NCBI GenBank assembly: GCA_004020545.1
Contig: SAQE01000004.1
Coordinates: forward strand, 62,001 to 126,000
Reading direction: 5' to 3'
DNA from: Mesorhizobium sp.
GTDB lineage: Bacteria; Pseudomonadota; Alphaproteobacteria; Rhizobiales; Rhizobiaceae
Length of the DNA: 64,000 nt
Numbering within the stretch: the first letter of the stretch is position 1; each line of letters opens with the position of its first letter. This document shows positions 1-64,000 of this stretch, one piece after another. The notes under the pieces were generated by a model. It saw nothing but the letters and a program-made list of their open reading frames with translations, did not search any database and had not been told where the DNA came from. The position numbers and the translations under genes were made by a program.

Positions 1-1103
1 CCTGGTCGATGCCCGACGACGAGTGGGACGCCATCTCGCTCAACTACACTTCCGGCACGACAGGCAATCCGAAGGGCGTCGTCTACCACCATCGTGGCGC
101 GGCGCTGATGGCCTACACCAACACCATCCATGCCGGCATGGCCAAGCATGCGGTCTATCTCTGGACGCTGCCGATGTTCCACTGCAACGGCTGGTGCTTC
201 CCCTGGACGCTCGCCGTGCAGGCCGGCACCCATGTCTGCCTGCGCTGGGTGCGGGCAAAGCCGATGTATGATGCGATCGCCGACCACGGCGTCACCCATC
301 TCTGCGGCGCGCCGATCGTCATGTCGGTGTTGATCAACGCGAAGGAAGAGGACAAGCGCCAGTTCCCGCAGACCGTCACCTTCAACACGGCCGCCGCGCC
401 GCCGCCGGAGGCGGTGCTTTCCGGCATGGCCGATGCCGGCTTTGCCGTCACCCATCTCTACGGCCTGACCGAGACCTATGGGCCGGCCGTCGTCAACGAG
501 TGGCACAACGAGTGGGATGAGCTCGACAAGGGGCCGAGGACGGCGAAGAAGGCGCGCCAGGGCGTGCGCTATGCCTCGCTCGAAGGGCTCACGGTGATGA
601 ACCCCGAGACGATGGCCGAGACGCCGGCCGACGGCGAGACAATCGGCGAGGTCATGTTCCGCGGCAACATCGTCATGAAGGGCTATCTGAAGAACCGCAA
701 GGCGACCGACGAGGCCTTCGCCGGCGGCTGGTTCCATTCCGGCGATCTCGGCGTCATGCACCCGGATGGCTACATCCAGCTCAAGGACCGCTCCAAGGAC
801 ATCATCATCTCGGGCGGCGAGAACATCTCGTCGATCGAGGTCGAGGACGCGCTCTACAAGCATCCCTCCGTCGCCTCCTGCGGCGTCGTCGCCCGCGCTG
901 ACGAAAAATGGGGCGAGGTGCCGGTCGCTTACGTCGAGCTGAAGCCGGGCAAGACGGCAACAGAGGCCGAGATCATCGAGCACTGCCGCAGCCTGCTCGC
1001 CCGCTTCAAGGTGCCGAGGGCCGTAGTGTTCGCCGAAATTCCAAAGACCTCGACGGGGAAAATCCAGAAGTTCCGGTTGAGGGACATGGCGAAGGGGGCG
1101 TAG
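1..1103 (+). CDS. Acyl-CoA synthetase (AMP-binding), 3' part
   Basis: Open from the left edge (reading frame from base 3), so the N-terminal part is outside the window. It would activate a carboxylate with ATP and pass the acyl-adenylate to CoA in the cytoplasm. The adenylate-forming motifs appear in order: ATP loop TSGTTGNPKG (from base 48), GLTETYGP (about 463), GWFHSGDLG (about 727), the hinge region DRSKDIIISGGEN (about 787) and the catalytic-lysine motif PKTSTGKIQK close to the stop TAG at 1101-1103. The motif style resembles medium-chain or methylmercaptopropionate-type ligases (FadD/DmdB-like); the substrate is an inference. No close downstream partner: a 456-base gap follows. Confidence 0.93.
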   Translation, partial: WSMPDDEWDAISLNYTSGTTGNPKGVVYHHRGAALMAYTNTIHAGMAKHAVYLWTLPMFHCNGWCFPWTLAVQAGTHVCLRWVRAKPMYDAIADHGVTHLCGAPIVMSVLINAKEEDKRQFPQTVTFNTAAAPPPEAVLSGMADAGFAVTHLYGLTETYGPAVVNEWHNEWDELDKGPRTAKKARQGVRYASLEGLTVMNPETMAETPADGETIGEVMFRGNIVMKGYLKNRKATDEAFAGGWFHSGDLGVMHPDGYIQLKDRSKDIIISGGENISSIEVEDALYKHPSVASCGVVARADEKWGEVPVAYVELKPGKTATEAEIIEHCRSLLARFKVPRAVVFAEIPKTSTGKIQKFRLRDMAKGA

Positions 1104-1415
1104 GCCTGCGTCGCGCATTTACGCTGTGGCTGCGACCTGGGGAGAGTTCGCCTCCGCCGTTCGCGACGTCGGCATCCGAGCAAACGCATTAAATCCGCTC
1201 CCGGACCTGATGGAGATCCGGTGGGAAAAGCAGGTTTTCTGGCGGGATGAATAGCGCGCGCGCCGTCGTTAACTGCAAAGCGAACGGTCGGGTCGAGCCA
1301 CCGGCACGACCCAGGTAACGGTTGATTCAACCGCTGCTGGTATTGTGAAAGTGGCGGCTCCGACGGTGTGGCAGGGGTGCTGGGCGTCGAAGCCGCCTGC
1401 GCGGCCAATGGGCAG

Positions 1416-1452
1416 TAGACCGCGCTGTCTCAGAATAGGACAGCGCGGTCTA
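1416..1452. terminator. Perfect 14-bp inverted repeat in the gap after the synthetase gene
   Basis: Arms TAGACCGCGCTGTC (1416-1429) and GACAGCGCGGTCTA (1439-1452) are exact reverse complements around a 9-base loop. The gap 1104-1559 holds no other coding signal that I can support. There is no T-run on either side, so it may be a non-canonical terminator, an mRNA 3'-end stabiliser or a protein site. Confidence 0.5.
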
Positions 1453-1559
1453 TGATTAGTTAATGCTAATGGACCTTCCCGGGTAAGCTTTCGCCGTTTC
1501 GGGATTGGCCGGCCCTGGCATCCGTGTTGCGCGGCGGTTCCATCTTGGAGGAAGATGGA

Positions 1560-1745
1560 ATGGGTTTGGCCAATGACCTATTCGACAAGGCATTGACGTT
1601 TCAGTGTCCGCGCTGCCACGCCGCGTTGATCAAGAAAGGCTCGTGGATCAAGAGCGTCACAACTTTCAAGTGCGAACGCTGCAACAAAACGGTGCGCCTG
1701 TCCTATACGGACAAGCTGGCGATTTTCGAACGGCATCGACGTTAG
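1560..1745 (+). CDS. Small zinc-ribbon protein (61 aa)
   Basis: Short cytoplasmic protein with two CxxC knuckles (C16-x2-C19 and C38-x2-C41) separated by 18 residues, the layout of a zinc ribbon that binds one Zn ion. The rest is basic (KKGSWIK, FERHRR), which would suit nucleic-acid or ribosome contact, but no function is assigned. The ATG at 1560 is chosen over an in-frame GTG at 1524 because GGAGGAAG (1547-1554) lies 5 bases upstream of it. It stands alone, with hairpins and non-coding DNA on both sides. The strong ribosome-binding site and paired cysteines argue that the gene is real. Confidence 0.7.
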   Translation: MGLANDLFDKALTFQCPRCHAALIKKGSWIKSVTTFKCERCNKTVRLSYTDKLAIFERHRR

Positions 1746-2083
1746 ACAGCATTGCCCGCGAGCAACGAGCGGCCCGGCACGCTGGCGGGGTAGGCCAGGA
1801 CGGGCCGGGCCTCACCGGCGAGGCAGTGTACGAAAAACAATCCGCCGGCTGAAATGGTGATATCAGGCATCCCTGGTGTTTTCGCCATGCGAACGAAGGA
1901 CGCCTGGCGTGGCGCGCTTGCGCGCTGGTGAGCATCAAAGGCTGGTGATCGCCGCGATGTAAGGTGCAAACCTGCGCCTCGCTTCGCTCATTGCGTCGCG
2001 CTGAGATAGCAACGTTCACGGTAGCCGGCAGCTCCTCACTGTCACCATCTGTCACCATTTTGTACGCGTACATCGATTCAGCG

Positions 2084-2139
2084 TTGACTCTTCGCTTCTT
2101 TCGATTTACGAGTGACGAAAATTGAAATTCGTCACTCGT
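2084..2139 (+). promoter_or_regulatory. Promoter and palindromic operator of the TetR/RND operon
   Basis: A perfect 12-bp inverted repeat, ACGAGTGACGAA (2108-2119) and TTCGTCACTCGT (2128-2139), with an 8-base centre ends 14 bases before the TetR ATG. A candidate -35 TTGACT (2084-2089) sits 17 bases before a weak -10 TACGAG (2107-2112), which overlaps the left arm. Repressor bound here would block RNA polymerase, which is the usual TetR autorepression layout. The operator also shows that the upstream in-frame GTG at 2112 is not the start codon. The gap 1746-2153 otherwise holds only a weak GC-rich repeat (1771-1811). Confidence 0.65.
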
Positions 2140-2153
2140 CAAACGAAAGTACC

Positions 2154-2759
2154 ATGTCAGAAGCCGCCAACATCGTGGCCGACCCCGCCAGACAGGAGAA
2201 TGTGACGCGCATTCTCGACTGCGCCGAGCGCCTGTTCAGGCACTATGGCTACGGCAAGACCAACGTCGCCGACATTGCCCGCGAGCTCGGCATGTCGCCG
2301 GCCAACATCTATCGTTTCTTCGCCTCCAAGGTCGAAATCCACCAGGCCGTCTGCGGCCGCATGCTCGGCGCCAGCTACGCGATGGCTTACCAGATCTCGC
2401 GCCTGCCGCTCAGCGCCGAGGAGCGGCTGCGCCGCTACGTGCATGCCCAGTACAAGATGACGCTCGAGGTCATGCTCGATGACCAGAAGGTGCATGAGAT
2501 GGTCATCGTCGCGCTGGAGCGCGACTGGGGTGTCATCGACAAGCATGTCGACCGCATCCACGACCTGTTCGCCGAGGTGATCCGCGAGGGCATCGAAGCC
2601 GGTGAGTTCAGGAAGCAGGATCCGGTAATCGCCTCGCGCTGCTTCGGCGCCTCCACCGTCATCCTGTGCCATCCGCAGATGGTCGCGCAGTGCCTTGCCA
2701 AGACCAACCGGGCGATGCCCGACGACCTCATCGACTACGCAATCAGAGCCTTGAAATAG
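2154..2759 (+). CDS. TetR family regulator of the adjacent RND pump
   Basis: Predicted DNA-binding repressor of 201 aa. Residues about 15-65 form the TetR helix-turn-helix (RILDCAERLFRHYGYG, then DIARELGMSPANIYRFFASK). The C-terminal half is the variable ligand-binding/dimerisation region. ATG 2154 lies just after the 2108-2139 operator. The adaptor and RND genes follow on the same strand 53 bases later, the classic arrangement in which drug binding releases the repressor from its own operon. Family and local target are well supported; the inducer is unknown. Confidence 0.9.
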   Translation: MSEAANIVADPARQENVTRILDCAERLFRHYGYGKTNVADIARELGMSPANIYRFFASKVEIHQAVCGRMLGASYAMAYQISRLPLSAEERLRRYVHAQYKMTLEVMLDDQKVHEMVIVALERDWGVIDKHVDRIHDLFAEVIREGIEAGEFRKQDPVIASRCFGASTVILCHPQMVAQCLAKTNRAMPDDLIDYAIRALK

Positions 2760-2812
2760 CCGCCGCCCGCCGGGTGCCGGTCGACGTTCATCTCCAGTTC
2801 GGGAGTGCTAAG

Positions 2813-3976
2813 GTGTCTTTGTCCAGTTCCATCCTCCGCAAGCTGCCTGCCGCTGGCCTCCCAGTCGTCGGCATCATCGTCGCAGCGCTCGGGCTTGCCG
2901 GCTGCAGCCAGGAGAAGGCGGCGGTCGTCCAGGAAGTCGTCCGTCCAGTAAAGGTCGTCGAGATCGGTAAGGCCGAGACCACACGTCAGCTCGATTATTC
3001 CGGTTCGGTGCGCGCCCGCACCGAAATGAATCTCGGCTTCCGCATCGCCGGCAAGGTCACCGAGCGTCTGGTCGACATCGGCCAGCATGTGAACGAGGGC
3101 GACGTGCTCGCCCGCGTCGACCCTTCCGACTACGAGCTGTCGGTGAAGAGCGCCCAGGCGAGCCTCGATGCCGCCGAGCGCCAGGTCGAGACCGTCGATC
3201 TTGCCAAGAAGCGCGCCGAGCAGCTCTACGCCAAGAACTTTGCGCCGAAGTCGCAGCTCGATCAGGCGGCGCTGACCTATGATCAGGCGGTGGCAACGCG
3301 CGATGCCGCCCGTTCGACCCTCGCCCAGGCGCAGAACCAGGTGCATTACACCGATCTCAAGGCCAGCAAGGCTGGCATCGTCACCGCCATCTCGGCCGAC
3401 ATCGGCCAGGTGGTCGGCGCCGGCACGCCGGTGATGACGGTTGCCGTCGATGGCGAGAAGGAAGTGCTGATCGCGGTGCCCGAAATGGACATCGCCGGCT
3501 TCCGCCCGGGCAAGGAGGTCAAGGCGGGCTTCTGGTCGGACGACGCGCTCACGCTCGACGGCAAGGTCCGCGAGGTTGCCGGCAGCGCCGATCCGCAGTC
3601 GCGCACCTTCGCGGTCAGGATTTCGCTCCCCAACGATCCGCGCGTGTTGCTCGGGATGACAGCGAACGTCGAGGCAACCGTCGGTAGCAAGGCTGAGCTG
3701 GTGTCGATCCCGCTGACCGCGATGGCCGAGAAGGACGGCAAGCAGATCGTCTGGACGGTCGACCGCACGAGCGACACAGTCCATCCGCGCCCGATCAAGG
3801 TCGCCAACTTCACCGCTGACGGTGTCGCCGTGGCCGATGGCCTGAAGCAGGGCGACGTGGTGGTCGCCGCCGGCACGCAATTCATGACCGAGAACCTGAA
3901 GGTCAAGCTTTCCGGCGACGTCGCCCAGCAGTCCGCCTCCGCGGACGACGACGTCGCCACCAGTAGCCTGCGCTAG
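2813..3976 (+). CDS. RND efflux periplasmic adaptor (membrane fusion lipoprotein)
   Basis: Periplasmic adaptor of 387 aa that links an inner-membrane RND pump to an outer-membrane channel. The N-terminus has a hydrophobic signal ending in a lipobox (LAGC, Cys31), so it is probably lipid-anchored. It then shows the lipoyl half-motif (GKVTERLVDIGQHVNEGD), an alpha-hairpin with a Q/A-rich coiled-coil pattern (about 110-175), and the returning lipoyl/beta-barrel region. The GTG at 2813 is chosen because GGGAG (2801-2805) precedes it and the lipobox then falls at the right distance. The frame runs open back to 2666, but that extension overlaps the TetR gene and has no signal. Operon with TetR and the RND gene. 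Confidence 0.92.
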   Translation: MSLSSSILRKLPAAGLPVVGIIVAALGLAGCSQEKAAVVQEVVRPVKVVEIGKAETTRQLDYSGSVRARTEMNLGFRIAGKVTERLVDIGQHVNEGDVLARVDPSDYELSVKSAQASLDAAERQVETVDLAKKRAEQLYAKNFAPKSQLDQAALTYDQAVATRDAARSTLAQAQNQVHYTDLKASKAGIVTAISADIGQVVGAGTPVMTVAVDGEKEVLIAVPEMDIAGFRPGKEVKAGFWSDDALTLDGKVREVAGSADPQSRTFAVRISLPNDPRVLLGMTANVEATVGSKAELVSIPLTAMAEKDGKQIVWTVDRTSDTVHPRPIKVANFTADGVAVADGLKQGDVVVAAGTQFMTENLKVKLSGDVAQQSASADDDVATSSLR

Positions 3977-4222
3977 CGCGAGGCGTAACGAACGCCTTTC
4001 CCGCCTCGCTGCGCGAGCCGCGAGCCGGGGAGGGCATGGGTTCCGGGCGGCGAACGCGCCCGATCGACGAGATGCCGGCTGTTGGTATCCCCCGCACCAT
4101 GGCCGCGTCCAGCGCGATTGCGAGTCTCTCTCCGCTTGAGGTGCTCGCCGCCCGGAAGCCCACCGAGCAATTCATGAGTAATGGCAAGCGTGCCTTGCCG
4201 GCCAATTGGACTGGACTGCGCC

Positions 4223-7200
4223 ATGACCACCGACAGCAGCACCGAAAAGCGGCCCTTCAACCTCTCGCGCTGGGCGATCGGACATCCGAGCATCGCCCGT
4301 TTCCTGTTCGGCCTGATCATCCTGGCCGGCGCGCTCGGCCTGATGCGCATGGGCCAGAAGGAAGACCCCGACTTCACCTTCCGCGTCATGGTGGTGCAGG
4401 CGGTCTGGCCCGGCGCCTCGATCCAGGACATGGAGGACCAGGTCGTCAACAAGATCGAGCGCAAGCTGCAGGAAACGCCGCATCTCGATTTCGTGCGCTC
4501 CTACACCCGCGCCGGCAGCGCCATCATCACCTTGCAGGTCAAGGGCGACACCAATTCGGAGGAGGTGAAGGACGCCTTCTACCAGGTGCGCAAGAAGGTC
4601 GGCGACATTGCCAACGAACTGCCGCAGGGCCTGCTCGGGCCGTACTTCAATGACGAGTTCGGCGATACCTTCATCACGCTGCATTCGATCAGCGGCGACG
4701 GCTTCACCTATCCGGAGCTGAAGAAGTTTGCCATCCAGGCGCGCGACATGCTCTTGACGACGCCGGGCGTCGAGAAGGCCGTCATCATCGGCGACCAGCC
4801 GGAGAAGATCTATATCGATGTCTCGTCCAAGGCGCTTGCCGAGCGTGGCCTGACCATCCTCGACCTGCAGAACGCCGTGAAAGGCCAGAACGCCGTCGAT
4901 CCGGCGGGCTCGGTCGACACCGGCCTACGCTCGGTCCGCATCTCGGTAGAAGGCGACGTCACCAGGGCCGCCGACATCCGTGAGTTGAGACTCCGCGCCG
5001 GCAACCAGGTGACGCGGCTCGGCGACATTGCCACTGTCACTTCCGGCCTTGAGGACCCCTACCAGCGCAAGTACCGCTTCAACGGCCATGAGAGCGTCCA
5101 GGTCGGCGTCGTCATGGCCAAGGGCTTCAACGTTCGCGATGTCGGCAAGGATGTCGAGGCGACCTACAAACGCTTCGAGGAGGGGCTGCCCTACGGCGTT
5201 GCGGTCGACCAGATCTCCGACCAGCCCGAGGTGGTCAAGGATGCCGTCAACGAGTTCATGGAGGCGCTCGGTGAAGCGCTGCTGATCGTTCTCGTGGTCT
5301 CGTTCCTGTCGATCGGCTGGCGCTCCGGCCTGGTGATCGCCATCGCCATCCCGCTGGTTTTAGCCGCCACCTTCGCCATCATGTATGAGATCGGCATCGA
5401 CCTGCAGCGCATCTCGCTCGGCGCGCTGATCATTGCGCTGGGACTGCTGGTCGACGACGCCATGATCGTCGTCGAGATGATGGAGCGAAAGCTTGAGGAG
5501 GGACTGGTCAAGATCGAGGCGGCGAGCTTCGCCTACTCCTCGACCGCCTTCCCGATGCTGACCGGCACGCTGATCACCACCGCCGGCTTCATCCCCGTCG
5601 GCTTCGCCGCCTCCACCGCCGGCGAATATGTGCGCACGCTGTTCTATGTCGTCGGTATCGCGCTCGTCGTGTCTTGGTTCGTCGCGGTCTATTTCACGCC
5701 GTGGCTGGGCTATATGATTCTGAAGCAGCGCAAGCACGCCGGCACCCATCATGATGTCTTCGACACGCGCTTCTATCGGCGCCTGCGCTCGACGGTCACC
5801 TGGGCCGTGCGCCATCGCATCATCGTCCTGGTGATGACGCTGGTCACCTTCGGTACCAGTCTCTGGGCCTTCCAGTTCATTCCGCAGAACTTCTTCCCGC
5901 AGTCCTCGCGTCCGGAAATCCTGGTCGATCTCTGGCTGCCGGAAGGCACCTCGATCAAGGAGGTCGAGAACCAGGCCAAGGTGCTGGAAGCCAGGATGAT
6001 GGACGATCCTGACAAGCGCTTCATCGCCACTTATATCGGCGAAGGCGCGCCGCGCTTCTTCCTGCCGCTCGACCAGCAGCTCAGGAACCCGAACTTCGCC
6101 CAGCTCCTGGTGATGGCCAAGGACGAGCCGGCGCGCGAGCGGCTGATCGTCAAGCTGCGCAGCATCCTTGCCAAGGACTTCCCCTCGATCCGTGGCAAGG
6201 TCGACCGGCTGTTCCTCGGTCCGCCGACCGGCTGGCCGGTGCAGATGCGCGTCATGGGTCCGGACCGCCAGGAAGTGCGCCGCATTGCCGACGAGGTGAA
6301 GGCGAGGTTCCAGGCGAACCCGCTGCTCGGCGCGGTGCATGACGACTGGCTGGAGCCGGTGCCGGCGATGAAGCTGGTGATCGACCAGGACCGCGCCCGT
6401 GCGCTCGGCGTCACCTCGCAGCGCATCCGCCAGATGCTGCAGGCCACCATGTCCGGCGCGCCGCTCGACGATTTCCGCGACGGCGAGGAGACGGTTTCCA
6501 TCGTTGCCCGCGAGCCCGAGGCGACCCGCAAGCTGCTGTCCTCGGTCGACTCGGTCTACATCCCGACCGACTTCGGCGGCTCGGTGCCGCTGTCGCAGGT
6601 GGCGAAGGTCGTGCCCGTCATGGAGCAGGGCATTGAGTGGCGGCGCGACCGCCTGCCGACGATCACCGTGCGCGGCACGCTGCCGGACGGCGTGCAGTCG
6701 AACGACGTCGTTACCAAGATGTACAACGACATGAAGGACCTGCGCGCCGGCCTTGCCCCCGGCTACGAGGTCGAGATCCAGGGCGGCGCGGAGGACTCGG
6801 CTGAAAGCCAGGCCTCGATCGCGGCCAAGGCGCCGATCATGCTCGCCATCATCGTCATATTGCTGATGGTCCAGCTCCAGCATTTCGGCAAGTCGATGCT
6901 GGTGCTGGCCACCGGTCCGCTGGGCATCATCGGCGCCGCCGCGGCGCTTCTGATCAGCGGCGCGCCGTTCGGCTTCGTCGCCATCCTCGGCGTCATCGCG
7001 CTGCTCGGCATCATCATGCGAAACTCGATCATCCTGGTCGATCAGATCGATCAGGACATCGCGGCCGGCATGGAGCGATCGGAGGCGATCGTCGGCGCCG
7101 CCGTGCGCCGCTTCCGGCCGATCATGCTGACGGCGCTGACCGCCGTGCTGGCGCTGATCCCGATCTCGCGCGCCGTCTTCTGGGGGCCGCTGGCCTATGC

Positions 7201-7372
7201 CATGATGGGCGGCATCCTGGTCGCGACCGTCCTGACCATCCTGGTGCTGCCGGCGGGCTACGCCCTGTTCTTCGGCCGCGCGCCCAAGAAGGCCAAGACC
7301 GACGAGCAGGTGCCGGAGCCGGAGCAGATCGAAGGCATCGAAAGACCGCAACTGGCGCTCGCTGCGGAATAG
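4223..7372 (+). CDS. RND family efflux transporter
   Basis: Inner-membrane proton-driven exporter of 1049 aa, typical RND length. One N-terminal transmembrane helix (about 22-42) is followed by a large periplasmic loop, then the helix bundle. TM4 carries the proton-relay aspartates in LLVDDAMIVVEMMERK, and the duplicated second half ends with GIIMRNSIILVDQID. The sequence style is the non-AcrB branch of RND pumps found in rhizobia (VexF/NolG-like), an inference by eye. ATG 4223 is preferred to 4181 because homologues begin shortly before the first helix. No outer-membrane channel gene is present, so a chromosomal TolC homologue would have to serve. The gap 3977-4222 holds nothing I recognise. 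Confidence 0.92.
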   Translation: MTTDSSTEKRPFNLSRWAIGHPSIARFLFGLIILAGALGLMRMGQKEDPDFTFRVMVVQAVWPGASIQDMEDQVVNKIERKLQETPHLDFVRSYTRAGSAIITLQVKGDTNSEEVKDAFYQVRKKVGDIANELPQGLLGPYFNDEFGDTFITLHSISGDGFTYPELKKFAIQARDMLLTTPGVEKAVIIGDQPEKIYIDVSSKALAERGLTILDLQNAVKGQNAVDPAGSVDTGLRSVRISVEGDVTRAADIRELRLRAGNQVTRLGDIATVTSGLEDPYQRKYRFNGHESVQVGVVMAKGFNVRDVGKDVEATYKRFEEGLPYGVAVDQISDQPEVVKDAVNEFMEALGEALLIVLVVSFLSIGWRSGLVIAIAIPLVLAATFAIMYEIGIDLQRISLGALIIALGLLVDDAMIVVEMMERKLEEGLVKIEAASFAYSSTAFPMLTGTLITTAGFIPVGFAASTAGEYVRTLFYVVGIALVVSWFVAVYFTPWLGYMILKQRKHAGTHHDVFDTRFYRRLRSTVTWAVRHRIIVLVMTLVTFGTSLWAFQFIPQNFFPQSSRPEILVDLWLPEGTSIKEVENQAKVLEARMMDDPDKRFIATYIGEGAPRFFLPLDQQLRNPNFAQLLVMAKDEPARERLIVKLRSILAKDFPSIRGKVDRLFLGPPTGWPVQMRVMGPDRQEVRRIADEVKARFQANPLLGAVHDDWLEPVPAMKLVIDQDRARALGVTSQRIRQMLQATMSGAPLDDFRDGEETVSIVAREPEATRKLLSSVDSVYIPTDFGGSVPLSQVAKVVPVMEQGIEWRRDRLPTITVRGTLPDGVQSNDVVTKMYNDMKDLRAGLAPGYEVEIQGGAEDSAESQASIAAKAPIMLAIIVILLMVQLQHFGKSMLVLATGPLGIIGAAAALLISGAPFGFVAILGVIALLGIIMRNSIILVDQIDQDIAAGMERSEAIVGAAVRRFRPIMLTALTAVLALIPISRAVFWGPLAYAMMGGILVATVLTILVLPAGYALFFGRAPKKAKTDEQVPEPEQIEGIERPQLALAAE

Positions 7373-7485
7373 AGCATGATCCCGAAAAGTGCGTAGCGGT
7401 TTTCGGAAAAGATCATGCTGAAATAAGGACACAGGTGGCAACCTCGGATCATCCGCCATCGGGCGAAAACCGGTGGCGGATGATC
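7371..7485. repeat. Bipartite palindromic intergenic repeat (family A, copy 1)
   Basis: First part: imperfect palindrome with arms AGCATGATC and GATCATGCT around the core AAAAGTGCGTAGCGGTTTTC (7384-7403). Second part: hairpin 7447-7485 with 16-base arms (15 of 16 paired). Copies at 17577 and 19836 share the AAAAGTG-N-GNANCGGTTTT core, the A-rich linker and a following hairpin. It lies between the convergent RND and peptidase genes. Confidence 0.75.
7447..7485. terminator. Hairpin between convergent genes
   Basis: Arms GATCATCCGCCATCGG (7447-7462) and CCGGTGGCGGATGATC (7470-7485) pair at 15 of 16 positions around a 7-base loop. The position between two convergent genes suits a bidirectional transcription end, although neither side has a T-run. 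It is also the second part of the family A repeat. Confidence 0.45.
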
Positions 7486-7581
7486 ATCGTTAGCGCTGCC
7501 CCTCACCTTTCAGGGCGAGCCGCTTGGTGCATATCGAGCTTAGCGATCAGCCGTCCCAACCCAACCTTTATCCGGTCAACG

Positions 7582-9564
7582 TCAATTCAAATATTCTGCC
7601 GCAATTTCTGTGTAGTCGAAGCCGCCCGATCGACCGCCAAGATGTTTGGCGAGGAAGTCTTCGATGAGGCGCGCGCGTCGAAGCTTGGTCTGCCAGCGGT
7701 TATAGCCGTGGCCATCCTTCTCGAAATAGACCGCGGTCACGTCTTTTCCTGCGGTTTTCAGGGCCTCCTCGAACTCCTCGGATTGCTCGAAGCCTACTAT
7801 TTGGTCTTGCTTGCCGGCGGTGATGAGGATGGCCCCTTGGACATTCGCGGCGTGGGTCGAAGGGGACCGTTCCCGCATTTCGGCAAGACCTGCTTCATTG
7901 CCGGGATCGCCGAAATAGCGCTTCATTTCGTCGAGGTGAAGGCCCCATGAAAACGGGTTGTTCTGCATCTGGTAGGCGATGTCCATCACGCCGTAGTCAA
8001 CGATCGCCGCTTTGAACAAGCCCGGGTCGCGGGTCATTGCCAGAGCGGCGGAGTAGCCGCCGTAGCTGCCGCCCATCACGGCCATGTTGGACTTATCGCC
8101 GATGCCTTGCCCGACCAGCCAGTTCGCCGCGTCAACGATGTCGTCCTGCATTGCCTTGCCGATCTCGCCGTAGCCTGCCGCGCGGAACGCCTTGCCATAG
8201 CCGGTCGAGCCGCGAAAGTTCACGGACAGAACAGCGTAGCCGCGGTTAGCGAGGAACTGGTAGTCATTGTTGTAGGCCCAGATTTCCTGCTGCGCGGGCC
8301 CACCATGGATGACGACGACCGTCGGTAGGTTTTTCGGTTCGACACCGCGCGGAAGTATGAGGAAGGCCGGAATATCAAGGCCATCTCGCGCTTTGAACGA
8401 TACCGGCTTGGTCTCCACCAAGGCATCCTTGTGCTTTCGTAAATCGTACTCGGCAATTTTTGTGGCTGTGCCTTTTTCAAGGTCATAGAGGAAATACTCG
8501 AACGACTGTTCGCGCCACGAACGAGCGACCGTTGCAAACCGCCCGTCCGGAGACGTCCCGAGAATATCGAAATCCACCGGATTGTCTCCGTCTAGGAGAA
8601 GCTTGGTGAATGCCTCGCCAAGCCTTGAAAACGTGCGATATTGGGGATAGCCGTCCTCGAATGTTAGAAAGTCGGGGCCTACGGCATTCTCAGCCAGCGC
8701 GAATGCTTTTTTGGCGTCCACCTTCGGATGGTCTGCGACGATGGTCTCCTTTCCTGTTAGAGGAGCCACGGTCACTAGCGAGATTCGGTCGCGCCCACGG
8801 TCGGAGAGCGCGTAAATGGGCTTTCCGCCTTCAGGCGGATAAAGAATGGTGAAATCATCGCGCGCGCTGATTTCGGTCAGCATCCGCCAAGGTTCGGTGG
8901 CGCTGTCACGGATCAGGAAACGCGTGCCCTCATCGCCAAGCCTATCGGCTCGAATCAATGGCACGTTGTGGCGATCGAGCCACCAGTCGATTGTCTCGCC
9001 TTCGTTCTTCTCAAGTAACTGCTTGCCGCCACCGTCCTGCCGGACGCTGTATAGGTCGAGGAAGGCCGGGTTACGATCATTGGAAGCCACGACCAGGCGA
9101 TCATCCGGTCCCGACGGTGACGAGACGATGCGCCAGTTCACAAAGCCGCGCGGCGTGACGTCCGCCCAATTGTCGCGCTTGGGCTTCAGGGGATCGATCT
9201 GCCACAGACGGCCCTCGCTCAGCACGATCAACTCGTTCTTATAGGAATGCCACCAGAAGTCGTCGACCTGCGCGCCCGAAAGAGTCAGAAACGATCCGGC
9301 TTGCTCGGTCCGCTTCACGCGAAGGACGGTTTTCGTCCATTCGACGCCATACCAGGCGATCATGCTGCCGTCGCGGGACGGCTGATAGCCCCACTCTGCG
9401 CCTGTGTTGGCATAGAAGTCGCGCACAGGAATGAGCGGAGCCATAGTGGCTCTTGTGAGGGACGGATGTATGGGGGCCGTTTCTTGCCCGGAATAGTAGT
9501 TGAGACCAAGCGCCGCAACCGCGATAACGACTAGGATAGATCCTATAATTCTCAGCAAGCGCAT
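7582..9564 (-). CDS. S9 family serine peptidase (prolyl oligopeptidase-like)
   Basis: 660 aa. The N-terminus is a hydrophobic segment (about 4-24), so the protein is probably membrane-anchored with the rest periplasmic. A beta-propeller-like region covers about 60-390, followed by the alpha/beta-hydrolase domain with HGGP oxyanion motif, GGSYGGY (nucleophile Ser500), KQDQI (Asp587) and DGHGY (His619), a complete S9 triad. The propeller would restrict access to short peptides. Start ATG 9564 places the anchor correctly. Its base composition looks less GC-rich and its codon use less biased than its neighbours, and a truncated secretion gene lies next to it, so acquisition by transfer is plausible. 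The physiological substrate is unknown. Confidence 0.88.
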   Translation of the reverse strand: MRLLRIIGSILVVIAVAALGLNYYSGQETAPIHPSLTRATMAPLIPVRDFYANTGAEWGYQPSRDGSMIAWYGVEWTKTVLRVKRTEQAGSFLTLSGAQVDDFWWHSYKNELIVLSEGRLWQIDPLKPKRDNWADVTPRGFVNWRIVSSPSGPDDRLVVASNDRNPAFLDLYSVRQDGGGKQLLEKNEGETIDWWLDRHNVPLIRADRLGDEGTRFLIRDSATEPWRMLTEISARDDFTILYPPEGGKPIYALSDRGRDRISLVTVAPLTGKETIVADHPKVDAKKAFALAENAVGPDFLTFEDGYPQYRTFSRLGEAFTKLLLDGDNPVDFDILGTSPDGRFATVARSWREQSFEYFLYDLEKGTATKIAEYDLRKHKDALVETKPVSFKARDGLDIPAFLILPRGVEPKNLPTVVVIHGGPAQQEIWAYNNDYQFLANRGYAVLSVNFRGSTGYGKAFRAAGYGEIGKAMQDDIVDAANWLVGQGIGDKSNMAVMGGSYGGYSAALAMTRDPGLFKAAIVDYGVMDIAYQMQNNPFSWGLHLDEMKRYFGDPGNEAGLAEMRERSPSTHAANVQGAILITAGKQDQIVGFEQSEEFEEALKTAGKDVTAVYFEKDGHGYNRWQTKLRRARLIEDFLAKHLGGRSGGFDYTEIAAEYLN

Positions 9565-9730
9565 AAATATATCCGGCAGGGAGTGTAATGGCTGATCAGG
9601 CCGATCGGTAGCATGTCATGTCTCCGTATCGTTGACGCCGTGAAAAGATGATTGCGAACGCACGAAGGCATCTTTAACACTCCGCATAGGTTGTCAACAA
9701 AGCTATCGTTGCAATTTTAGGTAGTGCTAA

Positions 9731-10080
9731 TTGAGCGATCTCAAGTCGCAGCCCGCTTCGCTTGCATGGTTCACACAGTCGACATTCAGGTATACGCCGC
9801 TGATCGTCGAGGTGATGACGGTCGCAATTGTCCTGCGCCTGCTTGGCCTGGTGCAGCCCTTTGTGTTCCAGACGATCATCGACCGGGTATTGCCTTTCCA
9901 GCGGGAGGCGACGCTGGTGCTGATCGTCGTCGTGCTGGTTCTGGCCACGCTGTTTTCCGCCTGCCTAGGTGCGCTGTCCGCCTATCTCGGCAATCACATG
10001 GCCAACCGGCTGATCGCGGAGCTGGCCCGCCGCATCTTTGACCATGTTCTAAATTTGCGGCTGCGCTATCCGAGCGCATG
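9731..10080 (+). pseudogene. Remnant of a type I secretion ABC exporter (HlyB/PrtD-like)
   Basis: The frame from TTG 9731 resembles the first transmembrane helices of type I secretion ATPases: WFTQSTFRY, then VLRLLGLVQPFVFQTIIDRV, a second helix, and the loop ending ELARRIFDHVLNLRLRY. Similarity stops near 10075 and the frame then runs through repeat-like DNA to 10198. An in-frame TAA lies directly before the TTG (9728-9730). The upstream C39-like domain, the remaining helices and the whole nucleotide-binding domain are missing, so it cannot work as an exporter. It is best read as a deletion scar left by loss of a secretion locus. Confidence 0.7.
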
Positions 10081-10144
10081 CGGTGAGGAGAAATCCCGAC
10101 GGAAGCGTCAGACGAATCCAGACTTGGCGAAATCGAGCGCTGGG

Positions 10145-10205
10145 GCTTGTCCCTTCTCCCCGTTCTTCACTGGGAGAGGTCCCCAGGCAGACGGATGAGG
10201 GGCAG
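10145..10205. repeat. Degenerate CTTCTCCCC...GATGAGGGG repeat (family B, copy 1)
   Basis: Contains CCCTTCTCCCC, a GGGAGAGG partner and GGATGAGGGG, the same words as the longer copies at 21396, 41437 and 51600. It fills most of the space between the exporter remnant and the convergent XRE-cupin gene. Confidence 0.55.
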
Positions 10206-10226
10206 CGTCGACCTTCGAAGGCTTTC

Positions 10227-10949
10227 TCAGCTCGTGCTGTTCTGCGGATAGCAGATGATGGAAAGGTAGCGCATCGGCAGCCGCGTCAGTTCTTCCGGTC
10301 CGTGCGGCGCGTCCGCGTCGAAGAACAGGCTGTCGCCGGGCTTCATCGGGTAGAGATTGCTGCCATGGCGGTAAACGACCTCGCCCTCCAGCATGTAAAG
10401 AAATTCCATCCCCGCATGCTGGAAGGTCGGGAACACGTCCGAATCCTCGGTCAGCGTGATCAGATAAGGCTCGACGACGACGCCGCTGGTGTTTGCGCCG
10501 ATATGGCCGAGCAGATTGTATTGATGGCCGGCTCGTGTGCCGCGCCGCTCCACATCGACGCCTTCGCCTGCCTTGACGAAGACGGCGCTGCGCTCCTCCT
10601 CGAAGCGGCGGAAGAAGGCGGTGACCGGCACGCCGAGCGCCCGCGACAGCGCCTGCAGCGTGGTCAGCGAAGGCGAGGTGATGCCGTTCTCGATCTTCGA
10701 AAGCATGCCGAGCGAAATGTCGGTGGCGGCCGCGAGATCGGCGACGGTGATGCCGAGCTTCTTTCGGAAGGCGCGCACCTCATGGCCGATGGCGACCTCC
10801 AGCACTTTTTCGCGGGTGTCGCGGATCGCGTGCGGGTCTTGCGTCAGCGGCGTTCGGATCGTGCGCCCATGGGCCGGGAAGCCCTTCGGCAGCGGCTTAT
10901 CTTTGGCGATCGCACTGGCGGGCTTGGTATCGGAAGTCTTTTTCGCCAT
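10227..10949 (-). CDS. XRE-family regulator with C-terminal cupin domain
   Basis: Transcription factor of 240 aa. Residues about 55-110 form an XRE helix-turn-helix (FRKKLGITVADLAAATDISLGMLSKIENG); residues about 160-230 form a cupin barrel (GMEFLYMLEGEVVYRHG, LKPGDSLFFDADAPHG-like pattern) that would bind a small effector. A basic, low-complexity tail precedes the HTH. The ATG at 10949 is chosen over an in-frame TTG at 10961 because the GAGGGG ribosome-binding site lies between them. Members of this class regulate amino-acid, polyamine or sulfur metabolism genes. No target gene lies beside it, so its regulon is unassigned. Confidence 0.87.
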   Translation of the reverse strand: MAKKTSDTKPASAIAKDKPLPKGFPAHGRTIRTPLTQDPHAIRDTREKVLEVAIGHEVRAFRKKLGITVADLAAATDISLGMLSKIENGITSPSLTTLQALSRALGVPVTAFFRRFEEERSAVFVKAGEGVDVERRGTRAGHQYNLLGHIGANTSGVVVEPYLITLTEDSDVFPTFQHAGMEFLYMLEGEVVYRHGSNLYPMKPGDSLFFDADAPHGPEELTRLPMRYLSIICYPQNSTS

Positions 10950-11122
10950 GTCGCCCCTCAACTTTTCGCCGATTTATTTCACTCTAGGTGAACATATTCG
11001 GTGGCGATACAGGAGCGCAATGACGGCGGCAAGCCATCTTGTGCAGGGGATCCGGAGATGAGATCGCCAGCGGGCCGACCTGAGGCGGACAGGTCACAGC
11101 CCCGCAGGCCCGGTAAGCGCGC

Positions 11123-11908
11123 TCACGACATAATCAGGCCGCCATCGACATTGATGGTCTGTCCGGTGATGTAGGCGGCGTCGCCGCTGGCGAGGAAGCT
11201 CACCAGGCCGGACACATCCTCGCCGCTGCCGGCGCGGCCCATCGGGATGTTCTTCACCCACTCCGCCATCAGCTCGCCCGGCTTGTAGTCGCCGAGCAGC
11301 TTGCCCCAGGCGGTGTCGTTATAGGCCCACATGTCGGTGTCGATGATGCCCGGGCAGATGGCGTTGACGGTGATCTTCTCCTTGGCCACTTCCTTGGCGA
11401 GGCTCTGGGTGATGCCGACGACGCCGAATTTCGAGGCCGCGTAGTGCGGTGTGTAGATGAAGCCCTGCCGCGCCTGGCCGGACGCCGTGTTGATCAGCCG
11501 GCCGCCTTGGCCATGCTTGCGCATGCGGGAGATGGCCTCCTGGCAGCACAGGAACACGCCCTTGGTGTTCACCGCCATCACCTTGTCCCACTCGGCTTCC
11601 GTCATCGCCTCGATCCTGGCGATGGTGATGACGCCGGCATTCTGCACCGAGATGTCGACGCGGCCGAATTCCTTCTCGGCGAGATCGTAGAGGGCCGCGA
11701 CCTCGTCCTTCTTCGTCACGTCCATGCGCATCGAGGCGACCTTCGCGCCGGCGGCCTTCAGGCTGGCGGCGACCTCGTCGACGCGCGGGTCGATGGCGCT
11801 GACCACGACCGCCGCGCCTTCCGCCGCGAAGCGCTTGGCCATGGCGGCACCGATGCCGCCGCTGGCGCCCGTGACGACCGCTGTCTTTCCTTCGAAACGC
11901 TTCTGCAC
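11123..11908 (-). CDS. Short-chain dehydrogenase/reductase (sugar/polyol type), second of pair
   Basis: 261-aa classical SDR with a Rossmann fold: TGASGGIG (13-20), NNAG-equivalent QNAG (89-92), catalytic Ser143, Tyr156 and Lys160 (YAASK), and a C-terminal substrate region ending GQTINVDGGLIMS. It would interconvert an alcohol and a ketone with NAD(P). It is the last gene of the permease-SBP-ATPase-SDR-SDR operon, 12 bases after the other SDR, so it probably oxidises the imported sugar alcohol or its product. The resemblance to sorbitol/arabinitol/meso-2,3-butanediol dehydrogenases is only family-level; the substrate is not readable from sequence. Confidence 0.9.
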   Translation of the reverse strand: MQKRFEGKTAVVTGASGGIGAAMAKRFAAEGAAVVVSAIDPRVDEVAASLKAAGAKVASMRMDVTKKDEVAALYDLAEKEFGRVDISVQNAGVITIARIEAMTEAEWDKVMAVNTKGVFLCCQEAISRMRKHGQGGRLINTASGQARQGFIYTPHYAASKFGVVGITQSLAKEVAKEKITVNAICPGIIDTDMWAYNDTAWGKLLGDYKPGELMAEWVKNIPMGRAGSGEDVSGLVSFLASGDAAYITGQTINVDGGLIMS

Positions 11909-11920
11909 TTCAACTTTCTC

Positions 11921-12685
11921 CTACCAGCAGACGAAGCCGCCATCGACGATGAGGTCGATGCCGGTGACGAAACTCGCGGCCCGGCTTGCCAGGAACACGG
12001 TTGGGCCAACCATTTCCTCGGGCGTCGCCATGCGGCCCATCGGCGTGTCGCGCTCGAAGATCTTTATCTGCTCGGCGACCTCGGGGCGTCTGTTCATCGG
12101 CGTCAGCGTGTAGCCGGGGCTCACCACATTGACACGCAGGCCGCGGTCGGCCCACTCCATGGCGAGGCTCTTCGACATGTGGATCACCGCCGCCTTGGAG
12201 GAATTGTAGTGCGCCTGCGTCAGGCCGCGATTGACGATCGAGCCCGACATCGAGGCGATGTTGATGATCGAACCCTTGCGGCGCGGTAGCATGACGCGCG
12301 CCTCGGCCTGGCAGGACAGGAAAACGCCGCTGACATTGACGTCGTAAATCTTCTGCCACTTCTCCATTGGCAGCGTCTCGGCTGGTTCTGCCCCGGCGAG
12401 GCCGGCATTGTTGACGGCAATCGTCAGCGCGCCGAGTTCCTTCTCGATACGTTCGACCGCCCCCGCAAGGTCGCTTTCGGATGTCACCGTGCCGGTCAGC
12501 ACCAGCGCCTTGCGTCCGAGCGCCTTGATCTTGCCGGCCGTCTCTTCAAGCCCGCCTTTCGAGCTGTGGCCGAAGCAGGCGACATCGGCGCCGGCCTCCG
12601 CAAGCCCGATGGCGATCGCCTGACCGATGCCGCTGCCGGCGCCCGTAACCAGCGCCACGTCGCCGTGAAGATCGAATAGCTTCAT
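11921..12685 (-). CDS. Short-chain dehydrogenase/reductase (gluconate 5-/KDG-type), first of pair
   Basis: 254-aa classical SDR: TGAGSGIG (14-21), NNAG (92-95), Ser145, Tyr160 and Lys164 (YNSSK), ending TGIDLIVDGGFVCW. The pattern resembles 2-deoxy-D-gluconate 3-dehydrogenase or gluconate 5-dehydrogenase-like enzymes, so oxidation of a sugar-derived hydroxyl is likely. ATG 12685 is chosen over an upstream start at 12721 because the Rossmann strand begins a few residues later and GGAGAGGGAGAG precedes it on the coding strand. It lies in the SorC-linked operon between the ATPase gene (separated by the 12709-12733 hairpin) and the second SDR. Confidence 0.9.
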   Translation of the reverse strand: MKLFDLHGDVALVTGAGSGIGQAIAIGLAEAGADVACFGHSSKGGLEETAGKIKALGRKALVLTGTVTSESDLAGAVERIEKELGALTIAVNNAGLAGAEPAETLPMEKWQKIYDVNVSGVFLSCQAEARVMLPRRKGSIINIASMSGSIVNRGLTQAHYNSSKAAVIHMSKSLAMEWADRGLRVNVVSPGYTLTPMNRRPEVAEQIKIFERDTPMGRMATPEEMVGPTVFLASRAASFVTGIDLIVDGGFVCW

Positions 12686-12708
12686 GTCTCTCCCTCTCCT
12701 GAAATGAA

Positions 12709-12733
12709 GGGGCGCCAACATGGCTGGCGCCCC
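12709..12733 (-). terminator. Intercistronic hairpin between ABC ATPase and SDR genes
   Basis: Arms GGGGCGCCA (12709-12717) and TGGCGCCCC (12725-12733) are perfect reverse complements with a 7-base loop, and there is no T-run. In the polycistronic mRNA this could protect or separate the transporter part from the dehydrogenase part. Confidence 0.45.
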
Positions 12734-12786
12734 GCGCGGTCCGGTGCCTGGGAGGGTATCACCTGCTGCGCTTTGTTCCCATCTGC

Positions 12787-14295
12787 CTAGCTCGTGGCAA
12801 GCTCCATCACGGCGACGTTGCTTGCTTCGTCGCGATCGAGGATGCCGCGCTGGCGGCCGCGGCTCAGCACCAGCACGCGATGCGACAGCCCCAGCACCTC
12901 CTCGAGGTCGGAACTCACCACCACCACCGCCATGCCGGAGCGGGCAAGGTCGGCGATGACGTCATAGATCGCCGCGCGGGCTCCGACATCGATGCCGCGC
13001 GTCGGCTCGTCGAGGATGAACACCTTGGGCGGCCGCGACACCCATTTGGCGATGATCACCTTCTGCTGGTTGCCGCCGGAAAGTTTTGAGACCGCCTGGT
13101 TCGGCCGTCCCTTGACCCCGAGCCTCGAAATACCGGCCTCGGCGAATCTCTGCACCGCTTTCGGAAACACCCAGCCGTTCGGCGCGACATGGTCGAAATT
13201 GCCGATGGCGAGGTTCTCGCCGATCGTCTGCTCGAGCACCACGCCCTGGTCTTTGCGGTCTTCCGGCACCAGCACGACGCCGGCCTTGATCGCCGCCGCC
13301 GGGCCGCTGAGGCTGATCGGCTGACCCGCGACTCGCACCGCGCCGGACGAGATCGGGTCGGCGCCGGCGATCGCCCGCACCAGCTCCGTGCGTCCGGCGC
13401 CGATCAGCCCGGCGATGCCGAGGATTTCGCCTGATTTCACCGAGAAGGAAACGTTGTTGAAGCTGCGCTCCGGAGAGGACAGGTTCTCGACTTCGAGCAG
13501 CGTCTTGTCGCCGGGCGGCGAGAGCTTCGGGAACATGCGCTCGACACTGCGGCCGACCATCTGCTCGACCACCGTCCGCATCGGAATGTCGGCGCGCTCG
13601 TGCCGGGCGACGATGCGGCCGTCACGCATCACTACCACGCGGTCGGCGATCTGCGCGATCTCGTCGAGCCGGTGGCTGATATAGATGAAGGACATGCCTT
13701 CGGCCTTGAGCTTGCGGATCTGCTGGAAGAGCAGTTCCGTCTCCTCGCCGCCGAGCGCGGCGGTCGGCTCGTCGAGGATCAGAAGCTCGGCATTCAGCGT
13801 CAGCGCCTTGGCGATCTCGACCTGCTGCTGGGCTGCGACGCGCAGCGTGCGCACCTTGCGCTCGGGCGAGACATCGAGGCCGAGGCGCTTCAATTGCGCC
13901 GAGGCCTTGGCATTCATGGTGGCTCGGTCGATGCGGCCGCCGCGCATCGGCAGGCGCCCGACATAGACGTTCTCCGCCACCGACAGGTCCGGCAGCAGCT
14001 TCAGTTCCTGATGGATCATGCCGACCCCGGCCTCGATGGCCGCGGCGGGATTGGCGGGGGAGTATGGCTTCCCCCGCCAGATGATGGTGCCGGCATCGGG
14101 CTTCGTCGAACCGGCGATGATGTTGGACACCGTCGACTTCCCGGCGCCGTTCTCGCCGAGCAGCGCCACGACTTCTCCCGGCCGCACCTCGAAGCTCGCG
14201 TCGGCCAGGACCTGCACCGGTCCGTAGCTTTTGCTCAGCCCGTTGACGAAGAGCCCGTTATGCGGGCCTTCGCTTTGGCGAGGTTCAGTGGACAT
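12787..14295 (-). CDS. Sugar ABC transporter ATPase (tandem NBD, RbsA/XylG type)
   Basis: 502-aa cytoplasmic energy subunit with two fused nucleotide-binding domains. The first has Walker A GENGAGKST (47-55), a Q-loop, an LSGG-equivalent (RVAAQQQVEIAKAL) and Walker B LLILDEPTAAL. The second has a degenerate Walker A (GLIGAGRTE), KLSGGNQQKV and VFILDEPTRGIDVG. This is the normal asymmetry of the carbohydrate class 2 (CUT2) family. The start is ATG 14295, and the long open frame upstream of it lies inside the binding-protein gene and has no homology. The SBP gene is 29 bases upstream. It powers import through the 15379-16392 permease. Confidence 0.95.
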   Translation of the reverse strand: MSTEPRQSEGPHNGLFVNGLSKSYGPVQVLADASFEVRPGEVVALLGENGAGKSTVSNIIAGSTKPDAGTIIWRGKPYSPANPAAAIEAGVGMIHQELKLLPDLSVAENVYVGRLPMRGGRIDRATMNAKASAQLKRLGLDVSPERKVRTLRVAAQQQVEIAKALTLNAELLILDEPTAALGGEETELLFQQIRKLKAEGMSFIYISHRLDEIAQIADRVVVMRDGRIVARHERADIPMRTVVEQMVGRSVERMFPKLSPPGDKTLLEVENLSSPERSFNNVSFSVKSGEILGIAGLIGAGRTELVRAIAGADPISSGAVRVAGQPISLSGPAAAIKAGVVLVPEDRKDQGVVLEQTIGENLAIGNFDHVAPNGWVFPKAVQRFAEAGISRLGVKGRPNQAVSKLSGGNQQKVIIAKWVSRPPKVFILDEPTRGIDVGARAAIYDVIADLARSGMAVVVVSSDLEEVLGLSHRVLVLSRGRQRGILDRDEASNVAVMELATS

Positions 14296-14324
14296 CGTGG
14301 CGCTCTCTTGAAGGTGCCGGCTCT

Positions 14325-15263
14325 TTAGGGATGCTTCTCGATGAACTGGGCGACATTGTCCTTGGTGGTCAGTGTCGCATCCTGCAACTGGTCGGCGGCA
14401 AGCTTCTCGCCGGCCACGATCTTGATCGCCGAGTCGACGGCGAGACGGCCCATGCCTTGCGTCTGCTGCGTCGCGGTGACGTCGAACACGCCGTCCTTCA
14501 GCGCCTTCAGCGCCGCTACGTCGCCGTCGAAGCCGGCAATCCAGATCTTGTGATCGGGATTGGCGACCTTGACCGCTTGGGCCGAACCCAGCGCCAGCGC
14601 GTCGGCCTGGCCGAAAATGATCGAGACATTGGGATGGGCCTGCAGCAGGTCCTGCGCCAGCTTGAAGCCCTCGTCCTGGTGCCACTGATCGCTCCAGAGC
14701 TCGCCGACCACCTTGATGTCGGGGTAGGCCTTCAGCGCTTCACCACAGCCCTTGGAACGGTCGACTTCCGGCGTCGTGCCCTTCTGGCCATGGATGATGA
14801 CCATCTCGCCCTTGCCGCCGGCCTGCTTGGCGATGTAGTCGCACACGCCCTTGGCGGAATTGACGCTGTCGGTGGCGATGAAAGTGTCGCCAGGCGCGCC
14901 GTCGGCGTTGCGGTCGACATTGACCACCGGAATGCCGGCGGCCTTCGCGGTCTTGGTCGGAACGGTCGCGGCGGTGGCGCCGGCCGGGATGTAGATCAGC
15001 GCGTCGATGTTCTGCGTGACCAGGTCCTGCACCTGGCTGACCTGCGTTGCCGAATCGCCCTTGGCGTCGACGGTGATGACCTCGATGCCCTTCTCCTTGG
15101 CATAGGCTTCCACCGACTGCTTGATCTGGTTGAAGAAGTCCGCCTGCAGGTTGGCGACGGCCAGCCCGAGCTTCTTGGCGTCCTTGGCCGAGGCGGCGTC
15201 GGACAGGCCGAGCAGCGGGACGATGGCCGCGGCCGCAAGCAGCAGTGAACGTTTGGTCAGCAT
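14325..15263 (-). CDS. Sugar ABC transporter periplasmic substrate-binding protein (RbsB type)
   Basis: 312-aa exported protein with a signal peptide (hydrophobic core about 7-20, cleavage after ASA near 26). The mature part has the periplasmic-binding-protein/LacI fold: an N-lobe motif LGLAVANLQADFFNQIKQS, GDSATQVSQVQDLVTQNIDALIYIPAG, and the hinge VNVDRNADGAPGDTFIATDS. It would capture a monosaccharide or sugar alcohol in the periplasm and deliver it to the permease. ATG 15263 gives the correct signal peptide; the longer frame to 15365 does not. It belongs to the SorC-linked operon. Confidence 0.94.
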   Translation of the reverse strand: MLTKRSLLLAAAAIVPLLGLSDAASAKDAKKLGLAVANLQADFFNQIKQSVEAYAKEKGIEVITVDAKGDSATQVSQVQDLVTQNIDALIYIPAGATAATVPTKTAKAAGIPVVNVDRNADGAPGDTFIATDSVNSAKGVCDYIAKQAGGKGEMVIIHGQKGTTPEVDRSKGCGEALKAYPDIKVVGELWSDQWHQDEGFKLAQDLLQAHPNVSIIFGQADALALGSAQAVKVANPDHKIWIAGFDGDVAALKALKDGVFDVTATQQTQGMGRLAVDSAIKIVAGEKLAADQLQDATLTTKDNVAQFIEKHP

Positions 15264-15378
15264 GTTTTTCCTCCGTTGGTGTTCAATTCCGTCCCGCCTG
15301 CGCATCGCGGCGCCCCCGGCCGGACAGTCCAGTCTCGGATCGACCGATCCGTTCCGCCCGGACATCCCGGGCGAATTC

Positions 15379-16392
15379 CTATTGCCTGCGCCGCCGCCAG
15401 GTGTCGGTGGCGACCGCCAGCGCGATCACCACGCCGATCACCACCTGCTGGACGAAGGGCGAGACGCCGAGCAGGTTGAGCCCGTTGCGCAGCACGCCGA
15501 TGATCAGCACGCCGATAGCCGTGCCGCCGATCGAACCGATGCCGCCCGAAAGGCTGGCGCCGCCGATCACCACCGCGGCGATCGTGTCGAGTTCGTAGCC
15601 GACGCCCGAGCTCGGCTGCACGGAATCGAGCCGTGCCGCGAGCACGATGCCGGCGAGCCCGGCAAGCAGGCCGCAGACGGCATAGACCCAGTTTGTCAGC
15701 GACTTCACCGGAATGCCGGAAAGGCGGGCGACCTCGGCGCTGCCGCCGATGGCGTAGAGGCTGCGGCCGGTGGCGCGATAGTTGAGGAAGATGGCGAAGA
15801 CGATCGCCAGCACGACCATCAGCCCGACGGTGACCGACAGGAAGCCGAAATGGCGCACGATCGACAGGTTGGTGAACCAGTCGGGAAAGCCGACGATCTG
15901 CGAGCCGTCGGTGATCATGTTGGCGAGACCGCGCGCCACCGACATCATGGCGAGCGTCGCGATGAAGGGCGGCAGCTTCGTCACCGTCACCAGCAGGCCG
16001 GAGACCAGACCGCAGAGGGCGGCCACGATCAGCGCCGCGACGATGCCCACCGGAACGCCCAGGTTGAGGTAGTCTGGATAGGCGACATAGCCCATCACCA
16101 TCGAGGCCAGCGCCAGCACCGAGCCGACCGAAAGGTCGATGCCGCCGATCAGGATGACCAGTGTCATGCCGATCGCCATGATGCCGAGCACGGTGACCTG
16201 GTCGAGCACATTGAGGATGTTGCGAAAGGTCAGGAAGGTGTCGGTGGTCAGCGCCAGCGCCAGGCACAAGAGCGCCAGCCCGATCAAAGGTCCCATCGTC
16301 CCGGCAAATAGCGCCGAAAGCTTCGCGCCCGACGCGGCCTGCGCGGCGCCGGTGCCAGCCTTCAACTCGCTCGTCTCGTTGCTCACGGCCAC
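15379..16392 (-). CDS. Sugar ABC transporter permease (RbsC type)
   Basis: 337-aa inner-membrane protein with eight or more hydrophobic helices. It carries family landmarks such as [37 protein letters not shown] and [21 protein letters not shown]-type segments of the BPD_transp_2 permeases. GTG 16392 (8 bases after GGAGGAG on the coding strand) is preferred to the ORF's first start at 16485, which would add a non-hydrophobic tail lying in the divergent promoter. It is the first gene of the operon, with the SorC regulator transcribed away from it 213 bases upstream. Confidence 0.93.
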
Positions 16393-16437
16393 TTCGTCTC
16401 CTCCGTCAGCGGACCGGCGATGGCGCGCTGGCCGCCC

Positions 16438-16494
16438 TTGTTCACCAGGCACCTCCCTTGTGAACAATTTATCTTTGATATGCAATTTTGTTCA
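16438..16494. promoter_or_regulatory. Candidate SorC-type operator half-sites in the divergent promoter
   Basis: Three TTGTTCA/TGAACAA words lie between the divergent permease and regulator genes: TTGTTCAC (16438-16445), GTGAACAA (16460-16467) and TTGTTCA (16488-16494). They form two overlapping inverted pairs in an AT-rich stretch. The position and repeated half-sites suggest binding by the neighbouring SorC protein; this is inference. Confidence 0.45.
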
Positions 16495-16605
16495 GCTAAA
16501 ACGTTCATCAGAAAATTGTCAAGTGCCGCAGACGCTTTCGGCGACGGTTTGCACGAACCGACGGTTTGCCATAGGGAAAGCCCAGCGCATGCGGGAGGCA
16601 TAAGG

Positions 16606-17568
16606 ATGGCGGTGATCGAGAACGAGAAGGCCTCGCGCTTCCCGGATGCCGAGCTCAAGGCCCGCGCCGCCTGGCATTACTATGTCGAAGGCCTGACGCA
16701 GGAGCGCATCTCGGAGATCCTCGGTGTCGGCCGCATCAAGGTGCACCGCATTCTCTCCGCCGCCCGCGAAGAGGGGGTTGTCCAGTTCCGCATCCGCGAC
16801 AGTGTCGTCGAATGCGTGCAATTGGAGGAGGGCCTGAAGCAGCGCTTCGGCCTCAGCCAGGCCGTGGTCGTGCCATCGGCCGCCGACCGCAGCAACACGC
16901 CGCTGTTGATCGGTCACGCCGCCGCTGCCTATCTCGCCGACAACGTCAATCCCGGTGATGTGATCGCGCTTGGCTGGGGCCGGACGCTGAAATTCGCCAT
17001 CAACGAACTGCCCAGGCGGCCGATCGCCAGAACCACCGTGGTCTCGATGCTTGGCGGCCTCACCCACGCGCAGCCGCTCAACCCGACCGAGAGCGCCTGG
17101 GAATTCGCCGAGAAGATCGGCGCCGAATGCTATCTGCTGCCGGTGCCGGTCTATGCCGACAGGCCGGAGCAGCGCGATGCCTTCATGAGCCAGCGCAGCG
17201 TCCAGGACGTGGTCTTCAGGGCGCGGCGCGCCAACATCGCTGTGCTCAGCGTCGGCTCCTTCTCCAACGACAGCCCGATCGCCAACTACGGCTTCATAAA
17301 GCCGAGCGAATTGGAGGAATTGCAGGCGGCCGGCGCGGTCGGCGATATCCTGTGCCATTTCATCGATGCCGAGGGCCGCACGGTCGACCACGAGGTCAAC
17401 CGCCGCGTCTGCGCCTATCCGCTGCAGGATCTCTCCGACATTCCGACCACCATCCTGGTTTCAGGCGGGCAGGAGAAGATCGCCGTCATGCGCGCGGCGC
17501 TCGCCAACGCGAAGGTTTCCGTGCTGATCACCGACGAGGACGCCGCCAAGGGCCTGCTCAATCGCTGA
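16606..17568 (+). CDS. SorC/DeoR-type sugar-responsive transcriptional regulator
   Basis: 320-aa regulator. Residues about 18-60 form a helix-turn-helix (AAWHYYVEGLTQERISEILGV, IKVHRIL), followed by the long SorC sugar-phosphate-binding domain with VIALGWGRTLK and TTVVSMLGG near its start and DILCHFIDAEG later. It should bind DNA as an oligomer and respond to a phosphorylated sugar, in line with the FGGY kinase gene downstream. ATG 16606 is chosen because GGGAGG (16593-16598) precedes it by 7 bases; the open frame back to 16420 runs through the promoter. It is divergent from the ABC operon, which it probably controls. Confidence 0.92.
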   Translation: MAVIENEKASRFPDAELKARAAWHYYVEGLTQERISEILGVGRIKVHRILSAAREEGVVQFRIRDSVVECVQLEEGLKQRFGLSQAVVVPSAADRSNTPLLIGHAAAAYLADNVNPGDVIALGWGRTLKFAINELPRRPIARTTVVSMLGGLTHAQPLNPTESAWEFAEKIGAECYLLPVPVYADRPEQRDAFMSQRSVQDVVFRARRANIAVLSVGSFSNDSPIANYGFIKPSELEELQAAGAVGDILCHFIDAEGRTVDHEVNRRVCAYPLQDLSDIPTTILVSGGQEKIAVMRAALANAKVSVLITDEDAAKGLLNR

Positions 17569-17576
17569 AATTCACT

Positions 17577-17679
17577 AGAGCAATTCCAGGAAAAGTGTGA
17601 AACGGTTTTCCGTCCGGAATTGCGTAAAAACAAGGAGATAGAGCGGTTTACCGTTTCCGTTAAACGGTGAACCGCTCTA
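17577..17679. repeat. Bipartite palindromic intergenic repeat (family A, copy 2)
   Basis: First palindrome: GCAATTCC (17580-17587) and GGAATTGC (17616-17623) around AAAAGTGTGAAACGGTTTTC. Linker: AAAACAAGGAGA. Second hairpin: 18-base arms 17639-17656 and 17662-17679 with one mismatch and a 5-base loop. The right arm contains the stop codon of the minus-strand gene at 17677, and the hairpin can end transcription from both convergent genes. Confidence 0.75.
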
Positions 17680-18261
17680 GAAGCTGCAGATTTTAGGGCG
17701 CTTCTCGTAAGACCAGTCCTTCAGCGGCACGGGCTTGAACTTGCCCTTGACCGGCTTGCCGTCTTCCAGGTCTCTCGAAGCCGTGGCCTTGCCGGTGAGA
17801 TAGTTGATATCGCAATCACCGATCGTCGTCTCGACCGTTCCGTCTGATTTCTGAATGTTCCAGTCCCAGTTGCGGCTGTAGCCGCCGACCAGGAATTGGC
17901 CGTTGCGATGGACGACGGTCAGCGTGTCTTCCGTCGATTTGCTGGCGCCGCAGCCGAAGCAGGAGGTGATCGCCAGCGATCCCTTGCCCTTGGCTTCGAG
18001 ATCGAGGATCCGGTCCTCGGTCAGGGCCTTCCTGACGAAGTCGGGCTTTCGCGAGGGATCGGGCGTTTCCTCTCCCGTCGCCAGATAGAAATAAAGGTTG
18101 GCCGGACCGCCATCGTCCTGCATCACCACGGCGCGGTCCATCGTGCCGTCCTGGTCGATGTCGAGAGAAAGCTCGAACGCCGGCTTGTCGCCGGCGAGCG
18201 CCGGCACCGGCATTGCCGCCAGGGCGATAAGCCAAGCCGAATAGTAAAGGGCTGTCGTCAT
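17677..18261 (-). CDS. Hypothetical secreted protein (194 aa)
   Basis: No family recognised. The N-terminus is a signal peptide (hydrophobic 8-20, likely cleavage after ALA at 23). The mature protein opens with DIDQDGTMDRAVVMQDDG, a calcium-loop-like D-x-D-x-D pattern also seen in FG-GAP/VCBS-like repeats. It has a CxxC (SCFGCGASK), a cysteine at about 150 and a C-terminal Cys, so disulfides in the periplasm are plausible. ATG 18261 is used rather than the in-frame TTG at 18267. It lies 68 bases downstream of the kinase gene on the same strand and may be co-transcribed; a link to sugar metabolism is not evident. Confidence 0.75.
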   Translation of the reverse strand: MTTALYYSAWLIALAAMPVPALAGDKPAFELSLDIDQDGTMDRAVVMQDDGGPANLYFYLATGEETPDPSRKPDFVRKALTEDRILDLEAKGKGSLAITSCFGCGASKSTEDTLTVVHRNGQFLVGGYSRNWDWNIQKSDGTVETTIGDCDINYLTGKATASRDLEDGKPVKGKFKPVPLKDWSYEKRPKICSF

Positions 18262-18329
18262 GAGCAATTGTCCGCCGCGCCGGACAGCCTAGCACCGGCC
18301 GGAGCGCCCGCATATGGCGTTGCTCACAT

Positions 18330-19814
18330 TCAGGCTGAGCCAAGCCGCGTGTGGATGTCGCGTGTGGCGTGATAGAGGTCGCGATAGATTTCCTTGCGCG
18401 CGCGATAGGTCGGCACCAGCGCCTCCATGGGATCGACCTGCCTTGCCGGTTGCGCCGCCATCGCCTTTGCCGCGTCCTCCGGCGACGCGAACCAGCCGAT
18501 CGCCGAGGCCGCCAGCATGGCGGCGCCGAGCGCCGCCGCCTCGTTGACCGGCGAGACGAAGAGCGGCCGCACGAGCACGCTCGCCATGATCTGCATCAGC
18601 AGTGTCGAGTTGGTGCCGCCGCCTGCCGCGATCATTGCACCGGCCTTGCCGGTCTGTTCCTCCATCGCATCGGTGGCGATCGCCTGCTCGAAGGCGATGC
18701 CTTCCAGCACCGCGCGGAAGAGATGCTTCGGCTCATGGTCGAGCGACAGGCCGACGATCGCGCCGCGTGCAGCACCATCCCAGTAAGGGCTCATGACGCC
18801 GGCCCAATAGGGCATGACGAGCAGCCCGTCGCTGCCCGCGGCGACCGTCATCGCCGCCTTTTCCAGCACGGCGGCCGAAGGCGAACCGGTGGTGCGTACG
18901 ATCCAGTCGACGAGCTGCATGCCGGAGCGCAGCACGGTCTCCAGCATGAAGCCGGAGCCGGTCGGTGAAACCAGCGTGCGGAAAGCATCCGATGTCGTGA
19001 CCGTTGCGGAGTAGTTTCCGCTGACGACGCCGGAGCCCAGCGACAGATAGCTCTTGCGGCGACCGTAAACCCCCATGCCGAGGCCCATTGCCTGGCCGTC
19101 GCCGGCGCCGGATATAACCGGCGTGCCGGTCTTGAGGCCAGTTGCTGCTGCGATGTTTTCCGACAGCGTGCCGCAGATTGCGCCGGGGGCAACGAGCTCC
19201 GGCAATTGTTCCGGCCGCAGGCCCGCCGCCTCGACCAGCCGCGGGTGCCAGGCGCCATGCGCTATGTCGAGCAGGCCGAGCGGATCGGCGCTCGCCGTGC
19301 TGGTGATCAGCCGCCCGGTGAGCCGATGGACGAAGAAGGCGTGCACGTCGACCAGCGCTGTCGCATCGGTAAGCGCCTGCGGCCTGTGCTCCATAAGCCA
19401 GGCCAAAGCGTAGAGCGCCGGCGTCGGGTCCGGCGGCTTGCCGCTCCAGTCGCGGATCGCCTCGCGGCCAAGTTCTTCTGAAAGCCGCGCCACCTGGCGG
19501 CGGGCGCGCTCGTCCAACCACAGGATGGCGGGGATGAGCGGCTTGCCGTTCCGGTCGATCAGCGTGAAGCTCTCGCGCTGGTGGGCTATTGCGATCGCCT
19601 TCACGCGCGGCCCGCCGATCTTGTCGGCGACCTGCTTCAGCGCCGACAGCAGCGCCGTCCACCAATGCTCGGCGTCCTGCTCGAAATGTCCCGGTGCCGG
19701 ATTGGACAGCGGATAGGTCTCGCGCGCCTGGAAGAGTTCCGAGCCGTCGCGCGCGAAAGCGATCGCTTTCACGGCCGTCGTCGAGGCGTCGATCCCGATT
19801 ACGACATCGTCCAT
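18330..19814 (-). CDS. FGGY-family carbohydrate kinase
   Basis: 494-aa cytoplasmic kinase of the glycerol/xylulose/gluconate kinase family. The N-terminal ATPase-fold strand is VVIGIDASTTAVKAIAF (5-21). The substrate-binding region contains HQRESFTLIDRNGKPLIPAILWLDERA, the catalytic-base motif is SGAGDGQAMGLG (mid-protein), and the C-terminal signature IAAGGGTNSTLLMQIMASVL contacts ATP. It would phosphorylate a sugar or polyol imported by the upstream ABC system or its oxidised product. Gene order SAF-oxidoreductase, kinase, secreted protein on the minus strand suggests a second transcription unit in the SorC locus. The exact sugar cannot be told from sequence. Confidence 0.92.
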   Translation of the reverse strand: MDDVVIGIDASTTAVKAIAFARDGSELFQARETYPLSNPAPGHFEQDAEHWWTALLSALKQVADKIGGPRVKAIAIAHQRESFTLIDRNGKPLIPAILWLDERARRQVARLSEELGREAIRDWSGKPPDPTPALYALAWLMEHRPQALTDATALVDVHAFFVHRLTGRLITSTASADPLGLLDIAHGAWHPRLVEAAGLRPEQLPELVAPGAICGTLSENIAAATGLKTGTPVISGAGDGQAMGLGMGVYGRRKSYLSLGSGVVSGNYSATVTTSDAFRTLVSPTGSGFMLETVLRSGMQLVDWIVRTTGSPSAAVLEKAAMTVAAGSDGLLVMPYWAGVMSPYWDGAARGAIVGLSLDHEPKHLFRAVLEGIAFEQAIATDAMEEQTGKAGAMIAAGGGTNSTLLMQIMASVLVRPLFVSPVNEAAALGAAMLAASAIGWFASPEDAAKAMAAQPARQVDPMEALVPTYRARKEIYRDLYHATRDIHTRLGSA

Positions 19815-19835
19815 CAGCCAAGGATCCGGAAGGTT

Positions 19836-19938
19836 AATGCATGTCGCGCAAAAGTGTGCAGCGGTTTTGCGAAAACGACATGCATGAAAACAAAGACCTG
19901 AAGCGCGTCGCCTGGATCCGTTTCAGCGCGACGCGCTT
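19836..19938. repeat. Bipartite palindromic intergenic repeat (family A, copy 3)
   Basis: First palindrome ATGCATGTCG (19837-19846) and CGACATGCAT (19876-19885) around AAAAGTGTGCAGCGGTTTTG; linker AAAACAAAGACCT; second hairpin AAGCGCGTCGC (19901-19911) and GCGACGCGCTT (19928-19938). The second hairpin touches the stop codon of the SAF-domain gene, so it also serves as its likely terminator. Confidence 0.75.
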
Positions 19939-21260
19939 TAGGCCGCGTTGGTTACGAACCGCCCGTCCGACTGGTCGAGACGACGGCGGATCTGGGTTAT
20001 CACCATCGAATCGTCCGGTACACAATTTTCATAGGTCAGGAAATCGCCGGCCTTCACCGGCTTCACCACCTTGGCGCGCTCGGCAAGCCCAAGCGGCAGA
20101 GCGCCCTTGGCACGCGCATCCTCCCAGGTCATGGCGAAGCCGCGATAGTCGTTCTCGCCGATCATGCCGAGCGACTGCCCCGTGCCGAGACTGGTCTTGG
20201 CGACCGCCACCGCTTCCGCCACCGGATGGTCGAGCGGCTCCATGTCGGCGCGCTTGTAGACCACGGCGCGCGCCGCCGAGAGCGGCACTTCCAGGCTGGT
20301 GAGGTGATAGGGGCGGAAGATCGTGAAGTACGGGCCCTTGCCGACCTTGAGATCGATCATGCGCTCCAGCACGCGCGGATGCCTGGTCTCGATGATGCAG
20401 AACACCCCGGGCGCCACGCCCTTGCCGATCGAATAGTCGACCACGCCCTTGCGGTGCAGCACGCCGCCATCCTCGCGCGGGCAGAGCACGCTGGCGAGTT
20501 CCTCCAGCGTCGCCGTCGGTCCGTGCATGCCGGGCACATCGGGCACCAGGCCGGTGGCGTTGGCGATTGCCACCATCTCGATTGCCGTTTTCGAGCCGTC
20601 GACGAACTCGACCAGCATGCGCGCATTCATGTTGCGCTCGGCCGCTTCCTTCTCGTAATCGGCGGGCACCGCGTCGATGTTGAGCGGATTGTTCTTGCCC
20701 TTGCCGGCGGCAACGATGTTGAAGCCGAGGCTCTTCGCGAAGCCGATGATCTCCAGCGTGCAGGCGGGCTCGTCGCCGGCCGCACCCGTGTAGATGACGC
20801 CGGCCTTGCGCGCTTCCTCCTTGAGGAAGCGACCGATGGTGATGTCGGCCTCGACATTGAGCATGACGATATGCTTGCCGTTCTTCATCACTTCGAGCGC
20901 GAACAGCGTGCCGATATTGGGATTGCCGGTGGCGTCGATGATGACGTCGATGCGGCCGGCCGCGGCGAGCGCATGCAGATCCTCGGTGACGGCGATCTTG
21001 CCGGCCTCGATGGCGCGGTCGATGGCCGCGGCATTGGGCGCCTGCACGATGTCGGAACGGTCATGGCCGGCAAGAAGTGCGGCATCGATCGCCGCCTGCG
21101 GCCTGACTTCGGAAATAGCGCCGATGCGCATGCCCGGCATTAATGCGACCTGGACGACGATATCCGTTCCCATCTGCCCGGCGCCCGCGAGGCCGATCGT
21201 GATCGGTCCCTGCTTTTCAGCGCGCTGCAAGAGTTCCGCTGCGAATTGCGGATGGGACAT
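19938..21260 (-). CDS. SAF-domain NAD(P)-dependent oxidoreductase (COG4091-like)
   Basis: 440-aa protein. The N-terminal Rossmann region has GLAGAGQMGTDIV (23-35) and VIIDATGNPNIGT, like homoserine dehydrogenase or Gfo/Idh enzymes. The middle carries AAGDEPACTLEIIGFAKSLGF and AGKGKNNPLN, and the C-terminal about 80 residues (GLAERAKVVKPVKAGDFLTYENCV) match a SAF/AFP-like domain. This two-part layout is the family often labelled predicted homoserine dehydrogenase, whose members turn up in sugar-acid and polyol loci; its reaction here is not established. It lies 123 bases upstream of the FGGY kinase on the same strand. The 335-base gap upstream holds a family B repeat and a small palindrome (21327-21342). 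Confidence 0.85.
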   Translation of the reverse strand: MSHPQFAAELLQRAEKQGPITIGLAGAGQMGTDIVVQVALMPGMRIGAISEVRPQAAIDAALLAGHDRSDIVQAPNAAAIDRAIEAGKIAVTEDLHALAAAGRIDVIIDATGNPNIGTLFALEVMKNGKHIVMLNVEADITIGRFLKEEARKAGVIYTGAAGDEPACTLEIIGFAKSLGFNIVAAGKGKNNPLNIDAVPADYEKEAAERNMNARMLVEFVDGSKTAIEMVAIANATGLVPDVPGMHGPTATLEELASVLCPREDGGVLHRKGVVDYSIGKGVAPGVFCIIETRHPRVLERMIDLKVGKGPYFTIFRPYHLTSLEVPLSAARAVVYKRADMEPLDHPVAEAVAVAKTSLGTGQSLGMIGENDYRGFAMTWEDARAKGALPLGLAERAKVVKPVKAGDFLTYENCVPDDSMVITQIRRRLDQSDGRFVTNAA

Positions 21261-21326
21261 GTCGCTTCCTCCACTTACTGGCGCGCCGCCGCGCCGCGAT
21301 CATCGGCTGAACATTCCTATTTCTAT

Positions 21327-21342
21327 TTGAAAAATATTTCAA
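21327..21342. promoter_or_regulatory. TTGAAA-N4-TTTCAA palindrome upstream of the SAF gene
   Basis: A perfect 6+6 palindrome with an AATA centre in AT-rich DNA, 67 bases upstream of the SAF-domain gene's ATG. It resembles RpiR/MurR-type sites, but no such regulator is in the window. Presented as a candidate operator only. Confidence 0.3.
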
Positions 21343-21395
21343 CCGGCATTTGGCCCGACGTAGCATGAACTTTTGATGCTGACGGGACAGCGCCC

Positions 21396-21537
21396 CCTCT
21401 GTCCTGCCGGACATCTCCCCCGCAAGGGGAGAGATCAGCCATCATCGCGGTCTTTGCTATTTTTCAACGTAGCGGGAGGAGCGGAGCGCGCAAACCGCCA
21501 ATCTCCCCAAGTGGGGGAGATGTCCGGCGGACAGAGG
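21396..21537. repeat. Long inverted repeat of CTCTGTCC/GGGGAGAT words (family B, copy 2)
   Basis: The arm at 21396-21421 (26 bases, starting CCTCTGTCC) and the arm at 21513-21537 (25 bases) are reverse complements with one bulged T. The 91-base centre carries internal CTCCCC/GGGGAG hairpins. It lies between two minus-strand transcription units and belongs with the mosaic intergenic elements at 10145, 41437 and 51600. Confidence 0.7.
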
Positions 21538-21595
21538 GAGGCGCGAAGGAACGATACGGCTGTATTTCACACCGCTTGGATTATGAGAGAGCCGC

Positions 21596-22486
21596 TCAGA
21601 AATACCCGTCGGACGCCGCAGTCGCTTCCTTTGGAATCTCCACGCCGTCGACCAGGATCTTGTCGACCAGCTCGTGATGAAAGCACACCAATCCCTTGAT
21701 GCGCTCGGCCTCATGCACCGGCTCGGGATAATACCAGACCAGGTTCTCGTGCCGCTTCTTGGGTGTCGTCACATGGTAGTAGTTGGAGATGCCCTTGTAG
21801 GGGCAGCGCGAGATGTAGCGGCTGGGCGTAAACATATCGAGCCGCGTGTCCGAAATCGGCAGATAATGGCGCACCGGATGGCCGGTCTCGAACAGGAACA
21901 CGCCGCGCCGTGAATCGGCGACTTGCTCACCGTCGAGGATCACCTGCACCCGCCGCGAGGACGGCAGGCAGTCGACGCGGCGGAACGGATCGCGGGCATG
22001 GACGAAGATCTCCTCGTCCTCCTCCCACCAATGCGTCATCTTCGGCCAGTAGAAGGATATGTAGTCCGCGATCGGCGGACAGCCCTTGACCGGATCGAGA
22101 TAGCGCCAGGCGCCGTCCTCGACCAGCGTGATGCCGGTGTTGAGCGAATAATGCGTCGCGGTGCCCTTGAACGGATCCTCCGTCGTCGTCCTGCTCGGCA
22201 GCAGGAACTCCTCGCGCACGTCGCTCATCGGGAAGTAATAGACCGGCAGGTGGTCGCTCTCATAAAACACCAGCGCCTTGGTGGTGTCGGCGACGATCAT
22301 CGGCCCGACCTGCACGCGCAGCCGCTTGGGCGAGGGCATCGTGAAGGCGACATGGCCCGGCTCGAACTCATATTGCACGATATTGTCGAGCAGCGGGAAA
22401 TGCGGCCCGCGGCCGCGCAAATGAGGCTTGCGAATGGTAGTCTTCCTTTTCTCGTCGTTGGCAGCCAGGTTCTTGCGCGCGACCAT
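21596..22486 (-). CDS. Tandem DUF427-domain protein
   Basis: 296-aa soluble protein with two DUF427-like units (about 45-150 and 165-270). The repeat is visible as VQVGPMIVADTTKALVFYESDHLPVYYFP in the first half against VQVILDGEQVADSRRGVFLFETGHPVRHYLP in the second, followed by CPYKG in the second and PFKG in the first. DUF427 has no firmly assigned biochemical role. ATG 22486 starts 2 bases after the stop codon of the upstream binding-protein gene, so the two are translationally linked. That places this cytoplasmic protein in a peptide/opine-type uptake operon, where it may bind or process the imported compound. Confidence 0.85.
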   Translation of the reverse strand: MVARKNLAANDEKRKTTIRKPHLRGRGPHFPLLDNIVQYEFEPGHVAFTMPSPKRLRVQVGPMIVADTTKALVFYESDHLPVYYFPMSDVREEFLLPSRTTTEDPFKGTATHYSLNTGITLVEDGAWRYLDPVKGCPPIADYISFYWPKMTHWWEEDEEIFVHARDPFRRVDCLPSSRRVQVILDGEQVADSRRGVFLFETGHPVRHYLPISDTRLDMFTPSRYISRCPYKGISNYYHVTTPKKRHENLVWYYPEPVHEAERIKGLVCFHHELVDKILVDGVEIPKEATAASDGYF

Positions 22487-22488
22487 GA

Positions 22489-24144
22489 TCAACCTATCGA
22501 GACCCGGTCGAGCAGCAGGCCGGCGGCGATCGGCGGCAGGCCGCTGACATTCTTGCGCACCGGCACCAAAAGGTCCGGGAAATAGCTGAAGATCACCGGC
22601 GTCTCGTCGAGCAGCAGCTTCTGGATATCCGACGCGGCCTTGCGCTGGGCGTCGAGGTCGAGCGCCTTGAGATAGCCGGTGACCAGCCCGTCATAGGTCG
22701 CGTTCTTGAAATGCGCCGCGTTCCATGGACCGTCGCCGACCAGCGGGCTCTTCAGGAAGACGTTCGGCACGCTGCGATGCGCGTAATCGGTGATGCCGAG
22801 CGGGCTGTCCAGCCAGTCGGACTGGCCGAAGACGGCCTTGCCGTAATATTTGTCCTGGTCCTCGATGTTGAGCGAGATACGCACGCCGATCTCCTTGGCG
22901 AAGTTCTGGAAGAGCTGCGCATAACCCGGAATGTCGGAATAGCGCAGCGTCGTAAGCGTCATGTCGAAGCCGCTCCCTAGGCCCGCCGCTTCCATCAGTT
23001 GCTTGGCCTTGGCGATATCGTGCGTGCGCTGCGCCACCGACTTGTCGGTCGCGGGGAAAGCCGGCGCGAACGGGCTGTCATTGCCGGTCGCCGCCATGCC
23101 GCGGCAGAGCCCGTCGACCAGCTTCGAGCGGTCGATGCACAGCGCCAGCGCCTGGCGCACGCGCTTGTCGGTGAAGGGCGCCATGTCGCAGCGCATATGG
23201 AGCTGGCGATGCGCGGTGGAGGCGACGCGCAGCACCGTGATGTCCGGATTGCCGAGCACCACCTGGCTGACATCGAGCGGGATGGCGTCGAGCACGTCGA
23301 CTTCGCCCGCCTGCAGCGCGAGGATGCGCGGCTGTACGTCACCGTAGAATTTGAACTCCAGCCGTTCGGGCAGCGCCTTCTCGCCCCAATAGTCGGGATT
23401 CCGCACGAAGCTCGCGCCGACCTTCGGCGTATAGCTTTCCAGCCGGAACGGCCCGGTGCCCTCGAAGGTCTTTTCGTAGTCGCCCTTGTAGCTCGCCGGC
23501 AGGATGACGGCGTTGTAGTTGTCGATCGACACCGAATAGGGAAAGCTGCCGTTCGGCGCGTCGAGATGGAATTCGACGGTGTGGTCGTCGACCTTGCGCG
23601 TGCCGCCCTTCGACAGCAACCCCTTGAACACCGACAACGCGTTGGAGGCGCCGCTCGGATCGGCAAGGCGGTCGAAGGTCGCCACCACGTCATCAGCCTT
23701 GAAGTCCTCACCGTTGTGGAATTTCACGCCCTTGCGCAGCTTGAAGGTCCAGACGCTGCCGTCGGCGTTGGGCGACCAGCTTTCGGCCAGCACCGGCTTC
23801 AGCGTCAGGTCGGGCTGCGTCACGCACAGGAATTCGGCCGTCTGGAAGACGAGCTGGTAGCTGCCGCTGTCGTAGAAGGTCACCGGGTCGATGGCGCCGC
23901 CGGGCACGGCAATGCCGGCGCGCACCGTGCCGCCCAGCTTGCCCTCGGCGCGCGCTTCTGGAGCGCCAAGGCCGATCGCCGAGGCGATGCCGCCGAGGAA
24001 GGGCAGCGAAAGGCCGAGCACGCTGCCATGGCGCAGGAACTCGCGCCGGCCGATCCTGCCGGCGAGCAATTCGTCGACAGCGGAATTTTCGATTGCGCTA
24101 AGATTTCTGCGAGCGGCGTCGATCGTCCTGAAATGCTTCGGCAT
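22489..24144 (-). CDS. Peptide/opine ABC transporter substrate-binding protein (family 5), paralogue 1
   Basis: 551-aa exported family 5 solute-binding protein. An N-terminal cytoplasmic-looking tail precedes a Tat-like signal (GRREFLRHGSVLGLSLPFLGG, cleavage near EARA). Family motifs include LAESWSPNADGSVWTFKLRKGVKFHNGEDFKADDVV-type sequence, GTGPFRLESY and VRQALALCIDR. ATG 24144 follows AAGGAA; an alternative start at 24180 exists. No permease gene lies with it. Its sequence is closely similar, segment by segment, to the binding protein at 29105-30769, so it probably feeds the same permease. The DUF427 gene follows at once. A LysR gene diverges upstream. Confidence 0.92.
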   Translation of the reverse strand: MPKHFRTIDAARRNLSAIENSAVDELLAGRIGRREFLRHGSVLGLSLPFLGGIASAIGLGAPEARAEGKLGGTVRAGIAVPGGAIDPVTFYDSGSYQLVFQTAEFLCVTQPDLTLKPVLAESWSPNADGSVWTFKLRKGVKFHNGEDFKADDVVATFDRLADPSGASNALSVFKGLLSKGGTRKVDDHTVEFHLDAPNGSFPYSVSIDNYNAVILPASYKGDYEKTFEGTGPFRLESYTPKVGASFVRNPDYWGEKALPERLEFKFYGDVQPRILALQAGEVDVLDAIPLDVSQVVLGNPDITVLRVASTAHRQLHMRCDMAPFTDKRVRQALALCIDRSKLVDGLCRGMAATGNDSPFAPAFPATDKSVAQRTHDIAKAKQLMEAAGLGSGFDMTLTTLRYSDIPGYAQLFQNFAKEIGVRISLNIEDQDKYYGKAVFGQSDWLDSPLGITDYAHRSVPNVFLKSPLVGDGPWNAAHFKNATYDGLVTGYLKALDLDAQRKAASDIQKLLLDETPVIFSYFPDLLVPVRKNVSGLPPIAAGLLLDRVSIG

Positions 24145-24270
24145 AACGGCATTCCTTGGCTGGCGTGGGGGCTCTGCCATCTAGTTCATTGTTGACCACG
24201 GCCGAAAAGCGATATTTTTTGATGAGGGCCATCGGAATCTTCGATTGCCGCCGAGCCGAAAGCGAATGCC

Positions 24271-25179
24271 ATGGATACCGAGAATCTGCGCAGTTTCCTG
24301 GAGGTCGCGGAGCATGGCAGCTTCACCGTCGCCGCCCATCGCCTGAACCTTGCCCAGTCCACCGTCAGCGCGCGCATTCGCGGCCTCGAAGAACAATTGG
24401 GTCGCAAGCTCTTCGTCCGCGACAGCGACGGCGTCACGCTGACGCCGGCCGGCCGGCAGTTCCTGCCACACGCTTCCACGATCACCCGGACCTGGGAGCA
24501 GTCGCGCCAGGACATCGCCGTTCCCGATGGCTACGAGACGCTGCTGAGGCTGACCGCGCCAGCCTATCTCTGGGACAGCATCACCTCGCCCTGGATCGAC
24601 TGGATGCGGGCAAAACGGCCGAACGTGGCGCTGAGGCTCGAAGGGAGTTTTCCCGATCTGGCGATCGACCAGATGGCCGACGGCCTGCTCGACATCTGCA
24701 TCCTCTATCTGCCCAAGCCGCATCCCGGCATCGTCTATGAGACATTGGCCGTCGACCAGGTGGTCCTCGTCCAGCATACGGCGCAGGCCGGGCCGTGGAC
24801 GGAGAACTACATACTGATGGACTGGGGGCTGGAGTTCCGCGTCGAGCATGACCGCGCCTTTGCCGGCATTGTGAAGCCTGCAATCTCCGCCGGGCTGGTG
24901 TTCATCGGGCTGCAGCACGTGCTGTCACAACGGGCGGCCGCCTATCTGCCGTTGAGTGCGGTGAGCGCGCATATCGAGCGCGGCGAACTGAAGCGCGTCG
25001 AGGACACGCCGGTGTTCCAGCGCCCGATCTACCTTGCCTATCCGGAGAACCCGGCCTCTTCCGATGCCCTCGACATCGCGCTCACCGGCCTGCGCACGCT
25101 CGCCAGGAACCTGTCGGGCGATCAAGCTTTCGCGGAGAGCGACCGCGCCTTCAGCATGGCAGGCGCGGCGGCATTCTGA
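24271..25179 (+). CDS. LysR family transcriptional regulator
   Basis: 302-aa LTTR: winged HTH at residues 1-60 (MDTENLRSFLEVAEHGSFTV, LNLAQSTVSARIRGLEEQLG, KLFVRDSDGVTLTPAG), then the effector-binding domain. Divergent from the binding-protein/DUF427 genes with a 126-base gap, the standard arrangement for LysR control of the neighbouring operon by a pathway metabolite. It ends 6 bases before the convergent dppDF-like gene. The effector is unknown. Confidence 0.92.
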   Translation: MDTENLRSFLEVAEHGSFTVAAHRLNLAQSTVSARIRGLEEQLGRKLFVRDSDGVTLTPAGRQFLPHASTITRTWEQSRQDIAVPDGYETLLRLTAPAYLWDSITSPWIDWMRAKRPNVALRLEGSFPDLAIDQMADGLLDICILYLPKPHPGIVYETLAVDQVVLVQHTAQAGPWTENYILMDWGLEFRVEHDRAFAGIVKPAISAGLVFIGLQHVLSQRAAAYLPLSAVSAHIERGELKRVEDTPVFQRPIYLAYPENPASSDALDIALTGLRTLARNLSGDQAFAESDRAFSMAGAAAF

Positions 25180-25185
25180 CGGCGA

Positions 25186-27207
25186 TCACGCCGGCTCCAA
25201 GGCCTTGGGTTTCTGCAGCCTTGCCAATTCCTCAAAAGGAATATGGCAGCGGATCGTGTGCCCGGGCTCGGCCTCGATGAGCTCCGGCTCCTGCGTCTCG
25301 CAGATCGCGCCGATCTTGCGCGGGCAGCGCGTGTGGAACACGCAGCCCGTCGGCGGGTTGGCCGCACTTGGGATTTCGCCGTCGAGACGGATGCGCGAGC
25401 TCTCCATTCGGTCGAGCTTTGGCACGGCCGACAGGAGCGCTTCCGTATAGGGATGGTGCGGGCCGGAAAAGACCGCTTCCGACGGCCCGAACTCCATGAT
25501 GCGGCCGAGATAGAGCACGGCGATCTTGTCGGACAGATAGCGCACCACGCCGAGGTCGTGCGAGATGAAGATGTAGCTGACGTCCTGCTTAGACTGCAGG
25601 TCGGCCAAAAGGTTGAGGATCGCCGCCTGCACCGACACGTCGAGCGCCGAGGTCGGCTCGTCGCAGACCACGATGCGCGGATCGCCGGCAAAGGCGCGCG
25701 CGATCGCCACGCGCTGTTTCAGCCCGCCCGACAGCTGCCGCGGCTTGACCGCCAGATGCCGGTCGGTGAGCCGCACCGAGCGGACGAGTTCTTCCAGCCG
25801 CGTGTCCAGCGTCCTGCCGGTGAGCCCGCCAAGCCGCTTCAAGGCGCGGCTGAGGATATGCCGGATCGAGTGCGAGCGGTTGAGCGCCGAATCCGGATTC
25901 TGGAAGACGATCTGCACCGCCTTGACCTGGTCTTCCGTGCGGTTGGCAAGCCGTGGCGCGAGCTCTCTGCCCTCGAGCTCGATGCTGCCGCCTTCATCCG
26001 GTGAGACCAGGCCGAGCAGCAGCCTGGCGAAGGTGGTCTTGCCGCTGCCGGATTCGCCGACCAGGCCGAGCGTCTCGCCGGGCCTCAGGCTGACCGAAAC
26101 ATCCTTCACCGCCCTCAGCGGGCGGCCATGGCTGGCGTAGGTCTTGTTCAGCCCTTCGACCTGCAGCACCGGCGGCGCCTGCTTGGGTGCTGCGGCGGGG
26201 ATCTCGGCTGGTGTCGCGCGCGGCAGCGACTGCGCCTTGTCATGATAGTGGCAGCGCGACAGCCGGCCTTCCCCCAGGTCGTAGAGCGGCGGCGGCTCGC
26301 TGCGGCAGCGCTCCGTCGCCAGCGCGCAGCGATCGGCGAAGGCGCAGCCGGTGATGTTGGCGCCGATGCCGGGCAGGAAGCCGGGGATGGTGTCGAGGCG
26401 GCCCTGGTCCTTGCGCTGGCCGCCGCGCGGCAGGCAACGCAGCAGCGCCACCGTGTAGGGATGGCGCGGATCGTTGAAGACGTCCTTGGTCGAGCCTTCC
26501 TCGACCAGCATGCCGGCATAGAGCACGCCGACGCGGTCGCACATGTTGGAGACGACGGCGAGGTTATGGCTGATGAACAGGATCGAGGCTGACAGCTCGC
26601 GCCGCAATTGCGCGATCAGGTCGAGCACTTCGGCTTCCACCGTCGCGTCGAGACCGGTCGTCGGCTCGTCGAGGATCAGCATCGAGGGATCATTGGCCAA
26701 GGCCATGGCGATCGCCACGCGCTGCTGCATGCCGCCGGAGAGCTGATGCGGATAGCGCTGCATGACGCTCACCGGATCGGAAATCCGGACCCGGTTCAGC
26801 ATCGCGATCGCCTTGTCGCTCGCCGCCTGGCCCGAGACGCCGCCAAGCTCGAAGATCTCTGTCAGTTGCCGGCCGATGCGCAGCGACGGGTTCAGCGCCT
26901 TGCCGGGATCCTGATAGACCATCGACACGCTTTCCGCGCGGGCGCGCCGCAGCGCCTCGGCGTCGAGCTTCATGATGTCCTGGCCGTCGAGCGCGATCGA
27001 GCCGCCGGTAATCGAGCCGTTGCGCGGCAGGTAGCGCACAACCGACAGCGCCACCGTGGACTTGCCGCAGCCGGATTCGCCGACCAGACCGTAGGCTTCG
27101 CCCCGGCCGATCTTGAGGCTGACATTGCGCAGCACCGCGCGGTTGCGGCCGCCAACACGATAGGCGACGGAGAGGTCGTTGAGTTCGAGTGCGTTCTTGT
27201 CAGTCAT
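25186..27207 (-). CDS. Peptide/opine ABC transporter fused ATPase (DppD-DppF type)
   Basis: 673-aa protein with two complete ABC ATPase domains in one chain. First: GESGCGKST Walker A, LSGGMQQRVAIAMAL signature, MLILDEPTTGLD Walker B, then the oligopeptide C-terminal extension with a Cys-rich segment (CAFADRCALATERC). Second: GESGSGKTT, LSGGLKQRVAIARAF, IVVCDEPTSALD and CVFHTRCPRKIGAIC. The four-cysteine clusters are typical of Dpp/Opp ATPases and may hold an Fe-S cluster. ATG 27207 (GGAG 6 bases before) overlaps the end of the permease C gene by 8 bases. It energises uptake by the 27200-29034 permeases. Confidence 0.94.
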   Translation of the reverse strand: MTDKNALELNDLSVAYRVGGRNRAVLRNVSLKIGRGEAYGLVGESGCGKSTVALSVVRYLPRNGSITGGSIALDGQDIMKLDAEALRRARAESVSMVYQDPGKALNPSLRIGRQLTEIFELGGVSGQAASDKAIAMLNRVRISDPVSVMQRYPHQLSGGMQQRVAIAMALANDPSMLILDEPTTGLDATVEAEVLDLIAQLRRELSASILFISHNLAVVSNMCDRVGVLYAGMLVEEGSTKDVFNDPRHPYTVALLRCLPRGGQRKDQGRLDTIPGFLPGIGANITGCAFADRCALATERCRSEPPPLYDLGEGRLSRCHYHDKAQSLPRATPAEIPAAAPKQAPPVLQVEGLNKTYASHGRPLRAVKDVSVSLRPGETLGLVGESGSGKTTFARLLLGLVSPDEGGSIELEGRELAPRLANRTEDQVKAVQIVFQNPDSALNRSHSIRHILSRALKRLGGLTGRTLDTRLEELVRSVRLTDRHLAVKPRQLSGGLKQRVAIARAFAGDPRIVVCDEPTSALDVSVQAAILNLLADLQSKQDVSYIFISHDLGVVRYLSDKIAVLYLGRIMEFGPSEAVFSGPHHPYTEALLSAVPKLDRMESSRIRLDGEIPSAANPPTGCVFHTRCPRKIGAICETQEPELIEAEPGHTIRCHIPFEELARLQKPKALEPA

Positions 27208-28084
27208 TGAACGCTCCATGGACGCCGTCGGCCACCAGATTGACGCCGATCACCAGGGAGGCGATCGCCAGGGCATCGAACAGCACCGTCCACCAGAAGC
27301 CGCCGCCGATCATGCCGTAATTGCTGGAGATCGAGAGCCCCCAGTCGGGGGAGGGCGGCTGGATGCCGAAACCCATGAAGGATAGTGTGGCAACGGCGAA
27401 GATCGCGTAGCCGAGACGCACCGTCGTCTCGACCAGGATCGGCGGGATGACGTTGGGCAGGATCTCGACGAACATGGTATGCAGCGCGCCTTCATGGCGC
27501 AGCTTGGCCGCCGCGACATAGTCGAGCTCGCGTTCGGCGAGCACCGCCGAGCGCACGGTGCGCGCGATGATCGGCGCAAAGCTCAGGCCGATGACGACGA
27601 TGACGGTTATCTTCGAGGTACCGAGCGCGACGATGGCAAGCAGCGCGATGATCACCACCGGGATCGCCATGAAGGCTTCAAGCACGCGACTGACGATGTC
27701 GTCGACGATGCCGCGGAAATAACCGATCAGCAGGCCGAGCGCGGTGCCGGCGACGGTCGCGAGCAACGTGGCCAGAGGCGCCACCGTCAGGATGTCGCGC
27801 GAGCCGACGATGACGCGCGAGAAGACGTCGCGGCCGATCTGGTCGGTGCCGAACCAGTGCTCTGCCGACGGTGGCGCAAGCGCGTTGATGATGTCGTCGG
27901 CGAGTGGGTCGTAAGGCACGAAATGCTCGCCGAACAGCGCGCAGATGACCCAGAACAAGACGATGCCGAGCCCGGTCAGGAAGGTTCCCGACCGCAAGAG
28001 CGAATGCAGCACTTCGCCCCAGGGACCGCGCCGCGACGTGGCGTCGGGTGCGGGCAGGTTGGCGGGAGTATCTGTCGCGCTCAT
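27200..28084 (-). CDS. Peptide/opine ABC transporter permease (DppC type)
   Basis: 294-aa inner-membrane permease: N-terminal cytoplasmic tail (MSATDTPANLPAPDATSRRG), first helix (GTFLTGLGIVLFWVICALFG), the HWFGTDQIGRDVFSRVIVGSR segment and the EAA loop EELDYVAAAKLRHEG-like motif, and a C-terminal helix ending HGAFND. ATG 28084 overlaps the TGA of the upstream permease B gene (ATGA). The long open frame upstream to 28828 is only the shadow of permease B. Confidence 0.93.
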   Translation of the reverse strand: MSATDTPANLPAPDATSRRGPWGEVLHSLLRSGTFLTGLGIVLFWVICALFGEHFVPYDPLADDIINALAPPSAEHWFGTDQIGRDVFSRVIVGSRDILTVAPLATLLATVAGTALGLLIGYFRGIVDDIVSRVLEAFMAIPVVIIALLAIVALGTSKITVIVVIGLSFAPIIARTVRSAVLAERELDYVAAAKLRHEGALHTMFVEILPNVIPPILVETTVRLGYAIFAVATLSFMGFGIQPPSPDWGLSISSNYGMIGGGFWWTVLFDALAIASLVIGVNLVADGVHGAFND

Positions 28085-29034
28085 TGCTCTGCTCCCAGCC
28101 GGATGCGTGGATTGAGCACGGAATAGAGGAAGTCGGCGATCAAAGTGGCCACCGCATAGACGATGCCGATGGTGAGGATGCCGGCCTCCAGCATCGGGAA
28201 ATCCTTCCCGCGCGCGGCGGTGAAGATCAGCGAGCCGATACCCTGGTAGCGGAACAGCGTCTCGATCACGACCAGGCCGCCGATCAGATAGCCGGTCTGC
28301 GTGGCGATGACGGTGATGGTCGGCAACAGCGCATTGCGCAGCACGTGGCGCCAGATCACCGTGCGCCAGGGCAGGCCCTTGAGCACGGCGGTGCGCGTAT
28401 AGTCGGAATCGAGTGCCTCGATCATGCCGGATCGCGCCATGCGGGCGATGTAGCCGAACAGCACCAAAAACAGCGGCAGCGACGGCAGGATGAGATAATA
28501 GAGCTGGGTGAAGAAGCCGGCGCCCTTCGGCCAGGAAGCGGCGATCGGCAGCCAGCGCAGCCAGACGCCGAAGATCAGGATCAGGATGATGCCGGTGACG
28601 AATTCCGGCAGCACCGTAACCGACAGGCCGCCGAGGCTGATGACGCGGTCGAGCGGCCGGTTGAGGTTGAGCGCGGCGATGACGCCGCCGAGGATGCCGA
28701 TCGGCACCACCAGCACGAAAGCGACCAGCGCCAGCTTCATCGAATTGCCCAAAGCGTCGATGACGAAGGGCGCGACCGGCGCGCGGAAAATGTAGGACGT
28801 GCCCATGTCGCCATGCAGGAAGTTCCAAATCCAGGTTCCGTATTGCACGAGCAGCGGGCGGTCGACGCCAAGCGAATGGTTGAGCGCGTCGACGGCGCGC
28901 TCATCGGCGAATGGCCCCAATATGGCGCGCCCGACATTGCCGGGCAGCACCTGGCCGCCGAGGAACACCATGACGCTGAGCAGGAACAGCGTGACGAGCG
29001 ACAGAGCCAGGCGCCGGGCGAGGAAAGCGAGGAT
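28081..29034 (-). CDS. Peptide/opine ABC transporter permease (DppB type) with apparent AUC start
   Basis: Inner-membrane permease of 317 aa if read from 29034. The first canonical start in frame is ATG 28971, but beginning there deletes most of the first transmembrane helix. Upstream in frame lies a typical DppB N-terminus (LAFLARRLALSLVTLFLLSV) beginning with the codon ATC at 29034-29032. It has AGGAG 8 bases before it and no ATG, GTG or TTG within that stretch. Either this is a rare AUC start or the codon is a mutated ATG. The EAA-type loop and the last helices are normal. It overlaps permease C by ATGA. Confidence 0.85.
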   Translation of the reverse strand: MLAFLARRLALSLVTLFLLSVMVFLGGQVLPGNVGRAILGPFADERAVDALNHSLGVDRPLLVQYGTWIWNFLHGDMGTSYIFRAPVAPFVIDALGNSMKLALVAFVLVVPIGILGGVIAALNLNRPLDRVISLGGLSVTVLPEFVTGIILILIFGVWLRWLPIAASWPKGAGFFTQLYYLILPSLPLFLVLFGYIARMARSGMIEALDSDYTRTAVLKGLPWRTVIWRHVLRNALLPTITVIATQTGYLIGGLVVIETLFRYQGIGSLIFTAARGKDFPMLEAGILTIGIVYAVATLIADFLYSVLNPRIRLGAEQ

Positions 29035-29053
29035 GGCGAATACTCCTATTGGA

Positions 29054-29077
29054 GCCGGCTCTCCGTGGAGAGCCGGC
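29054..29077 (-). terminator. Strong hairpin between the binding-protein and permease B genes
   Basis: Arms GCCGGCTCTCC (29054-29064) and GGAGAGCCGGC (29067-29077) are perfect 11-bp complements with a 2-base centre. There is no T-run. Such hairpins after the binding-protein gene usually stabilise its mRNA and lower expression of the downstream permeases. Confidence 0.55.
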
Positions 29078-29104
29078 CGTTAGGGATAAGCTTGTTCGCT
29101 CGCG

Positions 29105-30769
29105 TCAGGCCTTCGAAGCCTTCTCGAGGAACAGCTGCGACATGGCGGTGGGCTGCACGCCCGCCACGCCTTTCACCGTCGCCGTCAGGTAGTCGTAGAA
29201 ATAGCCGAAGATGACCGGCGTTTCCTCGAGCAGCAGCTTCTGTATCTTGCCGGCGGTGGCCTTTTGCGCCTCGAGGTCGAGGGCCGCGATATAGCTCGTC
29301 GCCAGCTGGTCGTAGTCCTTGTTCTTGAAGTGGGCGGCATTCCAGGTGCCGTCGCTCTTCAGCGGTGCCGCAAGATAGACGTTCGGCACGCCGCGATGGC
29401 CGTAGTCGGTGATGCCCATCACCGAATCCAGCCAGTTCGACTTACCGAACACCGCATCGCCGTAATAGGCGCCCTGGTCGAGGATGTTGAGCTCGAGCTC
29501 GATGCCGATCTCCTTGACCCAATTCTGGATGAGCTGGGCGTATTCGGGGATTTCCAGATAGCGCTCGGTCGTCAGCGTTACCTTGAAGCCCTTGCCGGCG
29601 CCGGCCGCTTCCATCAGCTGCTTGGCCTGCGCGATGTCCTGCTCGCGCTGCGGCACGCTGGTGTCGGTCGACGGATAGGCGCTCGCAAACGGGCTGTCGT
29701 TGCCTTCCTGGGCGCGGCCCTTCATCAGGCCGGCGACCAGCTTCTTGCGGTCGATGCTGAGCGCGATTGCCCGGCGCACCCGCGGATCCTTGAACGGGTC
29801 GGAATCGCACCGCATGTGCAGCTGCTGGTGCGCCACCGATTTCAGGCTGATGATGTCGACATTCGGATCGTTGAGCAGGCCGACGCCGGCCAGCACCGGC
29901 ATCTGGTTGATGATGTCGATCTGGCCGCCCTGCAGCGCCAGGATCTGTGGCTGGATGTCGGTGAAGAAGGTGAACTCGGTGCGCTCCGGCAAGGCCTTTT
30001 CGCCCCAGTAGTCCTCGTTGCGCACGAAAGAGGCGCCGACCTTCGGCGTGTACTTCTCCAGCTTGAACGGCCCGGTGCCGTCGAAGCTCTTTTCGTAGTC
30101 GCCCTTGTAGCTCGCCGGGATGATGACGGCGTTGTAGTTGTCGGACGACACCATATAGGGGAAGTTGCCGTTCGGCGCGTCGAGATGGAATTCGACGGTG
30201 TAGTCGTCGGCCTTCTTGGTGTTGCCCTTCTGCAGGATGCCGGTGAACACCGACAACGCGTTGGACGAATTGGCGGGATCGGCGAGGCGGTCGATGCTCG
30301 CCACCACGTCGTCGGCCTTCATCTCGCCGCCCGAGTGGAATTTCACGCCCTTGCGCAGCGTGAAGGTCCACACCGTGCCGTCGGCGTTCGGCTTCCAGCT
30401 TTCCGCCAGCGCCGGCTTCAGCACCAGGTCCGGACCGTCGATGCAGAGGAATTCAGCCACCTGCTGCATCACCAGCAGGCCGCCGGCGTCCGCGATGGTG
30501 ACGGGGTCGATCGCCGCGGCCGGAACGCTGCTGCCGACGCGGATGGTGGCGCCGGGCGCGCCTTGGGCGCGGGCAAGCGAGGGCGCGGCGCCGAAGCCGG
30601 CGGCCATGCCGATGCGGCCGAGAAGCGGCAGCGACAGGCCGAGCAGGCTGCCGTGGCGCACGAAATCGCGGCGGCTGACTCGGCCATCGATGAGGCCGTC
30701 GATGAGGTGGTTTTCGAGCGGCGTGCGGTTGCGCCGGATGAGATCGAGAATGCGATAGTTCTTGCTCAT
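29105..30769 (-). CDS. Peptide/opine ABC transporter substrate-binding protein (family 5), paralogue 2
   Basis: 554-aa exported protein. ATG 30769 (MSKNYRILDLIRR) gives a Tat-like signal SRRDFVRHGSLLGLSLPLLG with cleavage near LARA. The mature part has the same segments as the 22489-24144 protein: LRKGVKFHSGGEMKADDVV, LDAPNGNFPYMVSSDNYNAVI, GTGPFKLEKYTPKVGASFVRN and VRRAIALSIDRKKLVAG. It is directly upstream of the BC-DF genes and so is the primary binding protein of this importer. The longer frame to 30859 lies in the leader. Confidence 0.94.
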   Translation of the reverse strand: MSKNYRILDLIRRNRTPLENHLIDGLIDGRVSRRDFVRHGSLLGLSLPLLGRIGMAAGFGAAPSLARAQGAPGATIRVGSSVPAAAIDPVTIADAGGLLVMQQVAEFLCIDGPDLVLKPALAESWKPNADGTVWTFTLRKGVKFHSGGEMKADDVVASIDRLADPANSSNALSVFTGILQKGNTKKADDYTVEFHLDAPNGNFPYMVSSDNYNAVIIPASYKGDYEKSFDGTGPFKLEKYTPKVGASFVRNEDYWGEKALPERTEFTFFTDIQPQILALQGGQIDIINQMPVLAGVGLLNDPNVDIISLKSVAHQQLHMRCDSDPFKDPRVRRAIALSIDRKKLVAGLMKGRAQEGNDSPFASAYPSTDTSVPQREQDIAQAKQLMEAAGAGKGFKVTLTTERYLEIPEYAQLIQNWVKEIGIELELNILDQGAYYGDAVFGKSNWLDSVMGITDYGHRGVPNVYLAAPLKSDGTWNAAHFKNKDYDQLATSYIAALDLEAQKATAGKIQKLLLEETPVIFGYFYDYLTATVKGVAGVQPTAMSQLFLEKASKA

Positions 30770-30896
30770 GGGTCTAAACCCTTTCCCCAGTTCTTGTGGT
30801 TGGCGAGTGCATTCCGTTTGACGAATTCCGTGGAGTTCTCCGGTCCCGGCCATCGTCAAGAAATTCCAGTCGATCGAACTCTAGCATGCAGTTTAG

Positions 30897-30995
30897 TCCG
30901 ATCCATCCGCTCCTGGATGCGGGAAAATCAGATTTTCTTGATGCATGCCATCGTTGGGTCTCGCGGTCCGATCGAAATCGCGACCGCTTCTTTTT
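30897..30995 (+). ncRNA. Possible small RNA antisense to the transporter leader
   Basis: The plus strand between two minus-strand genes folds into consecutive stems: ATCCA/TGGAT (30901-30918), GAAAAT-CAG-ATTTTC (30923-30937), and GCGGTC-CGAT-CGAA-ATCG-C-GACCGC (30963-30987) followed by TTCTTTTT. No plus-strand gene exists here for the terminator to serve. No convincing promoter was found, so start and reality are uncertain. Confidence 0.3.
30963..30995 (+). terminator. Intrinsic terminator on the plus strand
   Basis: Ten-base-pair GC-rich stem with one bulged C and a CGAA tetraloop (30963-30987), then a T-rich tail TTCTTTTT (30988-30995). It faces away from both flanking genes, which are on the minus strand. 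Confidence 0.6.
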
Positions 30996-31035
30996 CCGTC
31001 TGTCGTAACCTCCTTTCTTCTGGCGGTCTGCTGGT

Positions 31036-32220
31036 TCAGTTCAGCGGCAGCCGGCGATAGGTGCCGGGCTTGTCTGGGTCGTGGTACTTGTTGCAGGGTC
31101 CGTTCTCGACGAAGTCGCGATGGCAAGCGGCGAGCCTGTCGTGCGAAAGGGTGACGCCGAGGCCATGGCCTTCCGGCACCGGCACGACATTGTTCTTCGG
31201 CGCGAACGGCCCTCCCTCGATGACGTCCATCGGCCACATGCGGAACAGCGACTGGTTGGGCTCCCTGATCCAGCCGAGCGCTGCGCAAAGATGCAGGTAG
31301 CAGGCACTGCCGATGCCGGTGTCGCCGCTGTAGCACCAGTAGTCGATGGCGGCGTGCTCGCAGGCGCCGACGAAGCGTAGCATCCGCCCGATGCCGCCAT
31401 GCGCGGTCGGGTTGCCGACGAAGGCGTCCGGCACCTTGATCTCAATGGCGCGCGCGATGTCGATGTTGTGAGTCGAGAACGGGATCGACGTGTGGCGGCG
31501 CAGCTCGCGCATCTCCTCGATGGTTGCCACCGGATCCTCCCAATTGCGCACGCCGAGCTCTTCCAGCGGCCGTGCCAGCTGCCTGGCGGTGGCGAGCGAA
31601 TAGGCCTGGTTGGAATCGATGCGGATCATCGCATCGTCGCCGAGCTTGTCGCGGATCAGCTCGACCATCTTTAGCGAGACTTTCGGATCCTGCGTCGAGA
31701 ACTTGCCCTCGAAGAAGGTCGTGCCGTGGCGCTCGTGGAGCTCGACGCAGTAGTCTGCGACCGCTTCCGGCGTCTTCTCGCCCTTCACCTTCGACCCGTC
31801 GCCGCGCAGCGAGAAATAATCGGTGAAGGGGATGTCCTTGCGCACCGCGCCGCCGAGCAACTGGTAGAGCGGCTGCTTCCAGGCCTTGCCGCGCAGGTCC
31901 CACAGCGCCATTTCGATGGCGCCGAAGGCCATGATGCGGGTGCGGTCGTTGATCGATTGCACGCCGGTCCAGAAGGGCAGGCAGACTTGCTCCGCGCCGG
32001 CGATGTCGAAAGTATCGCGGCCGACGAGCCGTGGCGCCAGCGCGTCGTTGATGACGGCAGCGGCCGCCGGCGTCGGCGCCTCGCCGAGACCGACAAGTCC
32101 GTCCTCCGTCTCGACCTCGACGATGGTGGGCGAGAAGCCGTCGAGCTCGCCGAACACCCAGACGTAAGGCGCTTCCAGCCTGTAATTGATCGGCGTTGCC
32201 CTGACGCGCCTGATCTTCAT
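31036..32220 (-). CDS. Enolase-superfamily dehydratase (glucarate dehydratase-like, altered active site)
   Basis: 394-aa protein with the capping domain (GLVGLGEAPTP, AIEMALWDLRGK) and TIM barrel of the mandelate racemase/glucarate dehydratase group. Visible ligands are Asp202 (RIDSNQAYS), Glu228 (NWEDP) and probably Asn252 (FSTHN), the Asn third ligand being typical of glucarate dehydratases. Two usual catalytic features look changed: the K-x-K motif reads EGK (Lys173 only), and no His is seen in the SHSNNH-like position (segment WCYSGDTGIGS). It would abstract a proton alpha to a carboxylate; the substrate is unknown. It starts 1 base after the stop of the other enolase-family gene. Confidence 0.85.
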   Translation of the reverse strand: MKIRRVRATPINYRLEAPYVWVFGELDGFSPTIVEVETEDGLVGLGEAPTPAAAAVINDALAPRLVGRDTFDIAGAEQVCLPFWTGVQSINDRTRIMAFGAIEMALWDLRGKAWKQPLYQLLGGAVRKDIPFTDYFSLRGDGSKVKGEKTPEAVADYCVELHERHGTTFFEGKFSTQDPKVSLKMVELIRDKLGDDAMIRIDSNQAYSLATARQLARPLEELGVRNWEDPVATIEEMRELRRHTSIPFSTHNIDIARAIEIKVPDAFVGNPTAHGGIGRMLRFVGACEHAAIDYWCYSGDTGIGSACYLHLCAALGWIREPNQSLFRMWPMDVIEGGPFAPKNNVVPVPEGHGLGVTLSHDRLAACHRDFVENGPCNKYHDPDKPGTYRRLPLN

Positions 32221-32221
32221 C

Positions 32222-33325
32222 TCAACCGATCTCGAAGAAAGGCTTGCCGAGCAGGTCCGGCACGACATCGATGCCGAGGCCGGGTCCGTCGGGAATGCCC
32301 ATGCGACTGCCCGTCACCGGCGGCTTGTTGGAGGCTGTGCGCACCGTCACCCATTCGTGGAAGGCGATCGCATGCAGCCGGCGCTCCTCCGGCGTCGACA
32401 GCGACAGATGTGCCATGGCGGCGGTGTCGATCTCGGCGCCGCCGGTATCCTCGACCGTGATCATGAAGCCGAGGTCGACGGCGACGTCGCGGATCAGGCG
32501 GGTTTGCGTCACCCCGCCCAGTCGCGAGATCTTCAGCGTCAGCCCGTCCGCCGCGCCCCGGCGATGGATTTCAAGCATCTCCTGCAGCGAGGTAACGGAT
32601 TCATCCAGCACCATCGGCTTGTCGAGCATGCGGCGCACTGACATGTTCTCCTCGATCGTCGTGCAGGGCTGCTCGAACGTGTAGTCGATGCCGCGCGTGG
32701 CATCCGCGAACTGCCGCGCCTGATAGGGCGTCCAGCCGGCATTGGCGTCGCAGAAGATCACCGTGCCCTTCGGCACGGCAGAGGCCACCGCGGTGACACG
32801 CTCGATGTCGTCGCGGACATTGCCGCCGACCTTGACCTGCAGCCGGTGATAGCCTTCTGCGACGATCTTCTTGGCAAGTGCCGCCATCTGGTCGACCGTG
32901 GCGTGTGTGACGACCTTGTAGAGCTCCGCCGTCTCGCTCTCGCGGCCGCCAAGCATCGTCACCAGCGGCACGTCGGCGGCACGGGCGGCGAGATCCCAGC
33001 ACCCCATGTCGAGCGCGGCCTTCACATAAGGATGGCCCTTGAACACCGTGTCCATCAGCCTGCCGATGCCGGCGAGCCCGCGCGGGTCGTGGCCGATGAG
33101 ATGCGGCGCGATTTCCGGAACGCCCGCGCGCGTTCCCGCCGGAAACGCCGCCGAGTAGAAATTGCCGAGCGGCGCCATCTCGCCCCAGCCGGTCACACCT
33201 GTGTCGGAGGTAATGGCAACGATCACCGCGTCGAAGCAGTCGGCGACCCGCCCCTTCGACATGCGGTAGGGCCCGTCCACGAAGGGCTGCACGACATGGT
33301 AGGCTTTTATGCTTTTTATCTTCAC
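32222..33325 (-). CDS. Enolase-superfamily MLE-subgroup enzyme (hydroxyproline/betaine epimerase- or dehydratase-like)
   Basis: 367-aa TIM-barrel enzyme. Metal ligands read Asp193 (FCDANAGW), Glu218 (FEQPC) and Asp241 (VLDES). Acid/base lysines read Lys165 (LQVKVGG, where the first position of K-x-K is Gln163) and Lys265 (LKISRLGG). The EQPC and KISRLGG signatures resemble cis-3-hydroxyproline dehydratase and hydroxyproline-betaine epimerase families, so a cyclic amino acid or betaine is a reasonable guess but not proven. It is in an operon with the GntR gene 14 bases upstream and the second enolase-family gene downstream. Confidence 0.87.
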   Translation of the reverse strand: MKIKSIKAYHVVQPFVDGPYRMSKGRVADCFDAVIVAITSDTGVTGWGEMAPLGNFYSAAFPAGTRAGVPEIAPHLIGHDPRGLAGIGRLMDTVFKGHPYVKAALDMGCWDLAARAADVPLVTMLGGRESETAELYKVVTHATVDQMAALAKKIVAEGYHRLQVKVGGNVRDDIERVTAVASAVPKGTVIFCDANAGWTPYQARQFADATRGIDYTFEQPCTTIEENMSVRRMLDKPMVLDESVTSLQEMLEIHRRGAADGLTLKISRLGGVTQTRLIRDVAVDLGFMITVEDTGGAEIDTAAMAHLSLSTPEERRLHAIAFHEWVTVRTASNKPPVTGSRMGIPDGPGLGIDVVPDLLGKPFFEIG

Positions 33326-33339
33326 GTTGGTGTCCGTTG

Positions 33340-34044
33340 TCAGCGAGGTCGGTCAGCGCCCGTCGAGGCGCGCTTTTCGAGGCCGCGCGCGTAGGCAAGC
33401 AGCTCTTCGAAATCGAGGTCGATATGCTCGCGCGCGTGGCGCTGGGCGGCGCGCATGTCCGAGCCCTTGAGCAGCGCCACATAGGTCTCGTGCACGTCTT
33501 CTGCCGGCACCGGCTCGTTGCGGGCCCGCTGATGCAGGGCGAAATACATTTGCAGGCGGCTGGTCAGCCGCTGCCAGGTCTCGAGCAGCACCGAATTGTC
33601 GGCCCATTCGTAGATCAGCCCATGCAGTTGTAGCGCCGTCTCGATCTGGCGCGTGGTGTCGAGCGCGCGCGTCGCCGCTTTGACCGTTTCATGGCGGCGG
33701 TCGAGCTCGTCGAAGAAGCGCTGGTCGCGCAGCGGCCAGGCGAGCTCTATGGCGAACTCGTCGAGCACCTTGTTCAACGAATAGGCGTCGATGATGTCCT
33801 TGGCGGTGACGTCGATGACGAAGGTCCCGGCATAGGGGATGCTGGTCAGGATGCCTTCCTGCACCAGCTCGCGCATTGCCTCGCGCAATGGCGCGCGGCT
33901 CACCCGCATCTGCTCCGAGATGCGGAGCTCGTTGAGCTTCTGGCCCGGCTCCAACTGGCCGGTCAGGATGGCGCGCCGGAGCAGCGCGACGATCTCCGCC
34001 CTGCGCGTCGTATCCGCGATCGGACTGAAATCCAGTTTCGCCAT
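33340..34044 (-). CDS. GntR family (FCD) transcriptional regulator
   Basis: 234-aa regulator: winged HTH at about 10-75 (ILTGQLEPGQKLNELRISEQMRVSRAPLREAMRELVQEG) followed by an all-helical FCD effector domain with metal-ligand-type residues (D, H, H) that bind small carboxylates. ATG 34044 (MAKLDFSPIAD) is chosen; the longer frame to 34101 would run through the operator. It probably represses its own operon (regulator plus two enolase-family enzymes) through the palindrome at 34081-34096 until the pathway acid appears. Confidence 0.92.
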   Translation of the reverse strand: MAKLDFSPIADTTRRAEIVALLRRAILTGQLEPGQKLNELRISEQMRVSRAPLREAMRELVQEGILTSIPYAGTFVIDVTAKDIIDAYSLNKVLDEFAIELAWPLRDQRFFDELDRRHETVKAATRALDTTRQIETALQLHGLIYEWADNSVLLETWQRLTSRLQMYFALHQRARNEPVPAEDVHETYVALLKGSDMRAAQRHAREHIDLDFEELLAYARGLEKRASTGADRPR

Positions 34045-34080
34045 GCGTCCCACTCCGGATGAACCGGCTGCAAGACAATC

Positions 34081-34096
34081 AGATTGTCGACAATCT
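34081..34096. promoter_or_regulatory. Perfect 16-bp GntR/FCD operator
   Basis: AGATTGTCGACAATCT is a perfect palindrome 37 bases upstream of the GntR ATG. Its centre TTGTCGACAA fits the FadR/FCD consensus TNGTNNACNA. An overlapping GACAAT/ATTGTC pair (34074-34088) adds a second half-site. Target assignment is inferred from position and consensus. Confidence 0.7.
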
Positions 34097-34140
34097 AACA
34101 AGAGGTTATTTCAGGATTCTGGATTGCTGCAGGCTCGGCC

Positions 34141-34932
34141 TTATGCAGCCCGACCATAAAAGCCGATGCGCTCCTCCTCGGTGAACATGACGCCGGGGCG
34201 CTCGTAGTAGGAGAACACCGCGATCATGCGCTCGCGCTCGCCTTCTACCGTGGTGACGCGATGCGCGGTGTTCTTGCCGCGGAAGACATTCAGCGTGCCG
34301 GCCTTCATGCGCAGGATTTTTGCTTCCGGATCGCGCCCTTCGAGCAGCCTGGCCACGCCGTCGTAGTTCGGATCGTCGTCCGAACGCAGGTCGGTGCGGT
34401 ATTCGAGGTCGCCGCCGCGCTCCGGGGCCTGGAGCAGCAGCGTCGTGGTGAATTCCGAGCGGTCGAAATGCCAGTTCAACGCCTCGCCGGCCCGATAGCC
34501 CATGACATTGGCGCGGGCGAGCGGATCCTGCATGACATGCAATTGCGGCTTGTCCATCGTCACCGCCAGGAAACGCACCAGGGGCTCATATTCGTAGATG
34601 GCGAGGACAATGCTGCCGGGAATCTGGTCGGCGCAGACCGTGTGGCTGATCGTCTCGACCTTGCGCAGCGCCGGATGGTCGGGCGAAAGCTCCGGGATCG
34701 AGGGCTTGAAGTAGATGTTGTGCATGCGCTTGTGCGTGTGCGAGCGTGTATCCATCACCGGTCGGATTTCCACGACGGCCCTCTCGGCAACGCCCGGGCG
34801 CAGGAAGTCTTCCAGGTTGAACATGCCGTTGGCGTTGAGCGCCGCGGTCGATTCCTCCACAAGGCGCTGCCATTCGGGGCTACCCTCGCGGTCGAGCGGG
34901 TAGCGGTCGAGGTCGAGAATGTCTTCGATCAT
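34141..34932 (-). CDS. 2-oxoglutarate/Fe(II)-dependent oxygenase (HalD/ArpA-like)
   Basis: 263-aa cytoplasmic enzyme. The iron-binding facial triad is visible as His155-x-Asp157 (LNWHFDRSEF) and His224 (NTAHRV), with an Arg near 233-235 for 2-oxoglutarate. The fold context (TTTLLLQAPERGGDLEYRT, AGTLNVFRGKNTAHRV) resembles the family that includes BesD/HalD amino-acid halogenases. Here the HxD aspartate is intact, which predicts hydroxylation rather than halogenation. ATG 34932 is used; the longer frame to 34986 has no support. Divergent from a LysR gene and upstream of the GntR/enolase operon, so it may modify a free amino acid or betaine of the same pathway. Confidence 0.8.
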   Translation of the reverse strand: MIEDILDLDRYPLDREGSPEWQRLVEESTAALNANGMFNLEDFLRPGVAERAVVEIRPVMDTRSHTHKRMHNIYFKPSIPELSPDHPALRKVETISHTVCADQIPGSIVLAIYEYEPLVRFLAVTMDKPQLHVMQDPLARANVMGYRAGEALNWHFDRSEFTTTLLLQAPERGGDLEYRTDLRSDDDPNYDGVARLLEGRDPEAKILRMKAGTLNVFRGKNTAHRVTTVEGERERMIAVFSYYERPGVMFTEEERIGFYGRAA

Positions 34933-35034
34933 TGTGTCCTCCAAAAAAACTGAGGTCACTAGACAGCAAGGAAATCTTTCTCTCAACGTGGAAAATTGTT
35001 AGGCTTCCGCAAGAAAAACTTGGTGAAGGCCTAT

Positions 35035-35973
35035 ATGGAAAAGCTTCCGCCACTCAACGCGGTCAGAGCGTTCGAGGTCGCCGCCCGCGCCGGCAGCTTC
35101 ACACTTGCCGCCACCGAGCTCGGTGTGTCGTCGGCCGCGGTCAGCCAGCAGGTTCGCAATTTGGAGGACTGGTTCGGCAAGCAGCTCTTCGTGCGCAACG
35201 GCAACCGCATCACGCTGACCGATGCCGGCCACGCCATCTATCCGCAGACCGCGCGGGCACTCGGCGAGATAGCCGCTGTCGGCCGGCGCATGCTGGAAGG
35301 CGGCTTGCGGACGCGCCTCGTCGTCAGCGTGCCGTTCTCGCTGGCCGAACTGTGGCTGGCGCCGCGCTTGGCCGTGCTGCTCGACGGCTTCCCGCAGATG
35401 GCGATCGATGTCCGTGTCGAGGACGATCCCGTCGACGTGGTGCGCCAGAACATCGACCTGCGCATCAGCTACGGCGACTACCACTATCCGGCGCTGAAAA
35501 TGGTCCGCCTCGTCCATGACGACGTGCTGCCGGTCGCGTCGCCGGAGTTCTGGCGGCGCCACGGCAACGAAGCCCTCGATCTGTCGAACGCGCATGAGAG
35601 CCAGTTCATCCACACCAACTGGGGCCCGAACTACGCCTCGCATCCCACCTGGGCGGACTGGTTCGCGGCAGCGGGCGGCAACCGCGCGCCCGATCCCTCG
35701 CACGGTCGCCGCGTCGGCCTCTCCAGCCTGGCGATCGGCGCAGCGAGGCTGGGACTGGGAATTGCCCTGGGACAAAGGGTGATGGCCAGTGCCGACCTGC
35801 AAGCGGGACGGCTGATCGCGCTCTCGCCGGTTTCGGTGCGCCTCGGCCAGCCCTATTGCGCCTTCATGCTGCCGGCTAAGGCCGAGCGCGCCGACATCGC
35901 CGGGTTGGTTGCACTTCTCAACAAAACGGTGCCCTCGACGTGGGAGTCGAGGGCACCGTCGGACCGGAACTGA
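35035..35973 (+). CDS. LysR family regulator (GcvA-like)
   Basis: 312-aa LTTR. The N-terminus LPPLNAVRAFEVAARAGSFTLAATEL and SSAAVSQQVRNLEDWFGKQLF are typical of the GcvA branch, followed by the effector-binding domain. ATG 35035 is chosen over 34996. Divergent from the 2OG oxygenase gene (102-base gap), which is its most likely target. Its last codons contain one arm of a strong hairpin and it ends 9 bases before the convergent RND adaptor gene. Confidence 0.92.
   Translation: MEKLPPLNAVRAFEVAARAGSFTLAATELGVSSAAVSQQVRNLEDWFGKQLFVRNGNRITLTDAGHAIYPQTARALGEIAAVGRRMLEGGLRTRLVVSVPFSLAELWLAPRLAVLLDGFPQMAIDVRVEDDPVDVVRQNIDLRISYGDYHYPALKMVRLVHDDVLPVASPEFWRRHGNEALDLSNAHESQFIHTNWGPNYASHPTWADWFAAAGGNRAPDPSHGRRVGLSSLAIGAARLGLGIALGQRVMASADLQAGRLIALSPVSVRLGQPYCAFMLPAKAERADIAGLVALLNKTVPSTWESRAPSDRN
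35927..35958. terminator. Hairpin overlapping the end of the LysR gene
   Basis: Arms CGGTGCCCTCGAC (35927-35939) and GTCGAGGGCACCG (35946-35958) are perfect 13-bp complements with loop GTGGGA. It lies inside the last LysR codons, just before the convergent adaptor gene's end, and probably serves both directions. Confidence 0.6.
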
Positions 35974-35982
35974 TGGGGGTTA

Positions 35983-37137
35983 TCAGCTGGCCGGTTTCGG
36001 TTGCGGCAAGGGAGAAACCGGCATTCCGGGTCCGATCTTCTGCAGATTGCCGGTGATCACCTGGTCGCTCTCGGAGATGCCGGAGGTGACGGAGATCAGG
36101 TCGCCGTCGGTAGGCCCGAGCGAGACCAGTTTCTGGTCGACCGTGTTGCCCTTGCCTAGCACGTAGAGGTACTTGCCCAGCTGGCTGGAGCCCAGCGCCA
36201 CCTGCGGCACCATCAGCGTGTTGGGTTGTTCCTTCACATGCAGCCGCACGCGCACATATTGGCCGGGCAGCAGCCTGAATTTGGCGTTGCCGATCGTCGC
36301 GCGCGCGGTGATCGTGCCGGTCGAATGGTCGATCGTGTTGTCGATGAAGGTGAGCTCGCCCTTCTGGCTTGGCTCGGTCTCGCCGGGCAAGAGCACGTCG
36401 ACCGCGATCGGACCGGCCGCCTTGGCTTGCTCGATCTCGACGAGGTCGGTCTCGCTCGGATTGAAGGTGACGTAGATCGGGTCGAGCTGCACGAGCGTGT
36501 TGAGCACGGTGCCGGCGACGCTCACCAGCGTGCCGACCGAGGCCTGGTTGCGGCCGATGCGGCCCGGGAACGGCGCCTTGATCTCCGCATAGCCGAGATT
36601 GAGCTCGGCCGTCCGCACCGCCGCCTTGTCGAGAAGCAGCGCCGCTTCGGCCCCGCGCAAGGTGCTGGTGCGCTGGTCGAAACTGTCCTTGGCAAGATAG
36701 CCGCTCTTGGCGAGCTCGCTGCCGCGGCCGAGGTTCGAGCGCGCATAGTCGAGCGTCGCGGTATCGCGCTCGACCTGCGCCTTGGCCTGGTCGAGGGCTG
36801 CCTGATAGTCTTCCGGCGCAATCCTGTAGAGCAGGTCACCCTGCTTGACGTCGCTGCCGTCTGCCGCTGTCTGCTCCTGCAGGTAGCCCGGCACGCGTGC
36901 CTGCAGGGTGATGCTGCGGATCGACTCGACGCGCGCCGCGTAGTCGAGATAGATCGGCAGCGTCTTCTTGACGACACTCACCACCGGCACCGGCATGACG
37001 AAGGCCGCCGGTGCGGGTGCCGCGCCCGCCGTGCCGCCGTTGAGGCTCAGATTGCCCATGTCGAGCAGGTGGACACTTGCCACCGAGATCGCGCCCAGCG
37101 CGACGGCCGTTCCCAAAGCGATTTTCCATTTACGCAT
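35983..37137 (-). CDS. RND efflux periplasmic adaptor (MFP) of pump 2
   Basis: 384-aa membrane-fusion protein with an N-terminal signal/anchor helix (about 6-26, no lipobox), lipoyl half-motifs (ARVPGYLQEQTAADGSDVKQGDLLYRI, IKAPFPGRIGRNQASVGTLV), a coiled-coil hairpin rich in A, Q and D between them, and a beta-barrel region (LLPGQYVRVRLHV). ATG 37137 has GGAG shortly upstream; an in-frame TTG at 37149 is less likely. It lies 14 bases downstream of its RND gene, the reverse of the usual adaptor-first order. Confidence 0.93.
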   Translation of the reverse strand: MRKWKIALGTAVALGAISVASVHLLDMGNLSLNGGTAGAAPAPAAFVMPVPVVSVVKKTLPIYLDYAARVESIRSITLQARVPGYLQEQTAADGSDVKQGDLLYRIAPEDYQAALDQAKAQVERDTATLDYARSNLGRGSELAKSGYLAKDSFDQRTSTLRGAEAALLLDKAAVRTAELNLGYAEIKAPFPGRIGRNQASVGTLVSVAGTVLNTLVQLDPIYVTFNPSETDLVEIEQAKAAGPIAVDVLLPGETEPSQKGELTFIDNTIDHSTGTITARATIGNAKFRLLPGQYVRVRLHVKEQPNTLMVPQVALGSSQLGKYLYVLGKGNTVDQKLVSLGPTDGDLISVTSGISESDQVITGNLQKIGPGMPVSPLPQPKPAS

Positions 37138-37151
37138 GTTGGTCTCCAATC

Positions 37152-40100
37152 CTATTCGGCCGCCTGGGCGAGCGGCTGAGGCGCCGGCTCGGCGGTCGGT
37201 TCAATCTCTTGTTGATGCGGAGCATACTGGCGCCCCGTGGCGGGTTCGCTCTCGCCGCCGCGCTCGCGCAGCCTTTCGATCACCGCGTAGAAGACCGGCA
37301 CGAAGACCAGCGACAGGATCGTCGCCGCCACCATGCCGCCGAAGACGGTGGTGCCGATCGACTGCCGGCTGGCGGCACCCGCACCGGTCGCGAACATCAG
37401 CGGCAGCACGCCGAGGATGAAGGCGAAAGCCGTCATCAGGATCGGCCGCAGCCTCAGCCTTGCGGCTTCCATCGCCGCCTCGACGATGGTCAGGCCTTCC
37501 TCGCGCCGCCGTCGGGCGAACTCGACGATCAGGATGGCGTTCTTCGCCGCCAGGCCGATCAGCATGACGAAGCCGATCTGCGAGTAGACGTCGATCTGCA
37601 TGCCGCGCAGCAGCAGCACCACGAAAGCCCCGAACAGGGCAAGCGGCACGGCGAGCAGCACCATGAAGGGCATCGCGAAGCTCTCATACTGCGCCGCCAG
37701 GATCAGGAAGACGAAGACGATCGCCAGCCCGAAGACAACAGAGGCGATCGAGCCGGCTTTGAGCTCCTGATAGGTGATGCCCGTCCACTCATAGCCGAAG
37801 TCCCGCGGCAACACATTCGCCGCCGCCCGCTCCATCGCCGCCACCGCCTGCCCGGACGAGAAGCCCGGAGCCGCGCCGCCATTGATGAGAGCCGAGGCAT
37901 TGTTGTTGTAATGGGGCACGGTCTCGGGGCCGACGATCGGCACCAGCTTGCCCAGCGTGCTCAGCGGCACCATGCCGCCCGACGCGTTGCGCACGTAGAG
38001 CCGTGAGATGTCGGTCGCGTCGGCGCGCGCGTCCTTGTCGGCCTGGATGGTCACACGGAAGGTGCGGCCGAACAGGTTGAAGTCGTTGACGTAGAGCGAG
38101 CCGAGATAGATCTGCAGCGTGTTGAACACGTCCGGCAGGCTGAGGCCCAGAAGCTTCGCCTTGCTGCGGTCGAGGTCGTAGTTGAACTGCGGCGTCGAGG
38201 TCGAGAAGGACGAGAACAGCTGCTGCGGGTTGAGCTCCGGCTGCTTGCGCGCCTCGGCGATCAGCGCCTGCGTCACTTCGTTGAGCGCGGCGCTGCCACG
38301 GCCCGAAAGATCCTCCACCTGGAACTCGAAGCCGCCGGTGGTGCCAAGGCCCGGGATCGAGGGCGGATCGAAGGAGAGCGCGAAGGCTTCCGGCATCTGC
38401 AAGAGCTTGCCCCGCACCTGCTCGACCAGCTTCGAGGCGTTCTGCTCAGGCCCGCGCTCGTCCCACGGCTTCAGGATCGCGAACTCGACCGCCGAGTTCG
38501 ACTGTGCGGCGCTGGTCAGGAAGTTGAGGCCGCTGATCGAGCCGACGATGTCGACGCCGGGCGTGTTCTGCAGGATGTCGCGCGCCTTCTGCGCCACCGC
38601 GTCCGTTCGCTCCAGCGAGGCGCCGTCTGGCAACTGGATGACGACGAAGAAATAACCCTGGTCCTCCACGGGGAGGAAGGTCGAGGGCAGTTTCTGCCAG
38701 ACGAAATAGGTGGCGACCAGGCCGGCCGCGAACAGGCCGAGCATGGCCCAGCGCAGCTTGATCAGGATGCGCACGCCATGGGCATAGGCATGCGACAGCC
38801 AGTCGAAGCCGGCGTTGAACCACCGGAACAGGACGAACTGCGTCTCGCCGCGATGGCGCAGGAACGCCGCACTCAGTGCCGGGCTCAGCGTCAGCGAGTT
38901 GAAGGCGGAGATGCCGACCGAAATGGCCACCGTCAGTGCGAACTGGTTGTAGAGCCGCCCCGACACGCCGGGAATGAAGGCGACCGGGATGAACACCGCC
39001 GCGAGCACCGCGGTGGTGGCGATGATCGGCCCTGTCACCTCGGCCATCGCGGCGCGCGTCGCGGCAAGCGGCGCAAGTCCGGCTTCGAGCTGTCGCTCGA
39101 CATTCTCGACGACCACGATCGCATCGTCGACGACGAGGCCGATCGCCAGCACCATGCCGAGCAGCGACAGCATGTTGAGCGAGAAGCCCAGCATGTACAT
39201 CACCGCCAGCGTCGCGACGAGCGACACGGGAATGGCGATGGTTGGGATGATGGTGGTGCGCCAGCTCTGCAGGAAGATGAACACGACAGCCACGACCAGC
39301 ACCAGCGCTTCGCCGAGCGTGATCAGCACGTCATGCATCGAGGCCGAGACGAAGCGCGTCGTGTCGTAATGCATGGCGTAGTGGACGCCCTTCGGGAAGC
39401 GCGCCGACAGCTCCTGCATCTTGTCCTTGACCCGCTGCTGCAGGTCGAGCGCGTTGGAGCCGGGCATCTGGTAGACGGCGAGCACCACCGTCGGGTCCTT
39501 GCCGAAGAAGGCGGATGAGGAATATTGCAGCGCGCCGAGCTCGATGCGGGCGACGTCGCGCAGCCGCACGAGCGAGCCGTTCGCCGGATCGGCGCGCACG
39601 ACGATGTCGCCGAATTCCTTCGGGTCGCTCAAGCGGCCGACCGCGTTGACCTGCATTTCGAAGGCGGTGCCGGCAGGCGCCGGCGACTGGCCGATCTTGC
39701 CGGCCGCCACCTGCACGTTCTGTTCGGCGATGGCATTCTGCACGTCGACGGCGGTGATGCCGAGATTGGCCAATTTGTCGGGGTCGAGCCAGACGCGCAT
39801 CGAATAGCGGCGCTCGCCGAAGATCTGTACGTCGCCAACGCCGGGCAGCCGCTTCAGCGGGTCGACCACCTGCAGATAGGCGAGGTTGCTCAGCGCCACC
39901 GGATCGACGGAGCCGTCCGGCGAGGTGAGGTCGACGATCAAGACGAAATTGGGGTTCTGCTTCTTGATCGTCACGCCGCCCTGATTGACGATCGCGGGCA
40001 GGGAGGATGCCGCCTGCGAGACGCGGTTCTGCACGTCGACGGCGGCGGTGCTCAGCGGATAGCCGACATCGAAGGTGATGGTGATGGTCGAGGAGCCGTC

Positions 40101-40352
40101 ATTCGAGCTCGTCGACGACATGTAGGTCATGCCTTGCACGCCGTTGATCTGCTGTTCGAGCGGCGTGGTGACCGTATCGGCCACCACCTGCGCGCTGGCG
40201 CCGGGATAATGGGCGCTCACCACCACTTGCGGGGGCGTGATGTCGGGAAACTGTGAGACCGGCAGCAGGAAATAGGCGATCGCGCCGGCGAGCACCATGA
40301 TGATGGCGATCGCCGATGCGAAGATCGGACGGTGGATGAAGAAGTTCACCAT
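37152..40352 (-). CDS. RND multidrug efflux transporter (HAE1/AcrB type)
   Basis: 1066-aa inner-membrane drug/proton antiporter. The N-terminal helix MVNFFIHRPIFASAIAIIMVLAG, porter-domain segments (SQFPDITPPQVVVSAHYPGASAQ), TM4 with LAIGLVVDDAIVVVENVERQL (proton-relay Asp pair) and TM10/11 region GLAAKNAILIVEFARRRR all match the AcrB/MexB family at full length. Its ATG overlaps the stop of the small upstream ORF by 7 bases, suggesting coupled translation. It is divergent from the TetR gene, whose tandem operators lie upstream of the small ORF. Confidence 0.95.
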   Translation of the reverse strand: MVNFFIHRPIFASAIAIIMVLAGAIAYFLLPVSQFPDITPPQVVVSAHYPGASAQVVADTVTTPLEQQINGVQGMTYMSSTSSNDGSSTITITFDVGYPLSTAAVDVQNRVSQAASSLPAIVNQGGVTIKKQNPNFVLIVDLTSPDGSVDPVALSNLAYLQVVDPLKRLPGVGDVQIFGERRYSMRVWLDPDKLANLGITAVDVQNAIAEQNVQVAAGKIGQSPAPAGTAFEMQVNAVGRLSDPKEFGDIVVRADPANGSLVRLRDVARIELGALQYSSSAFFGKDPTVVLAVYQMPGSNALDLQQRVKDKMQELSARFPKGVHYAMHYDTTRFVSASMHDVLITLGEALVLVVAVVFIFLQSWRTTIIPTIAIPVSLVATLAVMYMLGFSLNMLSLLGMVLAIGLVVDDAIVVVENVERQLEAGLAPLAATRAAMAEVTGPIIATTAVLAAVFIPVAFIPGVSGRLYNQFALTVAISVGISAFNSLTLSPALSAAFLRHRGETQFVLFRWFNAGFDWLSHAYAHGVRILIKLRWAMLGLFAAGLVATYFVWQKLPSTFLPVEDQGYFFVVIQLPDGASLERTDAVAQKARDILQNTPGVDIVGSISGLNFLTSAAQSNSAVEFAILKPWDERGPEQNASKLVEQVRGKLLQMPEAFALSFDPPSIPGLGTTGGFEFQVEDLSGRGSAALNEVTQALIAEARKQPELNPQQLFSSFSTSTPQFNYDLDRSKAKLLGLSLPDVFNTLQIYLGSLYVNDFNLFGRTFRVTIQADKDARADATDISRLYVRNASGGMVPLSTLGKLVPIVGPETVPHYNNNASALINGGAAPGFSSGQAVAAMERAAANVLPRDFGYEWTGITYQELKAGSIASVVFGLAIVFVFLILAAQYESFAMPFMVLLAVPLALFGAFVVLLLRGMQIDVYSQIGFVMLIGLAAKNAILIVEFARRRREEGLTIVEAAMEAARLRLRPILMTAFAFILGVLPLMFATGAGAASRQSIGTTVFGGMVAATILSLVFVPVFYAVIERLRERGGESEPATGRQYAPHQQEIEPTAEPAPQPLAQAAE

Positions 40353-40582
40353 GATGCGGATGCCTCGCCGAACGGTTTTGCGAAATGGCGCATGCGCCGG
40401 GTCCGGCCGGAGCCGGAGTCCTCCAGGAAGGATGGCGGGACTTCGCCCGGCGCCTGTTCCGCCGCGCGCGAGCGCAGCATCCGTTCGAAGGCCTTGGGAT
40501 CGACCCCGTCCGCCTTCATCACCAGCCGGATCATCGGATCCCGGATGGCTTCGTCGATCGTCAGATCTTTGCGCTTCTGCAT
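40346..40582 (-). CDS. Small conserved-looking protein leading the RND operon (78 aa)
   Basis: Short basic protein (MQKRKDLTIDEAIRDPMIRLVMKADGVDP...) with no recognised domain. The ATG at 40582 has AAGGAG 8 bases upstream on the coding strand. Its TGA overlaps the RND ATG (7-base overlap), and the shared promoter carries the TetR operators, so it is very probably expressed. The motif DEAIRDPMIRLVMKAD looks like a short helical interaction region. It could be a leader for translational coupling or a small partner of the pump; the function is unknown. Confidence 0.65.
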   Translation of the reverse strand: MQKRKDLTIDEAIRDPMIRLVMKADGVDPKAFERMLRSRAAEQAPGEVPPSFLEDSGSGRTRRMRHFAKPFGEASASW

Positions 40583-40736
40583 AGGAGCGGCTCCTTGCTT
40601 GCGGTCCGCATCGAATGATCGCGGACCGTTTTTCTCGATTTCACCGGCCGAAGCCGCATGACAGGCAGGTTTTCTGTCCTATCTCGCTCTGGCAGGGCCT
40701 ATCTGTGGGGCCTTGTCGTTGACGACGAGCGACATA

Positions 40737-40782
40737 GGTGTTACCAGTAAGTAACATCTAGAAGTTACAGACCGGTAACACC
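40737..40782. promoter_or_regulatory. Two tandem TetR operators in the divergent promoter
   Basis: Two 16-bp sites of the form GTTAC-N6-GTAAC: 40740-40755 and 40764-40779, centres 24 bp apart, that is two to two-and-a-half helical turns. The outer flanks extend the symmetry (GGTGTTACC at 40737-40745 and GGTAACACC at 40774-40782). The sites lie between the TetR gene and the RND operon and are the likely binding sites of that TetR. Confidence 0.75.
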
Positions 40783-40830
40783 CTAGTCAAGAGGTGGCCG
40801 AGGGTTTTTTGGAAACGACGAAAGGAGATC

Positions 40831-41415
40831 ATGATGACAGACGGCGTCGTGGAGCGTTCACGCCCCCGGGATCGGATCCTGGAGACGGCGCAGGACATGT
40901 TCCACAAGCACGGCATCAAGGGCGTTGGTGTCGACGCCATCACGGAGGCTGCCGGCACCAACAAGATGACGCTCTATCGTCACTTCGAATCCAAGGACGA
41001 ACTGATCATCGAATGCCTGCGCGCCACGGCGGCGAAGGCCTCAAGGATATGGGACGAGTTCGAGGCCGAGCATCCGGGCGACAAGCTGGCCCAGTTGCAC
41101 GCCTGGGTCCGCAAGGCTTCGGAACTGCTCAGCGTCGACAGCCGCGGCTGCGACATGGCCAATGCGGCGGTCGAGCTCACCGAGACCGATCACCCGGCAA
41201 GGCGCGTCATCAAGGAACTGAAGGAAGCCCAGCGCGAAAAGCTCGTTGCGCTTTGCCGCGATGCCGGGATTGGCCAGGCGGAGCTTCTCGCCGACACGCT
41301 GTCGCTGCTGCTTGAAGGCGCGCGCGTCTCGATGCAGAGCGTCGGCGCCGAAGGCCCCAGCGCGCAGTTCGTGCGCATGGCCGAGAGCCTGATCGCTTCA
41401 TTCCGGGCGCGCTGA
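40831..41415 (+). CDS. TetR family regulator of RND pump 2
   Basis: 194-aa repressor with HTH at about 10-60 (RPRDRILETAQDMFHKHGIKGVGVDAITEAAGTNKMTLYRHFESKDEL). The C-terminal domain has a DSRGCDMANAAVELTETDHPAR segment typical of a TetR subfamily controlling RND or redox genes. Start ATG 40831 (or ATG 40834) follows AAGGAG at 40822. Divergent from the small ORF-RND-adaptor operon, with the tandem operators between them. Confidence 0.93.
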   Translation: MMTDGVVERSRPRDRILETAQDMFHKHGIKGVGVDAITEAAGTNKMTLYRHFESKDELIIECLRATAAKASRIWDEFEAEHPGDKLAQLHAWVRKASELLSVDSRGCDMANAAVELTETDHPARRVIKELKEAQREKLVALCRDAGIGQAELLADTLSLLLEGARVSMQSVGAEGPSAQFVRMAESLIASFRAR

Positions 41416-41436
41416 TCCGCTTCCGAGCGTCGAAGT

Positions 41437-41578
41437 CCCCCTCATCCGGCCCTTCGGGCCACCTTCTCCCTGTGGGGAGAAGAGGTTGGCGCCAGCGCTG
41501 ACGGTCCCCTCTCCCCAAGGGGAGAGGTCGGATTGCCCGAATTGCCCTTCGCAATTCGGTTGGCAATCCGGGTGAGGG
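41437..41578. repeat. Mosaic palindromic element (family B, copy 3)
   Basis: Begins CCCCCTCATCCGG and ends CCGGGTGAGGG, with internal hairpins CCTTCTCCC...GGGGAGAAG, CCTCTCCCC...GGGGAGAGG and GAATTGCCC...GCAATTC. It occupies the space between the TetR gene and the ar14-type RNA. The rest of the gap 41416-41851 is the sRNA and its promoter. Confidence 0.7.
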
Positions 41579-41605
41579 CCATTCCACCTGCATACGCTGC
41601 ATACG

Positions 41606-41721
41606 CGCAAAGAAAAGCCCGCTGCCGGGAGGAGGTGGCAGCGGGCTCGATTTCGAATACGGCACGGGAGGAGGTGTACCGTATTCACCGTCGGTGTCTG
41701 GGAGGAGGAAGACATCCGACA
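41606..41721 (-). ncRNA. ar14-type (NfeR-like) small RNA with three anti-Shine-Dalgarno loops
   Basis: On the minus strand three stem-loops follow each other, each with a CCTCCTCCC-containing loop. Hairpin 1 spans 41690-41720 (5+5 bp with one bulged A). Hairpin 2 spans 41655-41686 (11 pairs including a U-G wobble that would be an A-C clash on the other strand, which fixes the strand). Hairpin 3 spans 41616-41647 (11 perfect pairs), followed by TTTTCTTT as an intrinsic terminator. Length about 116 nt. This matches the ar14 family of alphaproteobacterial trans-acting sRNAs, whose anti-SD loops pair with mRNA ribosome-binding sites, reportedly of transporter genes. Expression here is inferred. 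Confidence 0.88.
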
Positions 41722-41727
41722 CCGCAA

Positions 41728-41756
41728 TAACTACGATTTGCCCAACGATTCGGCAA
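41728..41756 (-). promoter_or_regulatory. Candidate promoter of the ar14-type RNA
   Basis: Read on the minus strand: TTGCCG (41756-41751), 17-base spacer, TAGTTA (41733-41728), predicting a start about 7 bases downstream near 41721, directly before hairpin 1. The spacing is ideal; the -10 match is only partial. Confidence 0.5.
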
Positions 41757-41851
41757 CTGCGAAACATGCATAGCAGGTGTGCAGAATTGTCGCATCGCCG
41801 ACCAATCCTCCGACAAATCCGGACAATGCGCGTTTGCCAGGGCGCGCTAAC

Positions 41852-42886
41852 TCATTGAACCGGCACGTTTTCCTTGAAGATCAGCCGCGGCTCGATGAAT
41901 TTCTTCGTCAGATATGGCGCCGATGAGGCGATCGAGCCGAGCAAGCGGATCACGGCTTGCTCGGCGATCAGCCGCGCATTCTGGTCGATGACGACGTCGG
42001 CGAGATCGTCTACGAGATAGCGGCGCGTTTCCTTGGTCAGGTCATGGCAGATGAAAACCGGCTTCCGGCGCGGCCTGGATTCCAGCAACGCCCTCGCCAC
42101 GCCCGAGCGTCCCGCGCCGACGCAGTAGATGCCGAGCAGTTCCGGCTCGTTGTGGAGTGCCTTCATGGTCGCACTGTAGCTGGCGTCGGGCTCGTCGTTG
42201 ATCTCGACCGCGCTGGACACGGTGAGATTGGGAAACTCTTCGGCAAGCACCGAGCGGAAGCCCATCTCGCGCTCTTCATGGCCGCGATATGAGCGCGAGC
42301 CGACCACCATCGCCAGATGCCCGGTCCTGCCGCCGAGGAAGCGGCCCATCAACAGCGCCGCCGTGCGCCCGGCCACCCGGTTGTCGATGCCGACATAGGC
42401 CGAGCGGGGCGCCGCCGGCACGTCGGAGACCAGCGTCACCAGCCGGATGCCTGCCTCGACCAGCTCGCGCAGGATGTTGCGCGTGCGTGGGTGGTCGACG
42501 GCGATGACGCCGACGCCATTGGCCTTGAGCGAGAGGTTCTCGACCGCGCCCTGCAGCGCGCCGGGCGAAATGCCCGCGAGGTTGTGGATACGGCAGGAAG
42601 CGACCAGCGGCAGGCGCGCGGCATAGTCTTCGATGTGATGGGCGAGATCGGCCATGAAGGCGTTGCTGCCGATCGGCAGGAAGAATTCCAGATGAGCCGG
42701 CTTCGAGGGCAGCACGACCTGGTCGAGCGTCGGCAGATAACCGAGCTGCTTGGCCGCCTCCATTACCCGCTGCCGGTTGGCCGCGCTTGCGCCCGGCCGG
42801 TTGTTGAGCACCCTGTCGACCGTCGCGGTCGACAGGCCGCAGTTCCTGGCGATGTCGGCTACGGTGGCTTTCATGGGACCAGTCAT
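41852..42886 (-). CDS. LacI family transcriptional regulator
   Basis: 344-aa repressor: HTH TVADIARNCGLSTATVDRVLNNRPGASAANRQRV (about 8-42) and a periplasmic-binding-protein-like effector domain (LGYLPTLDQ onward, with VGIDNRVAGRTAALLMGRFLGGRTGHLAMVVGSR). ATG 42874 is an alternative start. Last gene of the sugar ABC operon, so it probably controls that operon in response to the imported sugar. A tandem 16-bp repeat lies directly upstream (42908-42955). Confidence 0.92.
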   Translation of the reverse strand: MTGPMKATVADIARNCGLSTATVDRVLNNRPGASAANRQRVMEAAKQLGYLPTLDQVVLPSKPAHLEFFLPIGSNAFMADLAHHIEDYAARLPLVASCRIHNLAGISPGALQGAVENLSLKANGVGVIAVDHPRTRNILRELVEAGIRLVTLVSDVPAAPRSAYVGIDNRVAGRTAALLMGRFLGGRTGHLAMVVGSRSYRGHEEREMGFRSVLAEEFPNLTVSSAVEINDEPDASYSATMKALHNEPELLGIYCVGAGRSGVARALLESRPRRKPVFICHDLTKETRRYLVDDLADVVIDQNARLIAEQAVIRLLGSIASSAPYLTKKFIEPRLIFKENVPVQ

Positions 42887-42907
42887 AGGATGGGATGCGA
42901 GCCCCTG

Positions 42908-42955
42908 TTAGGCCAAATCAACGTCAGGCCAAATCAACGCCAGGCCCAATCAGCC
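42908..42955. repeat. Three tandem 16-bp repeats before the LacI gene
   Basis: Units TTAGGCCAAATCAACG (42908-42923), TCAGGCCAAATCAACG (42924-42939) and the diverged CCAGGCCCAATCAGCC (42940-42955). The third runs into the last codons of the ABC ATPase gene. They could affect spacing of the LacI ribosome-binding site or bind a protein. Confidence 0.7.
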
Positions 42956-43744
42956 ATGCGGCTGCGAACCCTCGGCGATGGCGTCGCGGATCTCCTTGTC
43001 CGACATGCCGGTGATGATGCGTTCGACCTCGGCAACCGTGGTCTGCTTCGGGTCGATGTCTTCGGCCACCACCTTGCCGCGGCGCATCACCACGATGCGG
43101 TCGACCACCTGGAAGACGTGATGGATGTTGTGGGCGATGAAGATGCAGGAGTGGCCTGAATCGCGGGCGCTGCGCACGAAGCTTAAGACCCCTTGCGTCT
43201 CGGCGACGCCCAGATTGTTGGTCGGCTCGTCGAGGATGATGAGATCGCTGTCGAAATGCATGGCGCGCGCGATCGCCACCGCTTGCCGCTCGCCGCCCGA
43301 CAGCGAGCCGATCGGTGTCGTCGGCGGGATGTTCTTCGAGATGCCGACTTGTTTCAGCAGCTCGCGCGCCACCGTGTTCATCGCCTCCTGGTCCATGCGG
43401 TTGAGGAAGCGCGGCGGCTTGATCGGCTCGCGACCGAGGAACAGGTTGCGGGCGATCGAGAGCTGCGTGACGAGCGCCGAGTCCTGATAAATGGTTTCGA
43501 TACCCTGTGCGATGGCGTCACTGGTGCTGCGGAAATCCACCTTTTTGCCGCGCACGAAGATATCGCCGCTGGTCAGCGGCACCGCGCCCGACAGCACCTT
43601 GATCAGCGTCGACTTGCCGGCGCCGTTATCGCCGAGCAGGCCGACGATCTCACGTTCGTTGACGTGGAAGTTGGCGTCCACCAGCGCCTGAACGCGCCCA
43701 TAGGACTTGCGGATGTTTTGCATGCGGATGAGCGGTTCGGCCAT
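42950..43744 (-). CDS. Sugar ABC transporter ATPase, single NBD (FrcA-like)
   Basis: 264-aa ATPase with a single nucleotide-binding domain: Walker A GDNGAGKST (38-46), LSGGERQAVAIARAM signature, Walker B LIILDEPTNNLG, and the H-loop IFIAHNIHHVF. The short, single-domain form contrasts with the tandem 502-aa ATPase of the SorC locus and resembles the fructose-type FrcA transporters of rhizobia. It lies 3 bases after the permease gene's stop and carries the operon into the LacI gene. Confidence 0.93.
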   Translation of the reverse strand: MAEPLIRMQNIRKSYGRVQALVDANFHVNEREIVGLLGDNGAGKSTLIKVLSGAVPLTSGDIFVRGKKVDFRSTSDAIAQGIETIYQDSALVTQLSIARNLFLGREPIKPPRFLNRMDQEAMNTVARELLKQVGISKNIPPTTPIGSLSGGERQAVAIARAMHFDSDLIILDEPTNNLGVAETQGVLSFVRSARDSGHSCIFIAHNIHHVFQVVDRIVVMRRGKVVAEDIDPKQTTVAEVERIITGMSDKEIRDAIAEGSQPHG

Positions 43745-43747
43745 GGT

Positions 43748-44734
43748 TCACGTCCCCGCCTGATGCCGGCGTTCGAGCCACGAGTGCAGCGCCATCATGC
43801 CAAGGATGATCGCGCCGATGAAGATGTTGTAGGCGAGCCCCGGCACGCCGATCAGCACGATGCCGTTGCGCATGACGCGCAGGATCAGGATGCCGAGCAC
43901 CGTGCCGACGATGGTGCCGCGCCCGCCGGTCAGCGCCGTGCCGCCGATCACCACCATGGCGATGACTTCGAGCTCGTAGCCGGTGCCGCTGTTGGGATTG
44001 GCGGCCGAGGTGCGCAGCGACGAGATGATGCCGGCGAGCGAGGCCATCACTGCCGACAGGATGAACAGGCCGACCTTGACGCGGTCGACGTTGACGCCGC
44101 GGGCGCGCGCCGCATTGGGATTGCCGCCAGCCGCCTGGATCCAGTTGCCGGTGCGGCTTTGCGTCAGCACGTAGCCGAGCACGATCGCGGCCCCTATGAA
44201 CCAGAACAGCGAGGCATAGATGCGGAACGGCCCGATGTAGAAATCGCCGACCAGCATGTCCGCCAGCCAGCTTCCTTCGGCGCTCCAGGTGCGTTGCGGA
44301 AAGCCGTCGGTGACGAAGAGCGCGGTGCCGCGCACGACCAGGAGCATGCCGAGCGTGACCAAGAACGACGGGATCTTGAGCCGGGTGACGAACCAGCCAT
44401 TGACCAGGCCGATCAAGGCCGCGACCACCAGCGCGACGGCGAAGCCCATCTCCAGCGAGGTGACGCCGCCATTGAACAGCGTCCACATCAGCACCGGCGA
44501 GAAGCCGAACAGCGAGCCGACCGAGAGGTCGAATTCGCCCGATGTCATCAGCAGGGTCATGGCCAGCGCGATCAGGCCGAGCTCGACGGTGAAGGCCAGG
44601 ATGTTGGAAATGTTCTGCGGCGACAGGAAATCCGGGTTGATGGCCCAGAAGACGACGAGTTCGATGATGAGCAGAACGAAGGGCCCGAATTCCGGCCGCG
44701 CGATAAAATTTTGGATGAAGGAACGGTTTTCCAT
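43748..44734 (-). CDS. Sugar ABC transporter permease (FrcC/RbsC type)
   Basis: 328-aa multi-helix inner-membrane permease. ATG 44734 (MENRSFIQNFIARPEFG) precedes helices ILAFTVELGLIALAMTLLMTSGEFDLSVGSLFG and later NPNSGTGYELEVIAMVVIGGTALTGGRGTIVGT, the conserved family segment. The longer frame to 44830 adds only non-homologous sequence. Operon with the SBP gene (102-base gap upstream) and the ATPase. Confidence 0.93.
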   Translation of the reverse strand: MENRSFIQNFIARPEFGPFVLLIIELVVFWAINPDFLSPQNISNILAFTVELGLIALAMTLLMTSGEFDLSVGSLFGFSPVLMWTLFNGGVTSLEMGFAVALVVAALIGLVNGWFVTRLKIPSFLVTLGMLLVVRGTALFVTDGFPQRTWSAEGSWLADMLVGDFYIGPFRIYASLFWFIGAAIVLGYVLTQSRTGNWIQAAGGNPNAARARGVNVDRVKVGLFILSAVMASLAGIISSLRTSAANPNSGTGYELEVIAMVVIGGTALTGGRGTIVGTVLGILILRVMRNGIVLIGVPGLAYNIFIGAIILGMMALHSWLERRHQAGT

Positions 44735-44836
44735 TGAGCCCGCGACGTGAAGGAATGGCCGACCATCTTTAAGAGGCAGGCGCGGCAAGACAGGGAAAAC
44801 GGTCGCGACTGTGATGTCGCGACCGCTCAATCGGGA

Positions 44837-45769
44837 TTATTTGCCGGACAGGATCTTGTCGTAGACGCCGGCGGTGTCCTTTTCGTAGAGCGCGCCGGTA
44901 ATCACGTTGAAACCCGGAGGGATGCCGGCCGAGGCCATCGCGGCAAGCGACAGCGCCACATAGCTGGTCGCCTGCGGATCCTGCCATTGCGCGGCGTTGA
45001 CGTAGCCGTTGAGCACTTCCTGGGTGGTATCGAGCGAGTTGCCCCAACCGACGACCGGGATCTCGCCCGGCTTGATGCCGACCTGGTCGAAGACGCGCTT
45101 GATCGAGCCGGTGACGAGGTCGCCGAGGCCGATGATGGCCTTCACCTTGCCCTTGTGCGCGGTGAGGTAGTCGACCATGCGGTTGATCACTTCGGCCTGG
45201 TCGAGCGTCGCTTCGGTCACCTCATAGGTGATGCCGAGCGGCCCGAACACGCTCTTGATGCCTTCCTCTTCCTGCACGCCATAGGTGGCGCCGGGAACCT
45301 CGACGGGCATCCAGACGAAGTCGCCCTTCTTCACCAGGCCCTTGTCGACCAGATATTGCGCCCAATGCTTGCCGAACGTCGTGTTGTCGCCGCCGACATA
45401 GGCGTTGAAGTTCGCCTTCGGGTCGGGCGTGTTGAAGTTGATGATCGGGATGTTGGCCGCGCGCGCCTCCTTGGCCAGTTCGATCAGGCTGCCCGGATCG
45501 GGGCTGGTGGTGGCTATGCCGTCGGCCTTGGCCGAGATGGCGGCGCGGATAGCTTCCTGCTGCGAGGCGACGTCGCCATTGTGGAACGAGGTGTTCACGG
45601 TGTTGCCGGTGTCCTTGGCCCATTGCTTGGCGCCGGCGAGGAAATAGGTCCAGACCGGATCGGCCGGGCCGCCATGCGAAATCCAGTAGAACGTCTTGGC
45701 CTCGGCCATCGCCGGAATGGCGATCGCCGCGATCAAGCCAAGCACGAGCAGTCTCAGCCTCGATAGCAT
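44837..45769 (-). CDS. Sugar ABC transporter substrate-binding protein
   Basis: 310-aa exported binding protein: signal peptide MLSRLRLLVLGLIAAIAIPAMAEA, then the type I PBP fold (FYWISHGGPADPVWTYFLAGAKQWAKD, VASQQEAIRAAISAKADGIATTSPD). ATG 45769 is chosen because GAGGAA precedes it and it places the signal peptide correctly; the long open frame to 45943 does not. First gene of the SBP-permease-ATPase-LacI group. The gap 45770-46041 (272 bases) must hold its promoter; no clear operator was seen. Confidence 0.93.
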   Translation of the reverse strand: MLSRLRLLVLGLIAAIAIPAMAEAKTFYWISHGGPADPVWTYFLAGAKQWAKDTGNTVNTSFHNGDVASQQEAIRAAISAKADGIATTSPDPGSLIELAKEARAANIPIINFNTPDPKANFNAYVGGDNTTFGKHWAQYLVDKGLVKKGDFVWMPVEVPGATYGVQEEEGIKSVFGPLGITYEVTEATLDQAEVINRMVDYLTAHKGKVKAIIGLGDLVTGSIKRVFDQVGIKPGEIPVVGWGNSLDTTQEVLNGYVNAAQWQDPQATSYVALSLAAMASAGIPPGFNVITGALYEKDTAGVYDKILSGK

Positions 45770-46041
45770 TCGATTTCCTCCCATGTTGAAAACTTTCCTC
45801 CGCATCAGGCGCGATGGGCCCCAAGGACCGCATCTCCTGCCAGCGCCGACCGGATGCGTTAGAGCATTCCCTTTTTCGGTTGCTGACAAGCCTCCATCGC
45901 CAATGGATGTTGGCACAGCGAAGCGCGCCATCAGCAATCCCATCAGATTGCATCAGTTCAGGCGCTATTTCCCCGGGCAAGCGGTGCCGTCGGCCCGTCA
46001 GTTGCCGGACCGTATGCGGTCTAACGGGCTCCGGTGCGGTG

Positions 46042-47199
46042 CTAGAGAAGTCCGGCCCCGGCAAGGTCGCGCATGAGATGGCTGGCGCCGTAGGTCCAGT
46101 GCGGACAATCCGGCGACAGCCGCACGCGGTTGACCAGCGCGCCGAGCTTTTCCGACGAGATGGTGACGATGTCGCCGACCTTGTGGGTAAAACCCTTGCC
46201 CTTCTCGCCGCGGTCCTTCGACGGCACGAACATGGTGCCGAGATAGAGCGCCAGCCCGTCCGGATATTGGTGATGCGGCCCCATCGCGGCCTTGACCAAC
46301 TCTTCCGGCGAGCGGCTGATCTCGGCCATCGAGCTTGCGCCTTCCAGCGCGAACCCATCCTCGCCCTCGAGGCTGAGCCGCACCGTGGCCCGCTTCACGT
46401 CGGCGATTGCGAAGGTCTCGTCGAAGAGCCGGATGAACGGCCCGAGCGAGGCGGAAGCGTTGTTGTCCTTGGCCTTGCCAAGGAGCAGCGCCGAGCGCCC
46501 CTCGACATCGCGCAGATTGACGTCGTTGCCGAGCGTGGCGCCGACGATGCGACCCGAGCTGTCGGCAATCATGGCGATCTCCGGCTCCGGATTGTTCCAG
46601 GTGGAGACGGGGTGCAGGCCGACATCGGCGCCGAAGCCGACAGAGGCCATCGGCTGGCATTTGGTGAAGATCTCGGCGTCGGGCCCGATGCCCACTTCCA
46701 GATATTGCGACCAGGCGCCGCGCTGGATCAGCTTCGCCTTGATCTCCATCGCCTCGGGCGAGCCGGGCTTGAGCTTCGAGAGATCGTGCCCGATCAGGCC
46801 GGCGATGTCGGCGCGGATGGCGTCGGCCTTCTCCGCCGAGCCGCGCGCCTGCTCCTCGATGACGCGCTCGAGCAGGCTGACGACGAACGTCACGCCGGAG
46901 GCCTTCACCGCCTGCAGGTCGACTGGCGAAAGCAGGATGGGCTTCTTCGCGTCGCGCTTCGCCTCGAAGCTGTTGGTCGCGATCTCCTCGAGCGACCCGA
47001 TCGTCTTGCCCTTGGCCGAGCGCACATAGTCGGGCGGATCCTTCAGCTCGCAGAGGTCGCGCACCGTTGGTGCCGCGTTCGACGTGATGTCGATGACCGC
47101 GCGGTCGCGCACCGTGACCACCAGCGGATGGGAGGCTTCGCTGGTCCTGGCACGGCCGACGAAAAGGCCGTCGGCGGGGAGGCGGGTCGGGTCGGTCAT
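46042..47199 (-). CDS. Fumarylacetoacetate hydrolase-fold enzyme (2-keto-3-deoxy-pentonate dehydratase-like)
   Basis: 385-aa cytoplasmic enzyme whose C-terminal half has the FAH signature (NNPEPEIAMIADSSGRIVGATLGNDVNLRDVEG) with acidic metal ligands. The N-terminal half is the longer type found with 2-keto-3-deoxy-D-arabinonate or -L-arabonate dehydratases of the non-phosphorylating pentose route. That would suit the adjacent sugar ABC importer and LacI regulator. ATG 47199 (MTDPTRLPADG) is chosen over 47232. A pentose or deoxyaldonate substrate is an inference. Confidence 0.8.
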   Translation of the reverse strand: MTDPTRLPADGLFVGRARTSEASHPLVVTVRDRAVIDITSNAAPTVRDLCELKDPPDYVRSAKGKTIGSLEEIATNSFEAKRDAKKPILLSPVDLQAVKASGVTFVVSLLERVIEEQARGSAEKADAIRADIAGLIGHDLSKLKPGSPEAMEIKAKLIQRGAWSQYLEVGIGPDAEIFTKCQPMASVGFGADVGLHPVSTWNNPEPEIAMIADSSGRIVGATLGNDVNLRDVEGRSALLLGKAKDNNASASLGPFIRLFDETFAIADVKRATVRLSLEGEDGFALEGASSMAEISRSPEELVKAAMGPHHQYPDGLALYLGTMFVPSKDRGEKGKGFTHKVGDIVTISSEKLGALVNRVRLSPDCPHWTYGASHLMRDLAGAGLL

Positions 47200-47385
47200 G
47201 GTCTTCGTGTCCTCTCGATTGTCGCGCGGCACTTTCCCCGGATTTAATGCATACGTCTATCCCGTCGATGGCAAGCTTGTGGGCCATTGGCGTCCTGCCA
47301 CATAGCCAAGGGCGGACTGGCCCATCGAGCGCTCTTTCAAATTCATGAAATCGGCAATAGGATTTTCACGACCCCCCGCGCTTAG

Positions 47386-48678
47386 GTGACCCACTTGCCC
47401 GCAACCTTCTCCGAACCGATCTGGCGAAAGCCTAAGGCGGCTCCCGCGTTTCGGTCCGAGCTTTCGGCCGGCGGCACGCTCGACGCGGTCATCGTCGGCG
47501 GTGGCATCATGGGTCTGTCGACCGCCTTGCATGCGGCCCGCGCCGGCCTTTCCATCCAGGTGCTGGATGCCGGCGCGATCGGGCAGGGCGCGTCCGGCTT
47601 GAATGGCGGTCAGGTCATTCCCGGCCTCAAATACGATCCGGAATGGCTGATCGGGCATTTCGGCCAGGCGCGTGGCGAGGCCCTGGTCGCCTTCGCCGCC
47701 TCGACGGCGGATACCGTGTTCGACCTGATCCGCGACGAGAAGCTGGCGGTGCCGTTCACGCGCAACGGCTGGATCCAGGCGGCACATACCGAGACGGCCC
47801 TGAAGGCTGCCGCCAACCGCGACCGGCAGTGGCGGGCGCGCGGCGCCGACGTCAAGCTGCTCGATCAGCCCGAAATCGCGGCGATGACCGGCGCCAGGGG
47901 CTATCTCGGCGGCTGGCTTGACCGCCGCGCCGGCGTCATCGATCCGCTGTCCTACACGATGGAGCTGGCGCGCGTCGCATCGGCGGCTGGTGCCAAGATC
48001 GCCGAACGGCAGAAAGTCGTGAAGCTCCGCAAGGAAGCCAGCCTCTGGCGGGCTTCCACGCAAGGCGGCGCTGACCTGCGCGCTAAGTCGGTCGTGCTCG
48101 CCACCAATGCCTATACGGACGGCCTGCTGCCCGGCCTGGCGCAGACGATTGTGCCGCTGCATTCCTTCCAGATCGCCACCGCGCCGCTGCCGGCCGAGCT
48201 CGCCGCCAGCATCCTGCCGGGCGGTCAGGCCGTCTCGGACTCCCGCCGCATTCTCGTCTACTACCGCAAGAGCGCGGACGGCCGGCTGGTGCTCGGCGGC
48301 CGCGGACGCATGGCGCTGCCGTCCCGCGCCTCGGACTGGGCGCATCTCGAACGCGCGCTCATCCGGCTCTATCCGGCGCTTTCCGGCATCGCCATCGAAA
48401 AGCGCTGGTTCGGCCGCGTGGCGATGACGCCGGATCACCTGCCGCATCTGCATGAACCGGAAAAAGGCCTGCTGGCCGTGGTCGGCTGCCAGGGCAGGGG
48501 CGTCGGGCTGATGAGCGCGCTCGGCAAGCGCATGGCGAACTATCTGGCGAGCGGTGATGTCGGGCAATTGCCGTTCCCGCTGTCGCCGATCCAGCCAATC
48601 CCGTTCCATGCCTTCCGCCAGATCGGCGTCGCCGCGACCATCGCTTGGTACCGGATGCTCGACGCGTTCGAGCGCTGA
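47386..48678 (+). CDS. FAD-dependent oxidoreductase (gamma-glutamylputrescine oxidase-like)
   Basis: 430-aa DAO-fold flavoprotein: dinucleotide loop VIVGGGIMGLSTALHAARAG (35-55), ASGLNGGQVIPGLKYD flavin-contact motif, LATNAYTDGLLPGLAQTIVP, and a C-terminal RVAMTPDHLPHL-VGCQGRGVGLM region. This pattern fits PuuB-type oxidases. The start GTG 47386 lacks a strong SD, so it is uncertain. It leads a polyamine-type ABC operon with a PuuR-like regulator, which supports a role in putrescine/polyamine or similar amine catabolism. Confidence 0.87.
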   Translation: MTHLPATFSEPIWRKPKAAPAFRSELSAGGTLDAVIVGGGIMGLSTALHAARAGLSIQVLDAGAIGQGASGLNGGQVIPGLKYDPEWLIGHFGQARGEALVAFAASTADTVFDLIRDEKLAVPFTRNGWIQAAHTETALKAAANRDRQWRARGADVKLLDQPEIAAMTGARGYLGGWLDRRAGVIDPLSYTMELARVASAAGAKIAERQKVVKLRKEASLWRASTQGGADLRAKSVVLATNAYTDGLLPGLAQTIVPLHSFQIATAPLPAELAASILPGGQAVSDSRRILVYYRKSADGRLVLGGRGRMALPSRASDWAHLERALIRLYPALSGIAIEKRWFGRVAMTPDHLPHLHEPEKGLLAVVGCQGRGVGLMSALGKRMANYLASGDVGQLPFPLSPIQPIPFHAFRQIGVAATIAWYRMLDAFER

Positions 48679-48758
48679 CGCTTGCGTTGCATCGCACAAA
48701 CGATTCAGCTTGACATTTTCATGAACATGAAAAAACATCAGCCGATTTCAAAAATCCG

Positions 48759-49673
48759 ATGGGCGGTCCCCAAATAGGCAGTCAGATGTCGACCATCGTT
48801 GCAGCGCGGCCATCGCTGGAAGCCCGCATCTCGCCGGTCTTCCGCTTCGCCATGCTGCTGCCGGGCGGGCTGGTCACCTTCTTCCTCATACTGTTCGCGC
48901 TCGGCCTGGTGATCTTTCTCGCCTTCAGGAGCAATGACGGCTCCCTTCTCGGCGCCGGCCTGACGGCGGCGAATTTCGTCACCGTGGCCACGGACCCGCT
49001 CTACTGGACGGTGACGCTGCGCTCGCTGGTCATCGCAGGCCTGGTGACGCTGGCGACAGTGGTCACCGCCTATCCGGTCGCCTACTATCTCGCCTTCCAT
49101 GCCGGGCGGCACCGCAATCTGCTGCTCTTCCTGGTCACGCTGCCTTTCTGGACCAGCTACCTTTTGCGCGTCTTCGCCTGGAAGATCGTGCTTGCCTATA
49201 ACGGCGTGCTCAACTCGGCTTTCATCGAAAGCGGTCTCTGGTCGGAACCGACACTGGCCTTCCTCAACACGCCGGCCGCGGTGGTGGTGACGCTCGCTCA
49301 CGCCTACGCGCCCTTCGCCATCCTGCCGATCTATGTGGCGCTGGACACGATCCCGAAATCACTGCTCGAAGCCGCGTCCGATCTCGGCGCGCGGCCATTC
49401 ACCAGCTTTCGCCGCGTCGTACTGCCGAATTCGATGCCCGGCGTGCTGGCGGCCGCCCTTGTCGTCTTCGTGCCGACCGTTGGCGACTATGTCACGCCGG
49501 CCATGGTCGGCGGTCCGGCCAGCACCATGATCGGCACGCTGATCCAGTCGCAATTCGGCAAGGCCAATGACTGGCCGTTCGGCGCCGCGCTCTCGGTTTG
49601 CGTCATGCTGGTCATCTTGTGCGTGATTTTGGTCGCGCGCGGCGCCGACCGCAGATTTGGCAGCCGCACATGA
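48759..49673 (+). CDS. Polyamine-type ABC transporter permease (PotB-like), system 1
   Basis: 304-aa inner-membrane permease with six helices and the EAA-type loop SLLEAASDLGARPFTSFRRVVLPNSMPG. A start at ATG 48786 (MSTIVAARPS) is also possible. The TGA overlaps the ATG of the next permease (ATGA). With the 49670 permease, the 50519 binding protein and the 52364 ATPase it makes a complete spermidine/putrescine-type importer. Confidence 0.93.
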   Translation: MGGPQIGSQMSTIVAARPSLEARISPVFRFAMLLPGGLVTFFLILFALGLVIFLAFRSNDGSLLGAGLTAANFVTVATDPLYWTVTLRSLVIAGLVTLATVVTAYPVAYYLAFHAGRHRNLLLFLVTLPFWTSYLLRVFAWKIVLAYNGVLNSAFIESGLWSEPTLAFLNTPAAVVVTLAHAYAPFAILPIYVALDTIPKSLLEAASDLGARPFTSFRRVVLPNSMPGVLAAALVVFVPTVGDYVTPAMVGGPASTMIGTLIQSQFGKANDWPFGAALSVCVMLVILCVILVARGADRRFGSRT

Positions 49674-50491
49674 GCAGCGCGCGCACCGACACCAACGCGG
49701 GCGGCCGCTGGCTCGGCTTTTATGTGCTTGCCTATCTGGTGTTCCTCTACCTGCCGATCCTTTTGATACCGCTGTTTTCCTTCAACGATTCCATCCAGGC
49801 CGCGTTTCCGCTGCAAGGCTTCACGCTCGGCTGGTATGAGACGCTCTACGGCAATCCGGCGCTCTCCGGCGCCTTGGCCAACAGCCTCGTCATCGGCGTC
49901 GTCGCCGCCTCCGGCGCTACGCTCTGCGGCATCACGGTTTCGTATATGGACCTCTACGGCAGCTCGCCGCTGGCGGCCACGATCAGCGCCGTTGCCCGGC
50001 TGCCGATCCTGATCCCCGGCGTCATCGTCGGCATTTCGCTGCTGATCCTGGTCAACCTGATCGGCCTTGGGCCCTCGCGCGTCGCCATCGTGCTTGGCCA
50101 TATCCTGGTGGCGCTGCCGACAACGGTGGTGGTGATGCGAAGCCGCTTCGCCGCCATTCCAAAAACCATCCGCGAGGCGGCGCTCGATCTCGGCGCCTCC
50201 GACTGGACGACTTTTAGGCGGGTCATGCTGCCGCTCAGCCTGCCGGCGGTGCTGTCGGCCTTCATGCTCGCCTTCCTGACCTCCTTCGACGAGTTCATCG
50301 TCGTCTTCTTTCTCGCCGGCACTGAGCCGACGCTGCCGCTCTACATCTGGAGCCAGCTGCGCTTCCCGCGCTCGCTGCCGACCGTGATGGCGCTGGGCAC
50401 GGTGATCCTGACCGTGTCCTTCATCATCGCCGCCCTCGCCGAGATCCTGCGCCATCGCGGTCTCGGCGCCGCGCGCCGCAATCCAGCCTGA
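49670..50491 (+). CDS. Polyamine-type ABC transporter permease (PotC-like), system 1
   Basis: 273-aa inner-membrane permease: first helix YVLAYLVFLYLPILLIPLFSF, EAA loop TIREAALDLGASDWTTFRRVMLPLSLPA, and FLTSFDEFIVVFFLAG near the end, all PotC-like. ATG 49670 overlaps the previous stop. The long frame starting at 49598 is a shadow of the first permease. Confidence 0.94.
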   Translation: MSSARTDTNAGGRWLGFYVLAYLVFLYLPILLIPLFSFNDSIQAAFPLQGFTLGWYETLYGNPALSGALANSLVIGVVAASGATLCGITVSYMDLYGSSPLAATISAVARLPILIPGVIVGISLLILVNLIGLGPSRVAIVLGHILVALPTTVVVMRSRFAAIPKTIREAALDLGASDWTTFRRVMLPLSLPAVLSAFMLAFLTSFDEFIVVFFLAGTEPTLPLYIWSQLRFPRSLPTVMALGTVILTVSFIIAALAEILRHRGLGAARRNPA

Positions 50492-50518
50492 ACCACAACA
50501 AAGAAGAGGAGAACGAAA

Positions 50519-51589
50519 ATGACATTCCACCTGAAATTGATCACCGGACACAAGGCCCGGGCTGGCGTTGCCGCATTGGCGTTGGCGCTGTCGTCGACGG
50601 TCGCCTTGGCCGCCGACAAGCTGCAGTATTTCACCTGGTCGGGCTACGAGCTGCCGGACTTCAACAAGAGCTTCCTGGCCGCGCATCCGGACGGCGTCGA
50701 GGCGACGATCTTCGGCGATGACGACGATGCCTTCACCAAGGTCAAAGCCGGCTTCCGCCCGGATATCGCGCATCCCTGCTACGACAAGGTGGCGCGCTGG
50801 AACAAGGAGGGCCTGCTGCAGCCGATCGACACCAAGCGCATCAAGAACTGGGATTCGATCTTCCCGGTGTTCAAGAACCTGCCCGACCTGCAGGCCGGCG
50901 ACGGCAAGGTCTGGATGGTGCCGTGGGACTGGGGCAACACCTCGATCCTCTACCGCACCGATCTGGTGAAGAATCCCGAGGCGAGCTGGAACCTTCTGTG
51001 GGACAAGCAATATGCCGGCCGCATGGCGACCATAGACGCGGTGCATGACACGCCGATCGTCGCCGCACTTCTGGCGGGCGTGAATCCCTTCGACATGACG
51101 CCGGAGCAGATGGACAAGGTGGCAGAAAAGCTGCGCGAGCAGCGGCCGCTGCTTTCGAGCTACACCACCGACATGACCTCGGTCGAGCAGGCGCTGGCGA
51201 GCGGGCAGCTCGTCGCGGCGATGACCTGGAACGCGTCCGCCACGTCGCTGAAGAAACAGGGCGTCCCGGTCGAGTTCATGAAGCCGAAGGAAGGCATGCT
51301 GACCTGGGCCTGTGGCTTCGTCATGCTGAAGGACGCCAAGAATGTCGATCTCGCCTATGACTTCATCAACAGCCGGCTCGACGCCGACTCGGGCAAATAC
51401 CTGATCCAATCCTATGGCTATGGCAGCTCGCTCTCCACCGCCTTCGCCGGCGTATCGAAGGACGAGCTGGACAAACTGCAACTGCCGGCGGATCCGGAGG
51501 TGATGCTGAAGACCACTATCTTCACCGGACCGATGAAGCAGAATGACGATGTGGCGAAGATGTTCGAGAAGGTGAAGGCCGGCGGCTGA
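50519..51589 (+). CDS. Polyamine-type ABC transporter substrate-binding protein, system 1
   Basis: 356-aa exported protein: signal peptide with cleavage near LAADK (about 32), then the PotD/PotF fold (LQYFTWSGYELPDFNKSF, PCYDKVARWNKEGLLQPID, VWMVPWDWGNTSILYRTD, EAALASGQLVAAMTWN-like segment). AAGAAGAGGAG precedes the ATG. It would present an amine or amino-acid derivative to permeases 48759 and 49670. Confidence 0.93.
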   Translation: MTFHLKLITGHKARAGVAALALALSSTVALAADKLQYFTWSGYELPDFNKSFLAAHPDGVEATIFGDDDDAFTKVKAGFRPDIAHPCYDKVARWNKEGLLQPIDTKRIKNWDSIFPVFKNLPDLQAGDGKVWMVPWDWGNTSILYRTDLVKNPEASWNLLWDKQYAGRMATIDAVHDTPIVAALLAGVNPFDMTPEQMDKVAEKLREQRPLLSSYTTDMTSVEQALASGQLVAAMTWNASATSLKKQGVPVEFMKPKEGMLTWACGFVMLKDAKNVDLAYDFINSRLDADSGKYLIQSYGYGSSLSTAFAGVSKDELDKLQLPADPEVMLKTTIFTGPMKQNDDVAKMFEKVKAGG

Positions 51590-51599
51590 GCTGATCGCC

Positions 51600-51744
51600 C
51601 CCTTCTCCCCTTGTGGGAGAAGGTGTCGCCGAAGGCGACGGATGAGGGGTGCTCCAGGGAATGCGGACGTCTCATTCCGTCACCCACCCCTCATCCGTCT
51701 CGGCGCTTCGCGCCGATCCACCTTCTCCCACAAGGGGAGAAGGG
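51600..51744. repeat. Mosaic inverted repeat (family B, copy 4)
   Basis: Left arm 51600-51651 (CCCTTCTCCCCTTGTGGGAG... to GATGAGGGGTG) and right arm 51685-51744 (CACCCCTCATC... to GGGGAGAAGGG) are largely reverse complementary with variable inner loops. It lies between the binding-protein and XRE-cupin genes. Confidence 0.7.
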
Positions 51745-51765
51745 AAAGACAACGAGGACGGATGC

Positions 51766-52374
51766 ATGGATGTTCTGGACGAAGCAGCCGAAAAGCCGAA
51801 GGACGATGCCGATGTGCGCGTCGGCCGGCGTGTGCGGGCGCTCAGGCTCGAGCGCAAGCTGTCGCTGGCCGAACTCGCCGCCAAGGCCGGCATATCCATC
51901 GGCGCGCTCAGCCAGATCGAGCGCGGCATGTCCTCGCTGCGCGTCAAGGTGATCTGGCCGCTCGCCGCCGCCCTCGACATCGAACCCTCGCTGCTGATCA
52001 CCGACGGCAACGAGGCGGTCAACGACCTCTATTGCGTGCGCGCCGACAAGCGGCGATCGATCCCGGTGAAGTCGGAAGGTATCGCCAAGGCGCTGCTGTC
52101 GCCGCCTGGGGCGACGCTCACCGGCATGCTGGTGACGGTCGAGGCGAGCGGCGGCACGGCTGAAGCCTACGCCCATGCCGGCCACGAATTTGGCTTCGTG
52201 ATGACGGGCGAGGTCGAGCTGGTGGTTGACGCGACGACCTATGTGCTCAAGGCGGGCGACAGTTTTGCCTTCAAGAGCACGTTGCTGCATGCTTTTCGCA
52301 ATCCCGGCGCCGAGCGCTGCCAGATCCTCTGGGTCAACACGACAAAACCCTCCGAGGTGCGCGATGGCGCCTGA
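51766..52374 (+). CDS. XRE-cupin regulator (PuuR-like)
   Basis: 202-aa regulator: XRE HTH (RVGRRVRALRLERKLSLAELAAKAGISIGALSQIERGMSSL, about 17-60) and C-terminal cupin barrel (AHAGHEFGFVMTGEVELVVDATTYVLKAGDSFAFKSTLLHAF). ATG 51766 is chosen, as the longer frame to 51649 is just the family B repeat. The stop overlaps the ATPase ATG by 11 bases. Gene order and architecture match PuuR, the repressor of putrescine catabolism, so it probably controls this transporter and oxidase operon. Confidence 0.92.
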   Translation: MDVLDEAAEKPKDDADVRVGRRVRALRLERKLSLAELAAKAGISIGALSQIERGMSSLRVKVIWPLAAALDIEPSLLITDGNEAVNDLYCVRADKRRSIPVKSEGIAKALLSPPGATLTGMLVTVEASGGTAEAYAHAGHEFGFVMTGEVELVVDATTYVLKAGDSFAFKSTLLHAFRNPGAERCQILWVNTTKPSEVRDGA

Positions 52375-53449
52375 AGCGCTCGTTCGACTTGAGAAGGTCT
52401 CGAAGGTTTTCCCGGGCGGCGTGGTAGGCCTCGATGCCGTCGATCTCGACATTGCCGCGGGTGAGTTCCTGACACTGCTCGGACCTTCCGGCTGCGGCAA
52501 GACGACGAGCCTGCGCGTCATCGCCGGCTTCGAGAGCCCGACCAGCGGCAGGGTTCTGCTTGAAGGCCGCGACATCACCGGCCTGAGGCCCTTCGACCGT
52601 CCGGTCAACACCGTCTTCCAGGACTATGCGTTGTTCCCGCACATGGATGTCGCGGCGAATGTCGGCTTCGGCCTGTCGCTGCGAAAGCTGTCGGGCGCCG
52701 AGCAGGTGCGGCGCGTCGGCGAAGCGCTCGACATGGTAGGCCTCGCCGACAAGCTGCGCGCCCGTATCTCCGAGCTGTCCGGTGGCCAGCGCCAGCGCGT
52801 CGCGCTCGCCCGCGCCATCGTCTGCGAGCCGCGTGTGCTGTTGCTCGACGAGCCGCTGTCGGCCCTCGACGCGCATCTGCGCGAGCAGATGCAGGTGGAG
52901 CTGAAGCGACTGCAGTCGCGGCTTGGCACCACTTTCGTCATGGTCACCCACGACCAGACCGAGGCGCTGTCGATCTCCGACCGCATCGTCGTCATGAACA
53001 AGGGCCGTATCGAACAGATCGCGCCACCGGCGACGCTTTACGACCGGCCAGCGACGCGCTTCGTCGCCTCTTTCATCGGCACGATGAATCTCCTGCAGTC
53101 GCGCTTTGTCGGCCGCGACGGCGAGCGGCTGCGCTTCGCCGCCGGCGAGCTGCCACTCGAGGCTGTCTCGGACGGTGGTGAGACGCCGGCCGCGGGCGAT
53201 ACGCGCACCATCGGCGTGCGGCCCGAGGATCTGTTGGCCAGCACCGAGGCCGCCGACGGCACCGCGCTGGCGCGGGTGAGCGGCATCGTCTTTCACGGCC
53301 GCACACTGCGCCTTCATGCGGAGCTCGGGCAGGGGACCTCGATCGTGATCGACGCGCCGCGCCGCGCCGACGGTTCCCAATTCAGCGTTGGCGACGTCGC
53401 GCATGTCAGCCTGCGGCGCGGCGCCAACTGCCCTATGCTCTCAAGCTGA
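52364..53449 (+). CDS. Polyamine-type ABC transporter ATPase (PotA-like), system 1
   Basis: 361-aa ATPase: Walker A GPSGCGKTT (about 36-44), Q-loop FQDYALFPHMDV, LSGGQRQRVALARAI, Walker B LLLDEPLSALDAHL, H-loop VTHDQTEAL, and a C-terminal TOBE domain (TIGVRPEDLL). Start ATG 52364 follows GAGG and overlaps the XRE gene. It completes system 1, and the gene ends 16 bases before the convergent GntR gene. Confidence 0.95.
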   Translation: MAPEALVRLEKVSKVFPGGVVGLDAVDLDIAAGEFLTLLGPSGCGKTTSLRVIAGFESPTSGRVLLEGRDITGLRPFDRPVNTVFQDYALFPHMDVAANVGFGLSLRKLSGAEQVRRVGEALDMVGLADKLRARISELSGGQRQRVALARAIVCEPRVLLLDEPLSALDAHLREQMQVELKRLQSRLGTTFVMVTHDQTEALSISDRIVVMNKGRIEQIAPPATLYDRPATRFVASFIGTMNLLQSRFVGRDGERLRFAAGELPLEAVSDGGETPAAGDTRTIGVRPEDLLASTEAADGTALARVSGIVFHGRTLRLHAELGQGTSIVIDAPRRADGSQFSVGDVAHVSLRRGANCPMLSS

Positions 53450-53465
53450 TGCGATAGAGTCCGGC

Positions 53466-54167
53466 TCACGACGCCTTGGCGAAAAATCCCTGATAGTCGG
53501 ATTTGGCCTGCAACAGGCGCAGGACGTTTTCGCGCGAGCCGCGCACATGCGCGCGGGCGCGCTCGCCAGCTAAAGCGACGTCGCCGGCGCAGATCGCATC
53601 GACGATGCCGGTATGCTCCTCGCGGGTGAGCTTCCACTCATTCAGCCACAGAAGCTCCGTCCACACATATTGCTGGCACTTGTCGAGAATGCCGCAGAGC
53701 ATGCCGTAGAGCATCTCGTTGCCGCTCATTTCCGCGATCACCCGGTGCAGGTCGATGCCGACCTGCAGCTCCTCGAATTTCTCCCGCGTGCTGCGGTCGG
53801 GGATCGCCGCCAGCCGTTCGCATTCGGCGAGCATTGCGCGCAGCTTCGCCTTGTCGGCGGCGGATGCGTTGGCGGCGGCCAGCTCGGTCGCGCGCCCGTC
53901 GAGCAGCTCGCGAATGTCGAAGGCCTCGCGGAACATGGTCAGGTTGAATTCGGCGACCACATAGCCCTGGCGCGGACGCCCGATCACCAGCCCGTCGCGT
54001 TCCAGCCGGTTGAAGGCTTCGCGCACCGGCGTGCGGCTCACCTTCAGGCGCTCGGCGATCTCGTTTTCCGTAACGCGGCCGCCGGGCGGGATCTGCCCGG
54101 TGATGATCATCGCCTTCAGCTTCTCGAACACCGAGTCGCGCAGCGTGTTCTTTCTTTCCTTGCCCAA
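53466..54167 (-). CDS. GntR family (FCD) regulator of transporter system 2
   Basis: 233-aa regulator: winged HTH (VFEKLKAMIITGQIPPGGRVTENEIAERLKVSRTPVREAFNRLERDG) and FCD effector domain. TTG 54167 is chosen because GGAGG lies 8 bases before it; an in-frame TTG at 54182 has no such site. Divergent from the second polyamine-type operon, with the perfect operator TTGTATACAA (54333-54342) between them, which is its likely binding site. Confidence 0.9.
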   Translation of the reverse strand: MGKERKNTLRDSVFEKLKAMIITGQIPPGGRVTENEIAERLKVSRTPVREAFNRLERDGLVIGRPRQGYVVAEFNLTMFREAFDIRELLDGRATELAAANASAADKAKLRAMLAECERLAAIPDRSTREKFEELQVGIDLHRVIAEMSGNEMLYGMLCGILDKCQQYVWTELLWLNEWKLTREEHTGIVDAICAGDVALAGERARAHVRGSRENVLRLLQAKSDYQGFFAKAS

Positions 54168-54332
54168 GCGTCCCGCCTCCAACGGTCCATCGCAGAATCA
54201 CAGTCTAGTCTTTCAGCGCCTGCTTGAAACAGGACCGTTTCGCCAGAAACAGGCGCTTCGAGCCTCGGTTTATCGCCGCCAAAAAACACGCGACCCGTGT
54301 TGACATCGGCTCCCGCCGAATTACACTCAAAA

Positions 54333-54342
54333 TTGTATACAA
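54333..54342. promoter_or_regulatory. Perfect GntR/FCD operator TTGTATACAA
   Basis: Ten-base palindrome fitting the FadR/FCD consensus TNGTNNACNA, 52 bases upstream of the second system's binding-protein ATG. It is in an AT-rich stretch between the GntR gene and its likely target operon. Confidence 0.65.
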
Positions 54343-54393
54343 ATTCGCATACCAAATCAACGATAACGGGAACACCGGTTGGAGAAGCGAAAA

Positions 54394-55428
54394 ATGACGA
54401 AGAGACTTTGCATTCACGGCCTCGCTGGCCTGCTGGCTTCGGTCACCGTTCCGGCATCGGCCGCCGACACCATCACCGTCGCCTCATGGGGCGGCACCTA
54501 TCAGGAAGCGCAGACTAAGGCCTTCTTCGATCCGACGGCCAAGGATCTCGGCATCACCATCAAGCAGGACACCACCAACGGCCTGGACGACGTGCGCCTG
54601 CAGGTCACCGGCAACGCGGTCAAATGGGACATCACCGAGCTTGGCGCCGACGAATGCGCGCGGGGGTCCAAGGAAGGCCTGTTCGAGAAGCTCGACTACA
54701 ACGTCATCGACAAGAGCGGCATCAACCCGAAGCTCGTCCATGACGACTGGGTGGGCATCTCCTACACCTCCGTCGTGCTGATCTACCGTACCGATGTTTT
54801 CGGCGACAAGGGACCGAAGAGCTGGGCCGACTTCTGGGATGTCGAGAAGTTCCCCGGCCGCCGCGCCCTTTCCGGCAGCCAGGCGACGGAGACGCTGAGC
54901 GTCGCCGCCCTTGCCAAGGGCACGCCGATCGACAAGGTCTACCCGGTCGACATCGACGGCGCGCTGCAATCCGTCGACAAGGTCAAGGGCCACATCGATG
55001 CCTGGTGGACTTCCGGCGCGCAGGCCATGCAGCTAGTCAAGGACGGCGAGGTCGATATGGCGAGCATCTGGAACGGCCGCGCCGGCACCCTGAAGAAGGA
55101 AGGCGCGCCCGTGAGCTTCTCCTTCGACCAGGGTGTGCTGACCGCCGACTGCATGGTCATCCCGAAGGGTTCGAAGAACAAGGACATCGCCATGAAGGCG
55201 CTAGCCAAATTCGTCAGCCCCGATCTCCAGGCCAATCTGCCGCTCTATGTCGACAACGGCCCGGCCAACGAGAAGGCTTTCGAGACTGGCAAGATCCCGC
55301 AGGAGCGCATCAAGGACATCAACTCCTCGCCGGAAAACGTCAAGAAGCAGGTGCTGCAGGATCCAGAGTTCTGGCGCGACAACCTCGTCGAAGCGACCGA
55401 GAAGTTCAACAACCTGATCCAGCAATAA
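54394..55428 (+). CDS. Polyamine-type ABC transporter substrate-binding protein, system 2
   Basis: 344-aa exported protein: short signal peptide (cleavage near ASAAD, about 23), then the PotD-like fold (TITVASWGGTYQEAQTKAFF, RLQVTGNAVKWDITELGADE, SWADFWDVEKFPGRRALSG, DAWWTSGAQAMQLVKDGEVDMASIWNGR). ATG 54394 follows GGAGAAG; an in-frame TTG at 54379 is less likely. First gene of system 2. Confidence 0.93.
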   Translation: MTKRLCIHGLAGLLASVTVPASAADTITVASWGGTYQEAQTKAFFDPTAKDLGITIKQDTTNGLDDVRLQVTGNAVKWDITELGADECARGSKEGLFEKLDYNVIDKSGINPKLVHDDWVGISYTSVVLIYRTDVFGDKGPKSWADFWDVEKFPGRRALSGSQATETLSVAALAKGTPIDKVYPVDIDGALQSVDKVKGHIDAWWTSGAQAMQLVKDGEVDMASIWNGRAGTLKKEGAPVSFSFDQGVLTADCMVIPKGSKNKDIAMKALAKFVSPDLQANLPLYVDNGPANEKAFETGKIPQERIKDINSSPENVKKQVLQDPEFWRDNLVEATEKFNNLIQQ

Positions 55429-55494
55429 CGTCTGCGCCGGAGCGGCGCGCCTAAGTGTCGCTCCGCTTCCGACAATGATCCGGAGTTGAAGGAG

Positions 55495-56583
55495 ATGCTC
55501 TTGTCTCTCGCGCCGTCCGCGCTTCCCATCGGCATCCACGGCATCGACAAGCGCTTCGGCGCCGTCTCCATCCTCAGCGATCTCAGCCTCGATGTCGCCG
55601 CGGGAGAGTTCCTGACGCTGCTCGGTCCGTCCGGCTCGGGAAAGACGACGCTGCTGATGATCCTGGCGGGTTTCGTGCGGGCCAATGCCGGCAGCATCAA
55701 GGTCGGCGGCGAAGAGATCATCACCATGCCACCGCACAAGCGCAACATCGGCATGGTGTTCCAGAACTATGCGCTGTTCCCGCATATGAACGTCTTCAAC
55801 AACATCGCCTTCCCGCTGAAGCAGCGACGCGTGTCGGCGGCGGAAACGGCCGAGCGAGTGGAAAGGGCGCTGGACCTGGTGCAACTGAAAGGCCTCGGCG
55901 AGCGCCGGGTCGACCAGCTTTCCGGCGGCCAGCGCCAGCGCGTGGCGCTGGCCCGCGCCATCGTCTTCGAGCCGCGCATCGTGCTGATGGACGAGCCGCT
56001 GTCGGCGCTCGACAAAGGCTTGCGCGAGCACATGCAGATCGAATTGCGCAACCTGCATCGGCGGCTCGGCATGACGACCGTCTACGTCACCCATGACCAG
56101 CGCGAGGCGATCACCATGTCGGACCGCATCGCGGTCATGAATGCCGGCCGCATCGAGCAGATCGACCAGCCCGAAGCTCTCTATGCCAGGCCGAGGACGA
56201 AGTTCGTCACCGGCTTCATTGGCGAATCCAACTTCATTCCGGTCGAATGCCGCAACGGCAGCGTCTGGTATGAGGACAGAAAATTGCACATGAACGATTC
56301 GGCGCCGCCCGCCGGCCGGTACCTGATGGTGGTGCGGCCGGAGAAATTGCGGCTGGTCCCCGACGCCCAACAGGCAGGCGTCCTCAACATGCTGCCGGCA
56401 ACCGTCGGCGATGTCATCTATCAGGGCGACAGCTTCATCTGCTACGCGACGCTCCGTGACGGGCGGCAGGTGACGCTGCGCGACTATTGCCGCTCCGACG
56501 TGCTGGCGAAGCTGCCGGCGCCGGGCGAGCCGATCACGCTCGGCATCGATGCGCAGGATGTCGTGCTGGTGGCGGATCAATGA
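55495..56583 (+). CDS. Polyamine-type ABC transporter ATPase (PotA-like), system 2
   Basis: 362-aa ATPase: Walker A GPSGSGKTT, Q-loop FQNYALFPHMNV, LSGGQRQRVALARAI, Walker B VLMDEPLSALDKGL, H-loop VTHDQREAI, and a C-terminal TOBE-type domain (YLMVVRPEKLRLV). ATG 55495 has GGAG 9 bases upstream; TTG 55501 is an alternative because AAGGAG lies 6 bases before it. Its TGA overlaps the next ATG (ATGA). Confidence 0.95.
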   Translation: MLLSLAPSALPIGIHGIDKRFGAVSILSDLSLDVAAGEFLTLLGPSGSGKTTLLMILAGFVRANAGSIKVGGEEIITMPPHKRNIGMVFQNYALFPHMNVFNNIAFPLKQRRVSAAETAERVERALDLVQLKGLGERRVDQLSGGQRQRVALARAIVFEPRIVLMDEPLSALDKGLREHMQIELRNLHRRLGMTTVYVTHDQREAITMSDRIAVMNAGRIEQIDQPEALYARPRTKFVTGFIGESNFIPVECRNGSVWYEDRKLHMNDSAPPAGRYLMVVRPEKLRLVPDAQQAGVLNMLPATVGDVIYQGDSFICYATLRDGRQVTLRDYCRSDVLAKLPAPGEPITLGIDAQDVVLVADQ

Positions 56584-57503
56584 GCGTCGGATCCGCCAGC
56601 CTCGATCATGCCGGCAGGCCGGACGGCGTGCTGAACGCCGATGCGCTGCGCGCCGATGCCAGGCGGCAGGCGCTGGGGCTGCTGGCGCTGCTGTCGCCCG
56701 GGCTGTTCCTGGTCTTTTCCATCATCATCGTGCCGATCGGCTGGCTGTTCTGGCTCTCGCTCTTCGACGAGACCGGTCAGCTCAGCCTCGCCAACTACGC
56801 GCGCTTCTTCGAGCAGGCGTCCTATATCAAGACCTTCGCCACCACCTTCAAAGTCGCCTTTGTCGTCACCGGCGCCTGCGTGCTGTTCGGCTATCCGCTG
56901 GCCTATATGCTCTCGCAGCTGCCGCGACGCGCGGCCTCGATCTGCCTGATCTTCGTCATCCTGCCGTTCTGGACCTCGGTGCTGGTGCGCACCTATGCCT
57001 GGCTGGTCATCCTGCAGCGCAAGGGCCTGATCAACAATTGGCTGATCGACCTCGGCGTCATCGGCCAGCCGCTGCCGCTCGCCAACAATTTCGCCGGCGT
57101 CGTCATCGGCATGACCCACATCATGCTGCCGTTCCTGGTGCTGCCGCTCTACGCTTCGATGAAGACGATCGACGTCGACTGCCTGCGCGCCGGCATGAAT
57201 CTCGGCGCCAGCCCGGCCGCCACCTTCCGGCAGATCTTCTTCCCGCTGTCGCTGCCCGGCCTTGCCTCGGGCGTGGTCATCGTCTTCGTCCTTTGTCTCG
57301 GCTTCTTCGTCACGCCGGCGCTGATGGGCGGCGGCAAGGTCATCATGTGGGCCATGCGCATGGAGCAGGCCACCAGCCTCTATTCCAACTGGGGCGCGGG
57401 CGCCGCGCTCGGCGTCGTGCTGCTTGCCGTCACGCTGGCGCTTCTCGGCCTGTTCCAGTGGCTGCTTGGCGCGCGCGCCACCGGCGTATGGAGCCGGCGA
57501 TGA
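56580..57503 (+). CDS. Polyamine-type ABC transporter permease (PotB-like), system 2
   Basis: 307-aa inner-membrane permease: helices LALLSPGLFLVFSIIIVPIGWLFWLSL, TFKVAFVVTGACVLFGYPLAYML, and the EAA loop DCLRAGMNLGASPAATFRQIFFPLSLPG. ATG 56580 overlaps the ATPase stop, and its TGA overlaps the next ATG (ATGA). Confidence 0.94.
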   Translation: MSVGSASLDHAGRPDGVLNADALRADARRQALGLLALLSPGLFLVFSIIIVPIGWLFWLSLFDETGQLSLANYARFFEQASYIKTFATTFKVAFVVTGACVLFGYPLAYMLSQLPRRAASICLIFVILPFWTSVLVRTYAWLVILQRKGLINNWLIDLGVIGQPLPLANNFAGVVIGMTHIMLPFLVLPLYASMKTIDVDCLRAGMNLGASPAATFRQIFFPLSLPGLASGVVIVFVLCLGFFVTPALMGGGKVIMWAMRMEQATSLYSNWGAGAALGVVLLAVTLALLGLFQWLLGARATGVWSRR

Positions 57504-58300
57504 GCACGGAAAACAGCCTGCCCATCTCGCATCGGCAACGCCTCTGGCTTTATCTGCTGGGCGGCCTTGTCATGCTGTTTTTGATCGCGCCGTCGGTGAT
57601 CATCGTCATCATGTCCTTCTCCGGCTCGACGCTGCTGCAGTTCCCGCCCGAGCAATGGTCGCTGCGCTGGTACCAAAGCTATTTCGGCTCCGTCGAATGG
57701 CGCGACGCCACCATCGTCTCGGTCAAGGTGGCGGTGATGACGGCGATCGTGGCGACGCCGCTCGGCACCGCTGCCGCCTACGCCATAAACGCCGGCACGC
57801 TGCGGCTGACTGGCGCTATCAACGCGCTGCTCACGGCCTCGCTGATCATCCCGGTCATCCTGATCGGCATCGGCACCTTCTTCCTCTATGCCCGCATCGG
57901 CCTCAACAACACGCTGACCGGGCTCGTCATCGCCCACACGGTACAGGCGCTGCCGCTGGTCGTGCTCACCGTTCTGTCGGGGCTGCGCTCCTACGACATG
58001 AACCAGGAAATGGTGGCGCGTAGCCTCGGCGCCGGGCGCTTCGCCGCCTTCTTCCAGGTGACCATGCCGCAGCTACGCTTTTCGATCGTGTCGGGCGCGC
58101 TGTTCGCCTTCATCACCTCCTTCGACGAGGTGGTGGTCTCGCTCTTCATCTCGGGCGGCGAGACCACGACGCTGACGCGCCGCATGTTCAACGCGCTGCG
58201 CGATCAGATCGATCCGACGATTGCCGCCATTTCGACTTGCCTGATCGTGCTATCGATCGTCTTGTTGTCCGCCGCCCAGCTTTTGGGCCGCGGACGTTGA
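57500..58300 (+). CDS. Polyamine-type ABC transporter permease (PotC-like), system 2
   Basis: 266-aa inner-membrane permease: first helix LYLLGGLVMLFLIAPSVIIVIMSF, EAA loop QEMVARSLGAGRFAAFFQVTMPQLRFS, and FITSFDEVVVSLFISG near the end. ATG 57500 is the real start; the longer frame from 56549 is a shadow of the other permease. The gamma-glutamyltransferase gene follows 23 bases later. Confidence 0.94.
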   Translation: MSTENSLPISHRQRLWLYLLGGLVMLFLIAPSVIIVIMSFSGSTLLQFPPEQWSLRWYQSYFGSVEWRDATIVSVKVAVMTAIVATPLGTAAAYAINAGTLRLTGAINALLTASLIIPVILIGIGTFFLYARIGLNNTLTGLVIAHTVQALPLVVLTVLSGLRSYDMNQEMVARSLGAGRFAAFFQVTMPQLRFSIVSGALFAFITSFDEVVVSLFISGGETTTLTRRMFNALRDQIDPTIAAISTCLIVLSIVLLSAAQLLGRGR

Positions 58301-58323
58301 AGTTGAGGGATAATCAGAACCGC

Positions 58324-59910
58324 ATGCGTGATTTCCAGTACCCAGGCCGCTCGCCGGTCCGCGCCACCGAAGCGATGGCCGCGACCTCGCATCCACTGTC
58401 GACGCTGACCGCGATCGACATGCTGCGCTCCGGCGGCAATGCCATGGACGCGGCCGTCTGCGCCGCCGCCGTCCAGGCGGTGGTCGAGCCGCAATCGACC
58501 GGCATCGGCGGCGACTGTTTTGTCCTCTATTGCCCGAAGGGTGATGGTGATGTGATCGCCTTCAATGGTTCCGGCCGCGCACCCAAGGCAGCGACGGTCG
58601 ACTGGTACCTGGAGCACGGCTTCAGCGAACTGCCGAAGCAGGGCGCGCACGCTGTCACCGTTCCCGGCGCCGTCGATGCTTGGTGCCGGCTGCTGGAAGA
58701 CCATGGCCGCAAGGGGATCGCCGACGCGCTCGCTCCCGCTATCCATTACGCCGAGAACGGCTACGTCGTGCATGACCGCGTCGCTTTCGACTGGGCTGAT
58801 CCGGAAACCGATCTGTCGGCCGACGAGGTGGCGGCGCGAATCTTCCTGCCGGGCGGTCAACCGCCCAAGGCCGGCGATATCCATCGCCAGCCGGAACTAG
58901 CGGAGACGCTGCGCATCATCGCCGAAAAAGGCCGCGCCGGTTTCTACGAAGGCGAAGTCGCGGAGGATCTTGTCAGCCGGCTTCGTGTACTTGGCGGGCT
59001 GCATACGCTGGACGATTTCGCTGCCACCAAAGGCGACTACAAGACTGCGATCGGCACCTCCTATCGCGGCTATGACATTCATCAGATGCCGCCGAACAAT
59101 CAGGGCCTGACCGCGCTGTTGATGCTGAACGTGCTGTCAGGCTTCGACCTCGGCGCGCTCGACCCGAACGGCGCGGAAAGACAGCATCTGGAGATCGAGG
59201 CGGGGCGGTTGGCATACCGCGATCGCGACAACCTGATCGCTGACCAGGACCATGTCGCGGTGCCCGTGAAGACGCTTCTCTCCGCCGCCTATGCCGACCG
59301 GCTGCGCGCCGCGATCGACTCGCAGCACGCCATGACCGAATTGCCGCGCCTGGAACTGTCGGGCAGCGATACGGTCTACATCAGCGTCGTCGACCGCGAC
59401 TTGAACGCGGTGAGCTTCATCAACTCGACCTACTATTCCTTCGGCAGCGGCGTCGTCGGTCCGAAGACCGGGGTCGTGCTGCAGAACCGAGGCTCGAGTT
59501 TCCGGCTCGATCCGAAACACCCCAACGCAATAGCACCCGGCAAGCGGCCGATGCACACCATCATGCCCGGCATGATGACCAGGAACGGCCGCGCGGTGAT
59601 GCCGTTCGGCGTCATGGGCGGCGGCTATCAGCCCTTCGGCCATGTGCATCTTTTGACCAACATGATTGACTTCGGCATGGACCCGCAGCAGGCGCTGGAT
59701 GCGCCGCGCGTCTTCTACAACCTCGATGTCGTGGAGGCCGAGCGCAGCGTGCGCGCCGATGCCGTCGAGGGCCTGCGTCGCCGTGGCCATCGCGTTGTCG
59801 AGCCCGACCATCCGCTTGGCGGCGGGCAGGCCGTGCTGATCGATTGGGAAAAAGGCACGCTGACCGGCGCCTCCGATCCACGCAAGGATGGCTTGGCGCT
59901 CGGATATTGA
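58324..59910 (+). CDS. ggt: Gamma-glutamyltransferase-like protein
   Basis: 528-aa Ntn-hydrolase precursor: N-terminal domain AAVCAAAVQAVVEPQSTGIGGDCF (GGT large subunit), then the processing site where Thr350 of SDTVYISVVDRD would become the small-subunit nucleophile, and the C-terminal GGGYQPFGHVHLLTNMIDFGMDPQQALDAPRV. No signal peptide is visible, so it is probably cytoplasmic. It would hydrolyse or transfer gamma-glutamyl groups, possibly from gamma-glutamylated amines linked to polyamine system 2. ATG 58324 is used; TTG 58303 is possible. The specificity is not certain, since many such enzymes act on other gamma-glutamyl or acyl substrates. Confidence 0.87.
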   Translation: MRDFQYPGRSPVRATEAMAATSHPLSTLTAIDMLRSGGNAMDAAVCAAAVQAVVEPQSTGIGGDCFVLYCPKGDGDVIAFNGSGRAPKAATVDWYLEHGFSELPKQGAHAVTVPGAVDAWCRLLEDHGRKGIADALAPAIHYAENGYVVHDRVAFDWADPETDLSADEVAARIFLPGGQPPKAGDIHRQPELAETLRIIAEKGRAGFYEGEVAEDLVSRLRVLGGLHTLDDFAATKGDYKTAIGTSYRGYDIHQMPPNNQGLTALLMLNVLSGFDLGALDPNGAERQHLEIEAGRLAYRDRDNLIADQDHVAVPVKTLLSAAYADRLRAAIDSQHAMTELPRLELSGSDTVYISVVDRDLNAVSFINSTYYSFGSGVVGPKTGVVLQNRGSSFRLDPKHPNAIAPGKRPMHTIMPGMMTRNGRAVMPFGVMGGGYQPFGHVHLLTNMIDFGMDPQQALDAPRVFYNLDVVEAERSVRADAVEGLRRRGHRVVEPDHPLGGGQAVLIDWEKGTLTGASDPRKDGLALGY

Positions 59911-59960
59911 GCAGCCCTTTGCTGGACATCGGCCGATCGTTCGAAACATAGTCTGGATTC

Positions 59961-61490
59961 ATGACAAACAGCGAAAACTCCATCGACCTTGCCCATCGTC
60001 TTGCCCCCGGCGCCGAAGACGCGCCGGCCATTGCGGCGCCCGAGCGGGCAGCTCTCTCGCATGGCGGGCTCCGCCGGCTGATCCACGAAACTGTCGCCCG
60101 GCTCAATGCGCTCGGCATCGGCCGTGGCGACCGCGTCGCCATCGTGCTGCCGAACGGCCCGGAGATGGCGACGGCTTTCATCGCGGTGGCAGCGGCCGCT
60201 TCCACCGCGCCGCTCAACCCGGCTTATCGTGCCGACGAGCTCGATTTCTATCTGAGCGATATCGGCGTCAAAGCGATCCTCGTCGGAAGAGACGAGCAGG
60301 GACCATCGGTGGAAGTTGCCGAACGCCTCGGTATCCCCGTGCTGCGCCTGATCGCACCGGACGGTGCGCCGGCCGGCGTCTTCACGATCGAGGGCGACAC
60401 GGTCGGCCCGCCTGTCCCATCTGGATTGGCCGAAGACGGCGACACCGCGCTGCTGCTGCATACTTCCGGCACGACCTCGCGTCCCAAGCTGGTGCCGCTC
60501 AGCCATGCCAACCTCGCCGCTTCTGCGGCGCATATCGGCGCAACGCTGGACCTCACTCCGGGCGACCGCTGCCTGAACATCATGCCGCTGTTCCACATCC
60601 ACGGGTTGATCGCGGCGGTGCTCTCCTCGCTCGCCGCCGGCGGCAGCGTCTTCTGCACGCCGGGCTTCAATGCGCTGCGCTTCTTCCAGTGGCTGAGCGA
60701 GGCGAAGCCGAGCTGGTACACGGCGGTGCCCACCATGCATCAGGCGATCCTGCCGCGCGCCGCGCGCAATCCCGAGCAGCTCGCCGAAGCAAATCTGCGC
60801 TTCATCCGCTCGTCCTCGGCCTCCCTGCCGGCGCAGGTGATGGCCGAGCTGGAGGCGACCTTCGGCTGTCCGGTGATCGAGTCCTACGGCATGACGGAGG
60901 CTGCGCATCAGATGGCTTCGAACCGTTTGCCGCCTGGACAGCGCAAGCCAGGCAGCGTCGGCGCTGCGGCCGGACCGGAAGTCGCCGTCATGGCGCCGGA
61001 CGGGCGGTTGCTGAAACCGGGCGAGATCGGCGAAATCGTCATTCGCGGCCCGAACGTCACCGCCGGCTACGAAAAGAATCCGGACGCCAATGCCAGCGCT
61101 TTCGCTCATGGCTGGTTCCACACCGGTGACCAGGGCGTGCTTGACGAGGACAGCTACCTGCGTGTCACCGGCCGGCTGAAGGAGATCATCAATCGCGGCG
61201 GCGAAAAAATCTCGCCGCTCGAGGTCGATGGTGTGCTGATGGACCATCCGGCCGTGGCGCAGGTTGTCACCTTCGCCATGCCGCATGACAAGCTCGGCGA
61301 GGAGGTCGCCGCTGCGGTCGTGCTGCGCGAAGGCCAGAGCACCAGCGAGGCCGACATCCGCGGCTTTGCCGCCACCCGGCTTGCCGATTTCAAGGTGCCG
61401 CGCAAGGTGTTGATCCTGGACGAGATCCCCAAGGGCGCGACCGGCAAATTGCAGCGCATCGGCCTCGCGGCGAAGCTCGGTCTCGGCTGA
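59961..61490 (+). CDS. Acyl-CoA synthetase (AMP-binding), oxalate/FadD-like
   Basis: 509-aa adenylate-forming ligase: ATP loop HTSGTTSRPKLVPLSH, IMPLFHIHGLIAAVL, SYGMTEAAHQM, hinge YLRVTGRLKEIINRGGEKISP, and catalytic lysine motif IPKGATGKLQRIGL. The short form and the motif wording resemble acyl-activating enzyme 3 (oxalyl-CoA synthetase-type) proteins, an inference by eye. Its TGA overlaps the ATG of the ketopantoate reductase-like gene. It would activate a carboxylic acid produced by the upstream catabolic genes. Confidence 0.9.
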   Translation: MTNSENSIDLAHRLAPGAEDAPAIAAPERAALSHGGLRRLIHETVARLNALGIGRGDRVAIVLPNGPEMATAFIAVAAAASTAPLNPAYRADELDFYLSDIGVKAILVGRDEQGPSVEVAERLGIPVLRLIAPDGAPAGVFTIEGDTVGPPVPSGLAEDGDTALLLHTSGTTSRPKLVPLSHANLAASAAHIGATLDLTPGDRCLNIMPLFHIHGLIAAVLSSLAAGGSVFCTPGFNALRFFQWLSEAKPSWYTAVPTMHQAILPRAARNPEQLAEANLRFIRSSSASLPAQVMAELEATFGCPVIESYGMTEAAHQMASNRLPPGQRKPGSVGAAAGPEVAVMAPDGRLLKPGEIGEIVIRGPNVTAGYEKNPDANASAFAHGWFHTGDQGVLDEDSYLRVTGRLKEIINRGGEKISPLEVDGVLMDHPAVAQVVTFAMPHDKLGEEVAAAVVLREGQSTSEADIRGFAATRLADFKVPRKVLILDEIPKGATGKLQRIGLAAKLGLG

Positions 61491-62476
61491 TGCGCATTTC
61501 AATATTTGGCGCCGGCGCGATCGGCGGCTATCTCGCCGCCAAGCTGGCGATCGCTGGCTCGGTCGACCTCTCGATCGTGGCGCGCGGCGCGCATCTGGAG
61601 GCCATCAAGGCCGGCGGCCTGCGCCTGATCGAGGACGGCAAGGAAACGGTAGCATCGGTGCGCGCCGCTGCGCGAGCCGAAGAGCTCGGCGTTCAGGACT
61701 ATGTCGTGCTGGCCCTGAAGGCGCATTCGCTGGCGCCGGCGCTCGGCGAAATCGCACCGCTGCTGGGCGAGGGGACCGCCGTCGTCACCATGCAGAACGG
61801 CGTGCCCTGGTGGTATTTCTACAAAATTGGCGGCGCACTGGAAGGCACCCGCATCCAAGCCGTCGATCCCGGCGGCACGATCTGGCAACGCATCGGGCCC
61901 GAGCGCGTCGTCGGCTCCGTCGTCTATCCAGCCGTCGAGGTCGACGCGCCTGGCCTGATCCGCCATGTCGAGGGCACGCGGTTTTCGCTCGGCGAACCTT
62001 CCGGCGAAAAGAGCGAGCGTGTCGCAGCACTCGCGCGGGAACTGGTCAAGGCCGGACTGCAGGCGCCTGTCCGCGAGGACATACGCTCGGAAATCTGGGT
62101 GAAGCTCTGGGGCAATCTCTCTTTCAACCCGATCTCGGCGCTGACCGGCAGCACGCTTGCGGCAATCGTCGCCGATGACGGCACGCGGGCCGTCGTCCGT
62201 TCCATGATGCTTGAGGCACAGGCGATCGGCGAGAGGCTCGGCGTGCGCTTCCCCATCGCCGTCGATAGGCGCATCAAGGGCGCCGGCGATGTCGGCGAGC
62301 ACAAGACCTCGATGCTGCAGGATCTCGAACGCGGCCGCCCGATGGAGATCGACGCGCTGGTGGGCGCCGTGCAGGAGCTCGGCCGCCTCACCGGCCAGCC
62401 GACGCCGATCATCGACAGCGTGCTGGCGCTGGTGCGGCGGCTTGCCATCGAACGCGGCTGTTATTCCGCCTTGTAG
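61490..62476 (+). CDS. Ketopantoate reductase-like (ApbA/PanE family) dehydrogenase
   Basis: 328-aa NADP-dependent reductase: GAGAIGGYLAAKLA (6-19), catalytic-lysine region VKLWGNLSFNPISALTG, and C-terminal HKTSMLQDLERGRPMEIDALVGAV typical of PanE. A second panE-like gene beside a catabolic acyl-CoA ligase is usually a paralogue acting on another 2-oxo or 3-hydroxy acid, not on pantothenate synthesis. It starts within the previous stop codon (TGATG). Confidence 0.9.
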   Translation: MRISIFGAGAIGGYLAAKLAIAGSVDLSIVARGAHLEAIKAGGLRLIEDGKETVASVRAAARAEELGVQDYVVLALKAHSLAPALGEIAPLLGEGTAVVTMQNGVPWWYFYKIGGALEGTRIQAVDPGGTIWQRIGPERVVGSVVYPAVEVDAPGLIRHVEGTRFSLGEPSGEKSERVAALARELVKAGLQAPVREDIRSEIWVKLWGNLSFNPISALTGSTLAAIVADDGTRAVVRSMMLEAQAIGERLGVRFPIAVDRRIKGAGDVGEHKTSMLQDLERGRPMEIDALVGAVQELGRLTGQPTPIIDSVLALVRRLAIERGCYSAL

Positions 62477-62536
62477 GTTGTTCTTGTTTTGTTCTAGTCT
62501 GATCTTTTGGAAGAACATCCGAAAAAGGGATCAGCC

Positions 62537-63173
62537 ATGAACGAACAGCCGTGGTTCGGAATCGGCAGGAACGGTCAGGCCCTTTTTCCGATGGGATGAG
62601 CCCAACCTGGATCGGAACGACCGGCTGTTCTTTGCCATTCTTGTCGAAAGTGCGATTGCAGATGCGTTGGCGTCGCGCGCCATTGCCTGGCAGCGAGAGC
62701 TGGGGCTTGGTGGAAAGCTGGTTCGGGCCAGGCATCTGCATATTTCGCTCCTCATGCTCGGCGATCACGATGGATTGCCAAAACCCCTGGTCGACGCCGC
62801 CTGCCGCGCGGGCTCTCTTGTCCGAGCCCAAGCCTTCGATGTCACATTCGACCGTCTGTCGGCCTTTGGTGGTGGCGCGTTGGTTTTGCGCGGTAATAAC
62901 GGCATCCCGCCGCTGCAAGCCTTTTGGCGGGCGCTCGCTTCGGTGCTTTCCGACAGCCCGTTGAAGCCTTACGTGCCGAATTCGATCGAGCCGCATGTCA
63001 CGTTGCTGCGCGACAAGGCAAGCGTTGCGAAAGTTGATGAGCGGTCGATCGAGCCCATCGGCTGGACGGTACGCGAGTTCGTGTTGATGCACAGTTTCCT
63101 GCGGAAGGATCGGTATCAGGTCTGCGGGCGCTGGCAATTGGGCGGCAAGGACGATGCGCTGGCCGCTATGTGA
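62537..63173 (+). pseudogene. 2H phosphoesterase (LigT-like) gene with an N-terminal frameshift
   Basis: The main frame has two H-x-S/T motifs (LHISLL and PHVTLL), the hallmark of the 2'-5' RNA ligase/2H phosphoesterase fold, and ends RWQLGGKDDALAAM. The first strand (NDRLFFAILVESAIADALA) lies in the same frame but has no ATG, GTG or TTG before it. An ATG with a good ribosome-binding site at 62537 begins MNEQPWFGIGRN in another frame, which ends at 62599. One extra base in the C3T5 run near 62580-62588 would explain this. An internal TTG at 62667 would drop the first strand. Either a real frameshift or a sequence error. Confidence 0.7.
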
Positions 63174-63295
63174 ATGTCTGTTCGCCAACAGGTCGATCGC
63201 TCATGCTGACACGAATTGTCACCTGTCAAGCAGGTCAACGGTGGCAGGCCAGCAGGCGGCGCCCTACCTGAATCCGTCCAAACAAGGAGGAACAC

Positions 63296-63649
63296 ATGAC
63301 CACTGCGGATATTGCCAAGGATTTCACCGAGCTCCTCAAGCAGGGCGACAGCGAGAGCGCTGCCGCGAAGTACAATGCCGACGACATCGTCAGCTACGAA
63401 GCGATGGAAGGGCCGATGGCCGTCTGCAACGGCAAGGAAGCCGTCAAGCAGAAGGGTGAATGGTGGGAAGCGAACCATGAGGTTCACGGCGGCTCGGTCG
63501 AAGGCCCCTATGTCAACGGCGACCAGTTCGCGTTGCGCTTCACATTCGACGTAACGCCCAAGTCTACCGGCAAGCGTGCCTCCATGGACGAGGTTGGCGT
63601 CTATACGGTCAGGAACGGCAAGATCAGCGAAGAGCGCTTCTATTATTGA
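63296..63649 (+). CDS. SnoaL-like (NTF2-fold) small protein
   Basis: 117-aa soluble protein with the SnoaL/NTF2 pattern: first helix TTADIAKDFTELLKQGDSESAAAKYNADDIVSYEAMEGPM, central strands with VNGDQFALRFTFDV, and C-terminal EVGVYTVRNGKISEERFYY. The family includes small cyclases, isomerases and proteins of unknown function. AAGGAGG lies just before the ATG. It stands alone, and no function is assigned. Confidence 0.82.
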   Translation: MTTADIAKDFTELLKQGDSESAAAKYNADDIVSYEAMEGPMAVCNGKEAVKQKGEWWEANHEVHGGSVEGPYVNGDQFALRFTFDVTPKSTGKRASMDEVGVYTVRNGKISEERFYY

Positions 63650-63744
63650 GGCCCGGCCGGCTTCAAGAACTCGCTCGCTTCGCAGCATGATTTGAAAATC
63701 AGGTATGGCGGCCAGGATGATGCCATGGCCGCCACGCCGGCTTC

Positions 63745-64000
63745 TCAAATCGTCTTCACATACTCCCCAAGCTGGTCGGCCACCGTGCCCCAGCCGTCGA
63801 AGAAACCCATCTCCTCATGGTTGTTGCGCGTCGCCTCGTCGCGGTGGATAGCGGTGGCGGTGTAGCGCGTGCCCTTGCCCTCGGACGTCAAGGCGATAAC
63901 CGCGGTGATGAACGGTTCGCCGGACGGCCGGTAGCCCGGCAGCAGCGCGTCCGTCCACACCAGCCGCTCATGCGGCACGATCTCCAGATAGCAGCAGCGG
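63745..64000 (-). CDS. SRPBCC (AHSA1-like) domain protein, 3' part
   Basis: Runs off the right edge, so only the C-terminal part (85 codons) is visible. Motif HERLVWTDALLPGYRPSGEP and TEGKGTRYTATAIHRDEATRNNHEEMGFFDGWGTVADQLGEYV fit the AHSA1/SRPBCC fold, a ligand-binding helix-grip domain. Convergent with the SnoaL-like gene. Little can be said about its role. Confidence 0.8.
   Translation of the reverse strand, partial: RCCYLEIVPHERLVWTDALLPGYRPSGEPFITAVIALTSEGKGTRYTATAIHRDEATRNNHEEMGFFDGWGTVADQLGEYVKTI

Follow-up and report, generated by a model that had tools for sequence, protein, structure and literature searches.

A probable free-standing ar14-family small RNA gene with a conserved locus and a candidate LsrB/VtlR-type promoter in Mesorhizobium

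Mesorhizobium is a genus known for legume symbionts, and the gap that separates a TetR-family regulator gene from a LacI-family regulator gene in one of its genomes raises the question of whether it holds a small RNA (sRNA) gene in its own right, and what such an RNA would regulate. In the 64,000-nucleotide stretch of DNA analysed here (the window), family searches placed the TetR gene (PF00440) at 40831-41415 on the plus strand and the LacI gene (PF00356) at 41852-42886 on the minus strand, as a reading made from the sequence only had described when it proposed an ar14-type sRNA between the two. The Rfam covariance search which that reading had set beforehand as its test was positive: the ar14 model (RF02344) matched the minus strand at 41724-41611 over its full length (model positions 1-123), with an E-value of 1.5e-12 and a score of 78.8 bits (58.8 being the cut-off), and this was the sole over-cut-off Rfam match across the 64-kb window. 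Taken as a whole, the evidence is best explained by a free-standing minus-strand gene for a trans-acting ar14 sRNA of ~110 nt that has a promoter and a terminator of its own, a reading that we consider very probable and for which we infer expression from the sequence.

Folding of the minus-strand RNA gave three hairpins with an energy of -54.2 kcal/mol (z -7.79), which 0 of 200 shuffles equalled. Fold, motif scan and alignment placed hairpin 1 at 41689-41721, hairpin 2 at 41655-41686 and hairpin 3 at 41615-41648, all on the minus strand, each with the anti-Shine-Dalgarno (anti-SD) motif CCUCCUCCC in its loop (at 41708-41700, 41674-41666 and 41635-41627, respectively), in agreement with the three stem-loops originally described. 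CCTCCTCCC had three exact minus-strand copies in the sRNA and a single other copy in the window, at 22018 on the plus strand. Hairpin 3 is, as had been proposed, the stem of an intrinsic terminator: it is followed by UUUUCUUU and runs into the U-rich tail TTTTCTTT (41609-41616, minus strand). A generic terminator scan gave 0 sites at the sRNA because it takes loops of 3-8 bases, whereas the hairpin 3 loop has 10. The 5' end probably lies at ~41721, judging from promoter spacing and from the start of hairpin 1.

The strand had previously been deduced from a U-G pair in hairpin 2. The minus strand was upheld, but this argument is insufficient alone: the plus strand folded almost as stably (-54.7 kcal/mol, z -4.90), with a small bulge in the U-G-bearing stem, so that energy by itself cannot settle the strand. 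What sets the strand is the covariance match in combination with the U tract, the conserved promoter block upstream and the U-G pair; the last of these (alignment columns 52/70) was found in 52 of 68 sequences.

Orthologues were taken from the best 80 of at least 529 LacI relatives (the best-80 set); among the relatives listed, those named were nearly all Mesorhizobium. Promoters were counted in 79 of these loci; the remaining one (L132), with TTCCTCCC as its first loop, was left out of the promoter counts and of the alignment. After 12 of the 79 had been dropped as identical, the window copy and 67 distinct orthologues made up an alignment of 68 Mesorhizobium sequences. The RNAalifold consensus kept 99.6% of 2108 paired cells, while sliding the partners by 1-3 columns brought pairing down to 34-51%, in a test tilted towards the structure, which had itself been derived from these same, mutually related sequences. 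Two-sided changes affected 7 of the 31 pairs (67 cells), values that 0 of 500 shuffles reached; the number of further pair types was unremarkable in this alignment (198/500 shuffles). Thus, the three-hairpin structure is maintained through compensatory changes, and the window copy and its orthologues display the ar14 trait of stems that vary in sequence while structure is kept. The loops were similarly constrained. Of the best-80 loci, 27 had three copies of the full 9-mer CCUCCUCCC, 52 had two and one had a single copy, so that 53 lacked it in at least one loop; the 8-mer CTCCTCCC was present three times in 79/80, which points to a frequent form of hairpin 1 with the motif one base shorter.

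The surroundings of the gene were equally stable. Upstream of LacI on the same strand lie an ABC transporter ATPase gene (42950-43744), a permease gene (BPD_transp_2, 43748-44830) and the gene of a solute-binding protein (SBP; Peripla_BP_4, 44837-45769), all identified by family search. The sRNA was downstream of LacI in 80/80 loci of the best-80 set, with a convergent TetR gene in 78 and the SBP gene in 78, the exceptions being loci that end at contig ends. Since LacI is the last gene before the sRNA and its stop codon lies only ~130 bases away, the RNA could be the 3' end of an SBP-permease-ATPase-LacI transcript that mainly represses the SBP of its own operon, as a dedicated feedback. Across 146 genus genomes, the sRNA with its promoter was matched in 130 (E <= 1e-6) and LacI in 130 (E <= 1e-60), two of the latter (G058, G092) scoring only like distant paralogues; close LacI and sRNA occurred together in 128, sRNA alone in 2, LacI alone in 0 and neither in 16, a co-occurrence that agrees with the feedback idea and is inflated by the relatedness of the genomes. 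Both genomes with the sRNA alone tell against it: one (G118) has sRNA, promoter and TetR with the LacI gene absent, and in the other (G055) the same three elements remain while all that matches LacI is a 40-residue remnant next to a different ABC operon. Moreover, ~2.7 kb with other open reading frames separate LacI from the sRNA in 4/80 loci of the best-80 set. Retention of sRNA and promoter away from LacI indicates a self-contained unit, and on the strength of G118 and G055 we reject an RNA that is solely an operon 3' end; the feedback alternative is, also in view of the conserved promoter described below, very unlikely. In three further genomes (G154, G045, G083), the LacI match was partial or in two pieces and the sRNA match nearly full length. 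TetR, LacI and the ABC operon were found at 0/30 ar14 loci of other genera (the best-scoring loci, ~1.5 kb on each side).

Conservation also delineated a probable promoter. A block reading CAAATCTGCACAnCnGCTATGCA ... TTGCCGAATCrTTGGGCA was strongly conserved across the 79 loci of the best-80 set and contains a core promoter inferred from this conservation, TTGCCG-N17-TAGTTA (-35/-10; 41728-41756, minus strand), whose pattern TTGCCG-N17-TA..T occurred in 79/79 promoters; a generic sigma-70 scan found no promoter at the sRNA. Upstream of it, a 17-bp dyad, TGCACACCTGCTATGCA (41767-41783, minus strand), was present as TGCACAnCnGCTATGCA in 74/79 and with the core TTGCCGAATC-rTTrrGCA in 75/79 promoters of that set. 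A second element of the form TGC-N11-GCA, TGCCGAATCGTTGGGCA (41739-41755, minus strand), overlaps the -35 hexamer 28 bases downstream of the dyad in 79/79 promoters and is possibly a second regulator site.

The dyad resembles the published LsrB/VtlR box, GCAT-N3-TG-N3-T (PMC7486931, PMC8844928), from which the window copy differs by one mismatch, and this suggests a candidate LsrB/VtlR site. The best match to the box in the 79 promoters of the best-80 set (100 bases each) was exact in 49, a single mismatch away in 29 and two mismatches away in 1, compared with 1.3% exact and 19.6% one-mismatch matches in shuffled promoters, so that the window copy's own box is equalled in about one fifth of shuffled promoters. 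Exact boxes numbered 8 in the 64-kb window, against 7.9 expected, with none at the sRNA gene. On a scale whose zero point precedes the first loop motif by 12 bases, 63 is the start of the window box and 62-65 that of the orthologue dyads, with the box one base later; in 30 ar14 loci of other genera, which are the best-scoring family loci and not a random sample, exact boxes stood at 65-66 in 8 and two more, with one mismatch, at 65. Window and other-genus boxes thus agree in position within 2-5 bases only. An earlier candidate for the LsrB site, TGCA-N6-GCA, was present in 30/79 promoters of the best-80 set and was dropped in favour of the dyad. The compound promoter in its exact form occurred in 2/151 family genomes, the sample's only two members of the genus, and the exact core promoter of Sinorhizobium meliloti, CTTAGAC-N17-CTATAT, in 0 of 81 family genomes, being too strict a pattern to inform. 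A comparable promoter precedes an AbcR-type ar15 sRNA of the source genome (L274, G000:C137:27009-27123): it carries an exact LsrB/VtlR box 61 bases before the 5' end and two TGC-N11-GCA elements, and the same 3.1-kb locus contains a LysR-type gene, presumably LsrB.

The dyad could instead be an NtrC site, in which case the gene would answer directly to nitrogen. As a TGC-N11-GCA sequence, it has the form given for NtrC in the promoter of the S. meliloti sRNA NfeR1 (PMC10746234), and this form occurred at the dyad in 78/79 promoters of the best-80 set, compared with 2.0% of shuffled promoters having it anywhere. However, the dyad lies near the position of the LsrB element of NfeR1 and not near that of its NtrC site (-116 to -101 in the published description); where NfeR1 has the latter, the corresponding part of the window (41791-41851) is without TGC-N11-GCA. 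The two elements of this form in the AbcR promoter of the same genome speak against such an assignment as well. Furthermore, in 79/79 promoters of the best-80 set the dyad departs by 3 or 4 mismatches from TGCACC-N5-GGTGCA, an NtrC consensus. We therefore regard direct NtrC control as unlikely and favour the candidate LsrB/VtlR site, at which a LysR-type regulator of this kind, bound ~54 bases before the start, would turn transcription on, as published for NfeR1.

What would the RNA act upon? Each loop would base-pair with Shine-Dalgarno sequences, for example in the mRNAs of solute-binding proteins, and so bar ribosomes from them. The best predicted target among 45 window genes, roughly called and with gaps, was the SBP of the adjacent ABC operon, whose Shine-Dalgarno GGGAGGA (45776-45782, minus strand) is complementary to UCCUCCC in the loops: pairing with its leader reached -15.1 kcal/mol, equalled by 1.2% of 3000 random 40-mers. 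Four other window genes taken for SBPs by eye gave -4.9 to -11.6 kcal/mol, so that the suggestion that the many ABC genes of the window are targets fits the adjacent operon well, by predicted pairing, and not these four. Underlying that suggestion was the ability of ar14 RNAs to lower translation of ABC transporter mRNAs, which is in print for NfeR1 (PMC10746234). GGGAGGA was conserved in 76 of 77 orthologous SBP leaders of the best-80 set (the exception having GGAGGA; L097, L103 and L105 were left out for want of a match or because of a cut contig). This conservation and the first rank of the SBP would suit the dedicated operon feedback considered above, but GGGAGGA also precedes 12 of 30 Peripla_BP_4 loci examined (of 41 found in the genome, some of them LacI-type regulators), and the match to the neighbouring SBP is thus not special. 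In the whole genome, GGGAGGA-N3..9-ATG occurred at 170 sites, compared with 10 for the reversed pattern; one of 30 sites viewed was without a reading frame, and of two such genes searched in Pfam, one encoded a DctP-type binding protein and the other had no match. The loop motif resembles the ribosome's own anti-SD core, and any strong Shine-Dalgarno sequence will consequently score as a target. The SBP class fits the published ar14 targets, although strong Shine-Dalgarno sequences may have other causes. The start region of ntrB, a proven NfeR1 target, was not predicted as a target (-8.7 kcal/mol, equalled by 28% of random 40-mers, with the start codon picked by eye). Under the free-standing gene reading, the sRNA probably shuts off nutrient-uptake genes through their ribosome-binding sites, and the SBP mRNA of the neighbouring operon would be its best target in the window and one of many in the genome.

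A silent, decaying paralogue without function has to be weighed too. Only one of the six ar14 copies of S. meliloti was reliably detected by Northern blot according to the published account (PMC7143759), so a silent window copy is possible. Moreover, of the 40 candidates listed in an sRNA survey of M. huakuii 7653R (PMC5596092), none is named ar14 and none lies near 0.94 Mb, the position expected from synteny with a genus genome (G009). There, 77 kb separate the window-type sRNA from a cobalamin riboswitch, with MH_s10 (RF02879) a further 193 kb beyond, a spacing that agrees with that of MH_s9 and MH_s10 in M. huakuii, in opposite orientation; in G009, MH_s10 was matched by Rfam RF02879 with 149.1 bits (L281, 10082-10224). 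Candidate MH_s16 (123 nt, minus strand, between a plus- and a minus-strand gene) was rejected as the match of the window locus since it maps to 2.80 Mb, while synteny points to 0.94 Mb; MH_s16 and MH_s15 (2.73 Mb) are probably other genes. Because the M. huakuii candidates were drawn from a comparative screen, a missing entry carries little weight, and the structure, the loops and the promoter are all under constraint in the 68-80 loci compared. A functionless paralogue is accordingly most improbable.

The window copy is one of four over the cut-off in the 7.0-Mb source genome. On contig C122, a tandem pair (L001, G000:C122:187939-188216) directly follows a DUF1127 mini-protein gene in a CIN1/CcsR-like arrangement, and one relative (L177) has four ar14-type RNAs in a row; the remaining copy (L004, G000:C125:22810-22922; 70.2 bits) lies on C125, shortly 3' of a phasin gene (Phasin_2). 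Matches to ar14 were present in 119/119 sampled genus genomes (over the cut-off in 118; 1 to 10 per genome) and in 107 of 111 family genomes (over the cut-off in 100). Elsewhere in other Mesorhizobium genomes, we observed further close relatives of the window copy, two with the dyad promoter kept (L171, L172) and three with an unrelated upstream region (L173-L175).

The ar14 family, its structure, its multi-copy habit and its SBP targets are in print (PMC10746234, PMC7143759, PMC3927594). Its founding member is NfeR1 (Smr14C2/SmelC397), most of whose candidate targets encode ABC systems and for which the SBP mRNAs SMc03121 and SMb20442 were confirmed by reporter assay (PMC10746234). Like the window sRNA, NfeR1 is described as having three hairpins each with CCUCCUCCC; its sigma-70-type core promoter is preceded by an LsrB-type element (PMC10746234), of which the window dyad is the candidate equivalent. 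Compared by this published description, it differs in its core promoter, CTTAGAC-N17-CTATAT, and in targeting ntrB. Repeated hairpins with CCUCCUCCC loops and several copies per genome also characterise the Cuckoo RNAs/SmelA075 family and CcsR1-4. Unlike these, the window copy is single and seemingly has its own promoter, and it has LacI upstream, whereas a DUF1127 gene lies directly upstream in CIN1/CcsR (PMC10253847 for the CIN1 locus), which the C122 pair fits. AbcR1/AbcR2 (alpha-r15, RF02345) are, per the published papers, likewise anti-SD sRNAs acting on SBP mRNAs, and one of the two ar15 copies of the source genome has the same kind of promoter element as the window sRNA; they differ in forming a separate covariance family with two anti-SD motifs (PMC7143759) and in binding Hfq (PMC8844928). 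An ar14-type RNA with fragmented microsynteny has been reported in Phyllobacteriaceae (PMC3927594), and the window copy may already figure in the supplement of that report. What appears new is the conserved Mesorhizobium locus with its promoter, which we did not find in the main texts of the open-licence literature. With its location and promoter retained in 130/146 genus genomes and an LsrB-like element ahead of it, this copy is a natural candidate for the Mesorhizobium equivalent of NfeR1, an sRNA with an effect on S. meliloti nodulation. The stronger proposal of a Mesorhizobium ar14 branch with a two-site LsrB promoter next to a sugar-type ABC operon that is the genus's NfeR1, has the neighbouring SBP as its dedicated target and forms one unit with the transporter seems quite improbable to us.

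Two minor features of the window may be recorded. Just 3' of the sRNA, 41437-41578 is a dispersed repeat, with copies ~72-96% identical occurring many times in the genome and in relatives, which we take to resemble rhizobial RIME elements. Farther away, the open reading frames at 4181-7372 and 37152-40352 (1063 and 1066 residues) have, judged by eye, the look of RND efflux pumps.
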